A stretch of 64,000 bases of DNA, from assembly GCF_024227435.1 (NCBI RefSeq), contig NZ_CP100445.1:2973369-3037368 (forward strand). The letters are read 5' to 3'. A program made the position numbers and the translations under genes. This DNA is from Natrinema caseinilyticum (lineage in GTDB: Archaea; Halobacteriota; Halobacteria; Halobacteriales; Natrialbaceae). Below the pieces are notes generated by a model, which saw only the letters and a program-made list of their open reading frames with translations, was not told where the DNA came from and ran no database searches. Of this stretch, positions 1-64,000 are shown piece by piece (the first letter of the stretch is position 1; every line of letters begins with the position of its first letter).

Positions 1-1090
1 CCTTCGCGGCGGCCACTTTGATCGTCTCCGCGTTCTGGAGGAGCGTCTCGATTCGATCGCCGCTCTGGGTCTCGATGGCGATCCGGAACATCGGCCGCTT
101 CTCGATCTTGACGCGGCCGACAATCGCTTCGCGGGTGTTCCCCTCGAGGTCGACGACCTGGACGTCGTCGCCGCTCTGGAGTTCCGCGAGGTACTTCGTG
201 CCGCCGTCGGGCGTGCGGACGTAGGCGTGGACCGCGCCCGCGTTGACCCGGAACGGTCGGGAGGCGACGTACGGCGATTCGGCGGTTTCGGCGTGGACGA
301 AGACCAGGCCGCGGCTCATCGAGCCGACGAGCATTCCCTCCTCGTGCTCGAGCAGGTTCCCGGTATCGACACAGACCCGGTCGGCGCTGCCGGCCCGTTC
401 GACGTCTACGACCTCAGCGTACTCGAGATCGAGTCGCTCGCGCTCGGCCTCGTCGCGGACGTCGACCGTCTTCCGGATCTCGTCCGGATCGTCCGAATCC
501 AGCAGGACGGAATCGGCGCCGATCTCGAGCGTTTCGAAGGCCGTCTTCGCCTCCTCGGCGCTCGTCACGCCCGCGACCAGGTCGGTTTCCCCGCCGATGC
601 GCGCGATCAGATTCTCGAGGGGGATGATCGTCCAGTCCTCGCCGACGACGATCGTGTGATCGGCCTCCTCGGCGGCGGTCTCCGCGAAGCGCTCGTATTC
701 CTTGCCGAGGATGCGGACGTACGCGCCCCGATCGAAGTCGCCGTCGCGGCGCAGCGTCGAGAGATCGGCAGAGCCCGAGAAATCTTCCGGAAGGTCGATC
801 GTCGCGTCGCCTTCGCCGCCCTTTCCGACGACGACCGCGTCGGCCTGTGTGGCCGGCTCCGCGTCGTCGCTGTCCGCTTCCGCGTCGTCGATGTCGTCGA
901 CCAGGGTCACGTCCCCGTCGGTACGGTACGCGGCGACGTTGATATCGCCGAGTTCGCGAACGCGTTCCACGTCGTCTTCGTCCACGAGTACCCAGTCTAC
1001 ACCCGATTCGAGCGCGGCGGTGATCCGCGCTCGGCGGTCGTCCCAATCGCCGACTGCGTCGTCGGCTTTTACCCAGACACTTCGCGTCAT
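1..1090 (-). CDS. aroB': 3-dehydroquinate synthase II (archaeal type), 3' end cut by window
   Basis: The minus-strand frame opens with ATG at 1090 (MTRSVWVKADDAVGDWDDR) and stays open to base 1, giving about 363 codons. Family members are usually 370-390 residues, so only a short C-terminal piece lies outside the window. The family performs NAD-dependent oxidative deamination and cyclisation of 2-amino-3,7-dideoxy-D-threo-hept-6-ulosonate to 3-dehydroquinate, the archaeal replacement for bacterial AroB. Visible family hallmarks include the stretches VLVDEDD, ILGKEYERFAE and SMSRGLVFVHAET. Its substrate-producing partner, the aldolase-like synthase, lies on the same strand at 7709-8503, so the two entry genes are near each other but not in one operon. 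A 314-codon antisense frame inside this gene is a shadow of high GC. Confidence 0.95.
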   Translation of the reverse strand, partial: MTRSVWVKADDAVGDWDDRRARITAALESGVDWVLVDEDDVERVRELGDINVAAYRTDGDVTLVDDIDDAEADSDDAEPATQADAVVVGKGGEGDATIDLPEDFSGSADLSTLRRDGDFDRGAYVRILGKEYERFAETAAEEADHTIVVGEDWTIIPLENLIARIGGETDLVAGVTSAEEAKTAFETLEIGADSVLLDSDDPDEIRKTVDVRDEAERERLDLEYAEVVDVERAGSADRVCVDTGNLLEHEEGMLVGSMSRGLVFVHAETAESPYVASRPFRVNAGAVHAYVRTPDGGTKYLAELQSGDDVQVVDLEGNTREAIVGRVKIEKRPMFRIAIETQSGDRIETLLQNAETIKVAAAK

Positions 1091-1316
1091 AAATCGTCCG
1101 TCGGAGGGAATCGGCTTGAACGTGGCGGATCGGGCGGCGTCGCCGGGCCCCGAGGTGAGTCGTGGCGGTGACGCCGACGATCGGTGTGGCCTTCCGCACG
1201 GTTGCGACGGGCTAGTCTGTCACGACACGCCAGTTAGTGCCGACAGTACTGATAGTAACGACAGTAACGATACTTTCTCATAAATAGATAATATGGGCCC
1301 GTTCGGTCCATCACGT

Positions 1317-1907
1317 ATGGGTCAGCGCCACCTCGAGACGACGGCCGAACTGACGATCGACTGTGCCGCCCACCGTCTGGAGGTGACTTCCGTGACGGAC
1401 GTCGCTCGAGCGGCGTTCGATCACGCGGGCGAGGAGGCAGTCGGAACGATCGGCCTCGACGCGGCCGTTCTGGGTGCCGTTCGCCTCGCGTGTCGTCGCA
1501 CCGACGTCGGCGAACCCACTCGCGAGCAGTTCGCGGCCGAGTTCGCTGTCGATCCGGGTCTCGTCGTCGCGGCGGATGACGTGTTGGCGGGCCGACTGAG
1601 CCCGCCCGCCGATGCCGACGATATCCGCACGCTTCGACGGCGACTAATCGTGGCACAGGAAGTCCTCACCGCGGTCGAGCGCGACCGCGGCGCTGGCCCG
1701 CAGCTTCCGGGTTCGCACCTCGCTGACGCCGCGCCCTTCCTGCTCGCTCGCGCGAGCAGCCATCTCGACCCACGGACGGACCGCGAATTCCCGGGGCTGT
1801 CTGCGGCGGCACTTCGCGATCACATCGACCGACTCGAAGCCGACCTCGCGTTGGCCCGCCTCGGGACGACGCTGTTCACGCTCGTTTCCGACGCGGACTG
1901 CCAGTGA
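1317..1907 (+). CDS. Conserved haloarchaeal hypothetical protein, 196 aa
   Basis: No function recognised. The protein is acidic, Ala/Asp/Arg-rich and mostly helical in character, with no membrane segment, signal peptide or cysteine motif that suggests a cofactor. An in-frame ATG at 1293 exists, but I chose the ATG at 1317 because an A/T-rich element (ataaatagataat, 1279-1291) lies about 27 bases upstream, the normal distance for a leaderless haloarchaeal transcript. Starting at 1293 would put the start codon on the edge of the TATA element. The gene is divergent from the dehydroquinate synthase start at 1090, and the two share a roughly 225-base promoter region. Codon use resembles the neighbours. 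Confidence is high that it is a gene and low for any role. Confidence 0.75.
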   Translation: MGQRHLETTAELTIDCAAHRLEVTSVTDVARAAFDHAGEEAVGTIGLDAAVLGAVRLACRRTDVGEPTREQFAAEFAVDPGLVVAADDVLAGRLSPPADADDIRTLRRRLIVAQEVLTAVERDRGAGPQLPGSHLADAAPFLLARASSHLDPRTDREFPGLSAAALRDHIDRLEADLALARLGTTLFTLVSDADCQ

Positions 1908-2091
1908 TTAGCGTACGTTTTCATACGGTCAAACGGAGCAGATTACAGTCATAATGGAATCACAGTGATCGAGATCGAGTAAGAGTTCAGTACAGCGACT
2001 CGATTCATTTCTCACCGAAGCCGATAAACAAACTGGCCAGTAGACCTGCGAACGTATCGTTTCAGTCGACTGGATTTAGCTGTAATTGAGG
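1908..2091. other. Intergenic stretch before the IS remnant
   Basis: This stretch is lower in GC than the surroundings and holds no convincing reading frame. Nothing beyond the left hairpins of the adjoining mobile element was identified in it. Confidence 0.5.
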
Positions 2092-2570
2092 GCGTTAAGC
2101 CCCCTTCTGCTCACGGCTCCGCCGTTCGCATGGTCAGCGGGACCTTCGGTCCCGCGCTATCCTCAGCGAGCGAAGCGAGAAAAGAGGGGATACAGCGCCC
2201 GCGCGTCTTGTTTTCGTGTGAATCGGCACCCTTACTACCGCTTCGGTCGAAGGGGGGAGTAAGATGCTCACCACGTTTCCGGCGGTGTTCAAACGCGACA
2301 ACAAGCGTGCATCGTCGGTTGTGGCCGAGTGTCGATTCGGTCGGAGTGGGACACTCCGAACCACCTGTAAAGGAGAGTCGCCTGCGGAGTCTGGAACCGT
2401 CCGCAGAACGTCAACGCCAACGGCGTTCTGCCGGGCCGCACGAGACGCGGAGCGCCTCGTGGACGCTGTGGGATCTGTTCCTGCACGTTCCGACACAGAA
2501 ACAGGAAGCTCCGTCCCCACCAAGCGAGGGCCGGGGAGGCCCGAACGCGGTAGGGCGGAGTAGTTCACAA
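2092..2570 (+). mobile_element. Decayed IS200/IS605 (IS1341-type) element or derived miniature
   Basis: The right part matches the end typical of haloarchaeal IS1341-type tnpB elements. A reading frame ends in ...DTETGSSVPTK...RAE followed by TAG (2561-2563), like the usual VETGSP...AE tail of these TnpBs, and the DNA terminates in gtagttcac. A stem forms between 2509-2516 (ctccgtcc) and 2553-2560 (gggcggag), with a smaller nested hairpin; in intact elements this 3' region encodes the guide (omega) RNA scaffold. The left part carries compact hairpins: gggc/gccc near 2092 and an 8-bp stem gcgggacc/ggtcccgc at 2137-2155. No RuvC catalytic core, zinc ribbon or tnpA is present and frames are broken, so it cannot encode an active nuclease. 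The exact left boundary is uncertain. Confidence 0.6.
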
Positions 2571-2735
2571 CGATTTCACCAGTTCAGCAAGGGCAAATAC
2601 GATAGCGAGGACCCCGACTCCCAGCCCTATCAAACTCAGTCCCGTGTTTCGTGGTGCACCAGTCGTTTGAGACACGACCAGCAACGCCAACAACACGACG
2701 AGAACGGCGAGTAGACGGTCAGTACGGTCGGACAT
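2565..2735 (-). CDS. Small two-helix membrane protein, 56 aa
   Basis: The minus strand reads from ATG at 2735 to TGA at 2567-2565. The protein has a short charged N-terminus (MSDRTDRLL), a first hydrophobic helix at about residues 8-21 (AVLVVLLALLVV), a polar linker (SQTTGAPRNTG) and a second helix at about 33-52 (LSLIGLGVGVLAIVFALA), ending ELVKSL. This is the layout of many haloarchaeal two-TM microproteins. Its stop codon lies inside the terminal gtgaac of the adjoining mobile-element remnant, so the original C-terminus may have been replaced by that insertion. Function unknown. The clean hydropathy pattern and intact frame support a real gene. Confidence 0.6.
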   Translation of the reverse strand: MSDRTDRLLAVLVVLLALLVVSQTTGAPRNTGLSLIGLGVGVLAIVFALAELVKSL

Positions 2736-2987
2736 ATGTTAGAATGCAGTCTATTCGATGTAAATTGTTTGAATCTCTGGCTGCACTGGCGGAACGTCGT
2801 TTACCTGTCCGACGCAATCACCAGGTTCGCGACTCGAGTCGAATCTCGTCGCACATTCGCGTTTTCTATTCAGCATCAGCCACAGTCGTTTGCCAGTACC
2901 GTGTCCGGAACTGGTGCCGACTACAGCGGGCCTACCTAATACGGTCCTCGGTTAAGATTTAATCCAATAGCACCACCAGTATAGGGT

Positions 2988-3371
2988 ATGGTCGAAGGAG
3001 TCCACCACGCTGCGCTTGCGGTATCAGACCTTCCTCGTGCCGTTTCATTTTACGAAGGGGTGCTGGAATTCACCCCCATCGGGCCCGACAACCCCGAGAA
3101 CACTATCGAGACAGCGGACTACTTCTGGATGGACATCGGCGGCGGAGAGTGGATAAACTTCGCTGACCGACCGGATGTGACGCCGAAACATCCTGGGGAC
3201 AAAGACGATCCCCATCTGGCCTTCCGTGCAACCGAAGACGAAATCAGCAGCGTCAAACAGCGGTTAGTCGTCCGCGATGTGGAAGTACACGAAACTCGGA
3301 CGAGCATCTACTTCCACGACCCCGATGGCAACTTTCTCGAACTGACCGACTGGAACGGTCCGGATAAATAA
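2988..3371 (+). CDS. VOC/glyoxalase-fold protein
   Basis: A 127-residue single-domain protein of the vicinal-oxygen-chelate superfamily. The N-terminus VEGVHHAALAVSDLPRAVSFY shows the typical first beta-alpha unit with a metal-ligand-type His. The C-terminal SIYFHDPDGNFLELTDW is the classic last strand carrying the Glu ligand in FHDPDGNxLEL. Members are metal-dependent lyases, isomerases or dioxygenases, or antibiotic-binding proteins, so the substrate cannot be told from sequence. An A/T-rich element (ttaagatttaatc, around 2953-2965) about 25-30 bases upstream supports a leaderless start at 2988. It stands alone between the IS-disturbed region and a convergent regulator. Confidence 0.85.
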   Translation: MVEGVHHAALAVSDLPRAVSFYEGVLEFTPIGPDNPENTIETADYFWMDIGGGEWINFADRPDVTPKHPGDKDDPHLAFRATEDEISSVKQRLVVRDVEVHETRTSIYFHDPDGNFLELTDWNGPDK

Positions 3372-3480
3372 GCGCTCTCTCTCGCACGCCCGTTCTATCA
3401 AAGTCTGTCTGGTAGCGAGTCATCGCTATGGACTGCTCCGCTACTCACTGTGGGCCGGATGCCGTCACGGCGGTTGGCCC

Positions 3481-4356
3481 CTAGCGCAACTCGTCGGCGT
3501 CGTCCATGAGTTTGTGTCGGAATGCACGGTAGGCGTTTTCGCCTCGCTCGGTCAACTCGACGACCCGGCGCCGGCCGACCGATTCGATCGTGACGTATCC
3601 GTCCTCGGCGAGTGGCTCCAGGATGTGCGTATCGAGGACGCGAAACGCGCCCTTGTCCTCGGCGCTGCGTTCGTCGGGCGAGCGCCGATCTGCCATGAAG
3701 GAGAGATCGGTATCCCGGGCGTACTCGATGAGGTCTTTCTTCTTCGGCGGCGACGTCCGGTCGTCGTGGAAGCCCTCCCACGCGCCGGGGTCGGACAGGA
3801 ACTCCATGATCGCGACCTGATCGCGCGTCGGCGATTCGATGGGATAGGTCGGGACCTGCTCTATCTCGTCGACGCCGAAGGAGATCGGTTCGGTCGTCCC
3901 GTCGTGGGCGTACTCCGACGGCTCGACGTAGTAGGCGTGGGCGTCGGTCGAGACGTCCATGCAGGCGATCGTCGCGCCGATCGCCGGAATCGTGCCGGCC
4001 CCCGAGACGTTGACGTACACCTGGTCGTCGGCGTGGACGTCCGCGATCGTCGTCACGTCACCGAGAACCGCGTAGACGTCCGTCAGATCGCACTCCCAGG
4101 TTCGAACCTCGGGGACGATCGTCTCGAGTTCGTCGCGTAACTCGTCGTGATAGTCCGCCGGCGCCGTGGCGTTTCGCTCGGTGTGCCCGTCGCCACCGTC
4201 CGGTCCTCGCGTCCCCCCGTCCGGGTGTCTGTGGCCGGCGGCGCTGTCGTCCTCGAGGAGGTAGACCAGGTCGGCCCGCTGGTCGCGGATCGGCTCGACG
4301 ATCCGCTCGTACTCGTAGCCAAGCGGGACGACGTGGACTCGCTTCACGACGTCCAT
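3481..4356 (-). CDS. CARF-like plus winged-helix regulator (HFX_2341/DUF6293-type)
   Basis: A 291-residue protein. Residues 1 to about 165 look like a Rossmann-type sensor: VKRVHVVPLGYEYERIVEPI, then RADLVYLLEDD, and later VYVNVSGAGTIPAIGATIAC, the pattern of CARF-like ligand-binding domains. Residues about 170-291 form a winged helix (LEPLAEDGYVTIESVGRRRVVELTERGENAYRAFRHKL). The arrangement matches the haloarchaeal HFX_2341-type transcriptional regulators. A low-complexity Gly/Asp/His loop (about residues 41-60) interrupts the sensor. ATG at 4356 is preceded by ttatttt (minus sense, about 4373-4384), fitting a leaderless transcript. There is no CRISPR array or cas gene in the window, so any CARF-type ligand link is inference. 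Confidence 0.8.
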   Translation of the reverse strand: MDVVKRVHVVPLGYEYERIVEPIRDQRADLVYLLEDDSAAGHRHPDGGTRGPDGGDGHTERNATAPADYHDELRDELETIVPEVRTWECDLTDVYAVLGDVTTIADVHADDQVYVNVSGAGTIPAIGATIACMDVSTDAHAYYVEPSEYAHDGTTEPISFGVDEIEQVPTYPIESPTRDQVAIMEFLSDPGAWEGFHDDRTSPPKKKDLIEYARDTDLSFMADRRSPDERSAEDKGAFRVLDTHILEPLAEDGYVTIESVGRRRVVELTERGENAYRAFRHKLMDDADELR

Positions 4357-4495
4357 ACCTCGAGAGGTGTGTCGGTGAAAATAACTGCTGTGGATTCTCC
4401 GGCGGGGATCGAGCCGGCTCCCCGACGGTCCGACCGCCCGGGACGCCCGTCGTCGGCGAAACGTTGAGAAGACCTGCTCCCCTACGACCGGACAG

Positions 4496-5170
4496 ATGGC
4501 AGCCTACGACGCGATCTGTTTCGATCTCGACCGGACTCTCTGCGAATCGACCCAGGACGCGGTCGCGGTGCTCGAGTCGACGTTCGATGGCGCCGGCTGC
4601 GAGCAGTTCTGTACGCCCGCGGAGCTTCGAGCCGCCGTGCCCGACCTGCCGAGTACCGGCACGGATCGCGAGTTCTACGACGCACTCTTTACCGAAGTCG
4701 CGCGACGGGCCGGCGTCGATCCGACCGTCGCACCGACGCTGACGACCGAATATCTCGACCGGCGGGACCCGACCGCCGTCCGGTTTCGACCCGGCGCGCG
4801 GGCCGCGCTCGAACACGCGGGCGATCGCGGTCGAGTCGGCCTCATTACGAACGGCGGGCGGACGACCCAGACTGAGAAACTTCGATCACTGGGTATCGAG
4901 GACGCCTTCGACGTGCGAGTCTTCACCGAACCGAGCGCCGGCATTCACCCGAAACCCAGCGCGGCCCCCTTCGAACGCGCGCTCGCCGAACTCGAGGTCG
5001 GCCCCGATGCGGCGATCCACGTCGGCGATTCCTTACACGCCGACGTCGCGGGCGCCAACGCCATGGGGATCGATTCGGCCTGGCTCGACCCCGGCCACGA
5101 CGACGGCCACCGCGACCACGAACCGACCTACGAACTCGCGTCGCTCGAGTCGTTCGAGACGATCGTCTGA
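4496..5170 (+). CDS. HAD-superfamily phosphatase
   Basis: A 224-residue haloacid-dehalogenase-type hydrolase. Motif I is FDLDRT with nucleophile Asp10 and Asp12, motif II is LITNGG with Thr118, motif III is Lys153 in HPKP, and motif IV is HVGDSLHAD with Asp178 and Asp183. The helical cap between residues 15 and 90 makes it a C1-cap member like phosphoglycolate phosphatase or the haloarchaeal YjjG-like proteins. It probably dephosphorylates a small phosphometabolite in the cytoplasm, and the exact substrate is not predictable. It is divergent from the CARF-like regulator upstream and convergent with the next gene. Confidence 0.9.
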   Translation: MAAYDAICFDLDRTLCESTQDAVAVLESTFDGAGCEQFCTPAELRAAVPDLPSTGTDREFYDALFTEVARRAGVDPTVAPTLTTEYLDRRDPTAVRFRPGARAALEHAGDRGRVGLITNGGRTTQTEKLRSLGIEDAFDVRVFTEPSAGIHPKPSAAPFERALAELEVGPDAAIHVGDSLHADVAGANAMGIDSAWLDPGHDDGHRDHEPTYELASLESFETIV

Positions 5171-5204
5171 GCGGCCGTGTGGTCGCTTTCGACGACGGCG
5201 TCGC

Positions 5205-5753
5205 TCACGCGCCCTGCTCGTCCGGCAACAGGTCCGTGTGAACCACGGCGCGGTACTGGCTCTCGGTCCCCTCCTCGAGTCGCTTGAGCAGCGCGGCGGC
5301 CGCCGAGAAGTTCTCCGGGAGTTCGAACGGGTCGTCGTCGGCTTCGTCGCGTTGCTTGCAGCGCTTGACGAACGCGACGAGTCCGCCGTAGGTCCCCGAG
5401 CGGGCGTAGACAACGCCGATGTCACGATCGAAGCTCTCGCGCCAGGTTGCGATCACCGGTTCGCTCGCGCGCCGGGGCCGTTCCAGCCGCTCGGCCAGCG
5501 CTTCGGGATCGATTTCGGACGCCCCGTCGTCCGCGATGCCGCCGATGGCCGCCTCCAGGTCGTCGGTCTCGACGTCGAGCGCCGGCGCCTCGGCTTCGGC
5601 CTCGAGCAAGTCCGCGAACGCCTCGACCTCTTCGCGGCGAACTGCGATGGGGTAGACGAAGTCGTGCGTCTCCTTCGGCAGCGTGTACGACTTCGCCGCG
5701 ACGCCCTGTTCGCCGGGGCCGGATTTCCCCAGCATCAACTCGAGTAGTCCCAT
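5205..5753 (-). CDS. Conserved haloarchaeal protein, 182 aa, unknown function
   Basis: No characterised family recognised. The start ATG at 5753 gives MGLLELMLGKSGPGEQGVAA. The middle is acidic (FADLLEAEAEAPALDVETDDLEAAIGGIADD), and the C-terminal half has the most conserved-looking segment (WRESFDRDIGVVYARSGTYGGLVAFVKRC). No membrane helix or export signal. The same frame stays open upstream for about 200 codons, but that extension is arginine-rich and overlaps the SprT-like gene antisense, so it was not used. Convergent with the HAD phosphatase gene. Confidence 0.75.
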   Translation of the reverse strand: MGLLELMLGKSGPGEQGVAAKSYTLPKETHDFVYPIAVRREEVEAFADLLEAEAEAPALDVETDDLEAAIGGIADDGASEIDPEALAERLERPRRASEPVIATWRESFDRDIGVVYARSGTYGGLVAFVKRCKQRDEADDDPFELPENFSAAAALLKRLEEGTESQYRAVVHTDLLPDEQGA

Positions 5754-5923
5754 ACTCGAAACAGGTAGAGTGAGCCGAATAAGTGTTCCGCGGTCGACTC
5801 GAAACGAACCGTCGACGACCGCGACACGTGCCGGTCGCCTCGACGCCGTCGTCCCGTTGCCGGGAGACCGGCCGATCGAACGGCGTCCAGTCGCCCGCAC
5901 AGAAGATCGCGATCCCGCGTTCG

Positions 5924-6517
5924 CTACCAGTCCTCGCCGAGCGCCGCCTTCGCGCCGCCGTAGCCGCCCGCGGTCGCCCACGTCCGGCCGCTTTCGACGT
6001 GTTCTACCTCGTACGATCCGCCACAGTCCCCACAGCGGTACTGGTCCGGCGACGCGACCGGTTTCGACGCTCGATGGCGCTTCGCGCGCCAGTCGCAGTC
6101 GGCCGTGAGACACCGAAGGACGTACCGGGGCTCGGTAAACGCCTCGCAGTAGCGGGGCGCCTCGAGCGCGGCGGCCTGTTCGCGAAACCGGTCGCCGTGG
6201 CCGGACTCGCCGAACTGCTGGAACTCCCAGGCGTGGACGAGTTCGTGCCGGACGATGCCGGCGAAGGCGGGCCACTCGTACCGTTCGTACGCCCGGCGGG
6301 CGAGTACGATCGTCGCCACGCCCCGGTCCGCGTGCCACCGACACGCACCCGCTCGCCGACGCGCTCGCGCGGACACGTCCCACTCGAGGGCCGTCAGATC
6401 CACCGCCAGCCCGTTCTCGTCGACGACGTCGCGGGCGTGAATCCGCGCGCGAGCGACGATCTCGTCCTCGAGCGTGTACTCCTCGCCGTCGGTCACGGAC
6501 TCGAGAAGGAAGACCAC
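5924..6517 (-). CDS. SprT-like (Spartan-type) zinc metalloprotease
   Basis: A 197-residue protein with an HELVH zinc-protease motif at residues 91-95 (IVRHELVHAWEFQQFG) followed by GHGDRFRE, which supplies the third His ligand of SprT-like domains. The C-terminus carries four cysteines (C136, C141, C162, C165 in LRCLTADCDW and YRCGDCGG), a probable zinc ribbon. The family is related to eukaryotic Spartan/DVC1, a protease for DNA-protein crosslinks; in archaea the role is inferred. It begins with ATG at 6517, and its promoter region is shared with the divergent metal exporter at 6673. Confidence 0.85.
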   Translation of the reverse strand: MVFLLESVTDGEEYTLEDEIVARARIHARDVVDENGLAVDLTALEWDVSARARRRAGACRWHADRGVATIVLARRAYERYEWPAFAGIVRHELVHAWEFQQFGESGHGDRFREQAAALEAPRYCEAFTEPRYVLRCLTADCDWRAKRHRASKPVASPDQYRCGDCGGSYEVEHVESGRTWATAGGYGGAKAALGEDW

Positions 6518-6610
6518 GCGTGAAATTCTTCCGGTGGCCGGGTCGACTCGACTGATCGACGCCCTGGACCAGTGTTAATAACTGAGGCGCAATTTTTTGT
6601 GAAGCTTGCT

Positions 6611-6672
6611 AGTTTATCCCCCGTTTAATAGCAGCCAGTTTAATAACAAGGACGCCCCGAGTTCGACCTACG
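6611..6672 (+). promoter_or_regulatory. Promoter of the CDF exporter with repeated GTTTAATA boxes
   Basis: GTTTAATA occurs at 6623-6630 and again at 6638-6645, with a related GTTTATC at 6612-6618. The last copy coincides with the expected TATA position about 28 bases before the ATG at 6673. The repetition at 15-base spacing could be duplicated promoter elements or a binding site for a metal-responsive repressor; the latter is inference. Confidence 0.45.
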
Positions 6673-7629
6673 ATGAGTCACAACGAGTCGACACAGACCC
6701 ACGACTCACACGGACACGACGGGCACGGTCACGACCACGGCCACGGCGGGGAGTCGACGAACAGCCGCAAGCTCGCCGCCGTTTCGCTGATCAACATCGT
6801 CGGGTTCCTCGTCGAACTCGCCGGCGGCCTGGCGTTCGGATCGGTCGCACTCCTGAGCGACGCGTTCCACATGCTCTTCGACGCGCTCGCGTACGTGATG
6901 GCCTTCGCCGCCTCCCACGTCGCCGAACACTACGGCGAGGGCGACCGCTGGTCGTACGGTCTCCACCGCCTCGAGCCGTTCGCCGCCTTCCTGAACGGCC
7001 TCTTGCTCCTGCCGATGGTCGGATTCATCCTCTGGGAGTCCTATCAGCGGTTCGTAGAGCCGGCTACCATCTCCATCGGTGTCGTTCCGACGCTCGCGAT
7101 CGCGACGGGCGGGCTCGTCGTCAACGTCGTCTCGGTTTACGTCCTCCACGGCGACGCGATGAGTCTCAACGAGAAGGGCGCGTTCTACCACCTGCTCGGC
7201 GACGCCGGCGGCTCGGTGGCCGTCATCGTCTCCGTCCTCGCCATCGAAGTGACCGGCATCCGCGTGATCGATCCGATCACCGCGGCGCTCATCGCCGCGG
7301 TCGTTACCTGGTCGGCGGTGACCGTGTTGCGCGGCAGCGGCGAGATATTCTTCCTCAAGACTCCGCTCGAGAGCGACGACATTCGTTCGATCCTCGGCGA
7401 GATAGACGGCGTCGACCGGGTCGACGACTTCCACGCGTGGCAGATCTGTAGTCAGATCACGGTCGCGACGGTTCACGTCGAAACGGACGTCGAGACGATG
7501 GCCGACGCCGAGTCGATCGTTCGCAGCGTTCACGACGAACTCGCCCATCAGGGCGTCGATCACGCGACCGTCGAACTCTGTCCGCAGTACGCCGACCGCG
7601 ACGTGCATCTCGATACGCACTGTCACTGA
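6673..7629 (+). CDS. Cation diffusion facilitator (CzcD/ZnT-like) metal exporter
   Basis: A 318-residue membrane antiporter. The N-terminus is His-rich (HDSHGHDGHGHDHGHGG, about residues 10-26), a likely metal-loading tail. Six hydrophobic segments follow, with the CDF transport-site HxxxD pairs in helix 2 (H66 and D70 in LLSDAFHMLFD) and helix 5 (H173 and D177 in FYHLLGDAGG). The C-terminal cytoplasmic domain (from about residue 225, SIRSILGEIDGVDRVDDFHAWQ in part) is the usual ferredoxin-like dimerisation domain. His-rich members mostly export Zn2+ or Co2+/Cd2+ against protons. Single-gene unit with a leaderless start. Confidence 0.93.
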   Translation: MSHNESTQTHDSHGHDGHGHDHGHGGESTNSRKLAAVSLINIVGFLVELAGGLAFGSVALLSDAFHMLFDALAYVMAFAASHVAEHYGEGDRWSYGLHRLEPFAAFLNGLLLLPMVGFILWESYQRFVEPATISIGVVPTLAIATGGLVVNVVSVYVLHGDAMSLNEKGAFYHLLGDAGGSVAVIVSVLAIEVTGIRVIDPITAALIAAVVTWSAVTVLRGSGEIFFLKTPLESDDIRSILGEIDGVDRVDDFHAWQICSQITVATVHVETDVETMADAESIVRSVHDELAHQGVDHATVELCPQYADRDVHLDTHCH

Positions 7630-7708
7630 CGGTCGCGCAGCGACCGCGCTGAACCCCTCTGGGGGCGATCGAACCGAGAAAACGAACGAGTGGCTCCGGG
7701 GAGTCTCT

Positions 7709-8503
7709 TCAGGCCTCGAGCGCGAGCCCCGCCTCGGCCAGCGCCTCGTCGGTCGACAGGTTGTGGTGGACGACCCCGGCGACCGCTCGCGCGATGGCTT
7801 CGGGGTCTTCGTGCTGGAAGATGGATCGTCCCATCGAGACACCGGCGCCGCCGGCATCCATCACGCCGCGGACCATCTCGATCGTCTGTCGATCGGATCC
7901 TTTCGAGCCGCCGGCGATGACCACCGGGAGCCGGGTCGACTCGACGACGTGCCGGAAGCTTTCGGCGTCGCCGCTGTAGCCCGTTTTGACGATGTCCGCG
8001 CCCAGTTCCTCGGCGAGTCGGACCGCGTGGCCGAGCGCCTCGGGATCTTCGGGGTCGACGCCGGGCCCGCGGGCGTAGGCCATCGCCAGCACCGGCATCC
8101 CGAATCGCTCGGCCGTCTCCGTAACCTCCGAAAGCTGCGTGAGCTGATCGGGTTCGTGATCCGAACCGACGTTGATGTGGAACGAGACCGCGTCGGCGCC
8201 GACGCGAATCGCCTCTTCGACGGTGCCCGTCACTCGCTTGTCGTTCTCGTCGGGGCCGATCGTCGTCGAGCCGTTGAGATGGACGATGTAGCCCTTGCCG
8301 TTTTTGTTCTCGTGGACGCGTGGCGCGATCCCTTTCTGCGTGAGGACCGCGTCCGCGCCGCCGGTGGTGACGCCGTCGATGGTCGATTCGATGTCTTTCA
8401 GCCCCTGGACGGCGCCCATCGTGATGCCGTGGTCCATTGGGACGATCACGTACGATCCGTCTGTCCCGATTCGCTCGAGTCGTGCGTCAATTCCGGTGGT
8501 CAT
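7709..8503 (-). CDS. aroA': 2-amino-3,7-dideoxy-D-threo-hept-6-ulosonate synthase
   Basis: A 264-residue class I aldolase-type TIM barrel. Expected motifs are present: VPMDHGITMG at 22-30 (acid/base region), the Schiff-base Lys173 in ADIVKTGYSG, and the phosphate-binding VIAGGSKGSD. The enzyme condenses a 6-deoxy-5-ketofructose-1-phosphate-type donor with aspartate semialdehyde, the first step of the archaeal DAHP-independent shikimate route. The next enzyme is the 3-dehydroquinate synthase II at 1-1090. The gene lies 24 bases after trpA and on the same strand, so it is probably the last gene of a trpC-trpB-trpA-aroA' operon, tying aromatic-ring entry to tryptophan demand. A simple class I fructose-bisphosphate aldolase is a less likely alternative. 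Confidence 0.92.
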   Translation of the reverse strand: MTTGIDARLERIGTDGSYVIVPMDHGITMGAVQGLKDIESTIDGVTTGGADAVLTQKGIAPRVHENKNGKGYIVHLNGSTTIGPDENDKRVTGTVEEAIRVGADAVSFHINVGSDHEPDQLTQLSEVTETAERFGMPVLAMAYARGPGVDPEDPEALGHAVRLAEELGADIVKTGYSGDAESFRHVVESTRLPVVIAGGSKGSDRQTIEMVRGVMDAGGAGVSMGRSIFQHEDPEAIARAVAGVVHHNLSTDEALAEAGLALEA

Positions 8504-8527
8504 TGCGGGAGTGTAGCAAGCTTGCAG

Positions 8528-9406
8528 TTATGGCTGTTCTGGTTCCGGCGCATCTTCAGCGTTGGTGTCGTCCTCGGTATCGTCTGTCGCGCCGCGGCGA
8601 GCGCCGCGTTTGAGCTCCGTCGCCGTGGCCTCGAGTTCGGCGACCGCGTCGGCGGGGTCGTCGCTCGACGCGATGATGTCCACGAGCGCGCTGCCGACGA
8701 TGACGCCGTCGGCGCCCGCCTCGACGATTTCGGCGGCGTGGTCGCCTTTGCTCACGCCGAAGCCGACCGCCTTCGGGACGTCGTACCCCGAGAGCCGCGC
8801 GAGGCTGTCGTGGGTCGCCGTCGAGACGTTCGCGCGCGCACCGGTCGTCCCGAGACGAGCCTGGACGTACGCGAAGCCCGACACCTGCGACATGATGGTC
8901 TCGAGTCGTTCTCCCTCGGTCGTCGGCGCGATGATGAAGACGAGATCGAGCCCGTAGTCGTCGCAGGCCTCGCGCAGCGGGTCCGCCTCCTCGGCGGGCA
9001 GGTCGGGAACGATGATCCCCGAGAGTCCGGCTTCGGCCGCGCGTTCGACGAACGGTCGAACGTCCGGTTCCGAACCGTACTGCAGGATCAGGTTGTAGTA
9101 CGTCATCACCAGCAGCGGCGCGTCGGTCTCGAGTTCGTCGACTAACTCGAAGAAGCCACGGGGTGTCGTCCCGGCCTCGAGCGCACGGTTGATCGCCGCC
9201 TGGATCGTCGGCCCTTCGGCGATCGGCTCCGAAAACGGGAGTCCGAGTTCGATCAGATCGGAGCCGCCGCGGTCTAAGGCCTCGACGTACGCCTTCGTGT
9301 CCTCGAGGGTCGGATCGCCCGCCGTGATGTAGGTGATCAGCGCGGGACGGCTCTCGCGGATCGCGGCTTCGACGTCGCTGTCGTAGTCGACCGCGTCGTC
9401 GGTCAC
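8528..9406 (-). CDS. trpA: Tryptophan synthase alpha subunit
   Basis: A 292-residue TIM-barrel lyase that cleaves indole-3-glycerol phosphate to indole and glyceraldehyde 3-phosphate, feeding indole to TrpB. Catalytic Glu53 lies in [18 protein letters not shown]. The counterpart of E. coli alpha-Asp60 (LADGP) is Glu64 here (IAEGP), which is unusual. Later motifs include YNLILQYG and [14 protein letters not shown]. The C-terminus has a haloarchaeal acidic extension ([18 protein letters not shown]). Translation starts at GTG 9406, overlapping the trpB stop by four bases (GTGA), so the two are translationally coupled. Confidence 0.95.
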
Positions 9407-10773
9407 CGGTCGAACACCTCGACGTCGGGTGCGGCCTCGAGATCGCGTTTCTCGGTCTCCTCGAGCACCGTTTCGAGGTCCTTGTCGCCGCGCCCGGAGA
9501 CGTTGACGACGACCAGTTCGCCGAGTTCGTCGTGTCGCTCGTCTCGCGGCCCATCGCCGCTCGCTGCGTCCGCGGCGGTTCCAGCCGCGCGCTCGAGATA
9601 GCCCAGCGCGTGACTCGACTCGAGTGCCGGGATGATGCCCTCGAGCCGGGAGAGCCGGTGGAAGCCGTTGAGGGCGTCGTCGTCGTCGACGCTCACGGGA
9701 GTTACCCGACCGGTCTCGACGAGGTGCGAGAGTTCTGGACCGACGCCGGCGTAGTCGAGTCCCGCGCTGACGCTGTGTGATTCCACGATCTGGCCGTCCC
9801 CGCTCTGGAGGAGCTTCGTCATCGCCCCGTGGAGGACGCCGTCGGTGCCAGTCGAGAGCGTCGCCGAATTGGGCGCGAGACCCGCCTCTTCGTCCACCTC
9901 GAGGCTCGAGCCGCCGGCTTCGACGGCGTAGAGGTTCACGGAGTCGTCTCGCGGACGCCGTCCGCTCGAGTCGTCCGCGAACCGCGGGTCCGCGCAGTCG
10001 GGGACGAACGCGTGGAAGGTCCCCATCGTGTTCGAGCCACCGCCGGCGCAGGCGACGACGCTGTCCGGAAGCCGGCCGGCCATCTCCCGTACTTGCTCGC
10101 GGATCTCCTCGCCGATAACCGACTGGAAGTCCCGGACCATCTTCGGGAAGGGGTGCGGACCGACGACGGAGCCGATCACGTAGTGCGTTCGTTCGACGGT
10201 GGTCGCCCAGTCGCGCATCGTCTCGTTGATCGCCTCTTTCAGGGTGGCGCTGCCCGCATCGACCGGATTCACCTCGGCCCCGTTCATCCGCATCCGGTAG
10301 ACGTTCGGCCGCTGGCGATTCACGTCGGTTCGGCCCATGTAGATCTCACAGGGCATGTCGAGGTGGGCTGCGGCCATCGCCGTCGCGGTACCGTGTTGGC
10401 CCGCACCCGTTTCGGCGATGATCCGCTCTTTGCCCATGTACTTCGCGAGCAGCACCTGCCCGAGCGCGTTGTTCAGTTTGTGTGCGCCGCCGTGGACGAG
10501 GTCCTCGCGCTTGAGATAGATTTCGCGGTCGTAGCGCTCGCTCAGCCGGTCCGCGCGCTGCAGCGGCGTCGGCCGGCCGCCGAAGTCGTGCATTCGCTCG
10601 CGGAACTCGTCCATGAACCCGTCCTCGTTCTCGAGGACGAACCGTTCGTAGGCGTCCTCGAGTTCCTGCAGGGCCGGCATCAGCGCCTCCGGGACGTACT
10701 GACCGCCGTAGTCGCCGAACGTTCCCGTGCGCCCGGATCCGCTCTCGTCGCGTTCGCGTTCGCCTGTACTCAT
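9403..10773 (-). CDS. trpB: Tryptophan synthase beta subunit
   Basis: A 456-residue PLP enzyme joining indole and serine to make tryptophan. Family motifs are [16 protein letters not shown] near the N-terminus, the PLP lysine Lys99 in [13 protein letters not shown], catalytic Glu in [13 protein letters not shown] (about residue 121), and the phosphate-binding [11 protein letters not shown] loop insertion with an Arg/Asp stretch ([12 protein letters not shown], about residues 264-275) and an acidic loop near 400 are haloarchaeal additions. It begins 25 bases after the trpC stop and overlaps trpA. The canonical order of the cytoplasmic alpha-beta complex is preserved. Confidence 0.97.
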
Positions 10774-10783
10774 GTCTGTGTGT

Positions 10784-10830
10784 CTCCGTCGTGTGCGCTC
10801 ATGTCGTCTCTGACTCCGTCGTGTGCGCTC
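10784..10830. repeat. Direct repeat at the trpC-trpB junction
   Basis: ctccgtcgtgtgcgctc occurs at 10784-10800 and again at 10814-10830, a period of 30 bases, spanning the trpC stop and the spacer to trpB. It encodes part of the low-complexity Thr/Glu/Ser-rich trpC tail. Probably a slippage duplication. Confidence 0.6.
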
Positions 10831-11641
10831 GTGTCGACTCGGTTTCAGCCGTCGATTCCGCCGAATCCCCCGAATGCGCTCGTGTGAGTCGCCGTGTGTT
10901 CTCGGTCACGTCGCTGTCGTCCGCGCCGTGGTCCATGATGGCGCTGCCGATCAGTAACGCGTCGGCGCCGGCCTCGCGCATCCGGCGGACGTCAGCCGGC
11001 GACGACACCCCGCTCTCGGCGATCAGCGTCACGTCGTCCGGAGCGTCGGGGGCGACCGACTCGAAGGTTTCGAGGTCGACCTCGAGTTTCGCCAGATCCC
11101 GGTTGTTCACCCCGACGAGCTCCGCGCCCGCGTCCAGCGCGGCCGCGAGTTCGTCCCGGTCGTGCACTTCGACCAGCGGCTGGAACCCGCGGTCGCGCGC
11201 GGCCGCCACGAGCTCCGGCAGGTCGTCGACGAACCGCGCGATCAAAAGCAACAGGTCGGCCGCGACGACGTCCATCCCGTCCTCGTCCAGAACGAAGTCC
11301 TTGCGCAGGACGGGGACGTCCACGGCCTCCCGGACGCGGGTCAACGCCTCGGGCGAGCCGCCGAAGTGGGTCGGCTCCGTGAGGACCGAAATCGCCGCCG
11401 CGCCGCCCTCGACCATCGCCGCGGCCAGTTCGACGGGATCGTCGGCTCGCGTTCCGTCGGCCGTCGGACTCGTCGGTTTTACCTCCCCGATCACCGGGAC
11501 CCGTCCGTCCGCGTCCGCTCGCGCCAGCGCGTCGGGCAACGACCGTGCGTCGACGTCCACGACGCCGTCGCCGCCGGAGCGCTCTCGAGCGGCCGCGAGA
11601 ATCGACTTCACTGCGGGCGCAAGCTCCGTCTCGGAGTTCAT
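10799..11641 (-). CDS. trpC: Indole-3-glycerol phosphate synthase
   Basis: A 280-residue TIM barrel converting carboxyphenylaminodeoxyribulose phosphate to indole-3-glycerol phosphate. Recognisable motifs: [12 protein letters not shown], the lysine of [23 protein letters not shown] and [14 protein letters not shown], ending with the phosphate loop [10 protein letters not shown]. The C-terminus adds about 30 Ser/Thr/Glu-rich residues ([20 protein letters not shown]) after the barrel, partly encoded by a repeat. ATG at 11641 is the first gene of the trp operon, directly downstream of a TATA region carrying TGTACA boxes. trpD, trpE, trpF and trpG are not in the window. Confidence 0.95.
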
Positions 11642-11676
11642 TATTGTACATCGACGTACTCATATGTACATAAGAC
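11642..11676 (-). promoter_or_regulatory. trp operon promoter with two TGTACA boxes
   Basis: TGTACA occurs at 11645-11650 and 11665-11670, with centres 20 bases apart (about two helical turns). A GTAC core also lies between them (11656-11659). The upstream box overlaps the A/T-rich element (cttatgtacatatg in minus sense) expected about 26 bases before the trpC ATG at 11641. TGTACA is the known TRP-box consensus bound by the archaeal repressor TrpY of Methanothermobacter; use of the same signal here is inference. A repressor bound at these sites would occlude TBP and the transcription start. Confidence 0.55.
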
Positions 11677-11783
11677 TTGCGTCATCGCGACGGCGGGGAC
11701 GGGAGCTCTCCGACGGTCCCGTCTCGGCGGGACGGTCGGTCGTCGGTAGCCGGCCGTCGGTCGTCGGTCGTTTGCCTCGCCGG

Positions 11784-12128
11784 CTATCCGCTCCGCTCGG
11801 CTTCGAGGGCCTGCAGCGTATCGTAGGCGTCGACCGCGTACGTCATCGCGGGACCGCCGCCCATCACGACCGCGACCTTGAGCGCGTCGACGATCTCGTC
11901 GTGGGTCGCACCGGCCTCGAGCGCCGCGTCCGTGTGCCAGAGGATACAGTGGTCACAGCGAGTGACGACCCCGATGGAGAGCGACATCAACTCCTTCGTC
12001 TTGTGATCGAGCGTCGTCGTCATTTCCGCCGTTTCGACGAATCCGCTGAACCGTTTCAGCTCCGGCGACTCGTGTACCAGTTCACCGAGCGTCTCCTTGA
12101 AATCGTCCAGTTCTCGGGATCGGGACAT
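11784..12128 (-). CDS. Carboxymuconolactone decarboxylase/AhpD-like protein
   Basis: A 114-residue all-helical protein with the AhpD-type redox motif CDHC (C58 and C61) followed by H65 (VVTRCDHCILWHTDAAL). The family includes alkylhydroperoxidase-like thiol reductants and carboxymuconolactone decarboxylases. The CxxC...H arrangement favours a peroxide/thiol redox role. The start at MSRSRELDDF (ATG 12128) was preferred over the upstream frame extension, which lacks conserved character. Monocistronic, convergent with nothing close. Confidence 0.85.
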   Translation of the reverse strand: MSRSRELDDFKETLGELVHESPELKRFSGFVETAEMTTTLDHKTKELMSLSIGVVTRCDHCILWHTDAALEAGATHDEIVDALKVAVVMGGGPAMTYAVDAYDTLQALEAERSG

Positions 12129-12326
12129 CGTGTAGAAAAACCACGACCGGGGACTAAACGCAATGGGGGTGGAACGGACCGCTGTGAGTGGGCGCACGAG
12201 CCACGCTCGTGACGCGATGCGGACCGGACCTCGATCGCCGAGGCCGGCAGTTGTCGATGGTCATACCGCACCGAGCCGAGACCCGAGACCGGCGCCTATT
12301 CAAGCCCGGGCCGCCTAAGAGACGCT

Positions 12327-12797
12327 ATGGTGGACGTTACGGACGCTGGAATCTACGCGCGGGAATCGCCGTACCTCGATCGGTACGTCCAGCTCGGAGT
12401 CGCCAGCGGACGGGTCCTGAGCGTCTCGTTTCCCGAGATCCCCGACGACGACGCCGAAGCGGACCACGCCGTCCTCGATCGAATCTTCGAGTACCTCGAC
12501 GGCCTCGAGCCGGTCACCTTCGATGACGTCCGGGTCGCGATGACCATGCCGACCGACCAGCGGTCGGTCCTCGAACAGGTCCAGCAGGTTCCCTACGGCG
12601 ACCAGGTCACCGTCGAGACGCTCGCCCGGATGACCGCGGGTCTCGATCACGAGAACGAAACCGACATCATTCTCGTCCGGACGGCACTGGACGAGAATCC
12701 CGCGCCCCTTCTCATTCCCGATCACCGCGTCCGCGACGGTCCCAGCGCCGCACCCCCGGACGTCGAGCAAAAGCTCCGCTCGCTCGAGGAACTGTAA
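12327..12797 (+). CDS. MGMT-like DNA-binding protein lacking the acceptor cysteine
   Basis: A 156-residue protein whose C-terminal half has the alkyltransferase fold: VPYGDQVTVETLARM (the helix-turn-helix entry, normally IPYGxxxTYGxIA) and ENPAPLLIPDHRVRDG. The methyl-accepting cysteine of PCHRV is replaced by Asp132 (PDHRV), while the Asn-Pro (N124-P125) and His-Arg are kept. The N-terminal half carries the usual short alpha/beta domain. Such a protein cannot repair O6-alkylguanine by direct transfer; it may act like alkyltransferase-like (ATL) proteins that flag lesions for nucleotide excision repair, which is inference. Confidence 0.8.
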   Translation: MVDVTDAGIYARESPYLDRYVQLGVASGRVLSVSFPEIPDDDAEADHAVLDRIFEYLDGLEPVTFDDVRVAMTMPTDQRSVLEQVQQVPYGDQVTVETLARMTAGLDHENETDIILVRTALDENPAPLLIPDHRVRDGPSAAPPDVEQKLRSLEEL

Positions 12798-12896
12798 GTG
12801 ACCGACCTCCCGTGTGAGTTAGTCGACGACGGTACGAACCTACATCCGACGGTGCGACGGGGCAGTCGGGAACGCGGGAACGCGGCGAGCAAGCGG

Positions 12897-13490
12897 TTAC
12901 GTCTCGGACCGGTCGACCGTCTCTGGCGCTTCGAACGCCGTCGCCAACTCGAGTAACTGCACGAGGATTCGGCCCGTCGCGCCCCAGACGGTGTAGCCGT
13001 TGACGTGGAAGTAGTGGATGACGACCTCGCCGTAGTACGGATGCGATCGACGCTCGTACTCGTAGTTCTCCGGATCGAGCAGTCCGGACAGGGGAAGCAC
13101 GACGATTTCGGCGACTTCGTTGTCGTCGCGGACGTACTCCCGATCCGGGACGTGGGCGACGAACGGCGTGACGGCGTACTCGGTGACCGTCCGAATGTCG
13201 TCCAGTTGCCCGACTACTTCGGCCTCGCTCGGCTCGAGGCCGATCTCTTCGTTGGCCTCCCGGAGCGCGGTATCGAGGATCGTCCCGTCTCTCGGCTCGG
13301 CACCGCCGCCGGGAAAGCTCATCTGGCCGGGATGCTCGCCGAGGTGGTCGGCCCGCCGGGTGAAAAGCAGGTGGTCCTCACCGTCGCGGTCGACGATCGG
13401 TGCGAGGACGGCCGCGTCGTACTCCTGATCGTCGATCTCGACCGGGTCGTGGGCGGCGACCGGCTCGAGACCCAGCCTCGCGTCAGTCAT
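12897..13490 (-). CDS. Nudix hydrolase, CoA-pyrophosphatase-like
   Basis: A 197-residue Nudix protein. The Nudix box runs from about 61 to 85, with REANEE at 77-82 and GL after it. The preceding LLFTRRADHLGEHPGQMSFPGG matches the signature of the CoaP/NUDT7-type subfamily (LR.H.GqvsFPGG). It probably hydrolyses CoA or a related nucleoside diphosphate derivative to phosphopantetheine products. A conserved YTVWGATGRILVQLL ending is also typical. ATG at 13490 overlaps the stop of the upstream gene by four bases (ATGA), so they form an operon. Confidence 0.9.
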   Translation of the reverse strand: MTDARLGLEPVAAHDPVEIDDQEYDAAVLAPIVDRDGEDHLLFTRRADHLGEHPGQMSFPGGGAEPRDGTILDTALREANEEIGLEPSEAEVVGQLDDIRTVTEYAVTPFVAHVPDREYVRDDNEVAEIVVLPLSGLLDPENYEYERRSHPYYGEVVIHYFHVNGYTVWGATGRILVQLLELATAFEAPETVDRSET

Positions 13491-13987
13491 TCGGCCAGCG
13501 CGTCCTCCAGCCGCGTCCGTTCGTCGGTGAGATCGACCGGTGCCCAGGTCTCGAGGTCATAGCTCACGTCTAGCAGGGTCCGACACCGTGCGCCGTCGCC
13601 TGCGGCGATCGCTTCGTCAGCGGCTGCGACGAAGCGATCGCGGGCTGCCTCACCCAGTGGCTGTCGGTCGGGCCGGCGGCGTTCGACGTCGAGGATGTGG
13701 GGGACGTCTTCGGCGTGTTCCGGTACCGACGGAAACGCGGTCGGACCGGCGACGAAGAGCGCTTCCCCGTCCGCGTTCGCCGCCGCGTCGCTTCCGCTCG
13801 TGGGATCGTACCGAACGAGCGCGAACGATTCGAGTGCGGCCTCGATCGCCGCTTCGAGGTCGTCGTCGTCTACCGACTGCCCGTCGGCTCGATAGGCGGC
13901 CTCGGCGAGCGCCCGCTCGAGCTCTTCGCGGGTCAACCCGCCGAAGAGGTCGACCACGCCGGCCAGTTCGTCGGCGGTCGCGTCCAT
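13487..13987 (-). CDS. Haloarchaeal DUF7109-like protein
   Basis: A 166-residue acidic protein starting MDATADELAGVVDLFGGLTR. The features that look conserved are the N-terminal helical module (LTREELERALAEAAYRADG), the middle GPTAFPSVPEHAEDVPHILDVERR, and the ending TLLDVSYDLETWAPVDL. It resembles an uncharacterised haloarchaeal family I associate with DUF7109; that assignment is from memory and moderately sure. It precedes and overlaps the Nudix gene and follows the GpgS-like gene by about 26 bases, so all three may be co-transcribed. No cofactor motif seen. Confidence 0.75.
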   Translation of the reverse strand: MDATADELAGVVDLFGGLTREELERALAEAAYRADGQSVDDDDLEAAIEAALESFALVRYDPTSGSDAAANADGEALFVAGPTAFPSVPEHAEDVPHILDVERRRPDRQPLGEAARDRFVAAADEAIAAGDGARCRTLLDVSYDLETWAPVDLTDERTRLEDALAE

Positions 13988-14013
13988 ACCCGGTCCAACG
14001 GCCGGTGATGGGA

Positions 14014-15159
14014 TTAGTCTTGTGAGCGCGACCCGACCCGTCGCTCTCGCCAGGGCCGGGCGGCTTCGACCACTTCGGTCGGGTCGAACGGGGCGTCGGT
14101 CCACCGCGGCAGACGCGTGTCGTCCTCCGGCGGCGCGATCGAGGTCGCGTAGCGGGCCAGCTGATCGCGTTCGCCCGCGGGATCGTACTCGAGACCGTTG
14201 AACGCCGCATCGACGCGATATTGCCGGATCAGCGTCTCGCCGACCGCGCGATATCGCTCGGGCAGCGTCTCGTACTCGGGATCGACACCGTGTTCCTCGA
14301 TCACGCCAAGGAGTGCGGCCGCGACTTCGCGGCTCATCCCCTCGAGACCCGTCTCGCCCGCGACCGTTCGGTGGTCGTGTTCGTGGGTGCCGAGGTCGAC
14401 CTGCGCGGTCCCGCCGAAGCCGGCGACCGCGAAGGCGTCGCCGAGCGTTCCGACCTCGAGTCCCCACGCACGGGGCGGTCGCAGTCTGCGGGCGAGGTCG
14501 GCGGTCGCGGCGAACTCGCCGGCCAGCGCGTATCGAAACGCACGGAGGTAGTCGACGATCGGCTCGTCGTGGGCGTCCGCGAGCGTTCGAACGAGGGGTT
14601 CGTAGAACAGCCGGCAGAGTCGGCCGTAAAGCCGATCACGTTCGACGCGGGCGTAGTACCCCTTGGAGAAGTCGAAGTCCATCGTCAGGGGTGCGAGCAG
14701 GCGGTGGACGTGATCGGACTCGTAGCTTCTGACATCCGCATCGTGGACGACGACTGCGTCGGCGCTGTCGGCGGCCGGACCGAGCGCGAGCCACACGTCT
14801 CGTCCCTTCCCGAAGTCACCGCCCAGACCCGCGTCGGCGAGCAACGCGTCGACGTCGGACGCGCTACACCAGAGGACGCGCATCGGCAGTGCGAACGAGG
14901 TGAGCCACTCGCGAAACGGCCCGATCTGGTCGGGGTCGGCGCGCACGGGAACGAAGACCGCAGCGGGCGCCGGCTCGAGGCGCTCGAGTTCCCGGAGGAC
15001 GCGTTCGGCGGCGGGACGGTCGTACTCGCGGGCGGTCATGGGGACGACGACGGCCGTCTCGGCGACCGCGGCGGCGGCCTCGTTCCCGAGGTCGCCACTG
15101 GGTCCGTCCCCGTCGCCGAACTCGTGGAGCGTCGCGATCCGCTCCTGGACGTACTCCAT
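14014..15159 (-). CDS. GpgS/MpgS-like family 2/81 glycosyltransferase
   Basis: A 381-residue GT-A-fold glycosyltransferase. DAD (residues 140-142) in VVVHDADVR is the metal-nucleotide site. The following LLAPLTMDFDFSKGYYARVERDRLYGRLCRLFYEPLV is the acceptor-side pattern of glucosyl-3-phosphoglycerate and mannosyl-3-phosphoglycerate synthases (PLl...KgfYrR...GRvteLlarPLl). It may transfer a sugar from an NDP-sugar to 3-phosphoglycerate, making a precursor of a compatible solute or polysaccharide primer; substrate and product are not determined by sequence. ATG at 15159 (MEYVQERIATLHEFGDGDGP) was chosen over the in-frame ORF start at 15195, whose extra residues look non-conserved. Confidence 0.8.
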   Translation of the reverse strand: MEYVQERIATLHEFGDGDGPSGDLGNEAAAAVAETAVVVPMTAREYDRPAAERVLRELERLEPAPAAVFVPVRADPDQIGPFREWLTSFALPMRVLWCSASDVDALLADAGLGGDFGKGRDVWLALGPAADSADAVVVHDADVRSYESDHVHRLLAPLTMDFDFSKGYYARVERDRLYGRLCRLFYEPLVRTLADAHDEPIVDYLRAFRYALAGEFAATADLARRLRPPRAWGLEVGTLGDAFAVAGFGGTAQVDLGTHEHDHRTVAGETGLEGMSREVAAALLGVIEEHGVDPEYETLPERYRAVGETLIRQYRVDAAFNGLEYDPAGERDQLARYATSIAPPEDDTRLPRWTDAPFDPTEVVEAARPWRERRVGSRSQD

Positions 15160-15363
15160 CGGTGGGGTGTTCGGGCGGATCGGTAAAACGGCCACGGATG
15201 CGGCCAGATAGGCGGGGCCGGTCTCGACCGTCGCCGTCTCGAACCGACGGTCGTCGCCCGCCGATCAGCCCCAAGGCGCGGACACGCAGCCCTGATCGGC
15301 TCGATTCGAATACTGATAAATTACCACCGGTCTTTTTCTCCCCCTCTTCCCTACAGGGTGCAC

Positions 15364-15534
15364 ATGAAATCAGTCCGGAAGGCACTTCGGGAGGGTGAAC
15401 TCGAGAAGGACACCTACGACAGGCTCGTTTGCGGCGAGTGCGAGAAGCCGCTGAAGACCGAAAACGACCCCGACGATATCAAGACGGTCCGCATCTGTCC
15501 GGATTGCAACGCCGAGTGGAAGGAGATCCGGTAG
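15364..15534 (+). CDS. Small zinc-finger protein, HVO_0758-like, 56 aa
   Basis: A 56-residue protein (MKSVRKALREGELEKDTYDR...) with two CxxC pairs: CGEC at residues 23-26 and CPDC at about 45-48. The pattern fits a rubredoxin-knuckle zinc finger followed by AEWKEIR. It closely resembles the haloarchaeal HVO_0758-type zinc-finger microproteins, whose role is unknown. The basic N-terminus suggests nucleic-acid or ribosome contact (inference). An A/T-rich element (tgataaattac, about 15314-15324) lies upstream. Divergent from the GpgS-like gene. Confidence 0.85.
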   Translation: MKSVRKALREGELEKDTYDRLVCGECEKPLKTENDPDDIKTVRICPDCNAEWKEIR

Positions 15535-15728
15535 GGCCGTCCTCACCTTCGATTGCCACGACCGTACGGGACGGGGGACGTCGAGAGTCCGAATCGGTCG
15601 ATCCCACGCGCCGGCTCGACCGTCAGTCCGGTACACGCTGTCCCACCGGTGGCTCGCGTCGCCGCGAGGCGACCGACGGGCGGGCCGCCGTCCGACTGCT
15701 TTTATCGACGAGCGCCCCACTCACGGGT

Positions 15729-16784
15729 GTGAGCTACGGAACCCTTCGCGACCGCCTCGACGCTCTCGAGGCCGGTGACGGCCGGCACGTCGTCGCCCTT
15801 CCCGACGGCAGCGTCGATCACCGATACGTCCTCTCGGGAGCGGGCGGCGCGTCCCTCCGCGACGTCGACGAGTTCGCCGGCCAACTCGCGGACGGCAGCC
15901 GCGCGTTCTGGCTCGAGTCGATCGACGTCCAACCCGGCGGACAGGCGGTCAACGCGGCCGTACAGGTCGACGCGCTCGGCGATTCCGCGACCCTCGTCGG
16001 CCATCTCGACCATCCGGTGTTGGCCGACTTTTCTTTCGAAACGCACTCCATGGGCCCGCCGGCAACCGTCAGCGTCGTCGCGTTCGACGGGGACGACCTC
16101 CTCTTTTCCGAGCCGGGACCGACCGAGGCGTGGGACGTCGCTGATCTCAGCGCGGTCGTGGACTGGGACCAACTCGTCGATGCGGACGCGCTTTGCTGTG
16201 CGAACTGGGTCACGATTCGCGGCCTCACGGCCGTCTTCGACCGGCTTCGGTCGGCCCCGCCCGACGACCCCCTCGCGGTCGTCCTCGATCCCGGCCCGCT
16301 CGACGCGGTCGAGCCAGCGGCGCTCGCGGACCTGTTCGACGCGCTCTCGCGAGCGGACGCGGCAAGCGACACCCTCGCGGTGGTCCTCTCGGTCAATCCG
16401 ACCGAACTCGAGGCCGCCGTCACGGCAGCCGACGGAGCGGACGGCGCGTTCGACGGGCCCCCGGACCGGAACCGGGACCGAGACAGAGCGGCGTCCCTTC
16501 GTTCGGCGATCGACGTCACCGGCGTCGTCTCTCACGGCGTCGACGCGGCCGCAGGGGCGACTCGCGATGGGACTGCCGTCGTCGACATGCTCGAGGTCAG
16601 CGCGGTAACGCACACGACCGGTGCCGGCGACCGGTTCTCGGCCGGATTGGCGTGTGCGCTGGCCCACGAGTGGCCGCTCGAGGCAGCGCTCGCGCTCGGA
16701 AACGCCTGTGCGGCACACTTCGTCGAGACCGGCGACACCGCCGACCCGGAGGCGGTGCGCTCGTTGCTCGATCGCCAGAAGTGA
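15729..16784 (+). CDS. PfkB-family carbohydrate kinase
   Basis: A 351-residue ribokinase-fold protein. The start GTG at 15729 (MSYGTLRDRLDAL) has a TATA element gcttttatcg about 27 bases upstream. N-terminal substrate region: DVQPGGQAVNAAVQVDALG, the PfkB GGxxxN motif. The C-terminal signature TTGAGDRFSAGLACAL (about 295-310) contains catalytic Asp301. It phosphorylates a sugar or related alcohol; in haloarchaea PfkB paralogues include ketohexokinase, KDG kinase and 1-phosphofructokinase, and this divergent one cannot be assigned. A low-complexity Asp/Arg insert (DRNRDRDR) lies near 252. Confidence 0.85.
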   Translation: MSYGTLRDRLDALEAGDGRHVVALPDGSVDHRYVLSGAGGASLRDVDEFAGQLADGSRAFWLESIDVQPGGQAVNAAVQVDALGDSATLVGHLDHPVLADFSFETHSMGPPATVSVVAFDGDDLLFSEPGPTEAWDVADLSAVVDWDQLVDADALCCANWVTIRGLTAVFDRLRSAPPDDPLAVVLDPGPLDAVEPAALADLFDALSRADAASDTLAVVLSVNPTELEAAVTAADGADGAFDGPPDRNRDRDRAASLRSAIDVTGVVSHGVDAAAGATRDGTAVVDMLEVSAVTHTTGAGDRFSAGLACALAHEWPLEAALALGNACAAHFVETGDTADPEAVRSLLDRQK

Positions 16785-16800
16785 GTCCGATCGGCTCCGG

Positions 16801-17994
16801 CTAGCGTTCGCCGGCCAGCGCCGCAAAGAGCCGGTCTTCGAATTCCGCGCGGCTGATCCCGTCCGAGGGACCGATGCCGTTCATGTGGTCGACCGAGAGT
16901 TGGCCGCCGCCCATTCGCGCGTGACCGCCCGCGCTGGCCATCGGGATATCGCTAATCGCGTGACGAAGCGTCTCGCCCATGTGGACCCTGTCGTCGCGCG
17001 ATCGACCGGAGAGGTGGAGCGTCCCGTCGTTTTCGCCGTAGACGACGACTGCCGTCACGCCCTCGAGATGCATGAGTTCGTCCGCGGCCTGCGGGATCGC
17101 GTCCACGTTTCCGATTTCGCCGACGTCGCAGACGGCGAATGGGCCCTCGACGCGTTTTTGAGTGATCGCCGTCGCCTTGACCCGCAACACGTCGTCGCTG
17201 ACCTGTGGATTGGCGATTCGGTCGAGCAAGTCCTCGTCTATTCCCGGAAACAGCGTGGCACTGGCGTCGAATTCGGCCCGGGAACAGCCGTTCGTCAGGT
17301 GATTCGTGTCCGACTGAATTCCGTAGAGGAGCCCCGTCGCCAACTCCGGCGAAATCTCGAACCCGCTCGAGTCCTCCTCCTCGTCGGCCATCGTCGCGCC
17401 GATGTCGGTCAGATACTCGACGAGGATCGTCGATGCCGCGCCGTAATCGGTCCGAACGTCCGTGAACTTCGTCCCGGCCCCGTTACCGGGGTGGTGGTCG
17501 ACGACCGCGATGGGTTCGACGGTCTGGGCTCCGGTAAACCCCCGCGGGGTGTTGTGATCGACGAGGACCACCGCGTCCGAACTGAGCTGTGAACTGGCCT
17601 CGACGGGCTCGAGATCCAGATCGAGAACGGTCCGGAACGCCCGATTCTCCTGGTGGCGGATCTCACCGGGGAACTGCATGTTCACCTCGGTGTCGACCGA
17701 GTCCGCGATCGCCGCGATCCCCATCGCACACGACATGGCGTCGGGGTCCGGATTGGGGTGCATCAACACCGTCACGTCGTCGTGGTTCGCGAGCACGCGC
17801 TGCAGTCGGGCGCCCGGCGGACGGCGGAACCAGCGAATCGCCCACCAGCCGCCGATGACGAGTCCGACGACGACGAGGACGAGAAGGGAGAGAACGAGCG
17901 GTTCGAGAGAGCGGATCGAGTCGCCGACCGAGTCGGTCACGAGGGGATTCGCCCCGACGAACGCAACCCCGCTCGAGGCGCTCCGGCGGCTCAT
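16801..17994 (-). CDS. Membrane-anchored DHH/DHHA1 phosphoesterase
   Basis: A 397-residue protein with one N-terminal transmembrane helix (about 33-55, LVLSLLVLVVVGLVIGGW) and then a DHH phosphoesterase domain: MHPNPDPDAM (D83, D85), DHH at 166-168 in VVDHHPGNG, and the DHHA1 GGHARMGGG motif at 356-364. The family includes nano-RNases, pAp phosphatases, RecJ nucleases and cyclic di-nucleotide phosphodiesterases. The membrane anchor and the NrnA-like layout make a cytoplasm-facing phosphodiesterase at the membrane likely; a link to c-di-AMP turnover is possible but unproven. Confidence 0.9.
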   Translation of the reverse strand: MSRRSASSGVAFVGANPLVTDSVGDSIRSLEPLVLSLLVLVVVGLVIGGWWAIRWFRRPPGARLQRVLANHDDVTVLMHPNPDPDAMSCAMGIAAIADSVDTEVNMQFPGEIRHQENRAFRTVLDLDLEPVEASSQLSSDAVVLVDHNTPRGFTGAQTVEPIAVVDHHPGNGAGTKFTDVRTDYGAASTILVEYLTDIGATMADEEEDSSGFEISPELATGLLYGIQSDTNHLTNGCSRAEFDASATLFPGIDEDLLDRIANPQVSDDVLRVKATAITQKRVEGPFAVCDVGEIGNVDAIPQAADELMHLEGVTAVVVYGENDGTLHLSGRSRDDRVHMGETLRHAISDIPMASAGGHARMGGGQLSVDHMNGIGPSDGISRAEFEDRLFAALAGER

Positions 17995-18047
17995 ATCAGC
18001 AAATCAAATCGGACCACCAAGAGTTTTCCCCATAGCGGCGGCGTTCG

Positions 18048-18947
18048 TCACCCGCCCGACGAACGTCGGAAGCGTTCGATAGCGTCGCGGTATCCCTCGC
18101 GGAACGTCGGATAGACGAATTCGTATCCCAGCGCCCGCAATTTTTCGTTCGAACACCGCTTACTCGTCAGGATTCGGCGTCGGCCGGCCTCGGAAACGTC
18201 GTCGTCCGCGAGGCGCTCGGCTTTCGTCCGCTTCGAGGGCCGTTCGACCCCACACTCGTCGGCCAGCCAATCCGCGAACGGCCACTTCGAGACGGGCTCG
18301 TCGTCGACGACCTGAACCACCTCGCCGCGAGCGAGGGCTTCCTCGAGCAGGTAGCGGACTGCCCCGGCCGCGTCGTCCCGGTGGACCATATTCAGATACC
18401 CGTCCGTCACTGGTCCCTCGAGGTACCGCTCGAGCCGATAGCGGTCCGGTCCGTAGAGGCCGGCGTAGCGCGCGACCGTCCCGTCGATGCCGTGTTCCGG
18501 CGCGTCCTCGAGTGCGATCCGCTCGGCCTCGGCGAGTACCGCGGTTTTGTCGGTGGTGGGCTCGACCGGCGTTTCCTCGTCGACCCAGGCGCCGTCGTGG
18601 TCGCCGTGGACGCCGGTCGAGGACGTATAGAGGAGCCGTTCGGGTGGGTTCTCGCGCTCGCCGAAGGCGTCGATCACCGTTTGCAACCCGTCGACGTACA
18701 CCTCCCGGGCGGTCTCGGCCCCACGGCCGCCGCTGCTCGCTGCGAACACGACCGCGTCGACGTCCGGTATCGTCGCGAGCGCCTCGCGGTCGGTGACGTC
18801 CGCCCGTCTCGCTTCGAAGCCGGCCGCTTCGATCCGCTCGACGCCCGCGGCCGACCGCCGAACGCCGATCGGCTCGTGCCCGCGATCGGCGAGCTGTCGG
18901 CCCAGTTCGATCCCGACGTACCCACAGCCAAGGATCCCAACGTTCAT
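18048..18947 (-). CDS. NAD-dependent epimerase/SDR-type Rossmann protein
   Basis: A 299-residue extended-SDR protein. The nucleotide-binding GILGCGYVGIELG sits at residues 3-15, and the catalytic-type region is YTSSTGVHGDHDGAWVDE, with the SSTGVYG-like pattern of YeeZ-type epimerases. It may act on a nucleotide sugar, though the YeeZ-like subgroup has no assigned substrate. ATG at 18947 is supported by the A/T-rich ttatgtg about 26 bases upstream; an in-frame ATG at 18971 would sit inside that promoter. Confidence 0.88.
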   Translation of the reverse strand: MNVGILGCGYVGIELGRQLADRGHEPIGVRRSAAGVERIEAAGFEARRADVTDREALATIPDVDAVVFAASSGGRGAETAREVYVDGLQTVIDAFGERENPPERLLYTSSTGVHGDHDGAWVDEETPVEPTTDKTAVLAEAERIALEDAPEHGIDGTVARYAGLYGPDRYRLERYLEGPVTDGYLNMVHRDDAAGAVRYLLEEALARGEVVQVVDDEPVSKWPFADWLADECGVERPSKRTKAERLADDDVSEAGRRRILTSKRCSNEKLRALGYEFVYPTFREGYRDAIERFRRSSGG

Positions 18948-19140
18948 GGCCGAACTCGCGGTCGGGTGCACATAATCTCACCGCTCGAGCCCCGTTCCTC
19001 GACGCCTGCGTCACTCGTCTCGTGCGTTTGCGATCCGGTTGCGAGTCGATCCGTTCGTCCGCTCGCTCGAGGCCGAACGGACGCGAGCACGGTGGCGTGC
19101 ACTCTCCGGTGAGGCGCGTCTCGGTAGCGAGCGGAAGGTG

Positions 19141-20388
19141 CTACTCGACGGTGACGTCGACCGCGTGGGGAAGCGACGCGTTCTCGGCGTACCCGCCTTC
19201 GTTCCACGGATACGCGTCGTCGCGGTCCTCGTCAGGCCGTGCGATTCGCGTCGGCTGGCGGCGGCCGCGTTCGTCCGTCGCTCGAGAGACGAGTGTGTAG
19301 GTGCCGGGCGACGGCTCCCAGACGTAGCGAAACAGCCGCCAGGCGCAGTCGTAGTGCGGACCGAAGAACGACCCGGCCTCCCAGCTGTCGCCCCCGTCGG
19401 TCGATAGTTCGATGGCCGTCACCTGGTCGTCGCCGGCCCAGGCGACGCCGACGACCTCGACCGTGCCGTCTTCTCGCGGGACGACGGTCTCGCCGTCTTC
19501 GGGCGTGCCGATCGTGGATTTGACGTTCTCGTCGAACGTGTACGGATGGTCGATCTCGTCGGACTCGATCTGCTCCCAGGTGTCGTACGTCGATACCGTC
19601 GGGTTCGATTCGGGCTCGACGCCTTCGGGGTGGATCCGGTAGGCGGACTGCTGCCACCGGGTGTAGTCTTCCCCGCCGCGGTCGGCCCAGTCCTCACCGT
19701 GGACCATCGTCTCCGCGACGTGGAGTTCGGTGAGCCACTTGACGCTGTTCACGCCGTACCAGCCCGGAACGAGCAACCGGACCGGCCGGCCGTGTTCGGG
19801 CGGGAGCGCCTCGCCGTTGACTTCGTACGCGAGGATGCAGTCCTCGAGAACTTTGGACATCGGAATCGAGCGGGCGAACCGGTCGTTCTCGCCGTCGACT
19901 TCGGGACGGTCGCCGCCGACCGCGGTGAGCCACGTGTCGTCGTCGGTCGCCGCGCCGTGGTCGGTCAGAATCGCGGAAAGCGGCGCTCCCGTCCAGATCG
20001 CGGTGCTGACGGCCCCGTACTCCCACTGTACGCTCCCCGTCTCCGGGTCGAAGTAGCCGCGGCCGTTCCCCGCACACTCCATCGTGTGTGCGACCGCGAC
20101 CGTCGGGTAGTCCTCGCGAATCGCGTCCATTCCCAGTTCGGCCTCGCGATCGACCGCGCCGGCTAGCGCGACCGTCCACTCATCGACGTCGGGCTCGAGC
20201 GTCTCGTTGCGGTGGCAGACGTAGTGATCCTCGAGGGGCGTGAGCCAGTTCGCGTACGTGTCTCGGTCGGCGGCGCCGACGACCCGATACCGATCTTCGA
20301 AGTCGTCGACGGCCTCCGTGCCGGATTTCCGATCCAGAATCGCGTCCGTCTCCCGCCGTCGGCGCTCGCTGCGCTCCGAGTTCGACAT
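19141..20388 (-). CDS. Molybdopterin-dependent oxidoreductase (sulfite oxidase family)
   Basis: A 415-residue protein with a sulfite-oxidase-type moco domain: HTMECAGNGRGYF with the Mo-binding Cys105, then the middle VPGWYGVNSVKWLTEL and the QQSAYR region. The C-terminal half (about 300-415) is the Ig-like dimerisation domain (VVGVAWAGDDQVTAIELSTDGGDSWE and CAWRLFRYVWEPSPG). No Tat signal is evident, so it may be cytoplasmic. The substrate could be sulfite, nitrate or a sulfoxide and is not fixed by these motifs. ATG at 20388 has ataaatt about 25 bases upstream, a leaderless arrangement. Confidence 0.92.
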   Translation of the reverse strand: MSNSERSERRRRETDAILDRKSGTEAVDDFEDRYRVVGAADRDTYANWLTPLEDHYVCHRNETLEPDVDEWTVALAGAVDREAELGMDAIREDYPTVAVAHTMECAGNGRGYFDPETGSVQWEYGAVSTAIWTGAPLSAILTDHGAATDDDTWLTAVGGDRPEVDGENDRFARSIPMSKVLEDCILAYEVNGEALPPEHGRPVRLLVPGWYGVNSVKWLTELHVAETMVHGEDWADRGGEDYTRWQQSAYRIHPEGVEPESNPTVSTYDTWEQIESDEIDHPYTFDENVKSTIGTPEDGETVVPREDGTVEVVGVAWAGDDQVTAIELSTDGGDSWEAGSFFGPHYDCAWRLFRYVWEPSPGTYTLVSRATDERGRRQPTRIARPDEDRDDAYPWNEGGYAENASLPHAVDVTVE

Positions 20389-20508
20389 GGGGTTTGGACA
20401 CCGCCCAGCGCGATAAATTCCCGGTGGTCGGTGTCGATCCACGCTACAGTCATGAGACGCGCCGCACGACGCCAACCGCGAGACGGCCCGGCGGGAACGG
20501 AACGACGC

Positions 20509-20934
20509 CTACGGTGCGCCGTCCGCGATTGCGTACTGGACGTGGACGAACTCCTCGAACGACATCGGCGCTCGCTGTTCGATCTTTTGCTGGATCTCCT
20601 TTGCATCCATGTCGATCTCGAGTTTGCTCTCGACCGCGTCGACGTCGAGGACCGCAGTCGACATTCCGAGCAGCAGGTGCTCGAGTGCTATCGTGACGAT
20701 CGTCTCCGGATCGGGTTCCCCCTCTTCGAGCGCCTGAATCTCCGCTGCTTCCGCCAGCGTGAGGTCGGGCGATTCGCCCCGTGCGAGCGCCTCGAGCCCG
20801 TCCCGTTCCTGGCCGGTTTCGGCCGCGACGGCCTCGGGGCCGCGTCGGTCGACGATCGTCGCGAGGTCGTCCTCGTACTCGGCCCGGAGATCGCCGGGCG
20901 AGTCGGAGACGGTCATCCGCTGTTCGTAGAACAT
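20509..20934 (-). CDS. DUF5791-like haloarchaeal protein
   Basis: A 141-residue acidic protein. Residues 1-75 (MFYEQRMTVSDSPGDLRAEY..., then VAAETGQERDGLEALARGESPDLTLAEAAEIQAL) look like a divergent helix-turn-helix. The C-terminal part (LEHLLLGMSTAVLDVDAVESKL and PMSFEEFVHVQYAIADGAP) is the more conserved half. It resembles the haloarchaeal family I know as DUF5791; the assignment is from memory. No catalytic motif. It follows the moco oxidoreductase promoter region and lies next to the cetZ relic on the opposite strand. Confidence 0.75.
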   Translation of the reverse strand: MFYEQRMTVSDSPGDLRAEYEDDLATIVDRRGPEAVAAETGQERDGLEALARGESPDLTLAEAAEIQALEEGEPDPETIVTIALEHLLLGMSTAVLDVDAVESKLEIDMDAKEIQQKIEQRAPMSFEEFVHVQYAIADGAP

Positions 20935-21018
20935 ACCCGAACGAAGGGGAATGCGCCAGATAGGTATTGTGACCTTCGTCGGACGGGGCGCCGCAAGGTC
21001 GGCCACGGGCCCGAGTCG

Positions 21019-21525
21019 TGTGTGTCCGCTCGCTTGACGGCATCGTCACCTCGAAGGCGGAAGCTATTTTCATCGATGCCGGCCTCGGCGGCGGGACCGG
21101 CAGCGGCGGTGCGCCCGTCTTCGTCCACCACCTCCAGCAGGTCTACGACGGTCCGGTCTACGCACTCGGCGTCTGCGTCTTGCCGGGACGAAACGAGGGG
21201 ACGCTCTACCAGGCCAACGCCGGCCGCTCGCTGAAGACGCTCCTCAGGAGGTCGATTCGGTGCTGCTCGTCGTCGCAGGCCAGCCGGATCCCCGAAAGCG
21301 AGTCGGTGACTTGAGGACGAAACCGGCAGAATGCAGGTCCGGGACGGAGACGTTCCGCTGGTCAGCGACCAACTCGGCGCGCTGGTGTTACTCGGCGGAG
21401 CGGAACGGTCGGATCGGATTCAATGGTTCGTGGACCGAGCGCGTGACGCAACGCGCGCACAGGAGCGGGAATCGACGGACCACGCCGAGCAGTTCGCGGA
21501 CGACCGACTCGAGAATCTCTTCTAG
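21019..21525 (+). pseudogene. cetZ: CetZ (tubulin/FtsZ superfamily) pseudogene
   Basis: Frame one (about 21048-21240) reads [19 protein letters not shown], then APVFVHHLQQVYDGPVYALG and LPGRNEGTLYQANAGRSLKT. The first part carries the tubulin signature GGGTGSGG and matches the middle of CetZ proteins. The frame then shifts: another frame gives EVDSVLLVVAGQPDPRKRVG, and a third (21331-21525) gives MQVRDGDVPLVSDQLGALVL, then LGGAERSDRIQWFVDRAR, ending DRLENLF as CetZs do. The N-terminal nucleotide-binding start (GFGQAG-type) and roughly 150 residues between the two blocks are missing. It is therefore a relic with at least one large deletion and two frameshifts. A six-base insertion (tgcgtc) also sits in the ALGVLPG block. 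Confidence 0.85.
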
Positions 21526-21595
21526 TCGATCCTGAACCCACGGCGATCCTGAACCGATGGAAGGGCTTTTTACTTCGGCTTCGCTGACAGTGATA

Positions 21596-23566
21596 ATGAC
21601 CGACGAGTGGGTCGGTGGGATCGTCACCGACCGCAACGGCGACGGTCCACCGACCGTCGAGGAGTGGCGACTCGTATCGGTTCCCGGGCGCCCAAGGGGG
21701 TTCGACGGGGGACCGATCGCCTATCGAACGAACTTCACGGACCCCCGAGGCGACGAGACCGAACGGGCGCTACTCGAACTCCGTGGCGCGTACGACCGCG
21801 CGACGGTCTGGCTGAACGGCACGCGCCTCGGGACGAACGAACCGCACTTCGTTCCCCTTCGTCTCGAGTTCGAACCGCAGCCCGAAAACGAACTGATCGT
21901 CGTCTGCGAGCGACCCGATTCGTTTGCGGGGATCTACGAGACCGACGAGGTGCCGGCCCACTTCGGGACGCCGGGTATCTGGGGGGACGTCGAGATCGAG
22001 TCGCGGCCCGCGGTCTTTCTCCGGCGGCTCGAGGCACGGCCGCGCGTCGGCGCGAGTCCGAAGTCACAGCGGAACGCGGGGACGACGGAGGAAGCGGCCG
22101 CACGCGCGACCACCGACGGTGCGAATGCGACGGAGGAAACGGCCGCACGCGCGACCACCGACGGTGCGGGTGCGACGATCGACGTCGCACTCGAGATCGA
22201 TGCGGGCGAGGCGGTCGACGATGCGGTGTCGCTATCGCTCCGGCCGGAAGGGTTTCGCGGCGGTGCCACGATGGAGCGGGTTCCGATTCGAGCCGACGCG
22301 GGCGAGCGGACGACGGTGTCGAAGACGATCTCGATCAAGGATCCGTCGCTGTGGTGGCCCCGCGGGTACGGCCCGCAGCGCCGGTATACGGTCCGGGCGA
22401 AACTCGGCGGCGACGCCGTCGAACGAACCGTCGGTCTCCGGACCGTCGAGCGAGACGACGACGGGCTGGTGGTAAACGGACGTCGCGTCCGCGCTCACGG
22501 ATTCACGCGCCTTCCCGGCGGCGACCCGCGCGACGACGTCGACCGGGCGGTCGACGCGAACGCGACGATGCTTCGCGCCCGCGCGCACGTCCCGGCACGA
22601 GAATTTTACACCGCCTGTGACGAAGCGGGCATCCTGGTCTGGCAGGATCTGCCCGCCACCGGAATCGGGTCCGAACTGCCGGTCGATCGGGGGACGGAAC
22701 TGGCGGCAGCGCTCGCCGAGGAATACGGCCAGCATCCCAGCCTCGCGATGCTCGCCGTGAACGATCAGCCGGAGGATCCGTTCGCGGATCCGCTCGGAAG
22801 CGGCGTCTTCTCGAAACTCGCGTTTCGCTATCGGGCGTGGCGGACGTCGGTCGACCACGACCCCGCAACCGAGATCGCCGCGTCGATTCCCGGCGATCTA
22901 CCCGTCGTCCCGACGATCGGCGCGCCGGGAACCGGCGCGGACGCGTCCCACCTCGCGCTCGGCTGGCAGTACCTCGAGGCGGGCGATATCGACTGGCTGC
23001 TCGAGACGTATCCCGCTCTGGGCACCGTCGTCGGCGGGTTCGGAACCGGTTCCCTCGCGACCGACGACGCCGATCCCGCGGCGATTCCGGGGATCGATCC
23101 GACGCTGCTCGAGCGGCGAGCGGACGATGCCGACGCGTCCCAACTCGAGCAGGCGCGGACGCTGAAGGTGGTCGCGGAAGCGCTCCGACGGCGGGACTGT
23201 GGCATCGTGACGGCGTCGACGCTGCGCGATAGTGCGCCAGGCGGCGGGATGGGCGTTCACACGGTCGATGGCGAGCCGAAGCGGGCCGCCGAGGCGATTT
23301 CGCGATCGTTCGAGCCCGTCCAGGCTGTTCTCGACGGCCCGGCCAGTCCGGGAACGGTCGGGATCACCCTCTGTAACGCCACGCACGATGCGCTCGAGCC
23401 GGTCGTCGGCTGGCGGGTCGGTGACGACACGGAGACCGAGCGGGTCAGCGTCGGGCCGCTCGAGACGACGCCGGTCGGAACGGTTCGAATCCCGCGGGAC
23501 GCAGAGCGGGTCGACCTCGAGGTGGCCGTCAACGGTCGGTCAGTCTGGAACAGCTACGAGTTGTAA
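21596..23566 (+). CDS. Glycoside hydrolase family 2-like protein, probable pseudoenzyme
   Basis: A 656-residue multidomain protein with GH2 architecture. A sugar-binding jelly roll comes first (RATVWLNGTRLGTNEPHFVP, GIWGDVEIESRP), then an Ig-like domain (KDPSLWWPRGYGPQRRYTV), then a TIM barrel (VNGRRVRAHGFTRLPG, FYTACDEAGILVWQDLP). The acid/base position, normally NE, reads AVNDQPEDP, and the nucleophile position, normally SEFG or SEYG, reads VVGGFGTGS. Both catalytic glutamates therefore appear lost. No signal peptide. ATG at 21596 has ttttta about 27 bases upstream; an earlier in-frame ATG at 21557 lies upstream of that promoter. It may be a carbohydrate-binding or regulatory protein. Confidence 0.8.
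   Translation: MTDEWVGGIVTDRNGDGPPTVEEWRLVSVPGRPRGFDGGPIAYRTNFTDPRGDETERALLELRGAYDRATVWLNGTRLGTNEPHFVPLRLEFEPQPENELIVVCERPDSFAGIYETDEVPAHFGTPGIWGDVEIESRPAVFLRRLEARPRVGASPKSQRNAGTTEEAAARATTDGANATEETAARATTDGAGATIDVALEIDAGEAVDDAVSLSLRPEGFRGGATMERVPIRADAGERTTVSKTISIKDPSLWWPRGYGPQRRYTVRAKLGGDAVERTVGLRTVERDDDGLVVNGRRVRAHGFTRLPGGDPRDDVDRAVDANATMLRARAHVPAREFYTACDEAGILVWQDLPATGIGSELPVDRGTELAAALAEEYGQHPSLAMLAVNDQPEDPFADPLGSGVFSKLAFRYRAWRTSVDHDPATEIAASIPGDLPVVPTIGAPGTGADASHLALGWQYLEAGDIDWLLETYPALGTVVGGFGTGSLATDDADPAAIPGIDPTLLERRADDADASQLEQARTLKVVAEALRRRDCGIVTASTLRDSAPGGGMGVHTVDGEPKRAAEAISRSFEPVQAVLDGPASPGTVGITLCNATHDALEPVVGWRVGDDTETERVSVGPLETTPVGTVRIPRDAERVDLEVAVNGRSVWNSYEL
22084..22173 (+). repeat. 45-bp tandem duplication in the GH2-like gene
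   Basis: Two near-identical 45-base units (22084-22128 and 22129-22173) encode TEEAAARATTDGANA and TEETAARATTDGAGA, an Ala/Thr-rich linker inserted before the Ig-like domain. In frame, so probably a tolerated slippage expansion. Confidence 0.85.
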
Positions 23567-24289
23567 GCGACACTCGCAGTGCCTGGTGTGTTCTCACGGG
23601 CTCACAGAATTCATCGCGTGTGTTCACCGGACAGCGGTCGCTCGGACTCCCCGGAGGATGAGAGCTGACTCGCTGTGATCGAGTCGGGGTACCACCACCG
23701 AGATACTCGCGTGGCGTCGGCCGGAGCCGTCTCGGTGTGCGTCAGTCGACCCGGATATCACACGTATTCGACCCTGCGTGTCACGGATATGATACTGCGA
23801 TGCCGGCCAATAGACGCACACCGGGGAACCGATGAATCGCCGTTTTTCTCCGGGAAAACTCCGTCTCGCCCGCCGGTTTTCCCCGAACGATACACTCGGA
23901 ATACGCTCGGTAATCGGACCTCTAGCGCGTCTCCCGTGTCGAGCGTCGTGGATGTTTCGACCGCGTACCAGTATAAGTACCTCCCACTACCCCTGTCAAC
24001 GTCCAACATGGCACGATGAGGCCCCTGAGAACCGGTTTCAGGGGTTTCGGGACCGGTACATTTAAATTACAAGCGCCAGTAGTTGCGGCTACCAGAACGC
24101 CACCGGGGCGCGTATCGCTCGACGATCGATGACAGGAAATCTTATTCACCGAGGTTTCGCAGATCGTGAGCAGTCGCTTCGAACAGTCGGACGGGCCATT
24201 ACGAGCGCCACTCGTCTTTTGACCGACGGGTCGCTTTCTGCCGTCCGACCGTTTCTCCGGTGCGGGTATGGCACAGAGGTTTGAATAAC
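23567..24289 (+). promoter_or_regulatory. Long non-coding region and leader of the coiled-coil gene
   Basis: About 720 bases without a convincing gene. Two strong TATA-like elements occur: gtataagtac (23971-23980) and tttaaatt (24061-24068). Between them, 24022-24044 forms an imperfect palindrome (ccccTGAgaacc with ggtttcagggg, one bulge), ending 16 bases before the second element. A transcript from the second element would have a leader of about 200 bases; 24186-24194 (gtcggacgg) and 24241-24249 (ccgtccgac) could pair in it. A Shine-Dalgarno-like gaggt (24276-24280) lies 9 bases before the ATG at 24290, consistent with a leadered, SD-dependent message. The part from 23567 to about 23960 shows nothing identifiable. 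Confidence 0.5.
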
Positions 24290-25171
24290 ATGGTAGACGA
24301 ATCGAAGAACATCGAACTGACAGAGGACGACCTCGAGAACAAATCGAAAGGACAGCTCATCAAAATGGCCGGTCAACTGCGAGATCGGCGAAACGAGCTG
24401 AATCAGATGGCTTCTGAACGCGCTTCCAAGCGCGACGATCTCAACGCGAAGACTCGCGAGAAAGTCGACGAGGCCCAGGAACACCGCGAGAAACGCGACG
24501 AGCTGAACGAGCAGGTCCAGGAGCACAAAGAACAGCGCAACGAGTTAAACGCCGAGGCCAACGCGCTGTTCGACAAGGTCGAGCAGCTCAAGTCGGACAT
24601 GGAACTCGACGAGGGAAAGGACCTGGAGGAACTCGAGGATGAAATCGAACAACTCGAGTTCAAACAGCAGACCGAGGTTCTCTCGAGCGAGGAAGAAAAG
24701 GAACTCATCGAGAAGATCGAGTCGAAGCGCGAGGAGTACGAGGAGCGCAAACAGAAACTCGATCAGAACGAGGACTTAGAGGAACTCGTCGAGGAGGCCG
24801 AAGAGGTCCGATCGGACGCTTCCCAGCACCACCAGAAGGTGACGGAGCTGGCGGACAAGGCCCAGGAACATCACAACCAGATGATCGAGGCCTATCGCGA
24901 AGCCGACGACATCCGTGACGAGGCCGACGAGATGCACGAGAAGTTCGTCGAGGCCCAGGAGGCCGCCGACCGCCACCACGAGGACTTCGTCCGCGTTCAA
25001 AAGCGCCTGCGCGAACTGGACAAGAAGGAAGAAGAAGAGCGCAAATCGGAGCGCGACAAGAAGAAGGAAGCGGCCAAAGAAGAGGCCGAGGAGATCTATC
25101 AGAAGTTCAAGGAGGGCGAAACCTTAGACACCGAGGACCTGATGAAGCTCCAGAAAACGGGGCTGCTCTAA
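24290..25171 (+). CDS. Large coiled-coil protein, 293 aa
   Basis: Almost the entire chain is charged heptad-type coiled coil (repeated EHREKRDELNEQVQEHKEQR-like and EELVEEAEEVRSDASQHHQK-like stretches), very rich in Glu, Lys, Gln and Asp. There is no membrane segment. The C-terminus FKEGETLDTEDLMKLQKTGLL is not coiled coil. It resembles the archaeal coiled-coil proteins distantly related to eukaryotic ribosome- or mRNA-associated coiled-coil factors, a link I hold weakly. ATG at 24290 was chosen because of the SD-like gaggt upstream. The low-GC lysine codons and the strong leadered promoter suggest high expression. Confidence 0.85.
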   Translation: MVDESKNIELTEDDLENKSKGQLIKMAGQLRDRRNELNQMASERASKRDDLNAKTREKVDEAQEHREKRDELNEQVQEHKEQRNELNAEANALFDKVEQLKSDMELDEGKDLEELEDEIEQLEFKQQTEVLSSEEEKELIEKIESKREEYEERKQKLDQNEDLEELVEEAEEVRSDASQHHQKVTELADKAQEHHNQMIEAYREADDIRDEADEMHEKFVEAQEAADRHHEDFVRVQKRLRELDKKEEEERKSERDKKKEAAKEEAEEIYQKFKEGETLDTEDLMKLQKTGLL

Positions 25172-25184
25172 GTCGAACACGTCT

Positions 25185-25214
25185 ACCGCGTCTTTTCTCC
25201 CGGTTTTCGGGATT
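25185..25214 (+). terminator. Probable terminator after the coiled-coil gene
   Basis: T-rich cttttctcc followed by cccggttttcggg (25199-25211), a short hairpin, 14-40 bases past the stop. T tracts are the main archaeal termination signal. Confidence 0.4.
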
Positions 25215-25409
25215 CGAAAGCGGGTACAGAGTCGTACGCGTTCGCATCCGCCAGCGGGTTCACTCCGGACTCTCGGAACTCACCGACGGAGTGCGACCGC
25301 CGCGTCGATCAGTTACACGACCGTGACAGTCACCGTTCCGTTCTCATAGTCTGTGAACCGTCTATTGCTATTTTGTCCGTACGGGTGTTCCACACCAGCC
25401 TAACAGGTA

Positions 25410-25844
25410 ATGAAATCGAACGAACATCGGTCGGTCGAGAGTCCGGCCGCTCGAGAACGGCTGACGCAGTTCTATGCGAGGTTCAACCACGCGGTCACGG
25501 ACCGCAGCGATACCGACGCGTTGGCAGCGATGGTGACGGACGACGTCACCTGGACCGACGCGACGACCGGCGCTCGATCCGATCGACGCTACTCGGGGAC
25601 GGATGCCGTCCTCGAGAACGTGGTTCTGACACCGCGCGAACGAGCCGATCATCTCCAGGCCCTCCCCGAGCGGTTTACCGACGCGGGTGAGACCGTGATC
25701 GTAGAGGGTGCCTACGTCGGAACGGTCGACGGACGGCACTTCGATATCGCGTTCGCACACGTGTTCGAACTGATCGACGGCCGGATCGACGGATGTACGG
25801 CCTACAGGGATACCGCCCTGGAGCAGCGGGTATTCGATGCCTAA
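25410..25844 (+). CDS. SnoaL-like/NTF2-fold protein
   Basis: A 144-residue cone-barrel protein. RLTQFYARFNHAVTDRSDTDALAAMVTDDVTWTD is the classic SnoaL-like opening (helices then VTDDVVW). Later strands are VIVEGAYVGTVDGRHFDIAFAHVFELIDGRIDG, ending in a C-terminal helix region with AYRDTALEQRVFDA. Family members are small-molecule isomerases, dehydratases or non-enzymatic binding proteins, and no catalytic pair can be assigned. A T-rich element (ctattttgt) lies about 40 bases upstream. Stands alone ahead of the ATP-grasp gene. Confidence 0.8.
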   Translation: MKSNEHRSVESPAARERLTQFYARFNHAVTDRSDTDALAAMVTDDVTWTDATTGARSDRRYSGTDAVLENVVLTPRERADHLQALPERFTDAGETVIVEGAYVGTVDGRHFDIAFAHVFELIDGRIDGCTAYRDTALEQRVFDA

Positions 25845-25934
25845 CGCTGCCCGTCTGGGGATACGCCGGATTGGAAACCGACAGGTCACAGTATACGATC
25901 TATAACAATGGAACCACACCCACTGACCTCGCGT

Positions 25935-27299
25935 ATGCAACGACACAGGGACGACACGAGCGTGGTCGTTCCCGGGATCGGCGCGCCGAGTTCCGTCGCC
26001 TGTCTCCGCTCGCTTCGACCACGCGGTGTCCGAACGATCGTCGGTTCCGAATCGCGGTCAACTCCGGCGGCTACGTCGGCGTATCGCGATGAGTTCGTCG
26101 GCCTTCCGGACCCGACGACGGATCTTCCCGGCTACGGGGACGACTTGCTTTCGCTCGCCGAACGCCCGGACGTCGAGACGATCATCCCCGTTCGCGAGGA
26201 AGACGTCTACGTCCTCGCGGACCGAAAAGGCGCGTTCGCCGACGAAATCGCGACTCCCTGGCCGGACTTCGATACCCTCCGACGCGTCCAGGACCGCATC
26301 GACCTCTTCGACGCCGCCGACGCGGCCGGCGTCGCGGCCCCCGAAACCGAACGCCTCGACGAGTGGGACGACTGGGACCGGGAGACGATCGTCAAACCGC
26401 GCTACACCGTGGCCGCCCCCGAGTATCTCGGCCCGACGTTCGACCGTGCGGAGATCGGCTCCACCGAGTACCAGCGGCCCGGATCTCGGCCGGATACGGC
26501 GGCTGAAATCGAAAAACGCGGCCACGTTCCGCTCGTCCAGGAACGAATCGCGGACCCGCGAGAATTCGGTTTCTTCGCGCTCTACGATCACGGCGATCCA
26601 GTCGCGACCTTCCAGCACTGTCAGCGTCGTGGGTGGGAGTACTGCGGCGGTCCGAGCGCCTACCGAGAGTCGGTCCACATCCCGGAACTCGAGACCGCCG
26701 GCCGCGCGCTGCTCGACGAACTCGAGTGGCACGGCCTCGCGATGGTCGAGTTCCTCCGCGACCCCGCGGATGGCGAGTTCAAACTGATGGAAATCAATCC
26801 GCGCTTCTGGTCGTCGTTGCCGTTTTCCGTCCGAGTCGGTGCGGACTTCCCCTACTATTACTGGAAACTCGCGATCGACGAGCCGATCACGTCCAACCCG
26901 ACGTACGAGGCCGGTATCGGCGGTCACCTCCTCCGTGGTGAACTCAGTTACCTCCACAGCGTCGCGACCAAGGAATATCCGCTCGTCGATCGCCCGTCAC
27001 TTTCCGGAGCCGTTCACGACGTCGCGACGTCGATCCTCCGTTACCCCCGGTTCGACTACGCGGTCGCCGACGACCCGGTGCCGTTCTTTCAGGACGGCGT
27101 GAATCTCGTGCGCGCGTGGCTGCATAGTCGAGCCGGCTCGGATCGGTCGGCCGGCGCGCCGACGGATGCGATGGCCGAAACCGAACCACCGGACGACGGC
27201 CGCGCGGAATCGACCGAGACGAGTCCGTCCGTCGACGGTGACGCGACGCGCTCGATTCAGACTGACGGCGGTTCGCGATCGGGATCGCGACGACCCTGA
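25935..27299 (+). CDS. ATP-grasp carboxylate ligase
   Basis: A 454-residue protein. After a pre-ATP-grasp Rossmann region (VVVPGIGAPSSVACLRSLRP) comes the ATP-grasp core: ETIVKPRYTVAAPEY (ATP-binding lysine), VPLVQERI, and the Mg-binding MEINPRFWSSLPFSV with Glu/Asn ligands near residue 290. The C-terminal about 55 residues are low-complexity and acidic (TEPPDDGRAESTETSPSVDG). It probably ligates a carboxylate to an amine or thiol, as in carbamoylphosphate-synthase-like orphan ligases of halophiles; no partner gene identifies the substrate. ATG 25935 was chosen with the ctataa element about 32 bases upstream; ATG 25908 is the alternative. Confidence 0.88.
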   Translation: MQRHRDDTSVVVPGIGAPSSVACLRSLRPRGVRTIVGSESRSTPAATSAYRDEFVGLPDPTTDLPGYGDDLLSLAERPDVETIIPVREEDVYVLADRKGAFADEIATPWPDFDTLRRVQDRIDLFDAADAAGVAAPETERLDEWDDWDRETIVKPRYTVAAPEYLGPTFDRAEIGSTEYQRPGSRPDTAAEIEKRGHVPLVQERIADPREFGFFALYDHGDPVATFQHCQRRGWEYCGGPSAYRESVHIPELETAGRALLDELEWHGLAMVEFLRDPADGEFKLMEINPRFWSSLPFSVRVGADFPYYYWKLAIDEPITSNPTYEAGIGGHLLRGELSYLHSVATKEYPLVDRPSLSGAVHDVATSILRYPRFDYAVADDPVPFFQDGVNLVRAWLHSRAGSDRSAGAPTDAMAETEPPDDGRAESTETSPSVDGDATRSIQTDGGSRSGSRRP

Positions 27300-27386
27300 C
27301 AGAGCCACGCCGCAGCGCTCCGGTCGAATCGCCCGCAACCGCCAATGCTTAACGGACTCCGCCCCCACTACGCAGCATGACTCGAG

Positions 27387-28391
27387 GTGGACCCTGTGGT
27401 CAGTAGCGAGGATATCGGCCGACTGGTGATCGTCGTCGTCGGCGCGCTCGCGTTCGCGGCCATCGGCGTCGTCCTGTTCGTCATCGTTCCGTCGACGGTG
27501 GCACAACTGCTGGGCGTGGTCCTCGCGCTCGGAATCGCTCTCGTCGGGGTGCGTCTGTCCGGCAACGTCGCCAGATCGGTATTCCCGGGCTACGACGTCG
27601 CCGAAGTGGCAGTCGAAGGGCCGATCACCCGCGACGGCGGCGGCGGCCGGTTTCCGCCCACTCCGAGGGCGACGCCGGCCGACGACATCGTCGATCAGAT
27701 CGATCGCGCGAACGACGACGACAACGCACGGGCGCTTCTCCTGAAGCTGAACACGCCCGGCGGCGAGGTCGTGCCGAGCGACGATATCCGGCTCGCGGCG
27801 ACGCGATTCGACGGTCCGACGATCGCCTACGCGACCGACGTCTGTGCAAGCGGCGGCTACTGGATCGCCAGCGGCTGTGACGAACTCTGGGCCCGTGAGG
27901 GGAGCATCGTCGGGTCCATCGGCGTCATCGGCTCGCGGATCAACGCGAGCGACTTCGCCGAGAAGGTCGGCCTCTCCTACGAGCGGTTCGCTGCCGGCGA
28001 GTACAAAGACGCCGGCACCGCGCTCAAGGAGATCGACGAGGACGAACGCGCGTACCTCCAGGGGCTGATCGACGACTACTACGACACCTTCGTCGAGCGA
28101 GTCAGCGACGGACGAGACCTTGAGCCCGAATTCGTCCGGGACACCGAGGCACGGATCTACCTCGGCGAGCAGGCTTTCGATCTCGACCTCGTCGATCGCC
28201 TCGGCACTCGCCGAGACGTCGAGGACGAGTTGGCCGACCGTCTCGACGTCGACGAAGTGACGGTCGAGGAGTTCGAACCCGAGCGACCGCTGATGGCTCG
28301 CATCGGTGCCGGTGCCCAGGCAGTCGCGTACGCGTTCGGTGCCGGTATCGCGGGCTTCGCCGACGATCGCGGGTTCCGGCTGCGAAGCTGA
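27387..28391 (+). CDS. sppA: SppA-like S49 membrane protease
   Basis: A 334-residue protein. Two N-terminal hydrophobic helices (LVIVVVGALAFAAIGVVLFVIV and LLGVVLALGIALVGV) precede the S49 domain. Nucleophile Ser155 lies in VCASGGYWIAS and the catalytic Lys207 in AGEYKDAG, the archaeal SppA Ser-Lys dyad. KLNTPGGEVVPSDDI and IVGSIGVIGS are further family motifs. It probably degrades cleaved signal peptides or other membrane peptides. The start is GTG 27387 or the in-frame GTG 27396 (VVSSEDIG...). The TATA-like gcttaac fits a transcript starting near 27376, at an out-of-frame ATG (27377) that gives only a nine-codon peptide. Confidence 0.88.
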   Translation: MDPVVSSEDIGRLVIVVVGALAFAAIGVVLFVIVPSTVAQLLGVVLALGIALVGVRLSGNVARSVFPGYDVAEVAVEGPITRDGGGGRFPPTPRATPADDIVDQIDRANDDDNARALLLKLNTPGGEVVPSDDIRLAATRFDGPTIAYATDVCASGGYWIASGCDELWAREGSIVGSIGVIGSRINASDFAEKVGLSYERFAAGEYKDAGTALKEIDEDERAYLQGLIDDYYDTFVERVSDGRDLEPEFVRDTEARIYLGEQAFDLDLVDRLGTRRDVEDELADRLDVDEVTVEEFEPERPLMARIGAGAQAVAYAFGAGIAGFADDRGFRLRS

Positions 28392-28601
28392 GCCGATCCC
28401 GTTCGCGCGCGGGCCGAGCAGCGGTCGCACCGGCTGCCCCTACCGCACGGGCCGGCTGGGAAACGCGACGGACTCGAGCGGCGAACCGGCGCGACGAGTC
28501 GGGCGCCGCGCTGCATCGATGCTCTCGCGAGGCCCGGTAGCGCCACGGGAGTGCTCGAACGAGTAAGTGGTTTTATCGTTACACGGAATGCAACAGCTAT
28601 C

Positions 28602-29927
28602 GTGACAACGCTGGTCGTCTGCCTCGACCGGACCGACGACGTCGGCCGCAAGACCGGGCTCCGGTCGCCCGTCGTCGGTTGGGAGGCAGTTCGCGCGCTC
28701 GTGACCGACGTCGGCCTCGCGGATCCGGAGGATTCGGGCGTCAACACCCTGCTCGAGTCGCTCCGTGTCGCACAGAACCTGCGCGACGAGAACGAGGAGG
28801 TCGTCGTCGCGGTCGTCTCGGGAGACCACGAGTCGATGGTATCGGCCGATCGAGCGGTCGCCGAGCAACTGGACGGACTCATCGCCGATTACGAACCCGA
28901 TTCCGCGGTCGTCGTGACGGATAGCGCGGAGGACGAGCGACTGATCCCGATCGTGGAGAGCCGCGTTCGGGTCGATTCCGTCGACCGGGTCGTCGTCCGC
29001 CAGGCTCGCGACATCGAGTCGACCTACTACCTGCTCAAGCAGTTCCTGGCCGACGAGGAACTCCGACAGACGGTGCTGGTCCCGATCGGGTTGACCCTGC
29101 TGGTCTTCCCGCTGCTCGCGACTCTCTCCGGACCCGCGGAGGGTGCGGCCGCGATCACGACCGTCATCGGGCTCTTCTTGCTCTACAAGGGGTTCAACGT
29201 CGACGAGTGGTTGACCAGACTCGCTCATCAGACGCGGGAGTCGCTTTACTCCGGTCAGGTGTCGGTCGTCACCTACGTGGTCGCGGCCGGACTGACCTTC
29301 GTCGGCCTGTTCGTCGGCGCACTCGGCGTGTCCAACGTCGGTGACACGCCGGGCGTCGTGATTCCCGCAACGCAGTTCGCCTTCGATAGCATCCCCTGGC
29401 TCGCGATGGCCGCCCTGACCGCCAGCGCCGGTCGATTGCTCGACGAGGCGATCGGCGAGGAACCGATCCGCAGTTCGTTTCTCAACCTGCCGTTTATCGT
29501 CGTCGCCGTTAGTCTGGTCGTCCGCGGGTTCTCCGCGTACTTCCTCGAGCAACAGGACGTGATCGATTCGTTCGTCGTCCCGGCGGCGGAACTCGGGGTC
29601 CTCTCGAACGAACGGTTCGTGATGGGCGCCGGCGAACGGCTCGCGCTGTTCGTCGTTACCGCGATCGTGGTGAGCCTCGTCGGCGCGCAGGTCGCGTCGG
29701 TCGTCTCCGGCTCCGGTGGGGACGACGACCGCGGCGACGGCGGTTCGGACGCGAAACGCGCGGACGACGGTGACGGGCCCGACGGGACGGTCGAGCGCGA
29801 CCCGACGGCCGATGCGACTCCCAACCGTGAGGACAGGTCGCTATCGGATCGGGCGGATCCCGAACTCACCGACGGCGGCGCAGACGCGAACGCGAACCCG
29901 TACTCGTTCGGCGACCGCGACCGGTGA
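28602..29927 (+). CDS. DUF373 family membrane protein
   Basis: A 441-residue protein. The soluble N-terminal domain begins TTLVVCLDRTDDVGRKTG, the hallmark opening of archaeal DUF373 proteins, with EVVVAVVSGDHESMVSADRAVAEQL following. From about residue 160 there are several transmembrane helices (TVLVPIGLTLLVFPLLATL, VVTYVVAAGLTFVGLFVGAL, PFIVVAVSLVVRG, LALFVVTAIVVSLVG), then a low-complexity acidic tail. Start GTG 28602 has ggttttatcg about 28 bases upstream. The function of DUF373 is not established. Confidence 0.9.
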   Translation: MTTLVVCLDRTDDVGRKTGLRSPVVGWEAVRALVTDVGLADPEDSGVNTLLESLRVAQNLRDENEEVVVAVVSGDHESMVSADRAVAEQLDGLIADYEPDSAVVVTDSAEDERLIPIVESRVRVDSVDRVVVRQARDIESTYYLLKQFLADEELRQTVLVPIGLTLLVFPLLATLSGPAEGAAAITTVIGLFLLYKGFNVDEWLTRLAHQTRESLYSGQVSVVTYVVAAGLTFVGLFVGALGVSNVGDTPGVVIPATQFAFDSIPWLAMAALTASAGRLLDEAIGEEPIRSSFLNLPFIVVAVSLVVRGFSAYFLEQQDVIDSFVVPAAELGVLSNERFVMGAGERLALFVVTAIVVSLVGAQVASVVSGSGGDDDRGDGGSDAKRADDGDGPDGTVERDPTADATPNREDRSLSDRADPELTDGGADANANPYSFGDRDR

Positions 29928-29998
29928 CTCGTCCCGGATCGGGGCCGACCCGTCTCCGGACTCGGTATCCATTTACCCGTTCCTGTCCACTACCGAGT

Positions 29999-30724
29999 AT
30001 GAGCGATGCAGACGGCGCGTGGGTGAGCCTCTTTTCCGGCGGCAAGGACTCGTCGTGGGCGCTGTACCGAGCCATCGAGCGCGGGCTACCGGTCGAACGG
30101 CTCGTTACCGTCCACCCCGAGGGAGACTCGTACATGTATCACGTCCCGGCGACGGACCTCACCGCGCTCGCGGCCGAGAGCCTCGGTATCGAACTGATCG
30201 ACGTCGAACCCGAGGACTTCGGAGCCGAGGCCGCCGTCGACTCGAGCAGCCAGGGGGACGACGAACTCGAGCCACTGGAGGCCGCCCTCGCGGACCTCGA
30301 TCGCGAACTGCCGGGCGGCGTTGCCGGCGTCACGGCGGGTGCCGTCGAGAGCGAGTATCAGACCAGTCGCATTCGCGGGATGTGCGACCGCCTCGGCTGT
30401 GATCTCTTCGCCCCGCTCTGGCGGCAGGATCCCCGTGAACTGGCAGATGCGATGCTCGATGCGGGCTTCGAGATCACGATCGTTCAGGTCGCGGCCCACG
30501 GATTGGACGAGTCGTGGCTGGGCCGAACGCTCGACCGCGAGGCGATCGCCGACCTCGAGGCACTCCACGAGGACTACGGCGTCCACATCCTGGGTGAGGG
30601 AGGCGAGTTCGAGACGTTCGTGGTGGACGGGCCCCACATGGATCGGCGGATCGACCTGGCGTACGAGACCGAGTGGGACGGGACGCGGGGACGATTGCGG
30701 ATCACGGACGCGCGGTTAGCGTAA
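29999..30724 (+). CDS. dph6: Diphthine--ammonia ligase-like protein
   Basis: A 241-residue adenine-nucleotide alpha-hydrolase with the PP-loop SGGKDS at 13-18 (SLFSGGKDSSWALYRA). The family's conserved ESEYQTSRIRGMCDRLG, LAPLWRQDP-like stretch and ending EGGEFETFVVDGPHM are all present. It catalyses the ATP-dependent amidation of diphthine to diphthamide on elongation factor 2. Start ATG 29999 has catttac about 25 bases upstream. It follows the DUF373 gene. A partial second copy of its 3' end lies just downstream at 30823-30872. Confidence 0.9.
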   Translation: MSDADGAWVSLFSGGKDSSWALYRAIERGLPVERLVTVHPEGDSYMYHVPATDLTALAAESLGIELIDVEPEDFGAEAAVDSSSQGDDELEPLEAALADLDRELPGGVAGVTAGAVESEYQTSRIRGMCDRLGCDLFAPLWRQDPRELADAMLDAGFEITIVQVAAHGLDESWLGRTLDREAIADLEALHEDYGVHILGEGGEFETFVVDGPHMDRRIDLAYETEWDGTRGRLRITDARLA

Positions 30725-31056
30725 TCCCACCGCGAACGAACGCAGTGAGTGAGCGGCTTTTTGGTCCAGATTTTTGCGCGAGCGGTCGCCGTCGGCGACC
30801 CGACGCGGAAAACGGTGGTTCCCGAGACGTTGGTGGTGGACGGGCCCCACGTGGATCGGCGGATCGACCTGGAGTTCGTCGAGAAACGACCCCTGGAGGA
30901 CGGCCGGTGGGAACGCGGAGCGCGCCGGACCGACGGCGCGACGTCGAACCCGCGAGAGGGGGATCCGGATCACGGTCGCCCACGTCCCGGCCGATTCAGA
31001 GCGACGTTTCGAATGATGGGCGAACCGCTTTGCACCTTCCCGGCGACGCTTCCCGC
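30725..31056. other. Gene-poor spacer between dph6 and the ferritin-like gene
   Basis: Besides the dph6-like fragment, this spacer holds a T-rich stretch (ctttttggtccagattttt, 30753-30771) that may terminate dph6 transcripts. No complete gene is visible. Confidence 0.5.
30823..30990 (+). pseudogene. Partial duplicate of the dph6 3' end
   Basis: Bases 30823-30872 repeat 30610-30659 of dph6 with 48 of 50 identical, encoding ETLVVDGPHVDRRIDLE against ETFVVDGPHMDRRIDLA. After a divergent stretch and a frame change, RGIRITVAHVPA recalls the dph6 ending RGRLRITDARLA. There is no start, PP-loop or upstream domain. It is either a relic of a paralogue or a local tail duplication. Confidence 0.65.
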
Positions 31057-31524
31057 ATGATCGAGAACGACCGCGAACTGTTCGTTCGGGAACTGCGCGA
31101 ACTCTACCAGATCGAGCGCGAACTCGAGGGCCTGCAGTCGGAACTGACCGAGGCAGCGACCGACGAGGCGCTCGAGGAGTTTTTCATGGCCCACGGCGAG
31201 CGAACGTCGGAGCAGTTGGGGCGACTCGAGCCGATTTTCGACGCGATCGAGGCCGAACCCGCGCCGATCCAGTCCCCCGTTCTCGAGGGATTGCGAACGG
31301 ACCGCGAGGACGTCGTGGGCGACCTTCGGGATCCGGTGCTGGGCGATCTCGTCGAGACGGAACTGGGGCGGGGAATCGAGCGGCTCGAGATAACGAAACT
31401 CGAGACCCTGCTCGCACTCGCCGACCGGATCGGCTACCCGAGCGAGGTCACCGATCCGCTGGAGCGGACTAGGGCGGAAGCCGAAACCGGCCTCGAGCGG
31501 GTTCGGGAACTGACAGCCGTGTGA
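31057..31524 (+). CDS. Ferritin-like DUF892 (YciE/YciF-type) protein
   Basis: A 155-residue helical protein opening MIENDRELFVRELRELYQIE, the DUF892 signature (F..eLr.lY..E). It continues ALEEFFMAHGERTSEQLGRLEPIFDAI and ends with RGIERLEITKLETLLALADRIGY. DUF892 members adopt a ferritin-like four-helix fold and are stress-induced in bacteria. The usual di-iron Glu/His residues are partly present (E in LYQIE, H in AHGE), so metal binding is possible. ATG 31057. No obvious TATA was seen. Confidence 0.8.
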   Translation: MIENDRELFVRELRELYQIERELEGLQSELTEAATDEALEEFFMAHGERTSEQLGRLEPIFDAIEAEPAPIQSPVLEGLRTDREDVVGDLRDPVLGDLVETELGRGIERLEITKLETLLALADRIGYPSEVTDPLERTRAEAETGLERVRELTAV

Positions 31525-31572
31525 TCCGGGGGTTCACGGCGGAACTGACGACAGCCCGACGGTCGCTGATAC

Positions 31573-32280
31573 TCACGCGTGACGGACAGCATCGAGGACG
31601 GCGTCGCGGTCGCTCGGGTCCGTGGCCGTCCACCACGCGATCCGGTCGAGTTCGAGCGGGCTGAACCCCGAGGCGAACGCCAGCCACTCGGCGGAGGCGA
31701 TCGTTTGCAGGTCGGTCGTCGTCTCGATCGGTGACTCCTCCAGATCGTCGTCCACCGCCGTCAGCAGTCGTTCGATCGTCGGGTCCGGCGTGACGGTCGC
31801 GACGCCGGCCAACTGGCGAAGGTACTGAAACGTCGATGGGCCGATTCCCGAGATCGTCCCGATGGGGTCCTCGTCGTAGCGGTAGTGGTCGGCCGTTTGC
31901 GCCCAGTCGACCAGCGCGGCGAAATCGTCGCCGGCCGGTCGGTCCGCGAGAACGCGTGCGATCCTACAGAGGACGCGCCGCTTGCGTTGCGCACCGAAGG
32001 CGGCTACGAGGTCGTCGTCTTCGACGTCGATGGCCGCTATCTCACTGAACGACGTGACTCGGTCGGGGACGAGGAAGGCGTCGCGAAATCGCTCGACGGC
32101 CGGCCTGATTCCGTTGACGAAGCGCTGGCCGGTCGTCGCGGCGGCGGCCTCGGCGACGAGCAACACCGGATCGTCCCCTGTCCAGCGACGATACGTGAGG
32201 AAGTCTCCTGCGAGTTCCTCGTACGGAACGCCCTCGGCGTACGGCTCGAGGACCGCTCGAACCGTCTGGTCGGGTTGCAT
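31573..32280 (-). CDS. HhH-GPD-like DNA glycosylase-fold protein
   Basis: A 235-residue protein. The middle GTISGIGPSTFQYLRQLAGVATVTPDPTIERLL resembles the helix-hairpin-helix (GxGxxTA) plus the Asp-containing strand (vDThv.Rll) of endonuclease III-type glycosylases. The typical catalytic Lys of the HhH and the FeS-cluster cysteines are absent. The N-terminal part (VPYEELAGDFLTYRRWTGDDPVLLVAEA) is family-specific. It may bind DNA or act as a monofunctional glycosylase-like protein; I am unsure. ATG 32280 was chosen; GTG 32295 is the alternative. Confidence 0.65.
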   Translation of the reverse strand: MQPDQTVRAVLEPYAEGVPYEELAGDFLTYRRWTGDDPVLLVAEAAAATTGQRFVNGIRPAVERFRDAFLVPDRVTSFSEIAAIDVEDDDLVAAFGAQRKRRVLCRIARVLADRPAGDDFAALVDWAQTADHYRYDEDPIGTISGIGPSTFQYLRQLAGVATVTPDPTIERLLTAVDDDLEESPIETTTDLQTIASAEWLAFASGFSPLELDRIAWWTATDPSDRDAVLDAVRHA

Positions 32281-32366
32281 GACCGTTGTGCACACGCATC
32301 ACACGGCGGACTCATATCTGTATCGACTGATCCGAGTGACCCGAAGCCACCCGGACTCGAGCGGGG

Positions 32367-33341
32367 TCACTCGTCCGTGCCGTTCGTGATCGTCGTGTGC
32401 GCCCCGATGAGCGCCCCGGCGAGGTCGAGGTCTTCGATGTGGGTCCCCTGGTCGATGATCGAGCGGCGAATGTCGCCGTTCTCGACCACCGCGTCCGGAA
32501 ATATGATCGTATGTTCGAGGGTCGTCCCCTCGAGTGTGACGTCGCCCATGACGTGGACGTTCTCGCCGATCGTGGCATCTTCCAGGGACGCCGACTCGGC
32601 GACCAACGAGTCGCCGTTCAAATGCCAGGCGACTGCGTCAAGATAACTCTCTGGGGTGCCGATGTCGAACCACGCGCCTTCGAACGTGTAGGCGTACGTC
32701 GCCTCGCGGTTCTGGAGCCACTGAACGAACCACCCGGGCTCGTCGGGATTGTTGCCGTCCTCGAGGTACGTCGGAAGCAAGTCGAGTGAATCCTGTGGAA
32801 ACGCATAACAGGCGATCGAAACGAGCGTGCTCTTCGGATCGTCGGGCTTTTCCTGGAAGTCGACGACGCGGTCGCCCTCGAGATCGACCAGGCCGTAGGA
32901 TTTGGCCTTCTCGCGGGAGTCGACGTCGTAGGCGGCGAGCGTGGGCGCGCCGTGATCCTCGAAGTAGTCGAGAAACTCCGACACGGCGAAACTGATCAGG
33001 TTGTCGCCGGCGATAACGAGCAGATCGTCGTCGACGTTCTCGCGGTCGATCAACTGGGCGAGCGCTCCGACGACACCGAACTTGTCCTCTTCTTCTGTCG
33101 TGTCCTCGACCGAAAGCTGGGGTTTGTCGAAGTCGCTGTCGGCCAGGTGCGCCTCGAAGTCGGGGGCGAACCGCTCGTTGGTACTCACGTAGACGGCGTC
33201 GATCCGGTCGTCCGCTTCGAGGTCCGCGAAGATACGATCGATGACGGTCGATTCACCGATCGGGAGAAACATCTTAGGCCGATGTTTGGTAATCGGCCAC
33301 ATTCGCGTCGCGTACCCGCCTGCAAGAACGACGGCCTTCAT
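32367..33341 (-). CDS. Sugar-1-phosphate nucleotidyltransferase
   Basis: A 324-residue protein. N-terminal VVLAGGYATRMWPITKHRPKMFLPIG is the nucleotide-binding signature of glucose-1-phosphate uridylyl/thymidylyltransferases. LLVIAGDNLISF supplies the metal-binding Asp, and LVDLEGDRVVDFQEKPDDPKS and FEGAWFDIGTPESYL are the sugar-site motifs. A C-terminal left-handed beta-helix portion (ESASLEDATIGENVHVMGDV) follows. It resembles the haloarchaeal AglF-type enzymes used in N-glycosylation, but other nucleotide sugars are possible. Monocistronic. Confidence 0.92.
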   Translation of the reverse strand: MKAVVLAGGYATRMWPITKHRPKMFLPIGESTVIDRIFADLEADDRIDAVYVSTNERFAPDFEAHLADSDFDKPQLSVEDTTEEEDKFGVVGALAQLIDRENVDDDLLVIAGDNLISFAVSEFLDYFEDHGAPTLAAYDVDSREKAKSYGLVDLEGDRVVDFQEKPDDPKSTLVSIACYAFPQDSLDLLPTYLEDGNNPDEPGWFVQWLQNREATYAYTFEGAWFDIGTPESYLDAVAWHLNGDSLVAESASLEDATIGENVHVMGDVTLEGTTLEHTIIFPDAVVENGDIRRSIIDQGTHIEDLDLAGALIGAHTTITNGTDE

Positions 33342-33515
33342 GGTCCGGTGTTCTCCAGCAGGGGCTAAGTTACTTGCCCTTCTTCGAGATCCGTACCTAT
33401 CGCCCGAGTCGAGACGCGGCCTGCGGTACCGGTTCGCGGGAATCGGCGGCGGAACGCGGTGACCCCGTCGGCCGATGGCCTATAGTATAAATTTGCGAGG
33501 GCCGTGAGCCAACGT

Positions 33516-33806
33516 ATGCGAAAGGCCGACGAAACGACGCGACAACGCCTCGCCGACGCCCTCCGTGACGAACCGGCGACGCCGAGCGAACTGGCCGTAC
33601 TGCTCGATTTGACGCCCCATGCCGCGGTCCGCAACGTCGAGCACGTCTCACGTTCGGTCGACGGAACCGACGAGCAACTCCTCGTCGCACCTCCGACGTG
33701 TCGGGACTGCGGTTTCGACGACTACGACGACCTGCTGAACCTCCCCTCGCGGTGTCCCGAGTGCAAGAGCGAGTCGATCGACGAACCGACCTTCACGATC
33801 GAGTGA
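33516..33806 (+). CDS. Winged-helix regulator with C-terminal zinc ribbon
   Basis: A 96-residue protein. Residues 1-60 form a winged helix (TRQRLADALRDEPATPSELAVLLDLTPHAAVRNVEHV). Residues 65-96 carry two CxxC knuckles: CRDC (in PPTCRDCGFDDYDDL) and CPEC (in PSRCPECKSESI), a typical haloarchaeal zinc-ribbon regulator. ATG 33516 has tataaatt (33486-33493) about 27 bases upstream. Probably a DNA-binding transcription factor for an unknown regulon. Divergent from the nucleotidyltransferase. Confidence 0.85.
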   Translation: MRKADETTRQRLADALRDEPATPSELAVLLDLTPHAAVRNVEHVSRSVDGTDEQLLVAPPTCRDCGFDDYDDLLNLPSRCPECKSESIDEPTFTIE

Positions 33807-33995
33807 TTTCGACCGACAGTCATCGACTATCGACTGTACGCGCGGAATACAAATTCTGAACCGGATTCGACACTAATATTTAGGCAGCAGGCGAGACCCC
33901 GATACGAACCCTCGAACGAGCGGCGTTCCGTCCCATCGGTAGTACGTCGGGCCCGTTCTCCGTCCGACCGTTCGCGCGAGGATCACGGAGTATAC

Positions 33996-34355
33996 ATGAC
34001 TTCCACCCCCAATTCGGACCTCGACGTCATCGAGTTCGTACAGCAGTTGCTCGACCGACTCGACGAGGACGACGTGTCGGCCGAGGCGATGACCGACGCG
34101 TTTTCGCTGCTGGCCGATCGGCGCCGCCGACTCCTGCTCGAGGTCATGCGCACCTACGGGGAGGAGCTAACGCTCCCGGATGCGGCAGAGGAAGTCGCGA
34201 TCCGCGAAACGGGCCACACCGTGACCGATATCCCGGCCGAACGAGTCACGGAGGTGTATCTCTCGCTGTACCACGATCACCTCCCGCGACTGGTCGACGC
34301 CGGTCTGCTCGAGTACGATCAGGAACGAGACCTGGTCGCCCCGGACGCCGTCTAA
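33996..34355 (+). CDS. DUF7344-type winged-helix protein
   Basis: A 119-residue protein with the single domain DAFSLLADRRRRLLLEVM, then LTLPDAAEEVAIRE, LYHDHLPRLVDAGLLEYD and an acidic end, the pattern of haloarchaeal DUF7344 winged helices. No second domain. The nearest strong TATA (aatattta, about 33873-33880) is over 110 bases upstream, so its message may have a leader of about 90 bases. The stop overlaps the stop of the convergent Rieske gene by a shared ctaa. Confidence 0.8.
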   Translation: MTSTPNSDLDVIEFVQQLLDRLDEDDVSAEAMTDAFSLLADRRRRLLLEVMRTYGEELTLPDAAEEVAIRETGHTVTDIPAERVTEVYLSLYHDHLPRLVDAGLLEYDQERDLVAPDAV

Positions 34356-34807
34356 AACTCGACGTTCGACGTCGACGTCCGATCGAGCGTCTCGCTTTTT
34401 CCCTCGCCGAGGCCGACGAACTCGTAGTCGTCGTCGGTCAGATAGACGTCGCCATCATCGATTTCCACCTCGAGTTCGGTGAGATACGCCCCTTCGCACG
34501 GGCCGTACGTACAGCGGCCGGAGCCGGCCGCGAAGTACGCGCCGTGATTCGCACAGACGATCTCTCCGTCACGCATCGGGGCCCCCGATCCCTTGTCCAG
34601 TTTGATGTGCGTCAGGTGCTGACAGTAATTGAGCCAGCACGAGACGCCGTCGCCGTTAGACGGTGCACCGCCATCGGGTTCCGCTGCGCCACTCCTGACG
34701 AGGATCGCCTCCCGTTCCCGATCCTCGTCCGAGCCGTCGGTCACGCGAAAGAGAACCGTCGAGTCGTCCGGCACGTCCGCGAGGGCCGTGATCCGACTTG
34801 CAGCCAT
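34352..34807 (-). CDS. Rieske-type [2Fe-2S] protein
   Basis: A 151-residue soluble protein with the Rieske ligands C62 and H64 in YCQHLTHIKL and C85 and H88 in VCANHGAYF. Extra cysteines C57, C99 and C104 (SCWLNYC, GRCTYGPC) may form stabilising disulfides. There is no TM helix or Tat signal, so it is probably a cytoplasmic electron-transfer protein or a ferredoxin component of an oxygenase-like system rather than the respiratory Rieske subunit. No partner oxygenase is adjacent. Convergent with the DUF7344 gene. Confidence 0.9.
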   Translation of the reverse strand: MAASRITALADVPDDSTVLFRVTDGSDEDREREAILVRSGAAEPDGGAPSNGDGVSCWLNYCQHLTHIKLDKGSGAPMRDGEIVCANHGAYFAAGSGRCTYGPCEGAYLTELEVEIDDGDVYLTDDDYEFVGLGEGKSETLDRTSTSNVEF

Positions 34808-34902
34808 TTCCCCTCCGTTACCGCTCGGTCGCCCTGAACGTTACGACAGTCGCGTGCGGATGTCTGACGGACATTTAACCCCCTGTCGGACCAACGAAGC
34901 CC

Positions 34903-36012
34903 ATGGACACCCTTCTCATCTACGGCTCCTACGGCTACACCGGCCGACTGATCGCACGCGAAGCCGTCGAACGAGGGGGGTCACCCGTGATCGCCGGCCG
35001 CGACAGCCACGCGATAACCAGGCAGGCCGATCAACTCGGCGTCGAGGGTCGGTCCTTCGACCTCGAGTCGGCCGACCTCGAATCCCGCCTCGAGAGCTTC
35101 GACGCCGTCCTCAACTGTGCGGGGCCGTTCGTCGAGACGGCCAAGCCACTGGTCGCGGCCTGCCTCGAATCGAAGACTGAGTACCTGGATATCACCGGCG
35201 AGTTCAGCGTGTTCGAATGTCTTCGCCAGCGCGACGCGGCGGCCCGGAACGCGGGGATCACACTGCTCCCCGGCGTCGGCTTCGACGTCGTCCCGTCGGA
35301 CTGTCTGGCGGCCATGCTCGTCGAAGAGCTCCCCGAAGCCGACCAGCTCGTCCTCGGGATCAAGGGCGGTAACGGGCTCTCTCCGGGAACGGCTCGAACG
35401 CTCGTCGAACACCTGGGCGAGCGCGGCGTCGTGCGGCGAAACGGACGTCTCATTCGGGTTCCGATGGCCTTCCGAACGCGGGCGATCGACTTCGGCGATG
35501 GCCCCGACCACGCCGTCACCATTCCCTGGGGTGACGTCGTGACTGCGGCCCACAGCACCGGCATCGAGTCGGTCGAGGTCTACGCCGCTGTGCCGCCGTG
35601 GGCGAGTACCGTTTTGTCGGCCGTCGACTCGTTGGGATGGCTCCTTCAGCGCCGCACGACCGAACGGCTACTGAAGCGGCTGATCGATGCCAGTCTCGAG
35701 GGCCCGGACGAACGATCCCTGGCATCCGGCAGCGCCGTCGTCTGGGGCGAAGTGACGGACGAGGCCACCGGACGGCGGGCGCGCGCCCGACTGCGGACGC
35801 CGAACCCCTACGCGCTGACCGCCGAATCGGCTGTATCGGCCGCCGAACGCGTCCTCGAGCGCCGAGATCGAATTTCGGCGGGATTCCAGACCCCCTCGTC
35901 GGCGTTCGGGAGCGCGTTCGCGCTCGAACGGCCCGGAATCGAGCGCGAACTGATCGAGACACCGACCGATTCCGGCGAGCGAAGCAAGACGACGGTCGAA
36001 ATAGACGAGTGA
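34903..36012 (+). CDS. Saccharopine dehydrogenase-like/enoyl-reductase-like protein
   Basis: A 369-residue protein of the saccharopine-dehydrogenase-related fold. MDTLLIYGSYGYTGRLIARE is the NAD(P)-binding GxxGxxG start. Then FDAVLNCAGPFVETAKPLVAACLE, YLDITGE and LLPGVGFDVVPSDCLA follow the trans-acting enoyl reductase pattern of lipid-related family members. Substrate unknown; a lipid or saturated-ketone reduction is possible. The C-terminus is low-complexity. Divergent from the Rieske gene start at 34807. Confidence 0.85.
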   Translation: MDTLLIYGSYGYTGRLIAREAVERGGSPVIAGRDSHAITRQADQLGVEGRSFDLESADLESRLESFDAVLNCAGPFVETAKPLVAACLESKTEYLDITGEFSVFECLRQRDAAARNAGITLLPGVGFDVVPSDCLAAMLVEELPEADQLVLGIKGGNGLSPGTARTLVEHLGERGVVRRNGRLIRVPMAFRTRAIDFGDGPDHAVTIPWGDVVTAAHSTGIESVEVYAAVPPWASTVLSAVDSLGWLLQRRTTERLLKRLIDASLEGPDERSLASGSAVVWGEVTDEATGRRARARLRTPNPYALTAESAVSAAERVLERRDRISAGFQTPSSAFGSAFALERPGIERELIETPTDSGERSKTTVEIDE

Positions 36013-36243
36013 CGGACTCCGGCCGCCGCGGGAGCCACGAGCCGCGGACGCGGTATCGTCCTGCTCGGTCGGCGACGGGTTTCGACAGACGTTCAGGCCC
36101 GTTTTATCCGCGTGAAAACGAATCGCTCGAGTCGACGCGACGAATGCCGCTCGGCTATGGTTTCGCGAGGAACGGGAAAACGGACCGACGCAGAAGATCG
36201 GCGATCGCGATTTCGATTCTGGACGGGTTCAGCGGTCTCCGCC

Positions 36244-37368
36244 TTACTTCTCGCCGAGGGCCCGACGGCGGAGCCACTCGAGAGAGAGTGCGCCACCGGC
36301 GAGGGCAGTCCCAGCGGTGAAGCCGGGGGTTCCCTCGGATTCGCTCGGACTGTCCTCGCTCGACGTATCGGAACCGTCACTGGAGTCATCCGATTTCTCG
36401 TCCCCGTCGTCGGAGCCGGTGTCGGAACCGTCGTCGCCGGCGGTCGTTTCGTCGTCCGCGTCCGTTTCGTTACCGGAATCGTCGCCGTCGGCAGATTCGT
36501 TTCCGGAAGCGCCGTCGCCCGCAGCGGTTTCGTTACCGGAATCGGTACCTGACGAGGAATCCTCGCCGTCCGAATCCGTACTGCTTCCGTCGTCACCGCC
36601 ACAACAGCTTCCTTCGTCGTCGGTCTCGTCTGAATCGGTTTTCGTGGCCGACTCGAGGTTTTCTCGCGGCGTTTCGTCGGTCACTTCACCGGATGCGAGT
36701 AACGGTACCGGGTCGCCAGGCTCCATGGTATCATCGACTCCCTCGAACAGATCGAGTTGGAGCGCAGAGGTGATCCGATAGATGTCACCCACCCGGGACT
36801 CGTCGTTTTTCACGACGACGGTCGTACTTCCGTCGGATGAGATTGTGACGGAGTTGTTCGTGGCGTTCAACGGGACGTGACTGATGCGTCCGTCGACGGG
36901 TCTATCGTTTCCGTTCACCAGTTTGTACTCGATCAGCCCGTTCTCTTCGTCGTACTTCACGGCCTCGATGGTGATCTTCCCCGGGTTCGGGTTCTCGGGA
37001 CCGAGGTCAGTCGGGGAACCTGCGAAGTCGTGGGCGTAGGTCGTCCCCCCGTTCGTCAGTGTGATCTCTCCGGCGGCACCCCCAGACACTCCGGTCGTTA
37101 CGTTCGTCGCAGAATTCGCGTCGACCGTAACCGTCGTCTCGGTCCCCGATTCGTTGGTGTACGTTAGCGTGACCGGCTGGCCTCCATCGTTCGTCACTTC
37201 GAAGAGAGCGATGTCGTCGTAGTAATCCACGCCGTGACTCGTGACGGAGACGTCTTCCGGCGACACGGTGGAACTATCGCTCGCTGCCAGTGCTCCCCCA
37301 CCTGCGACGACTGACAAGATAACCATCGTTAGCATTGCACCAATCCCGAGTCGTTTTGGACCGATCAT
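36244..37368 (-). CDS. Secreted surface protein with PGF-CTERM-like anchor
   Basis: A 374-residue protein. The N-terminal signal peptide (RLGIGAMLTMVILSVVAGGGALA, cleavage near ALA-A) is followed by an Ig-like beta domain (about 30-190, rich in NxT/S sites). A long Ser/Asp/Glu/Thr/Gly-rich stalk (about 235-340) comes next, and then TPGFTAGTALAGGALSLEWLRRRALGEK, a PGF-type C-terminal signal that archaeosortase ArtA processes for lipid attachment. A CCGG pair (about residues 259-260) sits at the start of the stalk. Probably a glycosylated cell-surface protein. ATG 37368 was chosen; TATA-like attataac (about 37398-37406) lies upstream. Confidence 0.85.
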   Translation of the reverse strand: MIGPKRLGIGAMLTMVILSVVAGGGALAASDSSTVSPEDVSVTSHGVDYYDDIALFEVTNDGGQPVTLTYTNESGTETTVTVDANSATNVTTGVSGGAAGEITLTNGGTTYAHDFAGSPTDLGPENPNPGKITIEAVKYDEENGLIEYKLVNGNDRPVDGRISHVPLNATNNSVTISSDGSTTVVVKNDESRVGDIYRITSALQLDLFEGVDDTMEPGDPVPLLASGEVTDETPRENLESATKTDSDETDDEGSCCGGDDGSSTDSDGEDSSSGTDSGNETAAGDGASGNESADGDDSGNETDADDETTAGDDGSDTGSDDGDEKSDDSSDGSDTSSEDSPSESEGTPGFTAGTALAGGALSLEWLRRRALGEK

Positions 37369-37395
37369 AGACAGTGAGACTTCCGAGACGTCCAC

Positions 37396-37993
37396 CGCTT
37401 GTTATAATCCTCTGTCTAAGCCGTTTGGAATTATGCCACTCGTCTCGTGAAACTCCCGCTCGTTCGTTTCATTTCGAAAACTCGTAATATGGTATTACCC
37501 GACCGTAATCACACGACCCGGTGTTTTCGGCAGGCAATAACCGGAAATAACCGGCACACTCCTCCGTCTGAGGCGGTACTTTGGTACTGATGCAACAATT
37601 GCAAAATGAGAAATCGATATGATTCTCTTGGAACTGGGCCATATTCGAGTGGAGCGACCGACCGGGGTCGTGGTCGCCACCTCATCCAGTGGGGCGTCAA
37701 AATACAGGCAAAAATATCCTCGAACAAAACCCAACGAATCGGTGGCGCGTTTGATTGACGAACGCCGATCTCGAGAACCCCCCGAAAATCGGACCGTCAC
37801 GGGGGTCGATGCAGTTCCGAAACGGTTCTGAGCCGTGACATCTGACCCGAATACCGATTCCGACGGCACGGAACGCTCGAGGCCAACGGACCGGGACGAT
37901 GGACGCCGTTTCTGTACCGATCCCCGGTAAAACGCTCGGATTCGAGGAGACAGCCGTCCGACCGACCGTCCGGACCGGGGCCGTCGACACCGT
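37396..37993. other. About 600-base AT-richer gap without a convincing gene
   Basis: Base composition is lower in GC than the neighbours. Short frames exist on both strands but none has a promoter, a compositional bias or a motif that supports a gene. Possibly decayed DNA or regulatory sequence for the divergent surface-protein gene. Confidence 0.5.
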
Positions 37994-38866
37994 CTATCGG
38001 TAACAGGATTCCTCGACTCGCTCGTCGTAGAGCCGCGAAAGTTGTTCGGTGACGGGACCACCCCCGATCGGCTCGCCATCGAGGGTCGTGATCGGCCGTA
38101 CTTCCCAGGTCCGATTCGTGAGAAACGCCTCGTCGGCTTCCAGGAGGTCGCCCGGTTCGTACCGACCTTCCTGGACCGGAATGCCGGCCTCACGAGCGAG
38201 TTCGAGTACTGCGGCTCGTGTAATCCCCGGCAAGATCGGCCCGTCGGTCGAGGGCGTGTGAAGCGTCCCGTCGCGGACGAACCACAGGTTACTCGTCGCG
38301 CCCTCCGTGAGTCGCCCGTCGAGATCGCACATGAGGGCCTCGTCCGAATCCGAGCCCAGTTCCGCGCGCGCGAGAATCCCGTTCAAGTAGTTGTGGGTCT
38401 TCGCCGCGGCCGGAATCGCTTCGTCGGGAATTCGGCGGGTCTCGACCGTTTCGACCGTCGCCGGACCGTCCCAGACGGGTTCTCCCTCGAGCCCGCCGCG
38501 GGGCAGTGGGGTCACGTATACGACGACGGTCGGATCGACCGCGGGCTGGGGGGTGAGTTTTCCTGGCTGGACTCCGCGGGAGATCGAGAGGCGAACGTAC
38601 GCGTCCGCCAGATCGTTCGCTGCCAGCGTCTCGTCGACGCGCGTTCGTAGCTCGTCGGCCGACAACCCGTGGTCGAGCGACAGTATCTCACAGGTCCGCT
38701 CGAGGCGCTCGAGGTGGGTTCGCCACGCGAAGATCGTCCCGCCGTATGCGCGAAGGGTCTCGAACGCGGCGTCGCCGTACCGAAATCCTCGGTCATCGAC
38801 GCTGACGGTCGCTTCGTCGGCGGGGACGAGGTCGCCGTCGACGTGATAGCGCACCTCGCTACTCAT
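37994..38866 (-). CDS. pabC: Aminodeoxychorismate lyase-like aminotransferase class IV
   Basis: A 290-residue class IV PLP protein. The opening DRGFRYGDAAFETLRAYGG is family-typical, the PLP lysine Lys156 lies in PAAAKTHNYLNG, and EGATSNLWFVRDG and GITRAAVLELA are cofactor-site motifs. In the pabB-pabA-pabC order it most likely converts 4-amino-4-deoxychorismate to p-aminobenzoate plus pyruvate. Branched-chain or D-amino-acid aminotransferase activity is the alternative, since the fold is shared. Its start overlaps the pabA stop by eight bases. Confidence 0.9.
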   Translation of the reverse strand: MSSEVRYHVDGDLVPADEATVSVDDRGFRYGDAAFETLRAYGGTIFAWRTHLERLERTCEILSLDHGLSADELRTRVDETLAANDLADAYVRLSISRGVQPGKLTPQPAVDPTVVVYVTPLPRGGLEGEPVWDGPATVETVETRRIPDEAIPAAAKTHNYLNGILARAELGSDSDEALMCDLDGRLTEGATSNLWFVRDGTLHTPSTDGPILPGITRAAVLELAREAGIPVQEGRYEPGDLLEADEAFLTNRTWEVRPITTLDGEPIGGGPVTEQLSRLYDERVEESCYR

Positions 38867-39590
38867 CGCTGACCACCTCGTCTGGTCCGACCGCCGCGGC
38901 GAACCGACAGAAGTTCGCGATCATTCGCTTGCCGAGCGCTAACGAAATCTGCTCTCCGTTGCGGGTGCCGTCCGCCTCGCCCGACTCGTCGCTCCCCTCG
39001 ACCGCCACGATACTCTCGTGGTCGGCCCCGGTCGCCGAACCCGGTCGCGCTCGTGTGAGTATGCTCTCGGGGTGGAACTGGACCCCGACGTGTGGCTTTT
39101 CTCGGTGGCGAACCGCCATCAAGACGCCGCGGCCATCGGTCGTGCTGGCGGTTTCCTCGAGCGCGGCCGGCAGATCCGCGCGGTCGACCGAAAGCGAGTG
39201 ATAGCGGCCGACCCGAAACGTCGACGGAAGTCCGTGGAAGATCCCATCGCCGTCGTGACTGATCGTCGACGGTTTCCCGTGAACTACCTCGGGTGCGTGG
39301 ACGACCGGCGCACCGTGTGCCGCACACAGCGCCTGGTGACCGAGACAGACGCCCAGAATGGGGTAGTCGGTCGCGTCGAACAACGGGATCGAGATACCGG
39401 CCTCCTGTGGCGTCCCCGGGCCCGGCGAGACGACGATCCCGGTCGGCTGGAGGTCGCGAACCTCCTCGAGGTCGATCTCGTCGTTGCGGCGGACGACGAC
39501 CTCGTCCGCGATTTCTCCGACGTACTGGACGAGATTGTACGCGAACGAATCGTAGTTGTCGACGAGGAGCATTCGCGTCGTTTCAGTCAC
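38859..39590 (-). CDS. pabA: Aminodeoxychorismate/anthranilate synthase glutamine amidotransferase
   Basis: A 243-residue class I glutamine amidotransferase (TrpG/PabA type) supplying ammonia to PabB. The triad includes Cys82 in LGVCLGHQ and the His/Glu in VQFHPES (about 186-190). [12 protein letters not shown] opens the domain. A loop near 195-215 is expanded and low-complexity. GTG 39590 ([12 protein letters not shown]) was chosen because it overlaps the pabB stop by eight bases, a coupled arrangement; ATG 39572 is possible. It sits between pabB and pabC, which favours p-aminobenzoate over anthranilate. Confidence 0.9.
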
Positions 39591-41190
39591 CAGCCTCACC
39601 TCCGTCTGCCCGTTCCGGGCGGGCTACGTCGTCCGATTCGAGGCCGAGTTCGGCTCGCTCGCCGAGTGCTTCGTCGACCGCCGTGATGAGCGCGCGGGCC
39701 TTATCCAGGGTCTCGTCGTACTCGCAGACGGGTTCCGAGTCGTGGACGATGCCCGCTCCGACCCGGAGGTGGTACTCGTCGCCGTGGCGAACCAGCGTCC
39801 GAATGACGATGTTTAGGGTGGCTCGACCGTCGAAGCCGAAGATTCCGACACTCCCGGTGTAGGGGCCGCGGCGGGTCGTCTCGAGCCGATCGATGATCTC
39901 CATCGTCCGCGGTTTGGGAGCGCCGGTGATCGTCCCGCCCGGAAAGACCGCCGCGACGGCAGCTGCGAGCGTTTCGTCGGAGCGGAGTCGGCCGGTCACG
40001 TTCGAGACGAGATGCATCACCTCGGCGTACCGGTCGATTCGTCGGTATTCCGAGACGTCGACGGACCCGTACTCGCAGACCTTCCCGAGGTCGTTTCGCT
40101 CCAGATCGACCAGCATCGCGTGTTCCGCGCGCTCTTTCTCGTCAGTCAGCAAGTCGGCTTCGAGGGCGCCATCCTCCGCGGGCGACTCTCCGCGCGGTCG
40201 CGTTCCGGCGATGGGCTCCGTGCGAACGAAATCCCCGTCTCGCTCGAGCAAGAGTTCCGGACTCGCACTCACCAGATCGGCTGCTCGAAATTCGAGGAGG
40301 CAGGAGTAAGGTGCCGGGTTGACCCGCCGCAGGGCGTCGTACGCCGCGACGGGGTGGACTGCGGCGGGTGCGACCAGCCGCTGGGAGACGTTCGCCTGAA
40401 ACGTGTCGCCGTCGCGAACGCACGCTTTGACCCGACGCACGCGGTCGGCGAACTGCTCGCGGCCGCAGTCGCTTTCGAACGTCGCTTCCGAAGTCGATAC
40501 GGGCGGGTCGCCGATTCCGGAATCGCCGTCGCTGGCCGACCTGGCGAGATCCAGTGCGCGGGACCGCCCGCGCTCGTAAGCGGCCTCGATCGCGGCATCC
40601 GAGAGCCGATCGTCGGCACGGGCGCTGCTATCGATCCGCGGACAGGCGGTTATCCGAAGCGTCACGTCGCGGTCCGTCGGCGCCTCCCAGGCGGCGAGAC
40701 GATCGTAGACCGCCGCTTCGAGTCGCGGGAGATTCCGGTCGTCGACGGACGAGTCGGGTAACTCCTCGAGTTCGCGGGCGACGTCGTAGGAGAGCCAGCC
40801 GACGGCACCGCAGGGGTACGGCACGTCGCAATCCCCGCGAACCAGTCGATCGGCGTGCAAGAGGCCCTCCAACGCGTCGAGCGTCGGTGACAGCGTCTCG
40901 TCTCTCGTCCGCGACGTTGCCGTGGCGCTGACGGTGAGCCGATCGACCGGACCGACGCCGAAGTAGCTCCAGCCGGGCTGACCGCCGCTCGTCTCGAGGA
41001 AGGCGGACCCGTGGCCGTCGCGCGCCCGACGGTACGCGAGAAATGGGTCCTCGACGGTCACGCGCGCCTCGACGGGGACGCGAACGCCGGTGTGCGTCGT
41101 CGATTCGTCGCGGTCCGCGGCCGGCATGCGGCCGTCGCGAGCGGCGGCGCGAAACGAGTCGAGCGTCGTGACGACGCGCGGATCGCTCAT
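39583..41190 (-). CDS. pabB: Chorismate-binding synthase component I
   Basis: A 535-residue protein of the TrpE/PabB/MenF family. C-terminal domain motifs: [52 protein letters not shown], and [18 protein letters not shown], with the Mg and chorismate-binding residues. The N-terminal half (about 1-200) is the structural domain. The neighbouring pabA and pabC make this aminodeoxychorismate synthase component I, though anthranilate synthase activity cannot be excluded from sequence alone. First gene of the pab operon. Confidence 0.92.
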
Positions 41191-41354
41191 GTCCTCGGGA
41201 AGGTGACGGGCAGGTAATCGTTTTGCGATTCGAGCTTCGGAGAAACAGGTGTGCAGGGTGGTCGACTACGTGCTGAGATCCGGTCGTGACGAAGCGAAGC
41301 GACGTCGTAATCGACGACTCGGGTGGAGGCGTCGACGGGGTCGAGTTCGGCTCT

Positions 41355-42269
41355 TCACCTGACTTCGGCGCGGTCGATCCAGCCCTGAATGCGCGTCTCC
41401 GAGATGTCCGTCTGTTCGGCCAGTTCGGCTGCGTCAGCGTCGGCGAGTTCGCCGACTGTCTCGACGCCTGCGCCGGTGAGGCGGTCTGCATAGGCCGGGC
41501 CGATTCCCTTGATAGAGTCGACCGGCTCCTGGGTGGTCGACTCCGACTCGGGTTCTGAATCGGGGGCATCCGACGTGGCGCTTTCCGCCGTCTCGGATTC
41601 GGTCGCTTCCGCCGTCTCGGATTCGGTCGCTTCCGCCGTCTCGGATTCGGTCGCTTCCGCCGTCTCGGACTCGGCTGTTTCCGCCGTCTCGGACTCGGCT
41701 GTTTCCGCCGTCTCGGACTCGGCTGTTTCCGCCGTCTCGGATTCGGTCGCTTCCGCCGTCTCGGACTCGGCTGTTTCCGCCGTCTCGGATTCCACCGCCG
41801 TCTCGTCGTCGCCGGTCGGTTCCGCGAGAGCGTCAGACTCGCTTTCGTCGGCTTCGGATGGAGTCTCGGTTTCGGGTTCGGCTTCCGTCGCTGCATCCGT
41901 GTCGGGTTCGGCCTCCTGAACGGGCGACTCTCCCTCGGAGAGGTCCGGCGTTTTCTCCGTCGTCGGAGCGCCGGCTTCCGTCTCCGGACCCGCCGCTTCC
42001 GACGGTTCAGCGCCCTCCTCCGGGGCGTCCGTCGGCTCGGTCAGCGACTCCGTCGAACCCGCCGCGCTGGTTCCGGCTGCGGCCGACTGCGGCGGCTGCG
42101 CGGTCTTCGTCTCTTTCGTTTCGTCCCGATCAGCGCCGACGTTCGCGCCACGTCCGTCGTCCGTCGACCCTTCTCGCTCGACCGTTACCCCAACCTCTCG
42201 AGCGCCCCCGCGCTCCGAGTCCGACCCGTCGAACCCCAACAGGGACTTCAGTTTTTGGAGGATTGCCAT
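41355..42269 (-). CDS. Acidic protein with C-terminal helix-hairpin-helix and octapeptide repeats
   Basis: A 304-residue protein. MAILQKLKSLLGFDG opens it, then a long disordered acidic region, then nine tandem octapeptides of the form ESETAETA/ESETAEAT, then the C-terminal HhH (residues about 245-304): DSIKGIGPAYADRLTGAGVETVGELADADAAELAEQTDIS, ending RIQGWIDRAEVR. The terminal HhH resembles the HhH_5 modules at the ends of many haloarchaeal proteins and DNA ligases, suggesting DNA or protein binding. The repeated part is a flexible linker. No enzyme motif. Confidence 0.85.
   Translation of the reverse strand: MAILQKLKSLLGFDGSDSERGGAREVGVTVEREGSTDDGRGANVGADRDETKETKTAQPPQSAAAGTSAAGSTESLTEPTDAPEEGAEPSEAAGPETEAGAPTTEKTPDLSEGESPVQEAEPDTDAATEAEPETETPSEADESESDALAEPTGDDETAVESETAETAESETAEATESETAETAESETAETAESETAETAESETAEATESETAEATESETAEATESETAESATSDAPDSEPESESTTQEPVDSIKGIGPAYADRLTGAGVETVGELADADAAELAEQTDISETRIQGWIDRAEVR
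41578..41795 (-). repeat. 24-bp tandem repeat array (9 units)
   Basis: The DNA repeat unit (about 24 bases, with minor variants) codes for ESETAETA or ESETAEAT on the minus strand. The + strand shows a spurious repeat-rich frame in the same place. Copy number should vary between related strains. Confidence 0.9.
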
Positions 42270-42341
42270 TATCCCGGTGTAGTCGTCTCCGACACTTAAA
42301 TTCGCCTGATACTGTCAAAGAAGACAGGTTCGGTGGGCCCC

Positions 42342-43145
42342 TCACAGCCGCGACCGAAGCGCCTCGTTCATGACCGCGACCGGTGCCTCCCGCCCCGTCC
42401 AGATTTCGAACGCCTCGACCCCCTGGTAGAGTAGCATCCACGCGCCGTCGACGGTCGTCGCTCCGGCGTCCGCGGCGTCGCGCAGCAATCGCGTCTCGAG
42501 CGGTCGGTAGACGGCGTCCAGAACGGCGAGGTCGTCGTGGAGCGCGTCGGCGGGGACAGGCGAGACGTCGGTCTCCATCCCGACGCTCGTGGCGTTGACG
42601 ACTACCTCGGCGTTCGCCACCAGTTGGCCGAGTTCCGCCAGTCCGTAGCCGGTCGCTCGAGGCACTTCCTCGGCCAGGTCGTGCGCTTTCGGCTCGGTTC
42701 GGTTGGCGATCGCGACGGTCGCCCCGGCGTCGGCGAGACCGAAGGCGATCGCCCGACCGGCACCGCCGGCGCCGACGACGACCGCCCGCGCCCCCTCGAG
42801 GGACACCTCGTGATCGTGCAGCGCGCGGAGTGCGCCGACGGCGTCGGTGTTGTATCCCGTCGGCGGTCCCGACCCCGAGAAATCGATCGTGTTGACCGCG
42901 CCGATCCGGCTCGCCAGATCTTCGGGCGCGACGATCTCGAGGGCGTCCTGCTTGAACGGAATCGTCACGTTGAGCCCCGCGATTCCGAGCGCATCGGCGC
43001 CGAAGATCGCGTCCCCGAGCGCCGTCCGATCGGGCTCGAAGGTCACGTAGCGGGCGTCCATCCCGAGTTCGTCGTAAGCGGCCTCGTGCATCGGCGGCGA
43101 CAGCGAGTGGCCCACCGGGTTGCCGAGCAAACCGTATACGTCCAT
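42342..43145 (-). CDS. aroE: Shikimate dehydrogenase
   Basis: A 267-residue protein. [32 protein letters not shown] (catalytic Lys65) and TGYNTDAVG (Asp101) are the shikimate-binding and catalytic motifs. [17 protein letters not shown] (GAGGAG, 125-130) is the NADP site. It reduces 3-dehydroshikimate to shikimate, following aroA' and aroB' in this same window. ATG 43145 was chosen; ATG 43151 adds two residues. Monocistronic, with the repeat protein downstream. Confidence 0.95.
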
Positions 43146-43260
43146 AGCCATCGTTTGCTCCCATTCCGAGCGGCGAGACTATAATCGGTCTGGCTCGCGT
43201 CGTGACGCCGTTTACGTCCACGACACCGAATTCGTCACCGTCCGACGTTCACCCAGTGAT

Positions 43261-44262
43261 TCACGTCGACGGGGGGCCGTCGTGCGGATCGCTCACGGCC
43301 GAGGACGGCTCCGAGGGTGTCGGTATTTCCCGGGACGATGGCCCGCTGGCGCTCGAACGTCCCGCGGGCGGCTGTGCCAGCGTCCACAACACCCTGTCGC
43401 GATCGGCGGCGGTCGTCGCCTCGTCCGCCGCCGGCGCGTCGGTCGCCGCGGTCCCGTCGTCAGACGGTGCGTCAGCCATCGGTTCGTCCGAAACCGGACG
43501 TCTCTGGGACGCACCGTCCGACTGATCCTCTCGAACGTCGGCGACGTCGGAGAGCGGCCCCTCGAGCAACCAGTCCGTCTCCCACTGAGGGGCGTCGGAG
43601 GCGAGCGAAACGCGCTTTGCCGCCACGTCGTACGAAACGAGGCCGGCATCTGCCAGTGCGGGAAGGTGTGAGTGGACGAGCGAACTGATGACGGGCGCGG
43701 CGTCCGCGTCGGTCACCTCGGCGGGAACCGTTTCGCCGTCGTCTTCCAGCGCGACGATCGCCGCGCCCAGATCGGAGAGGGAAAGCCGTTCGCGCCGCGT
43801 TGCGAGAACGGCACAGACCGCTCGGCGACGCGGCGCGGAAAGTGCGCCGAGCGTCCTGTTCAGCGTCGCCTCGTCGAACCCCAGCGTCTCACCGGTCGGG
43901 TCGGCGAGGAGGGCCTCGACCCAGTCGATCTCGAGCATCGGGTGGTCGAGGAGTGTGACCGTCGTCGAGTCGCCACGCGATCGTCTTGACAGGACTCCGA
44001 CGTCGACCAGCCGCGGGACGTGGGCGTGTCTCAGATCGATATGAATTTGCGTGCACTGATCGTCGGGAACGATCTGACGGCCGTGTTCCACGGTCGCGAC
44101 CTCGGTCGCCAGCGCGTCGACTGACAGTCGCGTCGATGCCGCGGATCGATCCGTCCGTGCTGCGTCCGATCCCTCGAGTAACGCGGCGAGCACGTATCGC
44201 CGCCGCGGTTCCGCGAGGACGTCGACCGCAGTCGTCGCCTCGGAAGACGGGGGGAAACTCAT
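43261..44262 (-). CDS. Double winged-helix (DUF7344-type) regulator
   Basis: A 333-residue protein with two successive copies of the haloarchaeal winged helix (DUF7344-like). The first is EPRRRYVLAALLEGS and later DLRHAHVPRLVDVGVLS. The second is SAPRRRAVCAVLATRRERLSLSDLG and SLVHSHLPALADAGLVSYD. The C-terminal about 90 residues are acidic and low-complexity. ATG 44262. Probably a DNA-binding regulator; its targets are not evident. It lies just downstream of the sensor-type regulator at 44330-46777 on the same strand. Confidence 0.8.
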   Translation of the reverse strand: MSFPPSSEATTAVDVLAEPRRRYVLAALLEGSDAARTDRSAASTRLSVDALATEVATVEHGRQIVPDDQCTQIHIDLRHAHVPRLVDVGVLSRRSRGDSTTVTLLDHPMLEIDWVEALLADPTGETLGFDEATLNRTLGALSAPRRRAVCAVLATRRERLSLSDLGAAIVALEDDGETVPAEVTDADAAPVISSLVHSHLPALADAGLVSYDVAAKRVSLASDAPQWETDWLLEGPLSDVADVREDQSDGASQRRPVSDEPMADAPSDDGTAATDAPAADEATTAADRDRVLWTLAQPPAGRSSASGPSSREIPTPSEPSSAVSDPHDGPPST

Positions 44263-44329
44263 TACCCGATAGAGACGACGAACGGGGGAAAGGTGTGTAC
44301 CTGCATGCTCTGGTATCGTCGAGTGGTCG

Positions 44330-46777
44330 TCAGTCGTCCGTCCCGAAGTACGCCGAGAGCAGTTTCTCGAGTGCGACCCGGAGATGCTGATGGAAGGTCT
44401 GTCGGGCGATTTCGAGTCGATCCGCGACTTCCGATGCGTCGCTGTTTCGGGCCGGCCACTCGAAGTACCCGCCGTGATAGGCCGCCTCGAGGGCGAATCG
44501 CTGTTTCTCCGTGAGCAGCGATTCGACCGTGTGGCGGAAGTCGCCCCGCGTTTCGACGGGTCGGTCGACGGTTCGCTTCGAAACGAGTTCCGTCTCGGGA
44601 TACGCCGACGTAATTCCGTCGACGAGTTCCCGCAGGTTGGCATCGCGACTCGCCTGAACGGTCAGTTTCCCGACGCCGTCGCGAACTACTTTCGACTGCA
44701 ACCGCGCTCCGTACTCCGTGAGCAGTTCGGCGATCGCGGATCCGCGGACGACGATCTCCCAGTAGCTTTCGTCGTCGGTCGCGTCGACGAGTCGGTACTC
44801 GGATACCGCGTCGTCGTCGTCCACCCCCTCGCGAATTCGTTCGGGATCGGCTCCGGTGACGGTGAGGTAGTAGACGAACACCTCGTCCGTGAGCGGTAAT
44901 AGGTGATCGAGTGACAGCTCGCAGCCGAGGTCCTCGGAGAGTCTGATACAGGTGTCACCACGGTCGGTCGACTCGAACTCGAGTTCGTCGATGGTGTCCA
45001 TATAGAGGAGTTGCCGAACGACCATCGCGTTGATCGCGTGACCGATCGTGCCGCCGAACTCCTGTAATACCTCTCGCTCCCGATCGGCGAAGGCGTCGGC
45101 CTCGGCGGCGGCGACGACGATCGCACCGAACGTCCGATCGGTCGCGACGATCGGCACGACCGCGACCGAGTCACACCCGTGTTCGCGGGCGGTTGCTCGC
45201 CACTGGTCGACGGGACTCTCGCGTAGGTTCCGATATCGCTGGACGGTCCGCGTTTCGATCGGCGACGCCGCGTTCGCCTCGGCGGGCGGCTCGACGAACG
45301 ACGTGAAGACGTCCTCGACCGTCGATTCGTCCACTCCGGCCCAGCTCACGGGGCCGACCGACTGTCGGTCGACCGGCGAGGCGGGATCGGTTCGTCCGAT
45401 GACGGCGAACCGGTACGGATCGGCGGCTGCAAACCCCTCGACGATCGCCGACTCGATTTCGTCGCGGGTATCCGCGGTGACCATCGTCTCGTCGATCGTC
45501 CGAACGATCGCGTTCAATCGCTCGAGGCGCTCGAGTTCTCGCTCGCGGGCTTTCCGGTCGCTGATATCGCGGGCGACGCCGGTAAATCCGAGGACGGTGC
45601 CGTCGTCGTCGGTAATCCTGGCGCTGTTGAATTCGTAGTGGATGCGGTCCCCGTCACTGGTGAGAACTCGCCCTTCCGCGGTTACCCGTTCGCCCTCCTC
45701 GAGGATGCGATCGATCGCGTCCTCGATTCGATCTCGATCCTCCGGTGCGATGAACGTCAGCGGATTCACGTCGGCGAATTCCGCCGGCGTGTAGCCGGTC
45801 TCGCGTTCGAACTGGTCGTTCCACTGAATGAGGTTCCCCTCGGTGTCGTAGGCGTAGAGAACGTCGGGCTGTGCCTCGAGGACGCTTTCCGTGAAGGCTT
45901 TCTCCTCGCGAAGCGCCTGCTCGCGAGCCTTTCGCTCCCGGACGTTTCGACCGACGCCGGTAAACCCGAGGACGGCGCCGTCGTCGCCGGTGATGCGGGC
46001 GCTGTTGAACTCGTACGGGATCCGACGCCCGTCTTTCGTCAGCAGGTTCGCCTCTGCGGTGACGTACTCGTCTTCTTCGAGAACCCGCTGGATCACGTTC
46101 CGGATTCGCTCTCGGTCCTCCGGTGCGATGAACTCGACCGGATTCATGTCGGCCAGTTCCGCTTCGGTGTAGCCCGTCACCGCCGGCACCCGATCGTTCC
46201 ACTCGAGGTAGTTCTCGTCCGAGTCGAACGCGTAGACGACGTCCGGTTGCGCCTCGAAGACGCTCTCGACGAAAGCCTTCTCCTCGCTCAGTTTCCGTTC
46301 GCGCTCGTGTCCCTCGGTTCGGTCCTGAACGAACCACACGTACCCGCCCATATCGTCGATTTCGAGACCGCCCTCGTCGCCGATCGTTCCGTCCTCGCGG
46401 ATCGGCACGATCACTTCTCGGGCGAAGAACTGGCGCCCGTCGGCACGGACTCTCCAGGCCTTGTTCTCGACACTCCCGGCCGTTCGCGCCCGCTCGAGTA
46501 CCCGTTCGGGCCGGCCGGATTCGCGCGCGGCCGCCGGAAAGAAGCGTCGGTAGTGCGAGCCGACGACAGTCTCGTCGTCGTAGCCGGTGAGTCGTCGTGC
46601 CCCGTCGTTCCACGCGGAAACGGTCCCGTCGGTGTCGAACGTGGCAACGGCGCAGTCGCCGACGAGCATACTGAAATCGTGGACGTCGAATTGACAGTCG
46701 ACCGCCTCGTCGGTGTGCGTTTCGTGACGATCGGAGCCGTTCGCCGACTCCGTTCTCTCGGGCGGATTCTCGCTCAT
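44330..46777 (-). CDS. PAS-GAF-HTH regulator of the bacterio-opsin activator family
   Basis: An 815-residue regulator. Three PAS domains (about 33-155, 165-285, 290-405; each begins with a DG...WND motif and contains FTGV) precede a GAF-like/BAT domain (about 415-600) and a C-terminal HTH_10 helix-turn-helix (about 755-812: LTEKQRFALEAAYHGGYFEWPARNSDASEVADRL). The family includes the bop-gene activator; the PAS units sense light, redox or small ligands. ATG 46777 is preceded by an A-rich TATA-like element (minus-sense aaaaaaga) near 46803. Confidence 0.92.
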   Translation of the reverse strand: MSENPPERTESANGSDRHETHTDEAVDCQFDVHDFSMLVGDCAVATFDTDGTVSAWNDGARRLTGYDDETVVGSHYRRFFPAAARESGRPERVLERARTAGSVENKAWRVRADGRQFFAREVIVPIREDGTIGDEGGLEIDDMGGYVWFVQDRTEGHERERKLSEEKAFVESVFEAQPDVVYAFDSDENYLEWNDRVPAVTGYTEAELADMNPVEFIAPEDRERIRNVIQRVLEEDEYVTAEANLLTKDGRRIPYEFNSARITGDDGAVLGFTGVGRNVRERKAREQALREEKAFTESVLEAQPDVLYAYDTEGNLIQWNDQFERETGYTPAEFADVNPLTFIAPEDRDRIEDAIDRILEEGERVTAEGRVLTSDGDRIHYEFNSARITDDDGTVLGFTGVARDISDRKARERELERLERLNAIVRTIDETMVTADTRDEIESAIVEGFAAADPYRFAVIGRTDPASPVDRQSVGPVSWAGVDESTVEDVFTSFVEPPAEANAASPIETRTVQRYRNLRESPVDQWRATAREHGCDSVAVVPIVATDRTFGAIVVAAAEADAFADREREVLQEFGGTIGHAINAMVVRQLLYMDTIDELEFESTDRGDTCIRLSEDLGCELSLDHLLPLTDEVFVYYLTVTGADPERIREGVDDDDAVSEYRLVDATDDESYWEIVVRGSAIAELLTEYGARLQSKVVRDGVGKLTVQASRDANLRELVDGITSAYPETELVSKRTVDRPVETRGDFRHTVESLLTEKQRFALEAAYHGGYFEWPARNSDASEVADRLEIARQTFHQHLRVALEKLLSAYFGTDD

Positions 46778-46787
46778 GGCAGCCACC

Positions 46788-46812
46788 AAACCACAGTGGT
46801 CTTTTTTCCGTT
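46788..46812 (-). promoter_or_regulatory. Promoter of the PAS-GAF regulator with a palindrome at its start site
   Basis: accacagtggt (46790-46800) is an 11-base palindrome lying between the A-rich TATA-like run (46801-46808) and the ATG at 46777, just where transcription would begin. A repressor or the protein itself bound here would block initiation; autoregulation is inference. Confidence 0.35.
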
Positions 46813-46963
46813 TCCACGTCCGAATAACTAACGGGCTGCGTTCGCCACGCGATTATAGTGCGGGGCCGATCGGAAGCGGATCGTGGGGCATCTCGAAGCA
46901 CGTCATCTCGGGGACCCCGCCGAAAGCGCAGACTATTCCTCTTCACGGTACCGAGGCCTTCTC

Positions 46964-48430
46964 GTGATCGCGATCGTCGAAAGCCGCGCCGACCGCGCCT
47001 CGAGACACATCTGTGACAAACTCCGCGACCACGCCGACTGGGGCCGCGCCGAGGACGATACTCGAGCGGACGCCAACGGCGGCGGTAGCTACTACCTGAT
47101 CGACGGGGCCGAACTCCGCACGTTCGACGAGTTACACATCGAACTCGAGCGCCCGGCGTCGGCCTTCGACTGCGATCCGGACCTGCTCGTCTTCGCGTCG
47201 CGTCACTCCGGCGACACCGGGGCGTTGCTGACGGGGCACTTCACCGGCAACTTCGGTCCGGCCGAGTTCGGCGGCGAACCGGACGCGCTGGCCGACGCCG
47301 CGCCGAACGCCCTGGCTCGTCTCCTCGAAGCCTTCGACGAGTACGCACCCGAATCGTACGACGTCGGTCTGGAGTGTACCCACCACGGCCCGACCGACGT
47401 GGGCTGTCCGTCGCTGTTCGCGGAACTCGGGAGCGGCGACGAACAGTGGGACGACCCGGCCGGGGCCGACGCGGTCGCCCGCGCCATTCTCGAGCTTCGA
47501 GACGTCGCCCCCCACCGCGAGCAACGCGAGAGCGATGCCCTCGCGAGCCCTCGGCAGCGCGATGTGGTCTCGCGCCGCCAGGTCGTCGGCTTCGGCGGTA
47601 ACCACTACGTCCCGCGGTTCGAACGGATCGTCCGCGAGACGCCGTGGGCGGTCGGACACGTCGCCGCCGACTGGGCGCTCGAGGCGATGGGACACCCGAC
47701 GGCCCACCGCGACGTGATAGAGCGGGCCTTCGAAGCGAGCAAGGCCGAATTCGCCCTTCTCGACGGCGAGTGGCCGGTCCTCGAGGAAATCCTGGGCGGC
47801 ACGGACTACCGCGTCGTCAGCGAGACCTGGCTGCGCGAGGTCGGCGACCGGCCGCTCGATCTCGTCGACGCGATCGAGTCCGACCTCGGCCCGATCGACG
47901 ACGGAATCCGCTTCGGTGAGCGGCTCTCGGAGACGTTTGCAGTCGTCGATTTGCCGGCAGACCTCGTCACGACGGCGGAGGGAATCAACCACGACCGCGT
48001 CCGAGCGATCGTCGAAGAAAACGCCGTCGCGTTCGCGACCGCCAACGGCGGCAGCCGCGTCGGCTCGCGGGCGGCGATCCCCCGGACCGGAAACCGGGAC
48101 GAAATACGGGGCGGGACCGGCACCAGGGACGAAGCGGACGTCGATACCGGCCCCGACCGCGAAACCCGGATCGACTCGAGCGATCCACGTGCGGCGATCA
48201 TCGCGGCACTGGCCGACATCCTCGAGGAAAAATACGACTCGGTTCGACTCGAGGACGATGCGGTCGTCGCCGAAGAGACGGCGTTCGATCCCGAACTGGC
48301 TCTCGAAGCCGGTGTTCCGGAGGGTCCGAAGTTCGGTGCGCTCGCCGAGGGGACCCCGGTCACGGTCGACGGGGAAACAGTCAGTCCCGAGAGAGTTCTA
48401 ACCGAACGAACGCACCGATTCCCGATATGA
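46964..48430 (+). CDS. dtdA: Archaeal D-aminoacyl-tRNA deacylase
   Basis: A 488-residue protein of the DTD2/GEK1 family, which hydrolyses D-aminoacyl-tRNA to recycle D-amino-acid-charged tRNAs. Motifs are VIAIVESRADRASRHICDKL at the start, LVFASRHSGDTGALLTGHFTGNFG, ECTHHGPTDVGCPSLFAELG and VGFGGNHYVPRF. The C-terminal part (from about 345) carries a disordered charged insert and an AIIAALADILEEKYDSVRL module. Start GTG 46964; the promoter region is shared with the divergent PAS-GAF gene. Confidence 0.9.
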   Translation: MIAIVESRADRASRHICDKLRDHADWGRAEDDTRADANGGGSYYLIDGAELRTFDELHIELERPASAFDCDPDLLVFASRHSGDTGALLTGHFTGNFGPAEFGGEPDALADAAPNALARLLEAFDEYAPESYDVGLECTHHGPTDVGCPSLFAELGSGDEQWDDPAGADAVARAILELRDVAPHREQRESDALASPRQRDVVSRRQVVGFGGNHYVPRFERIVRETPWAVGHVAADWALEAMGHPTAHRDVIERAFEASKAEFALLDGEWPVLEEILGGTDYRVVSETWLREVGDRPLDLVDAIESDLGPIDDGIRFGERLSETFAVVDLPADLVTTAEGINHDRVRAIVEENAVAFATANGGSRVGSRAAIPRTGNRDEIRGGTGTRDEADVDTGPDRETRIDSSDPRAAIIAALADILEEKYDSVRLEDDAVVAEETAFDPELALEAGVPEGPKFGALAEGTPVTVDGETVSPERVLTERTHRFPI

Positions 48431-48513
48431 CCGGGCCGGACGACGACAGTAATACTCGTATACCCCCCGACGTCTCGCGAACTCGCCGCCGAAGCGAGCG
48501 AGTACGTAACACC

Positions 48514-48589
48514 TTATTAACGTGTCAGACGCTCGTCTGACGTCTAGGGGGAAAGGTAATTATGCTCCATCTTTTAGACAGGGCCAAGA
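48514..48589 (+). promoter_or_regulatory. ftsZ1 promoter with TCAGACG...CGTCTGA palindrome
   Basis: TCAGACG (48525-48531) and CGTCTGA (48534-48540) form a perfect inverted repeat around CT, ending 16 bases before the TATA-like taattatg (48557-48564), which is about 28 bases from the ATG. A second TATA-like ttattaac lies at 48515-48522. The palindrome is well placed for an activator or repressor; which protein binds is unknown. Confidence 0.5.
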
Positions 48590-49762
48590 ATGGACTCTAT
48601 CATCGACGACGCAATCGACGAGGCCGAGAACGGGGACCCCGCCGGGGCTCCTCACGGCGCCCCGGGTGAGGGACAATCATCCGACGGTGACACATCGGAA
48701 AGCCGACAGACGGGGACGATGACCGACGACCAACTGGAGGACGTTCTGCAGGACCTTCAGACCGACATTACGGTCGTCGGCTGCGGCGGTGCCGGTGGCA
48801 ACACGATCAATCGAATGCACGAGGAGGGCATCCACGGCGCGAAACTCGTCGCCGCCAACACCGACGTCCAGCACCTCGTCGAGATCGATGCCGACACCAA
48901 GATCCTCATGGGCGAGGAAAAGACCGGCGGTCGCGGAGCCGGTTCGTTGCCCCAGGTCGGAGAGGAAGCCGCCCTCGAGAGCCAGCAGGACATCTACGAC
49001 GCCATCGACGGCTCGGACATGGTCTTCGTCACGGCCGGACTCGGCGGTGGCACCGGGACCGGCTCCGCGCCGGTCGTCGCCAAAGCCGCCCGAGAAGCCG
49101 GCGCGTTGACGATCTCGATCGTCACCACGCCCTTTACCGCCGAAGGTGAAGTCCGGCGGACCAACGCCGAGGCCGGACTCGAGCGCCTCCGCGACGTTTC
49201 CGACACCGTCATCGTCGTCCCCAACGACCGACTGCTCGACTCCGTCGGCAAGCTTCCCGTTCGACAGGCGTTCAAGGTCTCCGACGAGGTCCTGATGCGC
49301 TCGGTCAAGGGGATTACGGAACTCATCACGAAACCCGGCCTCGTCAACCTGGACTTCGCCGACGTCCGCACGGTCATGGAACGCGGCGGCGTGGCCATGA
49401 TCGGACTCGGCGAAGCCGATTCCGAAGCCAAAGCGGAGGACTCCGTCAAGACCGCGCTGCGTTCGCCGCTGCTCGACGTCGACATCTCGGGGGCGAGTTC
49501 CGCGCTCGTCAACGTGACCGGCGGCAACGACATGGCAATCGAAGAAGCCGAGGGCGTCGTCGAGGAGATTTACGATCGGATCGACCCCGACGCCCGCATC
49601 ATCTGGGGGACCTCGATCGACGAGAGCCTCGAGGGGAGCATGCGGACGATGATCGTCGTCACCGGCGTTCAGTCGCCCCAGATTTACGGGCGCCCCAACG
49701 GCGAGGCCAGCGTTCAGCCCGAAGCGCCCGCGCAAGGCGACGACATCGATTTCGTCGACTGA
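48590..49762 (+). CDS. ftsZ1: Cell-division protein FtsZ1
   Basis: A 390-residue tubulin-fold GTPase. N-terminal nucleotide-site [15 protein letters not shown], the GTPase signature GGGTGTG at 152-158 ([16 protein letters not shown]), and the T7 loop ([12 protein letters not shown], near 262-267) are intact. The acidic N-terminal extension (about 1-45) and the C-terminal [11 protein letters not shown] match haloarchaeal FtsZ1. It forms the division ring that, together with FtsZ2, drives septation. Start ATG 48590. Confidence 0.97.
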
Positions 49763-49994
49763 CTCGCCGCGCCGACGGCCCGGTCGCACCACCGCCGTTC
49801 GGTCCACCGGGCCGATGCACTCGCGACGTTTTCGGAGCCGCGATCCCCGAGACCCGGCGGGTTCGGCCGTCTCATCCGTCCCCGATCGTCCATTCGTCTT
49901 TCTTTCGCCGGTCGACCGATCACATCGATACTTCAACCGGTGAAATTTTGTCACGGAGTGAGTACAAGATACCCGCGGACCTACCGCCAGGGTG

Positions 49995-50681
49995 ATGGAT
50001 TCACGCGCGAACGCTCGGTTCTCGAGACGACGACTGCTCTCCACGCTCGGTGTCGCGACGGCGGGATTGCTGGCCGGCTGTTCGAGTGACGGCGACTCAC
50101 CCTCCGACTCGTCGGGGTCAGACGGCGGAAACGGGGGCACGGGTGACGGAGACGCCGACACCGGTGCGACCTGGAAACCGTTCGAATTCGACCGACCGAT
50201 CACGTATACGTACGACGTGTACTCGCCCGACGACGGAGAAGGGACGCTGGTCTGGGACGTCACGGACGTGACCGACGACGGCGCGACGGTCTCCGTCCGC
50301 TACGACACGACGGAGACGCAGTTCGAAACGACCGTCAGCGGGACGAAAGCGGATCTCCAGAGCCAGTTGATCATGACGCCGGCCGGTCCGTTTATCATCG
50401 CGACGGTCTTTTCACCGACGATGGCCCAGTACGAGGGACGCACCCTCACCGTCGGCAACGAGTGGTCGTACTCCTCGCCGGACGGATCGATGCGATTCGA
50501 AGTCACGGAACAGCGATCCTACGCGGGTGTCGACTGTTACGCGTCCGTGACCGAAATAGACGGGAATACGGTCCACGAGGGTTGTTTCTCCCCGGAACTC
50601 GAGATGGCACCCTACACCGCGTACTACGACGAAGACGGACGACGAACCTACGAGATGTCGTTGGTCTCCGTCGAGGAGTGA
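49995..50681 (+). CDS. Tat-exported lipoprotein with unknown domain
   Basis: A 228-residue protein. The twin-arginine signal SRRRLLSTLGVATAGLLAGCSS carries a lipobox cysteine (LAGC), so it should be exported folded and lipid-anchored. A Ser/Gly/Asp-rich linker (about 32-55) leads to a beta-rich domain (ITYTYDVYSPDDGEGTLVWDVT...RSYAGVDCYASVTEIDGNTVHEGC). The two cysteines may form a disulfide. Function unknown. ATG 49995 follows GTG 49992. Confidence 0.85.
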   Translation: MDSRANARFSRRRLLSTLGVATAGLLAGCSSDGDSPSDSSGSDGGNGGTGDGDADTGATWKPFEFDRPITYTYDVYSPDDGEGTLVWDVTDVTDDGATVSVRYDTTETQFETTVSGTKADLQSQLIMTPAGPFIIATVFSPTMAQYEGRTLTVGNEWSYSSPDGSMRFEVTEQRSYAGVDCYASVTEIDGNTVHEGCFSPELEMAPYTAYYDEDGRRTYEMSLVSVEE

Positions 50682-50772
50682 CGCGTCACCGACGCGGATC
50701 GTCTCACGACGGGCCCGTCTCCCGTCTCGTCGCCGCCGACTCGTCTCCCACGGACTGGCGTCGCTCGGATTC

Positions 50773-51558
50773 CTACACGACCCGGTCCGCCGCTGACCGA
50801 TACTCTTCGAAAAGCTGTTCTCCCCACGCGTATGCGTCGGGATCGTCCGTGTCGGCGAAAACGGAGAGAATCCCCGACTCCGCGTCGTAGCCACCGATTC
50901 CGACCCGATCGTCGAACAGCGCCAGCCCGAACGGGAGTTCGTCGCGAGCCCAGAGCCTGAGATTCTCCCGTTGGAAGGCGTCGTCCGCGAGGTCGGTGTA
51001 CTCCGACGCGAGTCGGTCGATCACCGGCGTCTCGAAGACGATATCGACCGGCATCCCGTCGAGAATGCGCTCGTGGATATCGTCGACGTACGTCGGTGCG
51101 ACCGACGTCGTATCGCAGCCGCGCAGCGAGGAAGTGTCCTCGAGCAGGTCGATAAACCGGTTCAACGGCCGGTACGGATCGCGCGGTTCGACTACCGTGA
51201 CGGTCGCGTCCGCGAACCAGTGGACATCGACGGCGACGGGGAGCGTCGCCGCCGAAAGGGTCTCGTACAGCGGTGCCAGCCGACGCGTCTCCACGACGGC
51301 GGCCCGGTAGGTTTCGACTGCGCGCCCCATCCGCGCGCCGAGGGGCGTCAACGCGTACCCGCTGTCCGTCCGCGTGATCCACTCCTTGTCGCGAAACGAG
51401 GCGAGGATCCGGTGTGTCGTCGCCGGCGACACTTCGAGGGCCGCTGCGAGTTCTGGTTTCTCGAGCGTCTCCGCGGCCAGAACGTCGAAGACCTCGTGCC
51501 GGCGGACCAGTTCCAGCAAGTCGTCCTGGAGATCGTCCTCGGACGGCGCCCCCTTCAT
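50773..51558 (-). CDS. Helix-turn-helix regulator with FilR1-like C-terminal domain
   Basis: A 261-residue protein. Residues 1-75 are a winged helix (HEVFDVLAAETLEKPELAAALEVSPATTHRILAS). The remainder (about 80-261) resembles the FilR1/DUF1724 domain (LARDELPFGLALFDDRVGIGGYDAESGILSVFADTDD). The family includes metabolic repressors in archaea. ATG 51558 was chosen because minus-sense aagattttt lies about 28 bases upstream; the frame is open further upstream. Confidence 0.85.
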   Translation of the reverse strand: MKGAPSEDDLQDDLLELVRRHEVFDVLAAETLEKPELAAALEVSPATTHRILASFRDKEWITRTDSGYALTPLGARMGRAVETYRAAVVETRRLAPLYETLSAATLPVAVDVHWFADATVTVVEPRDPYRPLNRFIDLLEDTSSLRGCDTTSVAPTYVDDIHERILDGMPVDIVFETPVIDRLASEYTDLADDAFQRENLRLWARDELPFGLALFDDRVGIGGYDAESGILSVFADTDDPDAYAWGEQLFEEYRSAADRVV

Positions 51559-51911
51559 TGGTCCTCCATGGAAAGTACCAGTCAAAAATCTTTTCATAGG
51601 GTGAATTCTGATCAGCGGATGAGTATAGATACGTCCGCCCTGCCGACGGACGAGAATTCGAGGCGAGCCCGCGCGTCCATCGGAGTCCGCGTTTCGACTT
51701 CGACTCGAGTCCGCGTTTTCGACGCCGTTCACGCTCCGGGTTCCAGGCCGGTTTGGCTTCCGGTCCGGGATCGGTTTCGCCCTCGGATCCGTTGCTCACC
51801 GCCGTTTCGCTGCAGTCGGCGCAGTCGTCGGTACGCCCGGGTTCTCTCGGCGGAGTTCGAAAGCGACGTCGTCCGTCGGTTCACGTCGACACGCCGGCGC
51901 GAGGAATCGGG

Positions 51912-52547
51912 TCAACAGATCGGCCTGGGATCGAGACCCAACTCGTCCAGCGAGTCCGCGTACGATTCGTACGCGACGTCGATCACGTATTCGGCGGACG
52001 CCCGTGCTCGGTCCCAGTCTCCGCTTTCGTCACAGACTTCCTCGAGCAACGCACCCGCCACGTCGCCCTGGGCAGCCGTTTCGGTCCGCAGGTCCCGAAA
52101 CGAGTCCGCGAGTCGCTCGTCGCCGTCGTTGACGAAGAAGTTCACCACCTGGAGGTGCGTCCGGTCGCCGACCAGTGCGCGACCGACGGCACCGCCGAGG
52201 CGGTCCAACGTCGTCTCGAGGGATCGGAGACGGTCGTGCATCGGGCCGCCGTCGACGTCGGTGACCTCGTCCTCGCTGTCGAGCATGGCTACCACCCGAT
52301 CGAAGTGGTCTCGCTCCTGGTCTCGAAACTCGGCGAAGGCGTCCCGTGCGCTCTCGTCTGCCTCGTCGTCGACCCACGTCTCGAAGGTCTCCGCGGCGGC
52401 GCACTCGCTGTCCGCTGCGGTCCTGAGAACGTGCTCCGCCGTCAGATCCGCGTCCGTGAGCGCGATCAGCAGTTTGGACGAGCCGAGTCGCTCGAGTTCG
52501 ACGGACATCGATTCCTCGAGCGCGGACTGAAATTCGGTGGCGGTCAT
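51912..52547 (-). CDS. Rubrerythrin/ferritin-like protein
   Basis: A 211-residue helical protein. Residues 1-95 hold a ferritin-like half with ESMSVELERLGSSKLLIALTDADLTAEHVLRTAADSECAAAETF and DQERDHFDRVV (E..DH, di-iron type). A second helical half follows (ALLEEVCDESGDWDRARASAEY). It belongs to the rubrerythrin-like haloarchaeal family; metal binding is likely but not proven. ATG 52547. Divergent from the rhodanese-MBL gene. Confidence 0.8.
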   Translation of the reverse strand: MTATEFQSALEESMSVELERLGSSKLLIALTDADLTAEHVLRTAADSECAAAETFETWVDDEADESARDAFAEFRDQERDHFDRVVAMLDSEDEVTDVDGGPMHDRLRSLETTLDRLGGAVGRALVGDRTHLQVVNFFVNDGDERLADSFRDLRTETAAQGDVAGALLEEVCDESGDWDRARASAEYVIDVAYESYADSLDELGLDPRPIC

Positions 52548-52652
52548 ACGGAACTGACACCGCCGATCGTGTTGAACCTTGGCGGTGATCCGGGGAGCCT
52601 CGCCGACGGTTCGGGGCGCGACTTTACCCGCCTCGAGCGCGTACGTTCGGGC

Positions 52653-53828
52653 ATGACAGACAGGAGCGACCACGCCGACCGACCGGGTGACGAGCAGCCC
52701 TCGATCGCTCCCGACGCGCTCGCCGACCGGCTGCGATCCGGCGACGCGATGACCGTCCTCGACGTCCGCGACCGCGACGAGTTCGATCGCTGGCACCTCG
52801 AGGGCGACGCCGTCGAGGCCGTCCAGATCCCCCACGTTCGCTTCATCCAGGCCCAGGCGACGGGCGGCGTCGACGACCTCGTAGCCGACCTGTCGGAGCC
52901 GATCGTCGCCGTCTGCGGTCGCGGGGAAGCGAGCGCCCACGCCGTCGGGCTCCTGCGGGAGGCGGGCATCGAAGCGCGCAATCTCGCCGGCGGGATGGAC
53001 GCCTGGGCAGACCTCTATGCGGTCCGCGAACTCGAGGTCGACGCGCCCGCGAGAGTCTTCCAGTACGACCGGCCCTCGAGCGGGTGTCTCGCGTATTCGA
53101 TCGTCAGCGGCAACGAAGCGGCGGTGATCGACCCGCTGCGGGCGTTTGCGGACCGATACGTGGCGGACGCCGCCGACTTCGGTGCCGACCTCACGTACGC
53201 GATCGACACGCACGTCCACGCCGATCACGTCAGCGGCGTCCGCGACCTCGCATCGCGGGCCGAAGCCGATGCCGTCCTTCCGGACGGCGCTCGCAGTCGC
53301 GGGCTCGCCTTCGACGCCGTGACCCTCGGGGACGGAGACGAACTCACCGTTGGCGAGACGACGCTGACGGCGGTGGCGACCCCCGGGCACACGACCGAAT
53401 CGCTCTCCATTCGGCTGGATTCCGTGCTGTTCACGGGCGATACACTGTTCCTCGAGGGCGTCGGCCGGCCGGACCTGGAGGGCGGCAGCGAGGAGGCGCC
53501 GACGGCCGCGCGGCGACTCTACGAGAGCCTACGGGATCGAGTTCTCGAGCAGTCGCCCGAGACGGTGGTCGCGCCGGGTCACTACAGTACGGCCGCCGAT
53601 CCTGGCGCCGACGGAACGTACGCCGACCGACTCGGGACGCTGCGCGATCGCCTCGCCGCGCTCTCGATGGCCGAAGACGAGTTCGTCGCCCACGCGACGA
53701 CCGATCTCCCGCCGCGGCCGTCGAACCACGAGCGGATCGTCGCGACGAATCTCGGACTCGAGGACGTCGATCCCGAAACGGCGTTCGAACTCGAACTGGG
53801 ACCGAACAACTGTGCGGTCGCCGACTGA
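52653..53828 (+). CDS. Rhodanese-MBL fusion (persulfide dioxygenase-like)
   Basis: A 391-residue fusion. Residues 15-125 are a rhodanese domain (MTVLDVRDRDEFDRWHLEG) with active-site Cys88 in VAVCGRGEAS. Residues about 135-330 are a metallo-beta-lactamase fold with THVHADH at 186-192, then VATPGHTTES, VLFTGDTLF and APGHYST, the persulfide-dioxygenase/glyoxalase II pattern. A C-terminal extension follows. The order of domains is rhodanese first. It probably handles sulfane sulfur, either oxidising glutathione-like persulfides or transferring sulfur. ATG 52653 has ctttacc about 27 bases upstream. Confidence 0.88.
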   Translation: MTDRSDHADRPGDEQPSIAPDALADRLRSGDAMTVLDVRDRDEFDRWHLEGDAVEAVQIPHVRFIQAQATGGVDDLVADLSEPIVAVCGRGEASAHAVGLLREAGIEARNLAGGMDAWADLYAVRELEVDAPARVFQYDRPSSGCLAYSIVSGNEAAVIDPLRAFADRYVADAADFGADLTYAIDTHVHADHVSGVRDLASRAEADAVLPDGARSRGLAFDAVTLGDGDELTVGETTLTAVATPGHTTESLSIRLDSVLFTGDTLFLEGVGRPDLEGGSEEAPTAARRLYESLRDRVLEQSPETVVAPGHYSTAADPGADGTYADRLGTLRDRLAALSMAEDEFVAHATTDLPPRPSNHERIVATNLGLEDVDPETAFELELGPNNCAVAD

Positions 53829-53919
53829 CGGTCGGGCCGACGGACGCAAAATGGCGTCGCGAGGCGGACCGGTCCGCCTCGCGTCGGTGGCAGGCGACGA
53901 TCGACCGAAATCGCGGCGC

Positions 53920-54255
53920 TCAGTCGTCGGCGACCGCGCTGTCGCGGGCGCCGTCGGCCTCGAGGTCGGCCTCGATGCTCGGGGGATACTTGCCGCGGTC
54001 GAGTTTCAGATCCGACTGCGGACGGGCCATGCAGGTCAGCGCGTAGTTCTCGGCTTCCGTTTCGGTCAGCCCGCGGGCGGCCGGTTGGGTAACCTCGCCT
54101 TCGAGAATTTCGGCGGAACAGGCCAGACACATTCCGACCCGGCAGGAGTACTCCTGGGCGATCCCCTCCTCGAGACACCGGCTGAGGATCGTCTCCTTGT
54201 CGGTGCAGGTGATCGTCTCACCCGTTCCGACGAACTCGATGGTGTACGCTGTCAT
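53920..54255 (-). CDS. Plant-type [2Fe-2S] ferredoxin
   Basis: A 111-residue electron carrier. The four cluster cysteines are C38, C43, C46 (SCRVGMCLACSAEI) and C75 (LTCMARPQ), the plant/halophile pattern. The start MTAYTIEFVGTGETITCT and the C-terminal acidic region follow the family. ATG 54255 has minus-sense gttttag about 28 bases upstream. Function in redox reactions is certain; the partner enzymes are not adjacent. Confidence 0.93.
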   Translation of the reverse strand: MTAYTIEFVGTGETITCTDKETILSRCLEEGIAQEYSCRVGMCLACSAEILEGEVTQPAARGLTETEAENYALTCMARPQSDLKLDRGKYPPSIEADLEADGARDSAVADD

Positions 54256-54366
54256 ACGGGTGGATACGGACGACCTCACTAAAACTCTTTATTCCCACCT
54301 CTCGGGACTGTCCGGACGGTGAATAGACGTGCCGAGTCGTACCAACGGCGCGGTCACTCGGACCGA

Positions 54367-54552
54367 ATGGGCCTTCCCGTACCAATTTACACGATCATCG
54401 CCCTCCAGTTCCTCGCCTTGCTGCCGGTCATCGCCGCGGTATCGACGTACTTCTTCCACCGCACCGGCCGGATCTGGATCGGCGCGTTCGTCAACACGCT
54501 GTTGATCACGTGGCTGATCGTCGCCTCGCAGGCGATCCACTATCCGTTCTAG
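54367..54552 (+). CDS. Small membrane protein, 61 aa
   Basis: A 61-residue protein: VPIYTIIALQFLALLPVIAAVSTYFFHRTG is one helix pair and ends with IWIGAFVNTLLITWLIVASQAIHYPF, a second pair. The conserved YFFHRTGRIWIGAF is a recognisable haloarchaeal microprotein signature of unknown function. ATG 54367 was preferred over the in-frame ATG 54319. Divergent from the ferredoxin gene at 54255. Confidence 0.75.
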   Translation: MGLPVPIYTIIALQFLALLPVIAAVSTYFFHRTGRIWIGAFVNTLLITWLIVASQAIHYPF

Positions 54553-54715
54553 CCGTCACCCGGCTGTCACCCGAATCGCCTCGTTTCGGGCGTTCGGACG
54601 CATCTCTGAACCGGATCGATCCGGTCCGCAGCGAGGACCGCTCCGTCGTCCGGGCGAGCGGAGAATCAGACCACTTGATAAAACGTTTTCTTACCGCGGC
54701 GCTCACAGTGTGGAT

Positions 54716-56122
54716 ATGAGTACGCAGGAGCAGTCGGCAACCGCCGCGACGACTCGGACCCAGTCGCCGGACGTCGTCGTCGTCGGCGCCGGAACTGCAG
54801 GATGCTACGCCGCTGCGACCGTCGCACGCGAGGGATACGACGTCGTCGTCCTCGATCGAAAATCCGAAACCGAAGCGGGTCACATCGCCTGCGGGGACGC
54901 GTTAAAGGGTGCCGACGCCTTTCCCGAGGCGATCCCGAAGTCGAAACTCGAGCCGGCCTTTACGAACACGGGCGTCGACCACGGCCGTTTCGAGATTCCA
55001 CAGGAGGACACCGTCCTCGAGATTCCGGTTCCGGGTGAACTCGCGGTCATCGACCGCTGGGAGTACGGACGACGGATCATCGAGGGCGCGGGCGACGTCG
55101 GCGTCGACTTTCACTACGATACCGTCGTCACGAACGTCGTCCAGGCCGACGACGGTCGCGTCACGGGGGTCGAGGCGATCCGCGCGGGCGATCCGATCAC
55201 CTACGAGGCGGACGTCGTCGTCGACGCCGCGGGTTCGCTCTCCGTCTTGCAGGACAACGTCGACTTCTCGGGGTCGACGTTCGATACCAACGTCAACTAC
55301 ACGCACTTCTGTTCTGCCTACCGGGAGATCGTCCACGTGGACGAACCCGTCGAGTGGGACGACGCGCTCGTCTTCAAACCGACGGAGCGGGCCGCGGGCT
55401 ACCTCTGGTACTTCCCGCGCACCGAGACGGAGATCAACGCCGGACTCGGCTTTCAGATGACCGAGGAGCCCATGGAACTGGTCGACGACCTCAGACGCGA
55501 CCTCGAGACCCGTCCCGAGTTCGCCGGCGCGACGGTCGAGGACAAACTCGGCGCCGCCTTGCCCACTCGCCGGCCGTACGACTCGGCGGTCCACCCGGGA
55601 TACATGGCCGTCGGCGACGCCGCGGGACACGTCAACCCCACGACCGGCGGTGGCATCGCCGGCGCCGCGTACGCCGGCAAGTACGCCGCCGAACAGGCCA
55701 TCGAGGCCCTTGAGACGGACGACTACGGCGAAGACACCTTCTGGCGGTACAACGAACGGGTGATGGACCACTACGGCGCCCGTTACGCCGCACTCGACGT
55801 CTACAATATCCTCTCGACCGCGGTCGACGTGGACGACCTCATGGGGCTGCTCGCCGCGATGCCGGGCGACAAACTCGCCGAAGCTCTCTACTCCGGGAGC
55901 ACGAACATCGGCCTCAAGCTCAAACTCGAGGCGTTGCTCAAGAGCCGCGGCCACTGGGGCACCATCTGGAACCTCTATCAGACGAAACGCCGCGCGGACG
56001 AACTGCTCGCTCACTACGAGGAGTACCCCTCGAGCCCAGCGGGGCTCGCGGACTGGCAGGACCGACGCGACGAACTGATGGGGAAGGTGTACGAGACGAC
56101 TGGCGCGGATCCGAAGTACTGA
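54716..56122 (+). CDS. Digeranylgeranylglycerophospholipid reductase
   Basis: A 468-residue FAD-dependent geranylgeranyl reductase. VVVVGAGTAGCYAAATVAREG (GxGxxG, about 21-41) binds FAD, and VGDAAGHVNPTTGGGIAGA is the second flavin-family motif. GYLWYFPRTETEINAGLG is the substrate-side conserved segment. It hydrogenates the geranylgeranyl chains of archaeal ether lipids to phytanyl chains. ATG 54716 has A/T-rich ttttctta upstream. The gene is long but complete. Confidence 0.92.
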   Translation: MSTQEQSATAATTRTQSPDVVVVGAGTAGCYAAATVAREGYDVVVLDRKSETEAGHIACGDALKGADAFPEAIPKSKLEPAFTNTGVDHGRFEIPQEDTVLEIPVPGELAVIDRWEYGRRIIEGAGDVGVDFHYDTVVTNVVQADDGRVTGVEAIRAGDPITYEADVVVDAAGSLSVLQDNVDFSGSTFDTNVNYTHFCSAYREIVHVDEPVEWDDALVFKPTERAAGYLWYFPRTETEINAGLGFQMTEEPMELVDDLRRDLETRPEFAGATVEDKLGAALPTRRPYDSAVHPGYMAVGDAAGHVNPTTGGGIAGAAYAGKYAAEQAIEALETDDYGEDTFWRYNERVMDHYGARYAALDVYNILSTAVDVDDLMGLLAAMPGDKLAEALYSGSTNIGLKLKLEALLKSRGHWGTIWNLYQTKRRADELLAHYEEYPSSPAGLADWQDRRDELMGKVYETTGADPKY

Positions 56123-56403
56123 GCGGCCGGTCGCGCCGCGGACGCGACAGCGCCCTCGACGCCCCCTCGAGAGACCGCCGCGCGTTCTTTTCGCGCTCGC
56201 GGCTGGTAGCGGTACGCACTGCGTCTCGCCCCGCCGAACCGGGAGTCGACGCTCCCGGTACTCGGAGATACGTGTCGAGCGTTACGCCGCGCGGCCGCGA
56301 ACCCCCCTCCCGTCGAAGCGCGCATCCGACAGTCTCCGTCGCCGACAGTAACCCTGCGTTGTTAGGGACAGTTCATAATTCCGATGGTACTCAACTCGTT
56401 TCC

Positions 56404-57207
56404 ATGTCCCAAGGACATACCCGTCGACGCACGCTGACGCTGATCGGAACCGCAGGAGCCGGCCTGGTGGCCGGTAGTTTCGGCGCCGCGAGCGACGACC
56501 ACGCAGGTGACAGCGGACAGGAATCGGACGGTAATCACGACGAGGAAGCCACAGCGACTGCTCGCGTTCGCGCGGCCCACCTCTCGCCCGACGCGCCGAA
56601 CGTCGACGTCGTAGTCGACGGCGAGACCGTCCTCTCGGACGTTCCGTTCCGCGCGGTGAGCGACTACCTCGAGCTACCCGTCGGGACCGCGAACGTCGCC
56701 ATCTCGGCGACCGACGACCCCGAGACCGTCGTGTTCGATCAGGAACTCGAAATCGCCGAAGGGGCGTTTACGATCGCCGCGCTCGGCGAACTCTCCGAGG
56801 AGAATCAGCCGTTCGCGCCGACCGTGCTGGAGGACGACCTCAGCGACCCCGGCGAGAACGCCCGCGTGCGACTCGTCCACGCCTCGCCGGACGCTCCGGC
56901 GGTCGACGTCACCGTCGGTGGCGGCGAGACGGTCCTGTTCGAGAACGTCGCCTTCGGCGAGGCCGGCGCGCTCGAGGTGCCGGCCGGCGAGTACACCCTC
57001 GAGGTGCGGCCCGCGACCAACTGTAACGATGGGGAGGTCGTCGCCGAGTTCGACGTCGCTCCGGCGGCCGGGAGCGTCTCCACGGCCTTCGCGGTCGGCT
57101 ACCTCGAACCCGACGCTGCTCCCGCGGACGAGGCGTTCGACCTCGAGGTCGTCGCAGACGTTCCGGGGGAGGAGACCCACGACGAGGAGTCGATGGCCGA
57201 GTGCTGA
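56404..57207 (+). CDS. DUF4397 domain protein with Tat-like signal
   Basis: A 267-residue protein. MSQGHTRRRTLTLIGTAGAGLVAG is a twin-arginine signal. Two successive DUF4397 domains (RVRAAHLSPDAPNVDVVVDGE at about 52 and RVRLVHASPDAPAVDVTVGGGE at about 150) follow, separated by acidic linkers. The ending ESMAEC includes a cysteine but no lipobox. DUF4397 proteins are surface beta-sandwich proteins of unclear ligand. ATG 56404. Confidence 0.88.
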   Translation: MSQGHTRRRTLTLIGTAGAGLVAGSFGAASDDHAGDSGQESDGNHDEEATATARVRAAHLSPDAPNVDVVVDGETVLSDVPFRAVSDYLELPVGTANVAISATDDPETVVFDQELEIAEGAFTIAALGELSEENQPFAPTVLEDDLSDPGENARVRLVHASPDAPAVDVTVGGGETVLFENVAFGEAGALEVPAGEYTLEVRPATNCNDGEVVAEFDVAPAAGSVSTAFAVGYLEPDAAPADEAFDLEVVADVPGEETHDEESMAEC

Positions 57208-57371
57208 TCCTCTGATACGGACTACTGTACGTCATTACCGGTGCACCCGCAGGACGGTCGCGGTTGCACCGGTACATCGGTACAGCAGACCGTACGACGC
57301 GTCGATCGGTTCTCGACCGCGAATTCGATCCGCCGCGGAGGTACTCGACTCGAATCGCTGAGCGATCGAGA

Positions 57372-58652
57372 TCAGGGTCGCTCGAGCGTGACCCGCTCGA
57401 CCGCTCCAACCAGCACGTCGATCCCGTGCTGGATGCTCGCCTCGTCGACGTCGAACGTCGCGGTGTGGTGGCCGCCTGGATGGTCGGTACCGACGCCGAC
57501 GTAGCAGGCGGTCCCCCCGTTTTGCTGGACTTCTCGCATGAGGAAGGTCGCGTCCTCGCTGCCCCCGAGTTCGTCGCGCTCTACGACCCGCTCGACGCCC
57601 GGCGTCGTTCCGGCGACGTCGGCGACGATCTCGACGAGTTCCTCGTCGCTGGTCGCGCTCGGGGCTTCCGCACCGGTCTCGATCTCGACCTCGCAGTCGT
57701 GCATTTCGGCGGCGCTCCGGAGAACTCGCTCGGCCCGATGTTTCATGTACTCCATCAGCTCGGTCGTCTCGCCGCGGACCTCGGCCACGATCCGGGCCTC
57801 GTCGGGGATGACGTTGGCGGCGCTGCCGCCCTCGGCGACGCCGGCGTTGACGCGCGTCTTCCCGTCGTTGTGCCGTGGAATCCCGTAGAGGTTCTGCACC
57901 GCCGTCGCCATCGCCTGGACGGCGTTGCGTCCCTGCTCCGGGTGGCCGCCGGCGTGGGCCGATTCGCCCGTAAACGTCGCCTCGAGGTGTGACACCGCGA
58001 GAAATCCGCCGATCCCCGCGACGATTTCGCCGGTCGGATGGTCCAGGCCGATGTGGACGGCGAGCAACGCGTCGACGTCGCGGATGTGGTCGCTCTCGGC
58101 CATCGCCTTGCCGCCGCCGACGACCTCCTCCGCGGGTTGGAAGAACACCTTCAGCGTACCCGTAAAGTCGCTGTTGGCGATCCGTTCGACGACACCGATC
58201 CCGATCGTCGCGTGGGCGTCGTGGCCGCAGGCGTGCATCGCGGCCTCGCGTTCGGAGCGAAAGCCCTCGGCCGCCGGCAGGTGCGCCGGATCGGTCGACT
58301 CCCCCCGCGGAAGCCCGTCGATGTCGACGCGAAGGCCGACCGTCGGTCCCTCGCCGCGCTCGAGGACGGCGACGGCGCCGGTGTAGCCGCCCTCGAGTCG
58401 CTCGAGAACCGCTTCGTCGACGCCGTCGGCTCGGGCCTGGTCGTACCACCGGGTGAGGTCGGTCTCCTCGGGGACGGCCATCCGCTGGTCGCCCGCGATC
58501 GCGTCCGGGCCGACGTGGAGTTCGTCGAGGTCGTCGCCGAGTCGCGACTCGAGTTCGTCGACGATTCGGGCGGTCGTATAGAACTCGCGCCAGGCGGGTT
58601 CCGGTTTTCGGTGCAAGTCGCGTCGGAGCGAAACGAGATCGTCCGCGGTCAT
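57372..58652 (-). CDS. M20-family amidohydrolase/peptidase
   Basis: A 426-residue amidohydrolase of the M20D/indole-acetyl-amino-acid hydrolase type. Motifs are EAAMHACGHDAHATIGIGV (metal ligands), FFQPAEEVVGGGKAM (catalytic Glu), and ESAHAGGHPEQGRNAVQAMATAVQ. TCGED-like C-terminal ESDHLG... is represented by VERDELGGSEDATFLMREV. It cleaves an N-acyl amino acid or related amide; substrate unknown. ATG 58652 with ctttttac about 24 bases upstream. Leaderless. Confidence 0.9.
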   Translation of the reverse strand: MTADDLVSLRRDLHRKPEPAWREFYTTARIVDELESRLGDDLDELHVGPDAIAGDQRMAVPEETDLTRWYDQARADGVDEAVLERLEGGYTGAVAVLERGEGPTVGLRVDIDGLPRGESTDPAHLPAAEGFRSEREAAMHACGHDAHATIGIGVVERIANSDFTGTLKVFFQPAEEVVGGGKAMAESDHIRDVDALLAVHIGLDHPTGEIVAGIGGFLAVSHLEATFTGESAHAGGHPEQGRNAVQAMATAVQNLYGIPRHNDGKTRVNAGVAEGGSAANVIPDEARIVAEVRGETTELMEYMKHRAERVLRSAAEMHDCEVEIETGAEAPSATSDEELVEIVADVAGTTPGVERVVERDELGGSEDATFLMREVQQNGGTACYVGVGTDHPGGHHTATFDVDEASIQHGIDVLVGAVERVTLERP

Positions 58653-58720
58653 ACCCCGATATCGTCGGGGTCGGTAAAAAGCCCTGTCGTCGTTTGGCAC
58701 CCGAGACGACGTGTCGACGG

Positions 58721-59056
58721 TCAGTTTCCGCGGCCCGCGCCGCGGATCTGTTCGACTTCGGCCTCGATGTGGACCGAGTCGGGGAAGTTCTGTGAGGCAA
58801 TATTGCGCGCGAGGTTGTCGTGGCCGTGTATCTCGAGTTCGCGGGTGAAAACGGTGTAGTCCCAGGAGGAAAATCGACGGTCGTCGTCGGCGTGGAGCCG
58901 ACAGGACTGGGGAACTGAGAGTCGCTCCGGTGGATGGGAGTGTGGCCCTTTCAGTGCCGCCCCTTTCCGTTCGGCGGTCGCTTTGATGTCCTCGACGATC
59001 CCGTCGAGAGCCGCTCGATCACCGCTTTGAAGGGTAAGACGCGTGACGAAGGTCAT
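58721..59056 (-). CDS. uS10/mL48-family ribosomal protein paralogue
   Basis: A 111-residue protein with the S10 fold pattern: VTRLTLQSGDRAALDGIVEDIKATAERKGAALKGPHSHPPERL in the first half and WDYTVFTRELEIHGHDNLARNIASQNFPDSVHIEAEVEQI in the second. Halophile S10 proper lies in the ribosomal operon, so this is an extra paralogue, possibly extra-ribosomal. ATG 59056 has minus-sense gtttttacg about 33 bases upstream. Degenerate repeats lie just upstream. Confidence 0.75.
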   Translation of the reverse strand: MTFVTRLTLQSGDRAALDGIVEDIKATAERKGAALKGPHSHPPERLSVPQSCRLHADDDRRFSSWDYTVFTRELEIHGHDNLARNIASQNFPDSVHIEAEVEQIRGAGRGN

Positions 59057-59125
59057 CGGTATTGTCGAATCATCCACGGTCGGCGCGTAAAAACTTGCTG
59101 AGAGACGGCCGTGACGATCCCCGTC

Positions 59126-59235
59126 GCGTGCGACTCTGATCCACTCTCGCCGTGTGATTCTGTCCCACCGTGTGCGACTCTGCCCACTCTCATCGTGTGC
59201 GACTCCGTCCCACTGTGTACGACTGTGGTCGTCCC
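59126..59235. repeat. Degenerate ~22-bp repeats between two divergent genes
   Basis: Units resembling gtgtgcgactctgtcccact start near 59126, 59149, 59169, 59191 and 59215. They lie upstream of the TATA elements of both the uS10 paralogue and the Nudix gene. The repetition is imperfect, so it is either an old slippage array or binding sites. Confidence 0.55.
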
Positions 59236-59327
59236 GCATCCGACAGCGTGACAATCGATTTCGCAATCAGTGTTCGTTGGACGAACAGTTCGATATTCTC
59301 TTAACGTCGCACCTACTAGGCCAGTTA

Positions 59328-59762
59328 ATGGCAGTCGAAGCTACGAGCGCAGGCGCGATCCTCTTCCGCGATACGCGGGGCCGGCGCGAGTATCTTCTAC
59401 TCAAGAGCCGCCCAGGCGATTGGGAGTTTCCCAAGGGCGGTGTCGAAGGAGATGAAGAACTACAGCAGACGGCGATCCGCGAAGTAACGGAAGAGGCAGG
59501 TATTGAAGAGTTCCGACTACTCGACGGCTTTCGCAGGGACTACGATTACGTCTTCGAGGCGAACGGCAAAACGATTCACAAAACCGTTCACCTCTTCATC
59601 GCGAAGTCGTTCGAGGCCAGTGCAGAACTTTCGAACGAACATCGCGACCTGCAGTGGCGCGATTACGAACAGGCGATAAACACCGTCACACAGGACGGTC
59701 CGCGGGAAATCCTGGAAGAAGCCCACCGATTCCTGGACGAGACCGAAGACGAGGAGCACTGA
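59328..59762 (+). CDS. Nudix bis(5'-nucleosyl)-tetraphosphatase-like
   Basis: A 144-residue MutT/Nudix hydrolase. The Nudix box is GGVEGDEELQQTAIREVTEEAG (residues 37-58). The opening ATSAGAILFRDTRGRREYLLLKSRPGDWEFPKGG is the asymmetric diadenosine-tetraphosphatase type (WxFPKGG). Later TVHLFIAKSF and LQWRDYEQAINTV complete the fold. It probably degrades Ap4A or other diadenosine polyphosphates. ATG 59328 with cttaacg about 28 bases upstream. Confidence 0.9.
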   Translation: MAVEATSAGAILFRDTRGRREYLLLKSRPGDWEFPKGGVEGDEELQQTAIREVTEEAGIEEFRLLDGFRRDYDYVFEANGKTIHKTVHLFIAKSFEASAELSNEHRDLQWRDYEQAINTVTQDGPREILEEAHRFLDETEDEEH

Positions 59763-59849
59763 GGCGGGCCCCGTCGTCGGAAGAAGACGACGGTCGGGAG
59801 GGAGAGACGACCAGCACCAGCGCTCCTCTCTGTACCGGGCCGCTGTCAC

Positions 59850-60947
59850 TCACCGATTCTCCCGCTCCTCTCGAGTGGGTTCCGCCTTCCCGTCGGGCAT
59901 CCCCCCGTCGCCGGCGCTCACGTCGAACGGCCCTTCTTCGGGACCCTTCTGGGGGAGCATCGGACCAGTCGATGCCGTTCGGCGCGTGATCGTCGTCGTC
60001 CGAAGGATGAACGACACGAGGAGTGTAAGCGGCGAGAGAACGACGCCGATCAGCCCGATCGAAACGTACGGGAGGACGGCGATGTTGACGCTCGGACCGG
60101 TGACGTCGGCGTAGAGGAGACCGACGAGTATCGCGGACAGGATCGCCGGGACACCACAGTAAACCGTCAACTGCGAGAATCGGGTCAGCTCTCGCTGCAG
60201 GTACGTCGTCCTGAATTGCTCGCCGGCCACGTGGAACAGTTTCAGCGACTCGAGTAGGTCCTCGAGCCGTTCGGTCGCGGTCGGCGAAAGCGAGGCGTCG
60301 TACGCGCGCCGAAGGTGAGTGCCCACGTACAACTGCCAGTCTTCGTCGTAGTCTGTCGCCGCCAACACGGCCCTGAACGTGCCGAACGACGTGTGCTCGA
60401 GCGTTTCACCGATTCGCCCGGTTTCGGACTGAACGATGTTCGTGTATCGAGTAATCGCCCGTCGCACCTCCTCGTCGTGATCGGCGACCGCGTCTTCGAC
60501 CGCAGCAGCGTCCCGCGCAATCGATTCGACGAGCAGTTCGAGTAGTTTCGTCTGCGAGACTGGACTCGCGGCGACCGACGCTTCGTCCGCGACGTCCGCA
60601 CGGAATCCGATGACCGACTCGAGTCGCTTCTGGGCCGATCCGGCCGTCGCGAACTCCTGTGAGAGGATCAGCTGGTTGATCGAGACGACGAGCGTGACGA
60701 GAGAGAACGTCCCCGCGATCATGCCACTCGCCACCCGCGTCACGGAGTTCGAATTGACGAACGAGATGACGCCGACGTCGTGGAGAACGACCAGGACGAC
60801 GAAGACGCCGACCAAGAGGAGGGCTGCGACGACCACGCGGTCGCCCTCGACCAACAGCCATTCCCGAGCCCGCGGGATCGGCCGGGACCGGGCGCCGATA
60901 TCGGCCCCGTACGACTCGAGCCGCTCGTCGCTCTCGGATGACACCAT
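59850..60947 (-). CDS. Integral membrane protein, unknown function
   Basis: A 365-residue protein. Two N-terminal helices (VVVAALLLVGVFVVLVVLHDVGV, GMIAGTFSLVTLVVSINQLIL) precede a large soluble helical domain (about 130-270). Two further helices near the C-terminus (VYCGVPAILSAILVGLLYADV, IAVLPYVSIGLIGVVLSPLTLLVSFILR) end the membrane part, followed by a charged tail. The fold has no recognised family; ATG 60947 (MVSSESDERLESYGADIGAR) is supported by ctcttattg about 28 bases upstream. Confidence 0.75.
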   Translation of the reverse strand: MVSSESDERLESYGADIGARSRPIPRAREWLLVEGDRVVVAALLLVGVFVVLVVLHDVGVISFVNSNSVTRVASGMIAGTFSLVTLVVSINQLILSQEFATAGSAQKRLESVIGFRADVADEASVAASPVSQTKLLELLVESIARDAAAVEDAVADHDEEVRRAITRYTNIVQSETGRIGETLEHTSFGTFRAVLAATDYDEDWQLYVGTHLRRAYDASLSPTATERLEDLLESLKLFHVAGEQFRTTYLQRELTRFSQLTVYCGVPAILSAILVGLLYADVTGPSVNIAVLPYVSIGLIGVVLSPLTLLVSFILRTTTITRRTASTGPMLPQKGPEEGPFDVSAGDGGMPDGKAEPTREERENR

Positions 60948-61176
60948 AGCGAGACGTTCCACCGACCCGGCAATAAGAGGCTGCGTTGCACACATCGGCA
61001 GCGCCCGTCGCCGGCTCGCACCGCGTGTGACTCGAGCGTCGATGCGACCACGCGGTCGGCGTGACACGGATCGAATCCGTCGTCCGTCGGCTATCGCTGC
61101 TCGCCGATCGCTGCACCGACGAAATCGGCCGCGGACCGTCTCGACCCGCCAATCGGCGAGCGAACGACCGCGTCGA

Positions 61177-61231
61177 GACCGTCACTATCGGTCGCTGGCG
61201 CATCGGGACCGTCACTATCGGTCGCTGGCGC
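61177..61231 (+). repeat. 30-bp direct repeat with internal palindromes
   Basis: A 25-base sequence beginning gaccgtcactatcggtcgct is repeated perfectly with a 30-base period (61177-61201 and 61207-61231). Each copy contains accg...cggt inverted halves. It sits about 45-100 bases upstream of the lipoprotein gene at 61278. Confidence 0.75.
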
Positions 61232-61277
61232 TTCAAGGCCTACACTGAAAGGTGTCCGCGACGTCCGTGTGAGATAC

Positions 61278-61787
61278 ATGTCCCGTTCGGACCCACCGAG
61301 CAGACGCGGACTGCTCGCGTCGATCGGTGCAGGAATTTCGACCGCAGTCGCCGGTTGTACCGGCAGCGGCGGCATCGGCGGGAAGCCGACCTACGAAGAC
61401 GGCACCGTCGGCGATCTCAACGCCAGCAACTATTCCAACCGGACGGCGAGCCAGATGTCTACGGCCGCGGCACTCGCACAGGGGCAACCGAGTACGACGG
61501 CGACACCCCTCGACTCCCTCTCGTTGACGTCACACGAATTCGTCGTTGAGGACGGCTATCTCGGCTCGACCATCCAGGGGACCGTCGAGAACGACGGGTC
61601 GAATCGGGTTCAGATCGTCGAAGTCCGGACGCGAGTGTACGACGACGCGGGCAACCAGATCGGCAGATATTTTTCCAGTACCGGCGACGTCGACGCCGGT
61701 TCGACCTGGGAGTTTCAGGTCATCGTCCTCGAGTCCCCCTCGGCCGTCGCCGACTACGATATCGCCGTGCTGGGAACGCCGACCTGA
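61278..61787 (+). CDS. Tat lipoprotein with FxLYD-like beta domain
   Basis: A 169-residue protein. SRRGLLASIGAGISTAVAGCTG is a twin-arginine signal with lipobox cysteine (VAGC). After a low-complexity linker (about 30-80), the beta-rich domain (LTSHEFVVEDGYLGSTIQGTVENDGSNRVQIVEVRTRVYDDAGNQIGRYFSS) has the pattern of FxLYD-type domains. Exported and membrane-anchored; role unknown. ATG 61278. Confidence 0.85.
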   Translation: MSRSDPPSRRGLLASIGAGISTAVAGCTGSGGIGGKPTYEDGTVGDLNASNYSNRTASQMSTAAALAQGQPSTTATPLDSLSLTSHEFVVEDGYLGSTIQGTVENDGSNRVQIVEVRTRVYDDAGNQIGRYFSSTGDVDAGSTWEFQVIVLESPSAVADYDIAVLGTPT

Positions 61788-61836
61788 TCCACGCGACTAC
61801 AGACCGTCGCACCTGCTGCGCTCGCTTCCGTTCCGA

Positions 61837-62184
61837 TCACTCCGACGATTCGTCCACGAGATCGTCGTCGACCTCCTCGTACACGACGTCTGGACTGACG
61901 GTGAGCGTGTACGCCGGTCGCCCTTTCCCCGTCGGCGACGCCGACGTCGGCTCGTTCTCGCCGACGAGGCCCGCCTCCTCGAGTCGGTAGAGTGATCGAG
62001 TGACGTCCGCCTCAGTGACCGTCCCGACGACGTCCGTTTCGACGGTCGAGAGGTGCTGCTGGCAGTGTTTTCGAAGCTCGTGTGTCTGGACCGGTGTCTC
62101 GCCCTCCCGATCGAGCGCGACGACTCCGAGCAGAACTATCGTGTCGGTTCTCGAGATTGAATCGAGCGCAGATGGTTCACTCAT
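61837..62184 (-). CDS. Winged-helix-like haloarchaeal protein, 115 aa
   Basis: A 115-residue protein. TDTIVLLGVVALDREGETPVQTHELRKHCQQHLSTVETDVV and TRSLYRLEEAGLVGENEP resemble a winged helix with an added N-terminal segment. The C-terminus is acidic. Possibly a small DNA-binding regulator. ATG 62184. Convergent with the Tat lipoprotein gene. Confidence 0.75.
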   Translation of the reverse strand: MSEPSALDSISRTDTIVLLGVVALDREGETPVQTHELRKHCQQHLSTVETDVVGTVTEADVTRSLYRLEEAGLVGENEPTSASPTGKGRPAYTLTVSPDVVYEEVDDDLVDESSE

Positions 62185-62392
62185 GTGCGACCGTTCTCTA
62201 CGAACGATGGTAACCGTTTCTCCTACTTACAGTCAGTTAAACCGATGGTTTTGTCCTCGACGCGGCGGAAAACACGTCGAATTTGGTGTCAGAACTGTCT
62301 CCCGATTCGGTGTCCGAGATGCCACGCGATACCCGTGCGGTCTCGACCGCCCGCCCTCCGCTCGACCAGATCCGGTGTCGCAAGTCGCTCGA

Positions 62393-63229
62393 TCAGGTGT
62401 TTTCCTCGTCCTGAAGTTCCGCGAGTTCGGCCTCGACGTCTTCCTGATCGCCGGACTCGAGGTCGGCAAGTTCCGTTTCGTCGACGTCGGCCCCGGACTC
62501 GACGTCTGATTCGGGTTCCGGTTCGGATTCTCCCTCCCCCATCTCGGACTTGAGGGTCTCGAGTTCGGCTTCGACGCCGCTGTCGGTGGCGAGTTCCTCG
62601 AGTTCGCGGTCGATGTTGTCCTTGTCGGACATGACGTCCTCGAACGCGCCCGATTCGTGGAGTTCGTCGAGCGCGGCCGCGCGGGCTTCCATATCCTCCG
62701 TCTGCTCTTCGGCGCGTTCGATGGCGCGGCCGACGTCCTCGAACTCTTCGCCCGTGGCCGTCATCGCTTCCGAAACCGTGGAACTGGCCTCGGCGGCCTC
62801 GTAGCGCGCCTTCATCGTCTCCTTCTTGGTCCGGAACTCTTCGATTCGGGTCTGGAGTTCGTTTTTCTGTTCGATCAGACTGTCCTGTTGGTTCTGCAGG
62901 TCCGAAATCTGGCGCTCCAGATCGTCGATCTGGTTCATCTTCGTTTTCTTCTTTTCGAGGGCGCGTCGCGCCAGGTCCTCTCGGTCTTGCTGAACCGCCG
63001 TCCGCGCCTGATCGTTGTGCTTCTCGACGTTCTCCTCGAGTCGGCGTTTCTGCATTTCGAGGCGCTTTTTCTGCGTCGTCAGATCGGCGATGCCGCGTTT
63101 GACCTGCTGGAGTTGGTCCCGCATCTGCTCGTAGGAGTAGTCCAGCGTTTCGGTCGGATCCTCGGCCCGGTTGAGCACCGAGTTGATCTTCGACCGGATG
63201 ACGTAGGAAGTCCGAGAGAGGATGCCCAT
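62393..63229 (-). CDS. pspA: PspA/IM30-family coiled-coil protein
   Basis: A 278-residue protein beginning MGILSRTSYVIRSKINSVLNRAEDP, the PspA N-terminal membrane-binding amphipathic region. Long coiled coil follows (DYSYEQMRDQLQQVKRGIAD..., KKTKMNQIDDLERQISDLQN) to about residue 215, with a low-complexity acidic C-terminus. PspA/IM30 proteins are ESCRT-III-like membrane-remodelling and stress-protection proteins. ATG 63229 has minus-sense gtttttaagg about 26 bases upstream. Divergent from the hydrolase. Confidence 0.92.
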   Translation of the reverse strand: MGILSRTSYVIRSKINSVLNRAEDPTETLDYSYEQMRDQLQQVKRGIADLTTQKKRLEMQKRRLEENVEKHNDQARTAVQQDREDLARRALEKKKTKMNQIDDLERQISDLQNQQDSLIEQKNELQTRIEEFRTKKETMKARYEAAEASSTVSEAMTATGEEFEDVGRAIERAEEQTEDMEARAAALDELHESGAFEDVMSDKDNIDRELEELATDSGVEAELETLKSEMGEGESEPEPESDVESGADVDETELADLESGDQEDVEAELAELQDEENT

Positions 63230-63343
63230 ACTCGCAACGTATGGTTCTCCGGCCTTAAAAACATCACTTCGGTAACAGTCGGTCTCCTGTTGAGTCGTCC
63301 GTCGCTCGTCGATTTGATTAGCCAGCAGTGTGTGAGACCACCC

Positions 63344-63979
63344 ATGACCGACGTTGTTCTTCCCGGCGCCCGCGACGTCCGCGGGACGCTCGAGCGGCCG
63401 GACGGTCCGGCGAATGCGATCGTCGCCGCGTGCCCGCCTCATCCCCGACACGGCGGGTCGCGCAGCGATCCGCGACTCGTCGCGGTGGCCGATGCCCTGT
63501 GTGATGCCGGAATCGCGTGCGTGCGCTTCGATTACGGGCCCTGGGACGACGGATACGGTGAACGGGAGGACGTTCGAAACGCCGTTCGATGGGCGAGCGA
63601 CTGGGAAGACGAGGATCGGGCATCCGACGGTCGGCTCCCCGTCGGCGTCTTCGGCTACAGTTTCGGTGCAACGCAGGCGCTGCTCGCGTCCGCCGTCGTC
63701 GATCCCGAACCCGCCGCCGTCGCCGCTCTCGCTCCGACGGCCCGCCTCGACGACGATCTCGACGCGCTCGAGGCGCTGTCGGCGATCGAAGGCCCCGTTT
63801 GCGTCCTGTACGGGGAGCGCGATACGACCGTCGACTGGGAACCGATCGTCGAGCGCGCCCGGGACCGCGGCGACGAGGTCACGGCGCTCTCGGGCGATCA
63901 CTTCTTCCTCGGGAACCGCGACGAAATCGCGAGTACTGTGGGGGCGTTTTTCGAGCGAACGTTACTCGGGCGGGCGTAA
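63344..63979 (+). CDS. Alpha/beta hydrolase, dienelactone-hydrolase-like
   Basis: A 211-residue protein. The Ser nucleophile lies in VGVFGYSFGATQAL (GYSFG); GDHFF near the end supplies the His and a middle Asp region (VLYGERDTTVDWEPI) the acid. An opening VAACPPHPRHGGSRSDPRL is the HGG-type oxyanion loop. It belongs to the short alpha/beta hydrolases of the DLH/YqiA type; substrate unknown. ATG 63344 with tttgatt about 27 bases upstream. Confidence 0.9.
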   Translation: MTDVVLPGARDVRGTLERPDGPANAIVAACPPHPRHGGSRSDPRLVAVADALCDAGIACVRFDYGPWDDGYGEREDVRNAVRWASDWEDEDRASDGRLPVGVFGYSFGATQALLASAVVDPEPAAVAALAPTARLDDDLDALEALSAIEGPVCVLYGERDTTVDWEPIVERARDRGDEVTALSGDHFFLGNRDEIASTVGAFFERTLLGRA

Positions 63980-64000
63980 CGATGGCCGGATCGGGGGTGC

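Follow-up and report, generated by a model that had tools for sequence, protein, structure and literature searches.

The stretch at 21019–21525 of the window (the whole 64,000-nt piece of Natrinema caseinilyticum DNA analysed here) had been predicted to hold a CetZ pseudogene beside intact genes. This raises the questions of which gene once stood there, how it was broken and how its remains come to be shared with a second species. Our preferred reading, to which we assign a probability of about 0.93, is that of a unitary cetZ2 pseudogene, which would have been destroyed by three deletions, drifted and later been exchanged between species as a dead allele, leaving only CetZ1. This is ordinary gene decay in a useful evolutionary setting, and the analysis refines the original prediction in gene identity, decay mechanism and history.

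Identity of the remnant

By Pfam profile search, the open reading frame at 21018–21311, which contains block 1 of the remnant (21019–21262, plus strand), matched PF00091, the tubulin/FtsZ GTPase domain, at 43.6 bits (E 5e-11; cut-off 33 bits), and block 2 (21331–21525, plus strand, including the stop codon) matched PF21011 (CetZ_C, the CetZ C-terminal domain) over 21331–21522 at 35.1 bits (E 1e-8; cut-off 21.6 bits). NCBIfam returned only a weak FtsZ match, to block 1. Neither Pfam nor NCBIfam held a family better than tubulin/FtsZ/CetZ for either block, and a different protein family was rejected, as all matches were to tubulin/FtsZ or CetZ models. Homology to CetZ2 begins at ~21019–21033 and ends at the stop codon at 21523–21525, in agreement with the predicted coordinates.

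A PF00091 search of the whole genome recovered the remnant independently, as one of four places, the others being two FtsZ genes and one intact CetZ. An intact ftsZ had been placed 27 kb away, and an intact FtsZ gene is indeed found at that distance downstream, at 48590–49759. The sole intact CetZ of the source genome is CetZ1 (702 bits to the CetZ1 reference 4B46), and a second intact cetZ2 was rejected, with none found elsewhere by whole-genome searches. Block 1 shares 67–85% identity with intact Natrinema CetZ2, as against 46–54% with the other CetZ sequences compared. Block 2 is mostly 75–81% identical to intact Natrinema CetZ2, and its matches to other CetZ proteins are weak or missing. 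An intact Natrinema orthologue scored 495 bits to H. volcanii CetZ2 (PDB 4B45) and 318 bits to CetZ1 (4B46). Because the intact gene beside DUF5791 in Natrinema is CetZ2 and the only intact CetZ of the source genome is CetZ1, the remnant is identified as a dead cetZ2. Judged by its sequence, 21019–21525 is thus a genuine remnant of one of the two CetZ subfamilies conserved in haloarchaea.

By descent the remnant belongs to the CetZ2 subfamily typified by H. volcanii CetZ2 (PDB 4B45; PMC9856176): both blocks align to intact CetZ2, it is closer to CetZ2 than to CetZ1, and it occupies the cetZ2 locus. It is not, however, a working member, which should read through the N-terminal GxGQAGG motif, the GGGTGSGG loop and the catalytic loop in a single frame; the promoter, the N-terminal nucleotide-binding part and the central part are deleted and the reading frame is disrupted. 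The short M-loop of 3–6 aa that characterizes CetZ2 (PMC9856176) falls within a region deleted here.

Both neighbours are intact, as predicted. The DUF5791 gene (20509–21006, minus strand; PF19104, 169 bits; matches in 54 of 61 relatives) is the divergent neighbour that marks the Natrinema cetZ2 locus. The downstream gene (21557–23566, plus strand) probably starts at 21599, encodes a glycosyl hydrolase family 2 domain (PF00703, 29.1 bits) and has a dN/dS of ~0.26 against G023, identified from its annotated loci as Natrinema gelatinilyticum BND6.

Three deletions in the cetZ2 locus

The anatomy of the decay was read from an alignment of both remnants with eight intact orthologues. Three deletions, with the same junctions, are common to the source genome and N. 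gelatinilyticum. The first took away the promoter region together with the first ~82 codons of cetZ2, and its junction lies in the residual spacer by the DUF5791 start (20935–21018, no strand assigned). The window has no copy of the motif CCGGAACGTTNAAC, which immediately precedes the cetZ2 ATG in most of the Natrinema loci checked and which we infer to be a promoter of BRE-TATA type. Block 1 follows, corresponding to ~codons 83–157 of the 360-aa orthologue and including the tubulin signature GGGTGSGG; comparison with N. gelatinilyticum and the intact orthologues places within it a 6-nt tandem duplication (21169–21174, plus strand) private to the source genome.

The second deletion took ~318 nt from the middle of the gene and left a scar (21250–21285, plus strand) between two imperfect direct repeats, GGCCGAYTCGRCGCTGCT, with an identical junction in both genomes. 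In intact cetZ2 the repeat copies code for ADSTLL and ADSALL and lie exactly 318 nt apart; they agree at 17–23 of 30 positions in seven of the eight orthologues, with a random-pair p of 0.003 or less in those seven. Direct repeats at the deletion ends that are more alike than random pairs suggest slippage or repeat-mediated recombination. Beyond the scar is a short remnant of ~codons 264–294 (21263–21330, plus strand), after which the third deletion, a net loss of ~19 nt just before the C-terminal block, changes the frame. Block 2 completes the remnant with the CetZ C-terminal end (MQVRDGDVP...DRLENLF). The remnant pieces thus lie in different frames, and the N. gelatinilyticum copy alone carries a further 1-nt frameshift deletion. 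Relative to intact orthologues, then, the disabling lesions comprise three deletions, the loss of the promoter and breaks of frame. The alignment bears out the original view of two blocks in different frames that represent the middle and end of CetZ, with the N-terminus and a central block lost.

These observations suggest a sequence of events. In the ancestral Natrinema, as relatives show, cetZ2 was intact and lay divergent to the DUF5791 gene, and in one lineage the three deletions destroyed it. The first took the promoter together with the nucleotide-binding N-terminus, and the ~318-nt deletion most likely arose between the short direct repeats by slipped replication or repeat-mediated recombination. 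The remnant should be unable to make a GTPase: it keeps the GGGTGSGG loop but has lost both the GxGQAGG loop of the N-terminus and the catalytic-loop region. CetZ1 is left as the sole CetZ protein.

Drift and probable exchange of the dead allele

The source genome and N. gelatinilyticum are collinear here and ~90% identical, with a silent divergence around the locus of dS ~0.23. The two remnants differ by ~2–3% in substitutions and have a dS of 0.010. Across ~60 kb, 230 coding windows of equal size (131 codons) gave a minimum dS of 0.031 and a median of 0.234. Substitution density, ~5 per 50 nt outside, drops to 0–2 in the stretch from ~21.05 to ~21.7 kb, where a single bin reaches 4, and climbs again beyond it; the opening part of the downstream gene likewise has a low silent divergence, 0.083. 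With no window as low as the remnant, it is probable that the dead allele passed between the two species by recombination once they had separated. The simplest reading is that it moved between the source lineage and the N. gelatinilyticum lineage in a homologous recombination tract of ~0.65 kb, which would account for the very low local divergence. The original prediction had called the decay recent or slow; on this evidence, as a copy common to both species the dead allele is young, given remnants so little diverged within surroundings at dS ~0.23, and it was probably exchanged.

The main rival reading holds that the pseudogene arose once in a common ancestor and was inherited vertically, its low divergence reflecting chance or a slow local mutation rate. 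The identical deletion junctions fit such descent, as does the fact that the two species are mutually closest, by DUF5791 protein, among the genomes searched. Neutral sequence separated since the split should, however, have diverged to near the silent-site level (dS ~0.23), whereas the remnants show substitutions of ~2–3%, and none of the 230 windows has so low a dS; we therefore regard vertical descent as unlikely. The remnant occurs in two genomes only, and its low divergence could also reflect constraint on the nucleotide sequence itself or slow mutation at this place. Silent divergence from N. gelatinilyticum is very low at 56272–57204 as well (dS 0.03–0.06, with windows at 0.03–0.04, against 0.23 around it), perhaps a second recombination tract; mosaic divergence is therefore not special to the cetZ2 locus.

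Comparison of the two remnants over 131 codons gives one silent and nine replacement changes, against 2221 silent and 1403 replacement changes in the surrounding genes of the same two genomes (Fisher p 0.0013). A ratio of 9:1 means that no coding constraint is left. The branch common to both remnants carries five silent and 12 replacement private changes, the latter mostly at otherwise invariant residues, against 58 silent and 26 replacement private changes summed over the intact copies (p 0.005). Private silent changes are undercounted at saturated sites, and for that reason we give no date for the decay. The remnants show no sign of protein-level selection; purifying selection has been lost, and the substitution pattern is that of a sequence now drifting free of coding constraint.

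A new role, be it that of a regulatory RNA, of a small protein or of part of the sequence preceding the next gene, might explain why the remnant is more alike between the two species than its flanks and why its 98-aa first open reading frame is open in both. A protein role sits poorly with the excess of replacement changes, the N. gelatinilyticum frameshift and the 6-nt duplication in the source genome. The low-divergence tract, moreover, extends over the beginning of the downstream gene, where silent divergence is low too, as recombination predicts, and we consider conservation for a new role very improbable. The idea that cetZ2 is really intact and was wrongly sequenced or assembled can be dismissed almost entirely, because hundreds of bases are missing and the same junctions recur in the genome of another species that is only ~90% identical in the region.

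CetZ2 across Natrinema and the family

Intact cetZ2 (~360 aa) is present in 27 of 29 Natrinema genomes, with remnants only in the source genome and N. gelatinilyticum BND6. The intact gene is typically divergent from the DUF5791 gene; in a few genomes (e.g. G001, G009, G014) it lies ~9 kb away. Across the family (125 genomes), CetZ2 is lacking in the Natrinema pair, in two members of genus g5 (G129, G132), in six of the nine g3 genomes, in all five g38 genomes and in G145, as well as in some incomplete genomes. Counting each genus once, this amounts to at least five losses, so that the family turnover first proposed is supported in the form of repeated CetZ2 loss. We infer that g3 is Natronococcus; a Natronococcus record (L126) has no cetZ2 at the DUF5791 locus. 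A search of the 1.5 kb around DUF5791 in the family's other CetZ2-less genomes revealed no remnant, making the Natrinema pair the only place found with decay still visible. G030 and G145 gave only weak CetZ2 matches (E ~1e-15) and so have seemingly lost all CetZ proteins.

CetZ1 without CetZ2 has been reported in 7 of 55 haloarchaeal species, and deletion of cetZ2 in H. volcanii had no known phenotype (PMC9856176). The Natrinema pair resembles those CetZ2-less haloarchaea in having kept CetZ1 and lost CetZ2 function. That report, however, describes absence and nowhere uses the word pseudogene, whereas here decay is caught mid-course, with deletions and a sister species that can be compared. 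A small literature search found no described cetZ2 pseudogene. The two sister species, sharing a dead cetZ2 and left with CetZ1 only in a genus that otherwise keeps the gene intact, offer natural CetZ2 knock-outs for comparing cell shape and motility.

Coupling of CetZ2 loss to archaellum loss in the family was rejected: of the 16 CetZ2-less genomes that are well assembled, 12 keep archaellin (a manual count that includes one weak match, in the source genome), against 77 of 111 good genomes overall. CetZ2-less genomes, among them those of g3 and g38, often keep archaellins, and CetZ2 is therefore not required to keep archaellum genes. Within Natrinema, an archaellum motor gene (arlH by context) occurs in 11 of 29 genomes, all 11 of which keep CetZ2, and both dead copies fall among the 18 without it; CetZ2 was thus lost only in an archaellum-less lineage, a single event that is not significant. 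The dead allele may have spread by recombination because CetZ2 loss is beneficial or neutral in archaellum-less lineages, which would make the pair a natural experiment in dispensing with CetZ2; we hold this to be improbable.

Both remnant species lack the archaellum motor gene. The source genome has one isolated archaellin-like match in a 535-codon frame (G000:C1:2078218–2078595, L159), and N. gelatinilyticum one lone Arch_fla_DE match (G023:C1:2286173–2286436, L160); no decayed archaellum cluster was found near either, only distant partial matches. Among intact copies, the CetZ2 of G028, G022, G080 and G117 (L075, L076, L091 and, by split matches, L094) carries a 17-residue insertion, SVTSKTSRT(S/R)GGAAAAS, between GES and VVDSSEV, with nearly identical DNA in Natrinema and another genus, and that of G020 has a shorter related stretch, DAAAAS; this looks like a small shared insertion that moved between species. 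Lastly, Natronorubrum bangense holds DUF5791 with an intact cetZ2 twice, on the chromosome (L122) and on the 828-kb plasmid NZ_CP031306 (L123), with equal scores.
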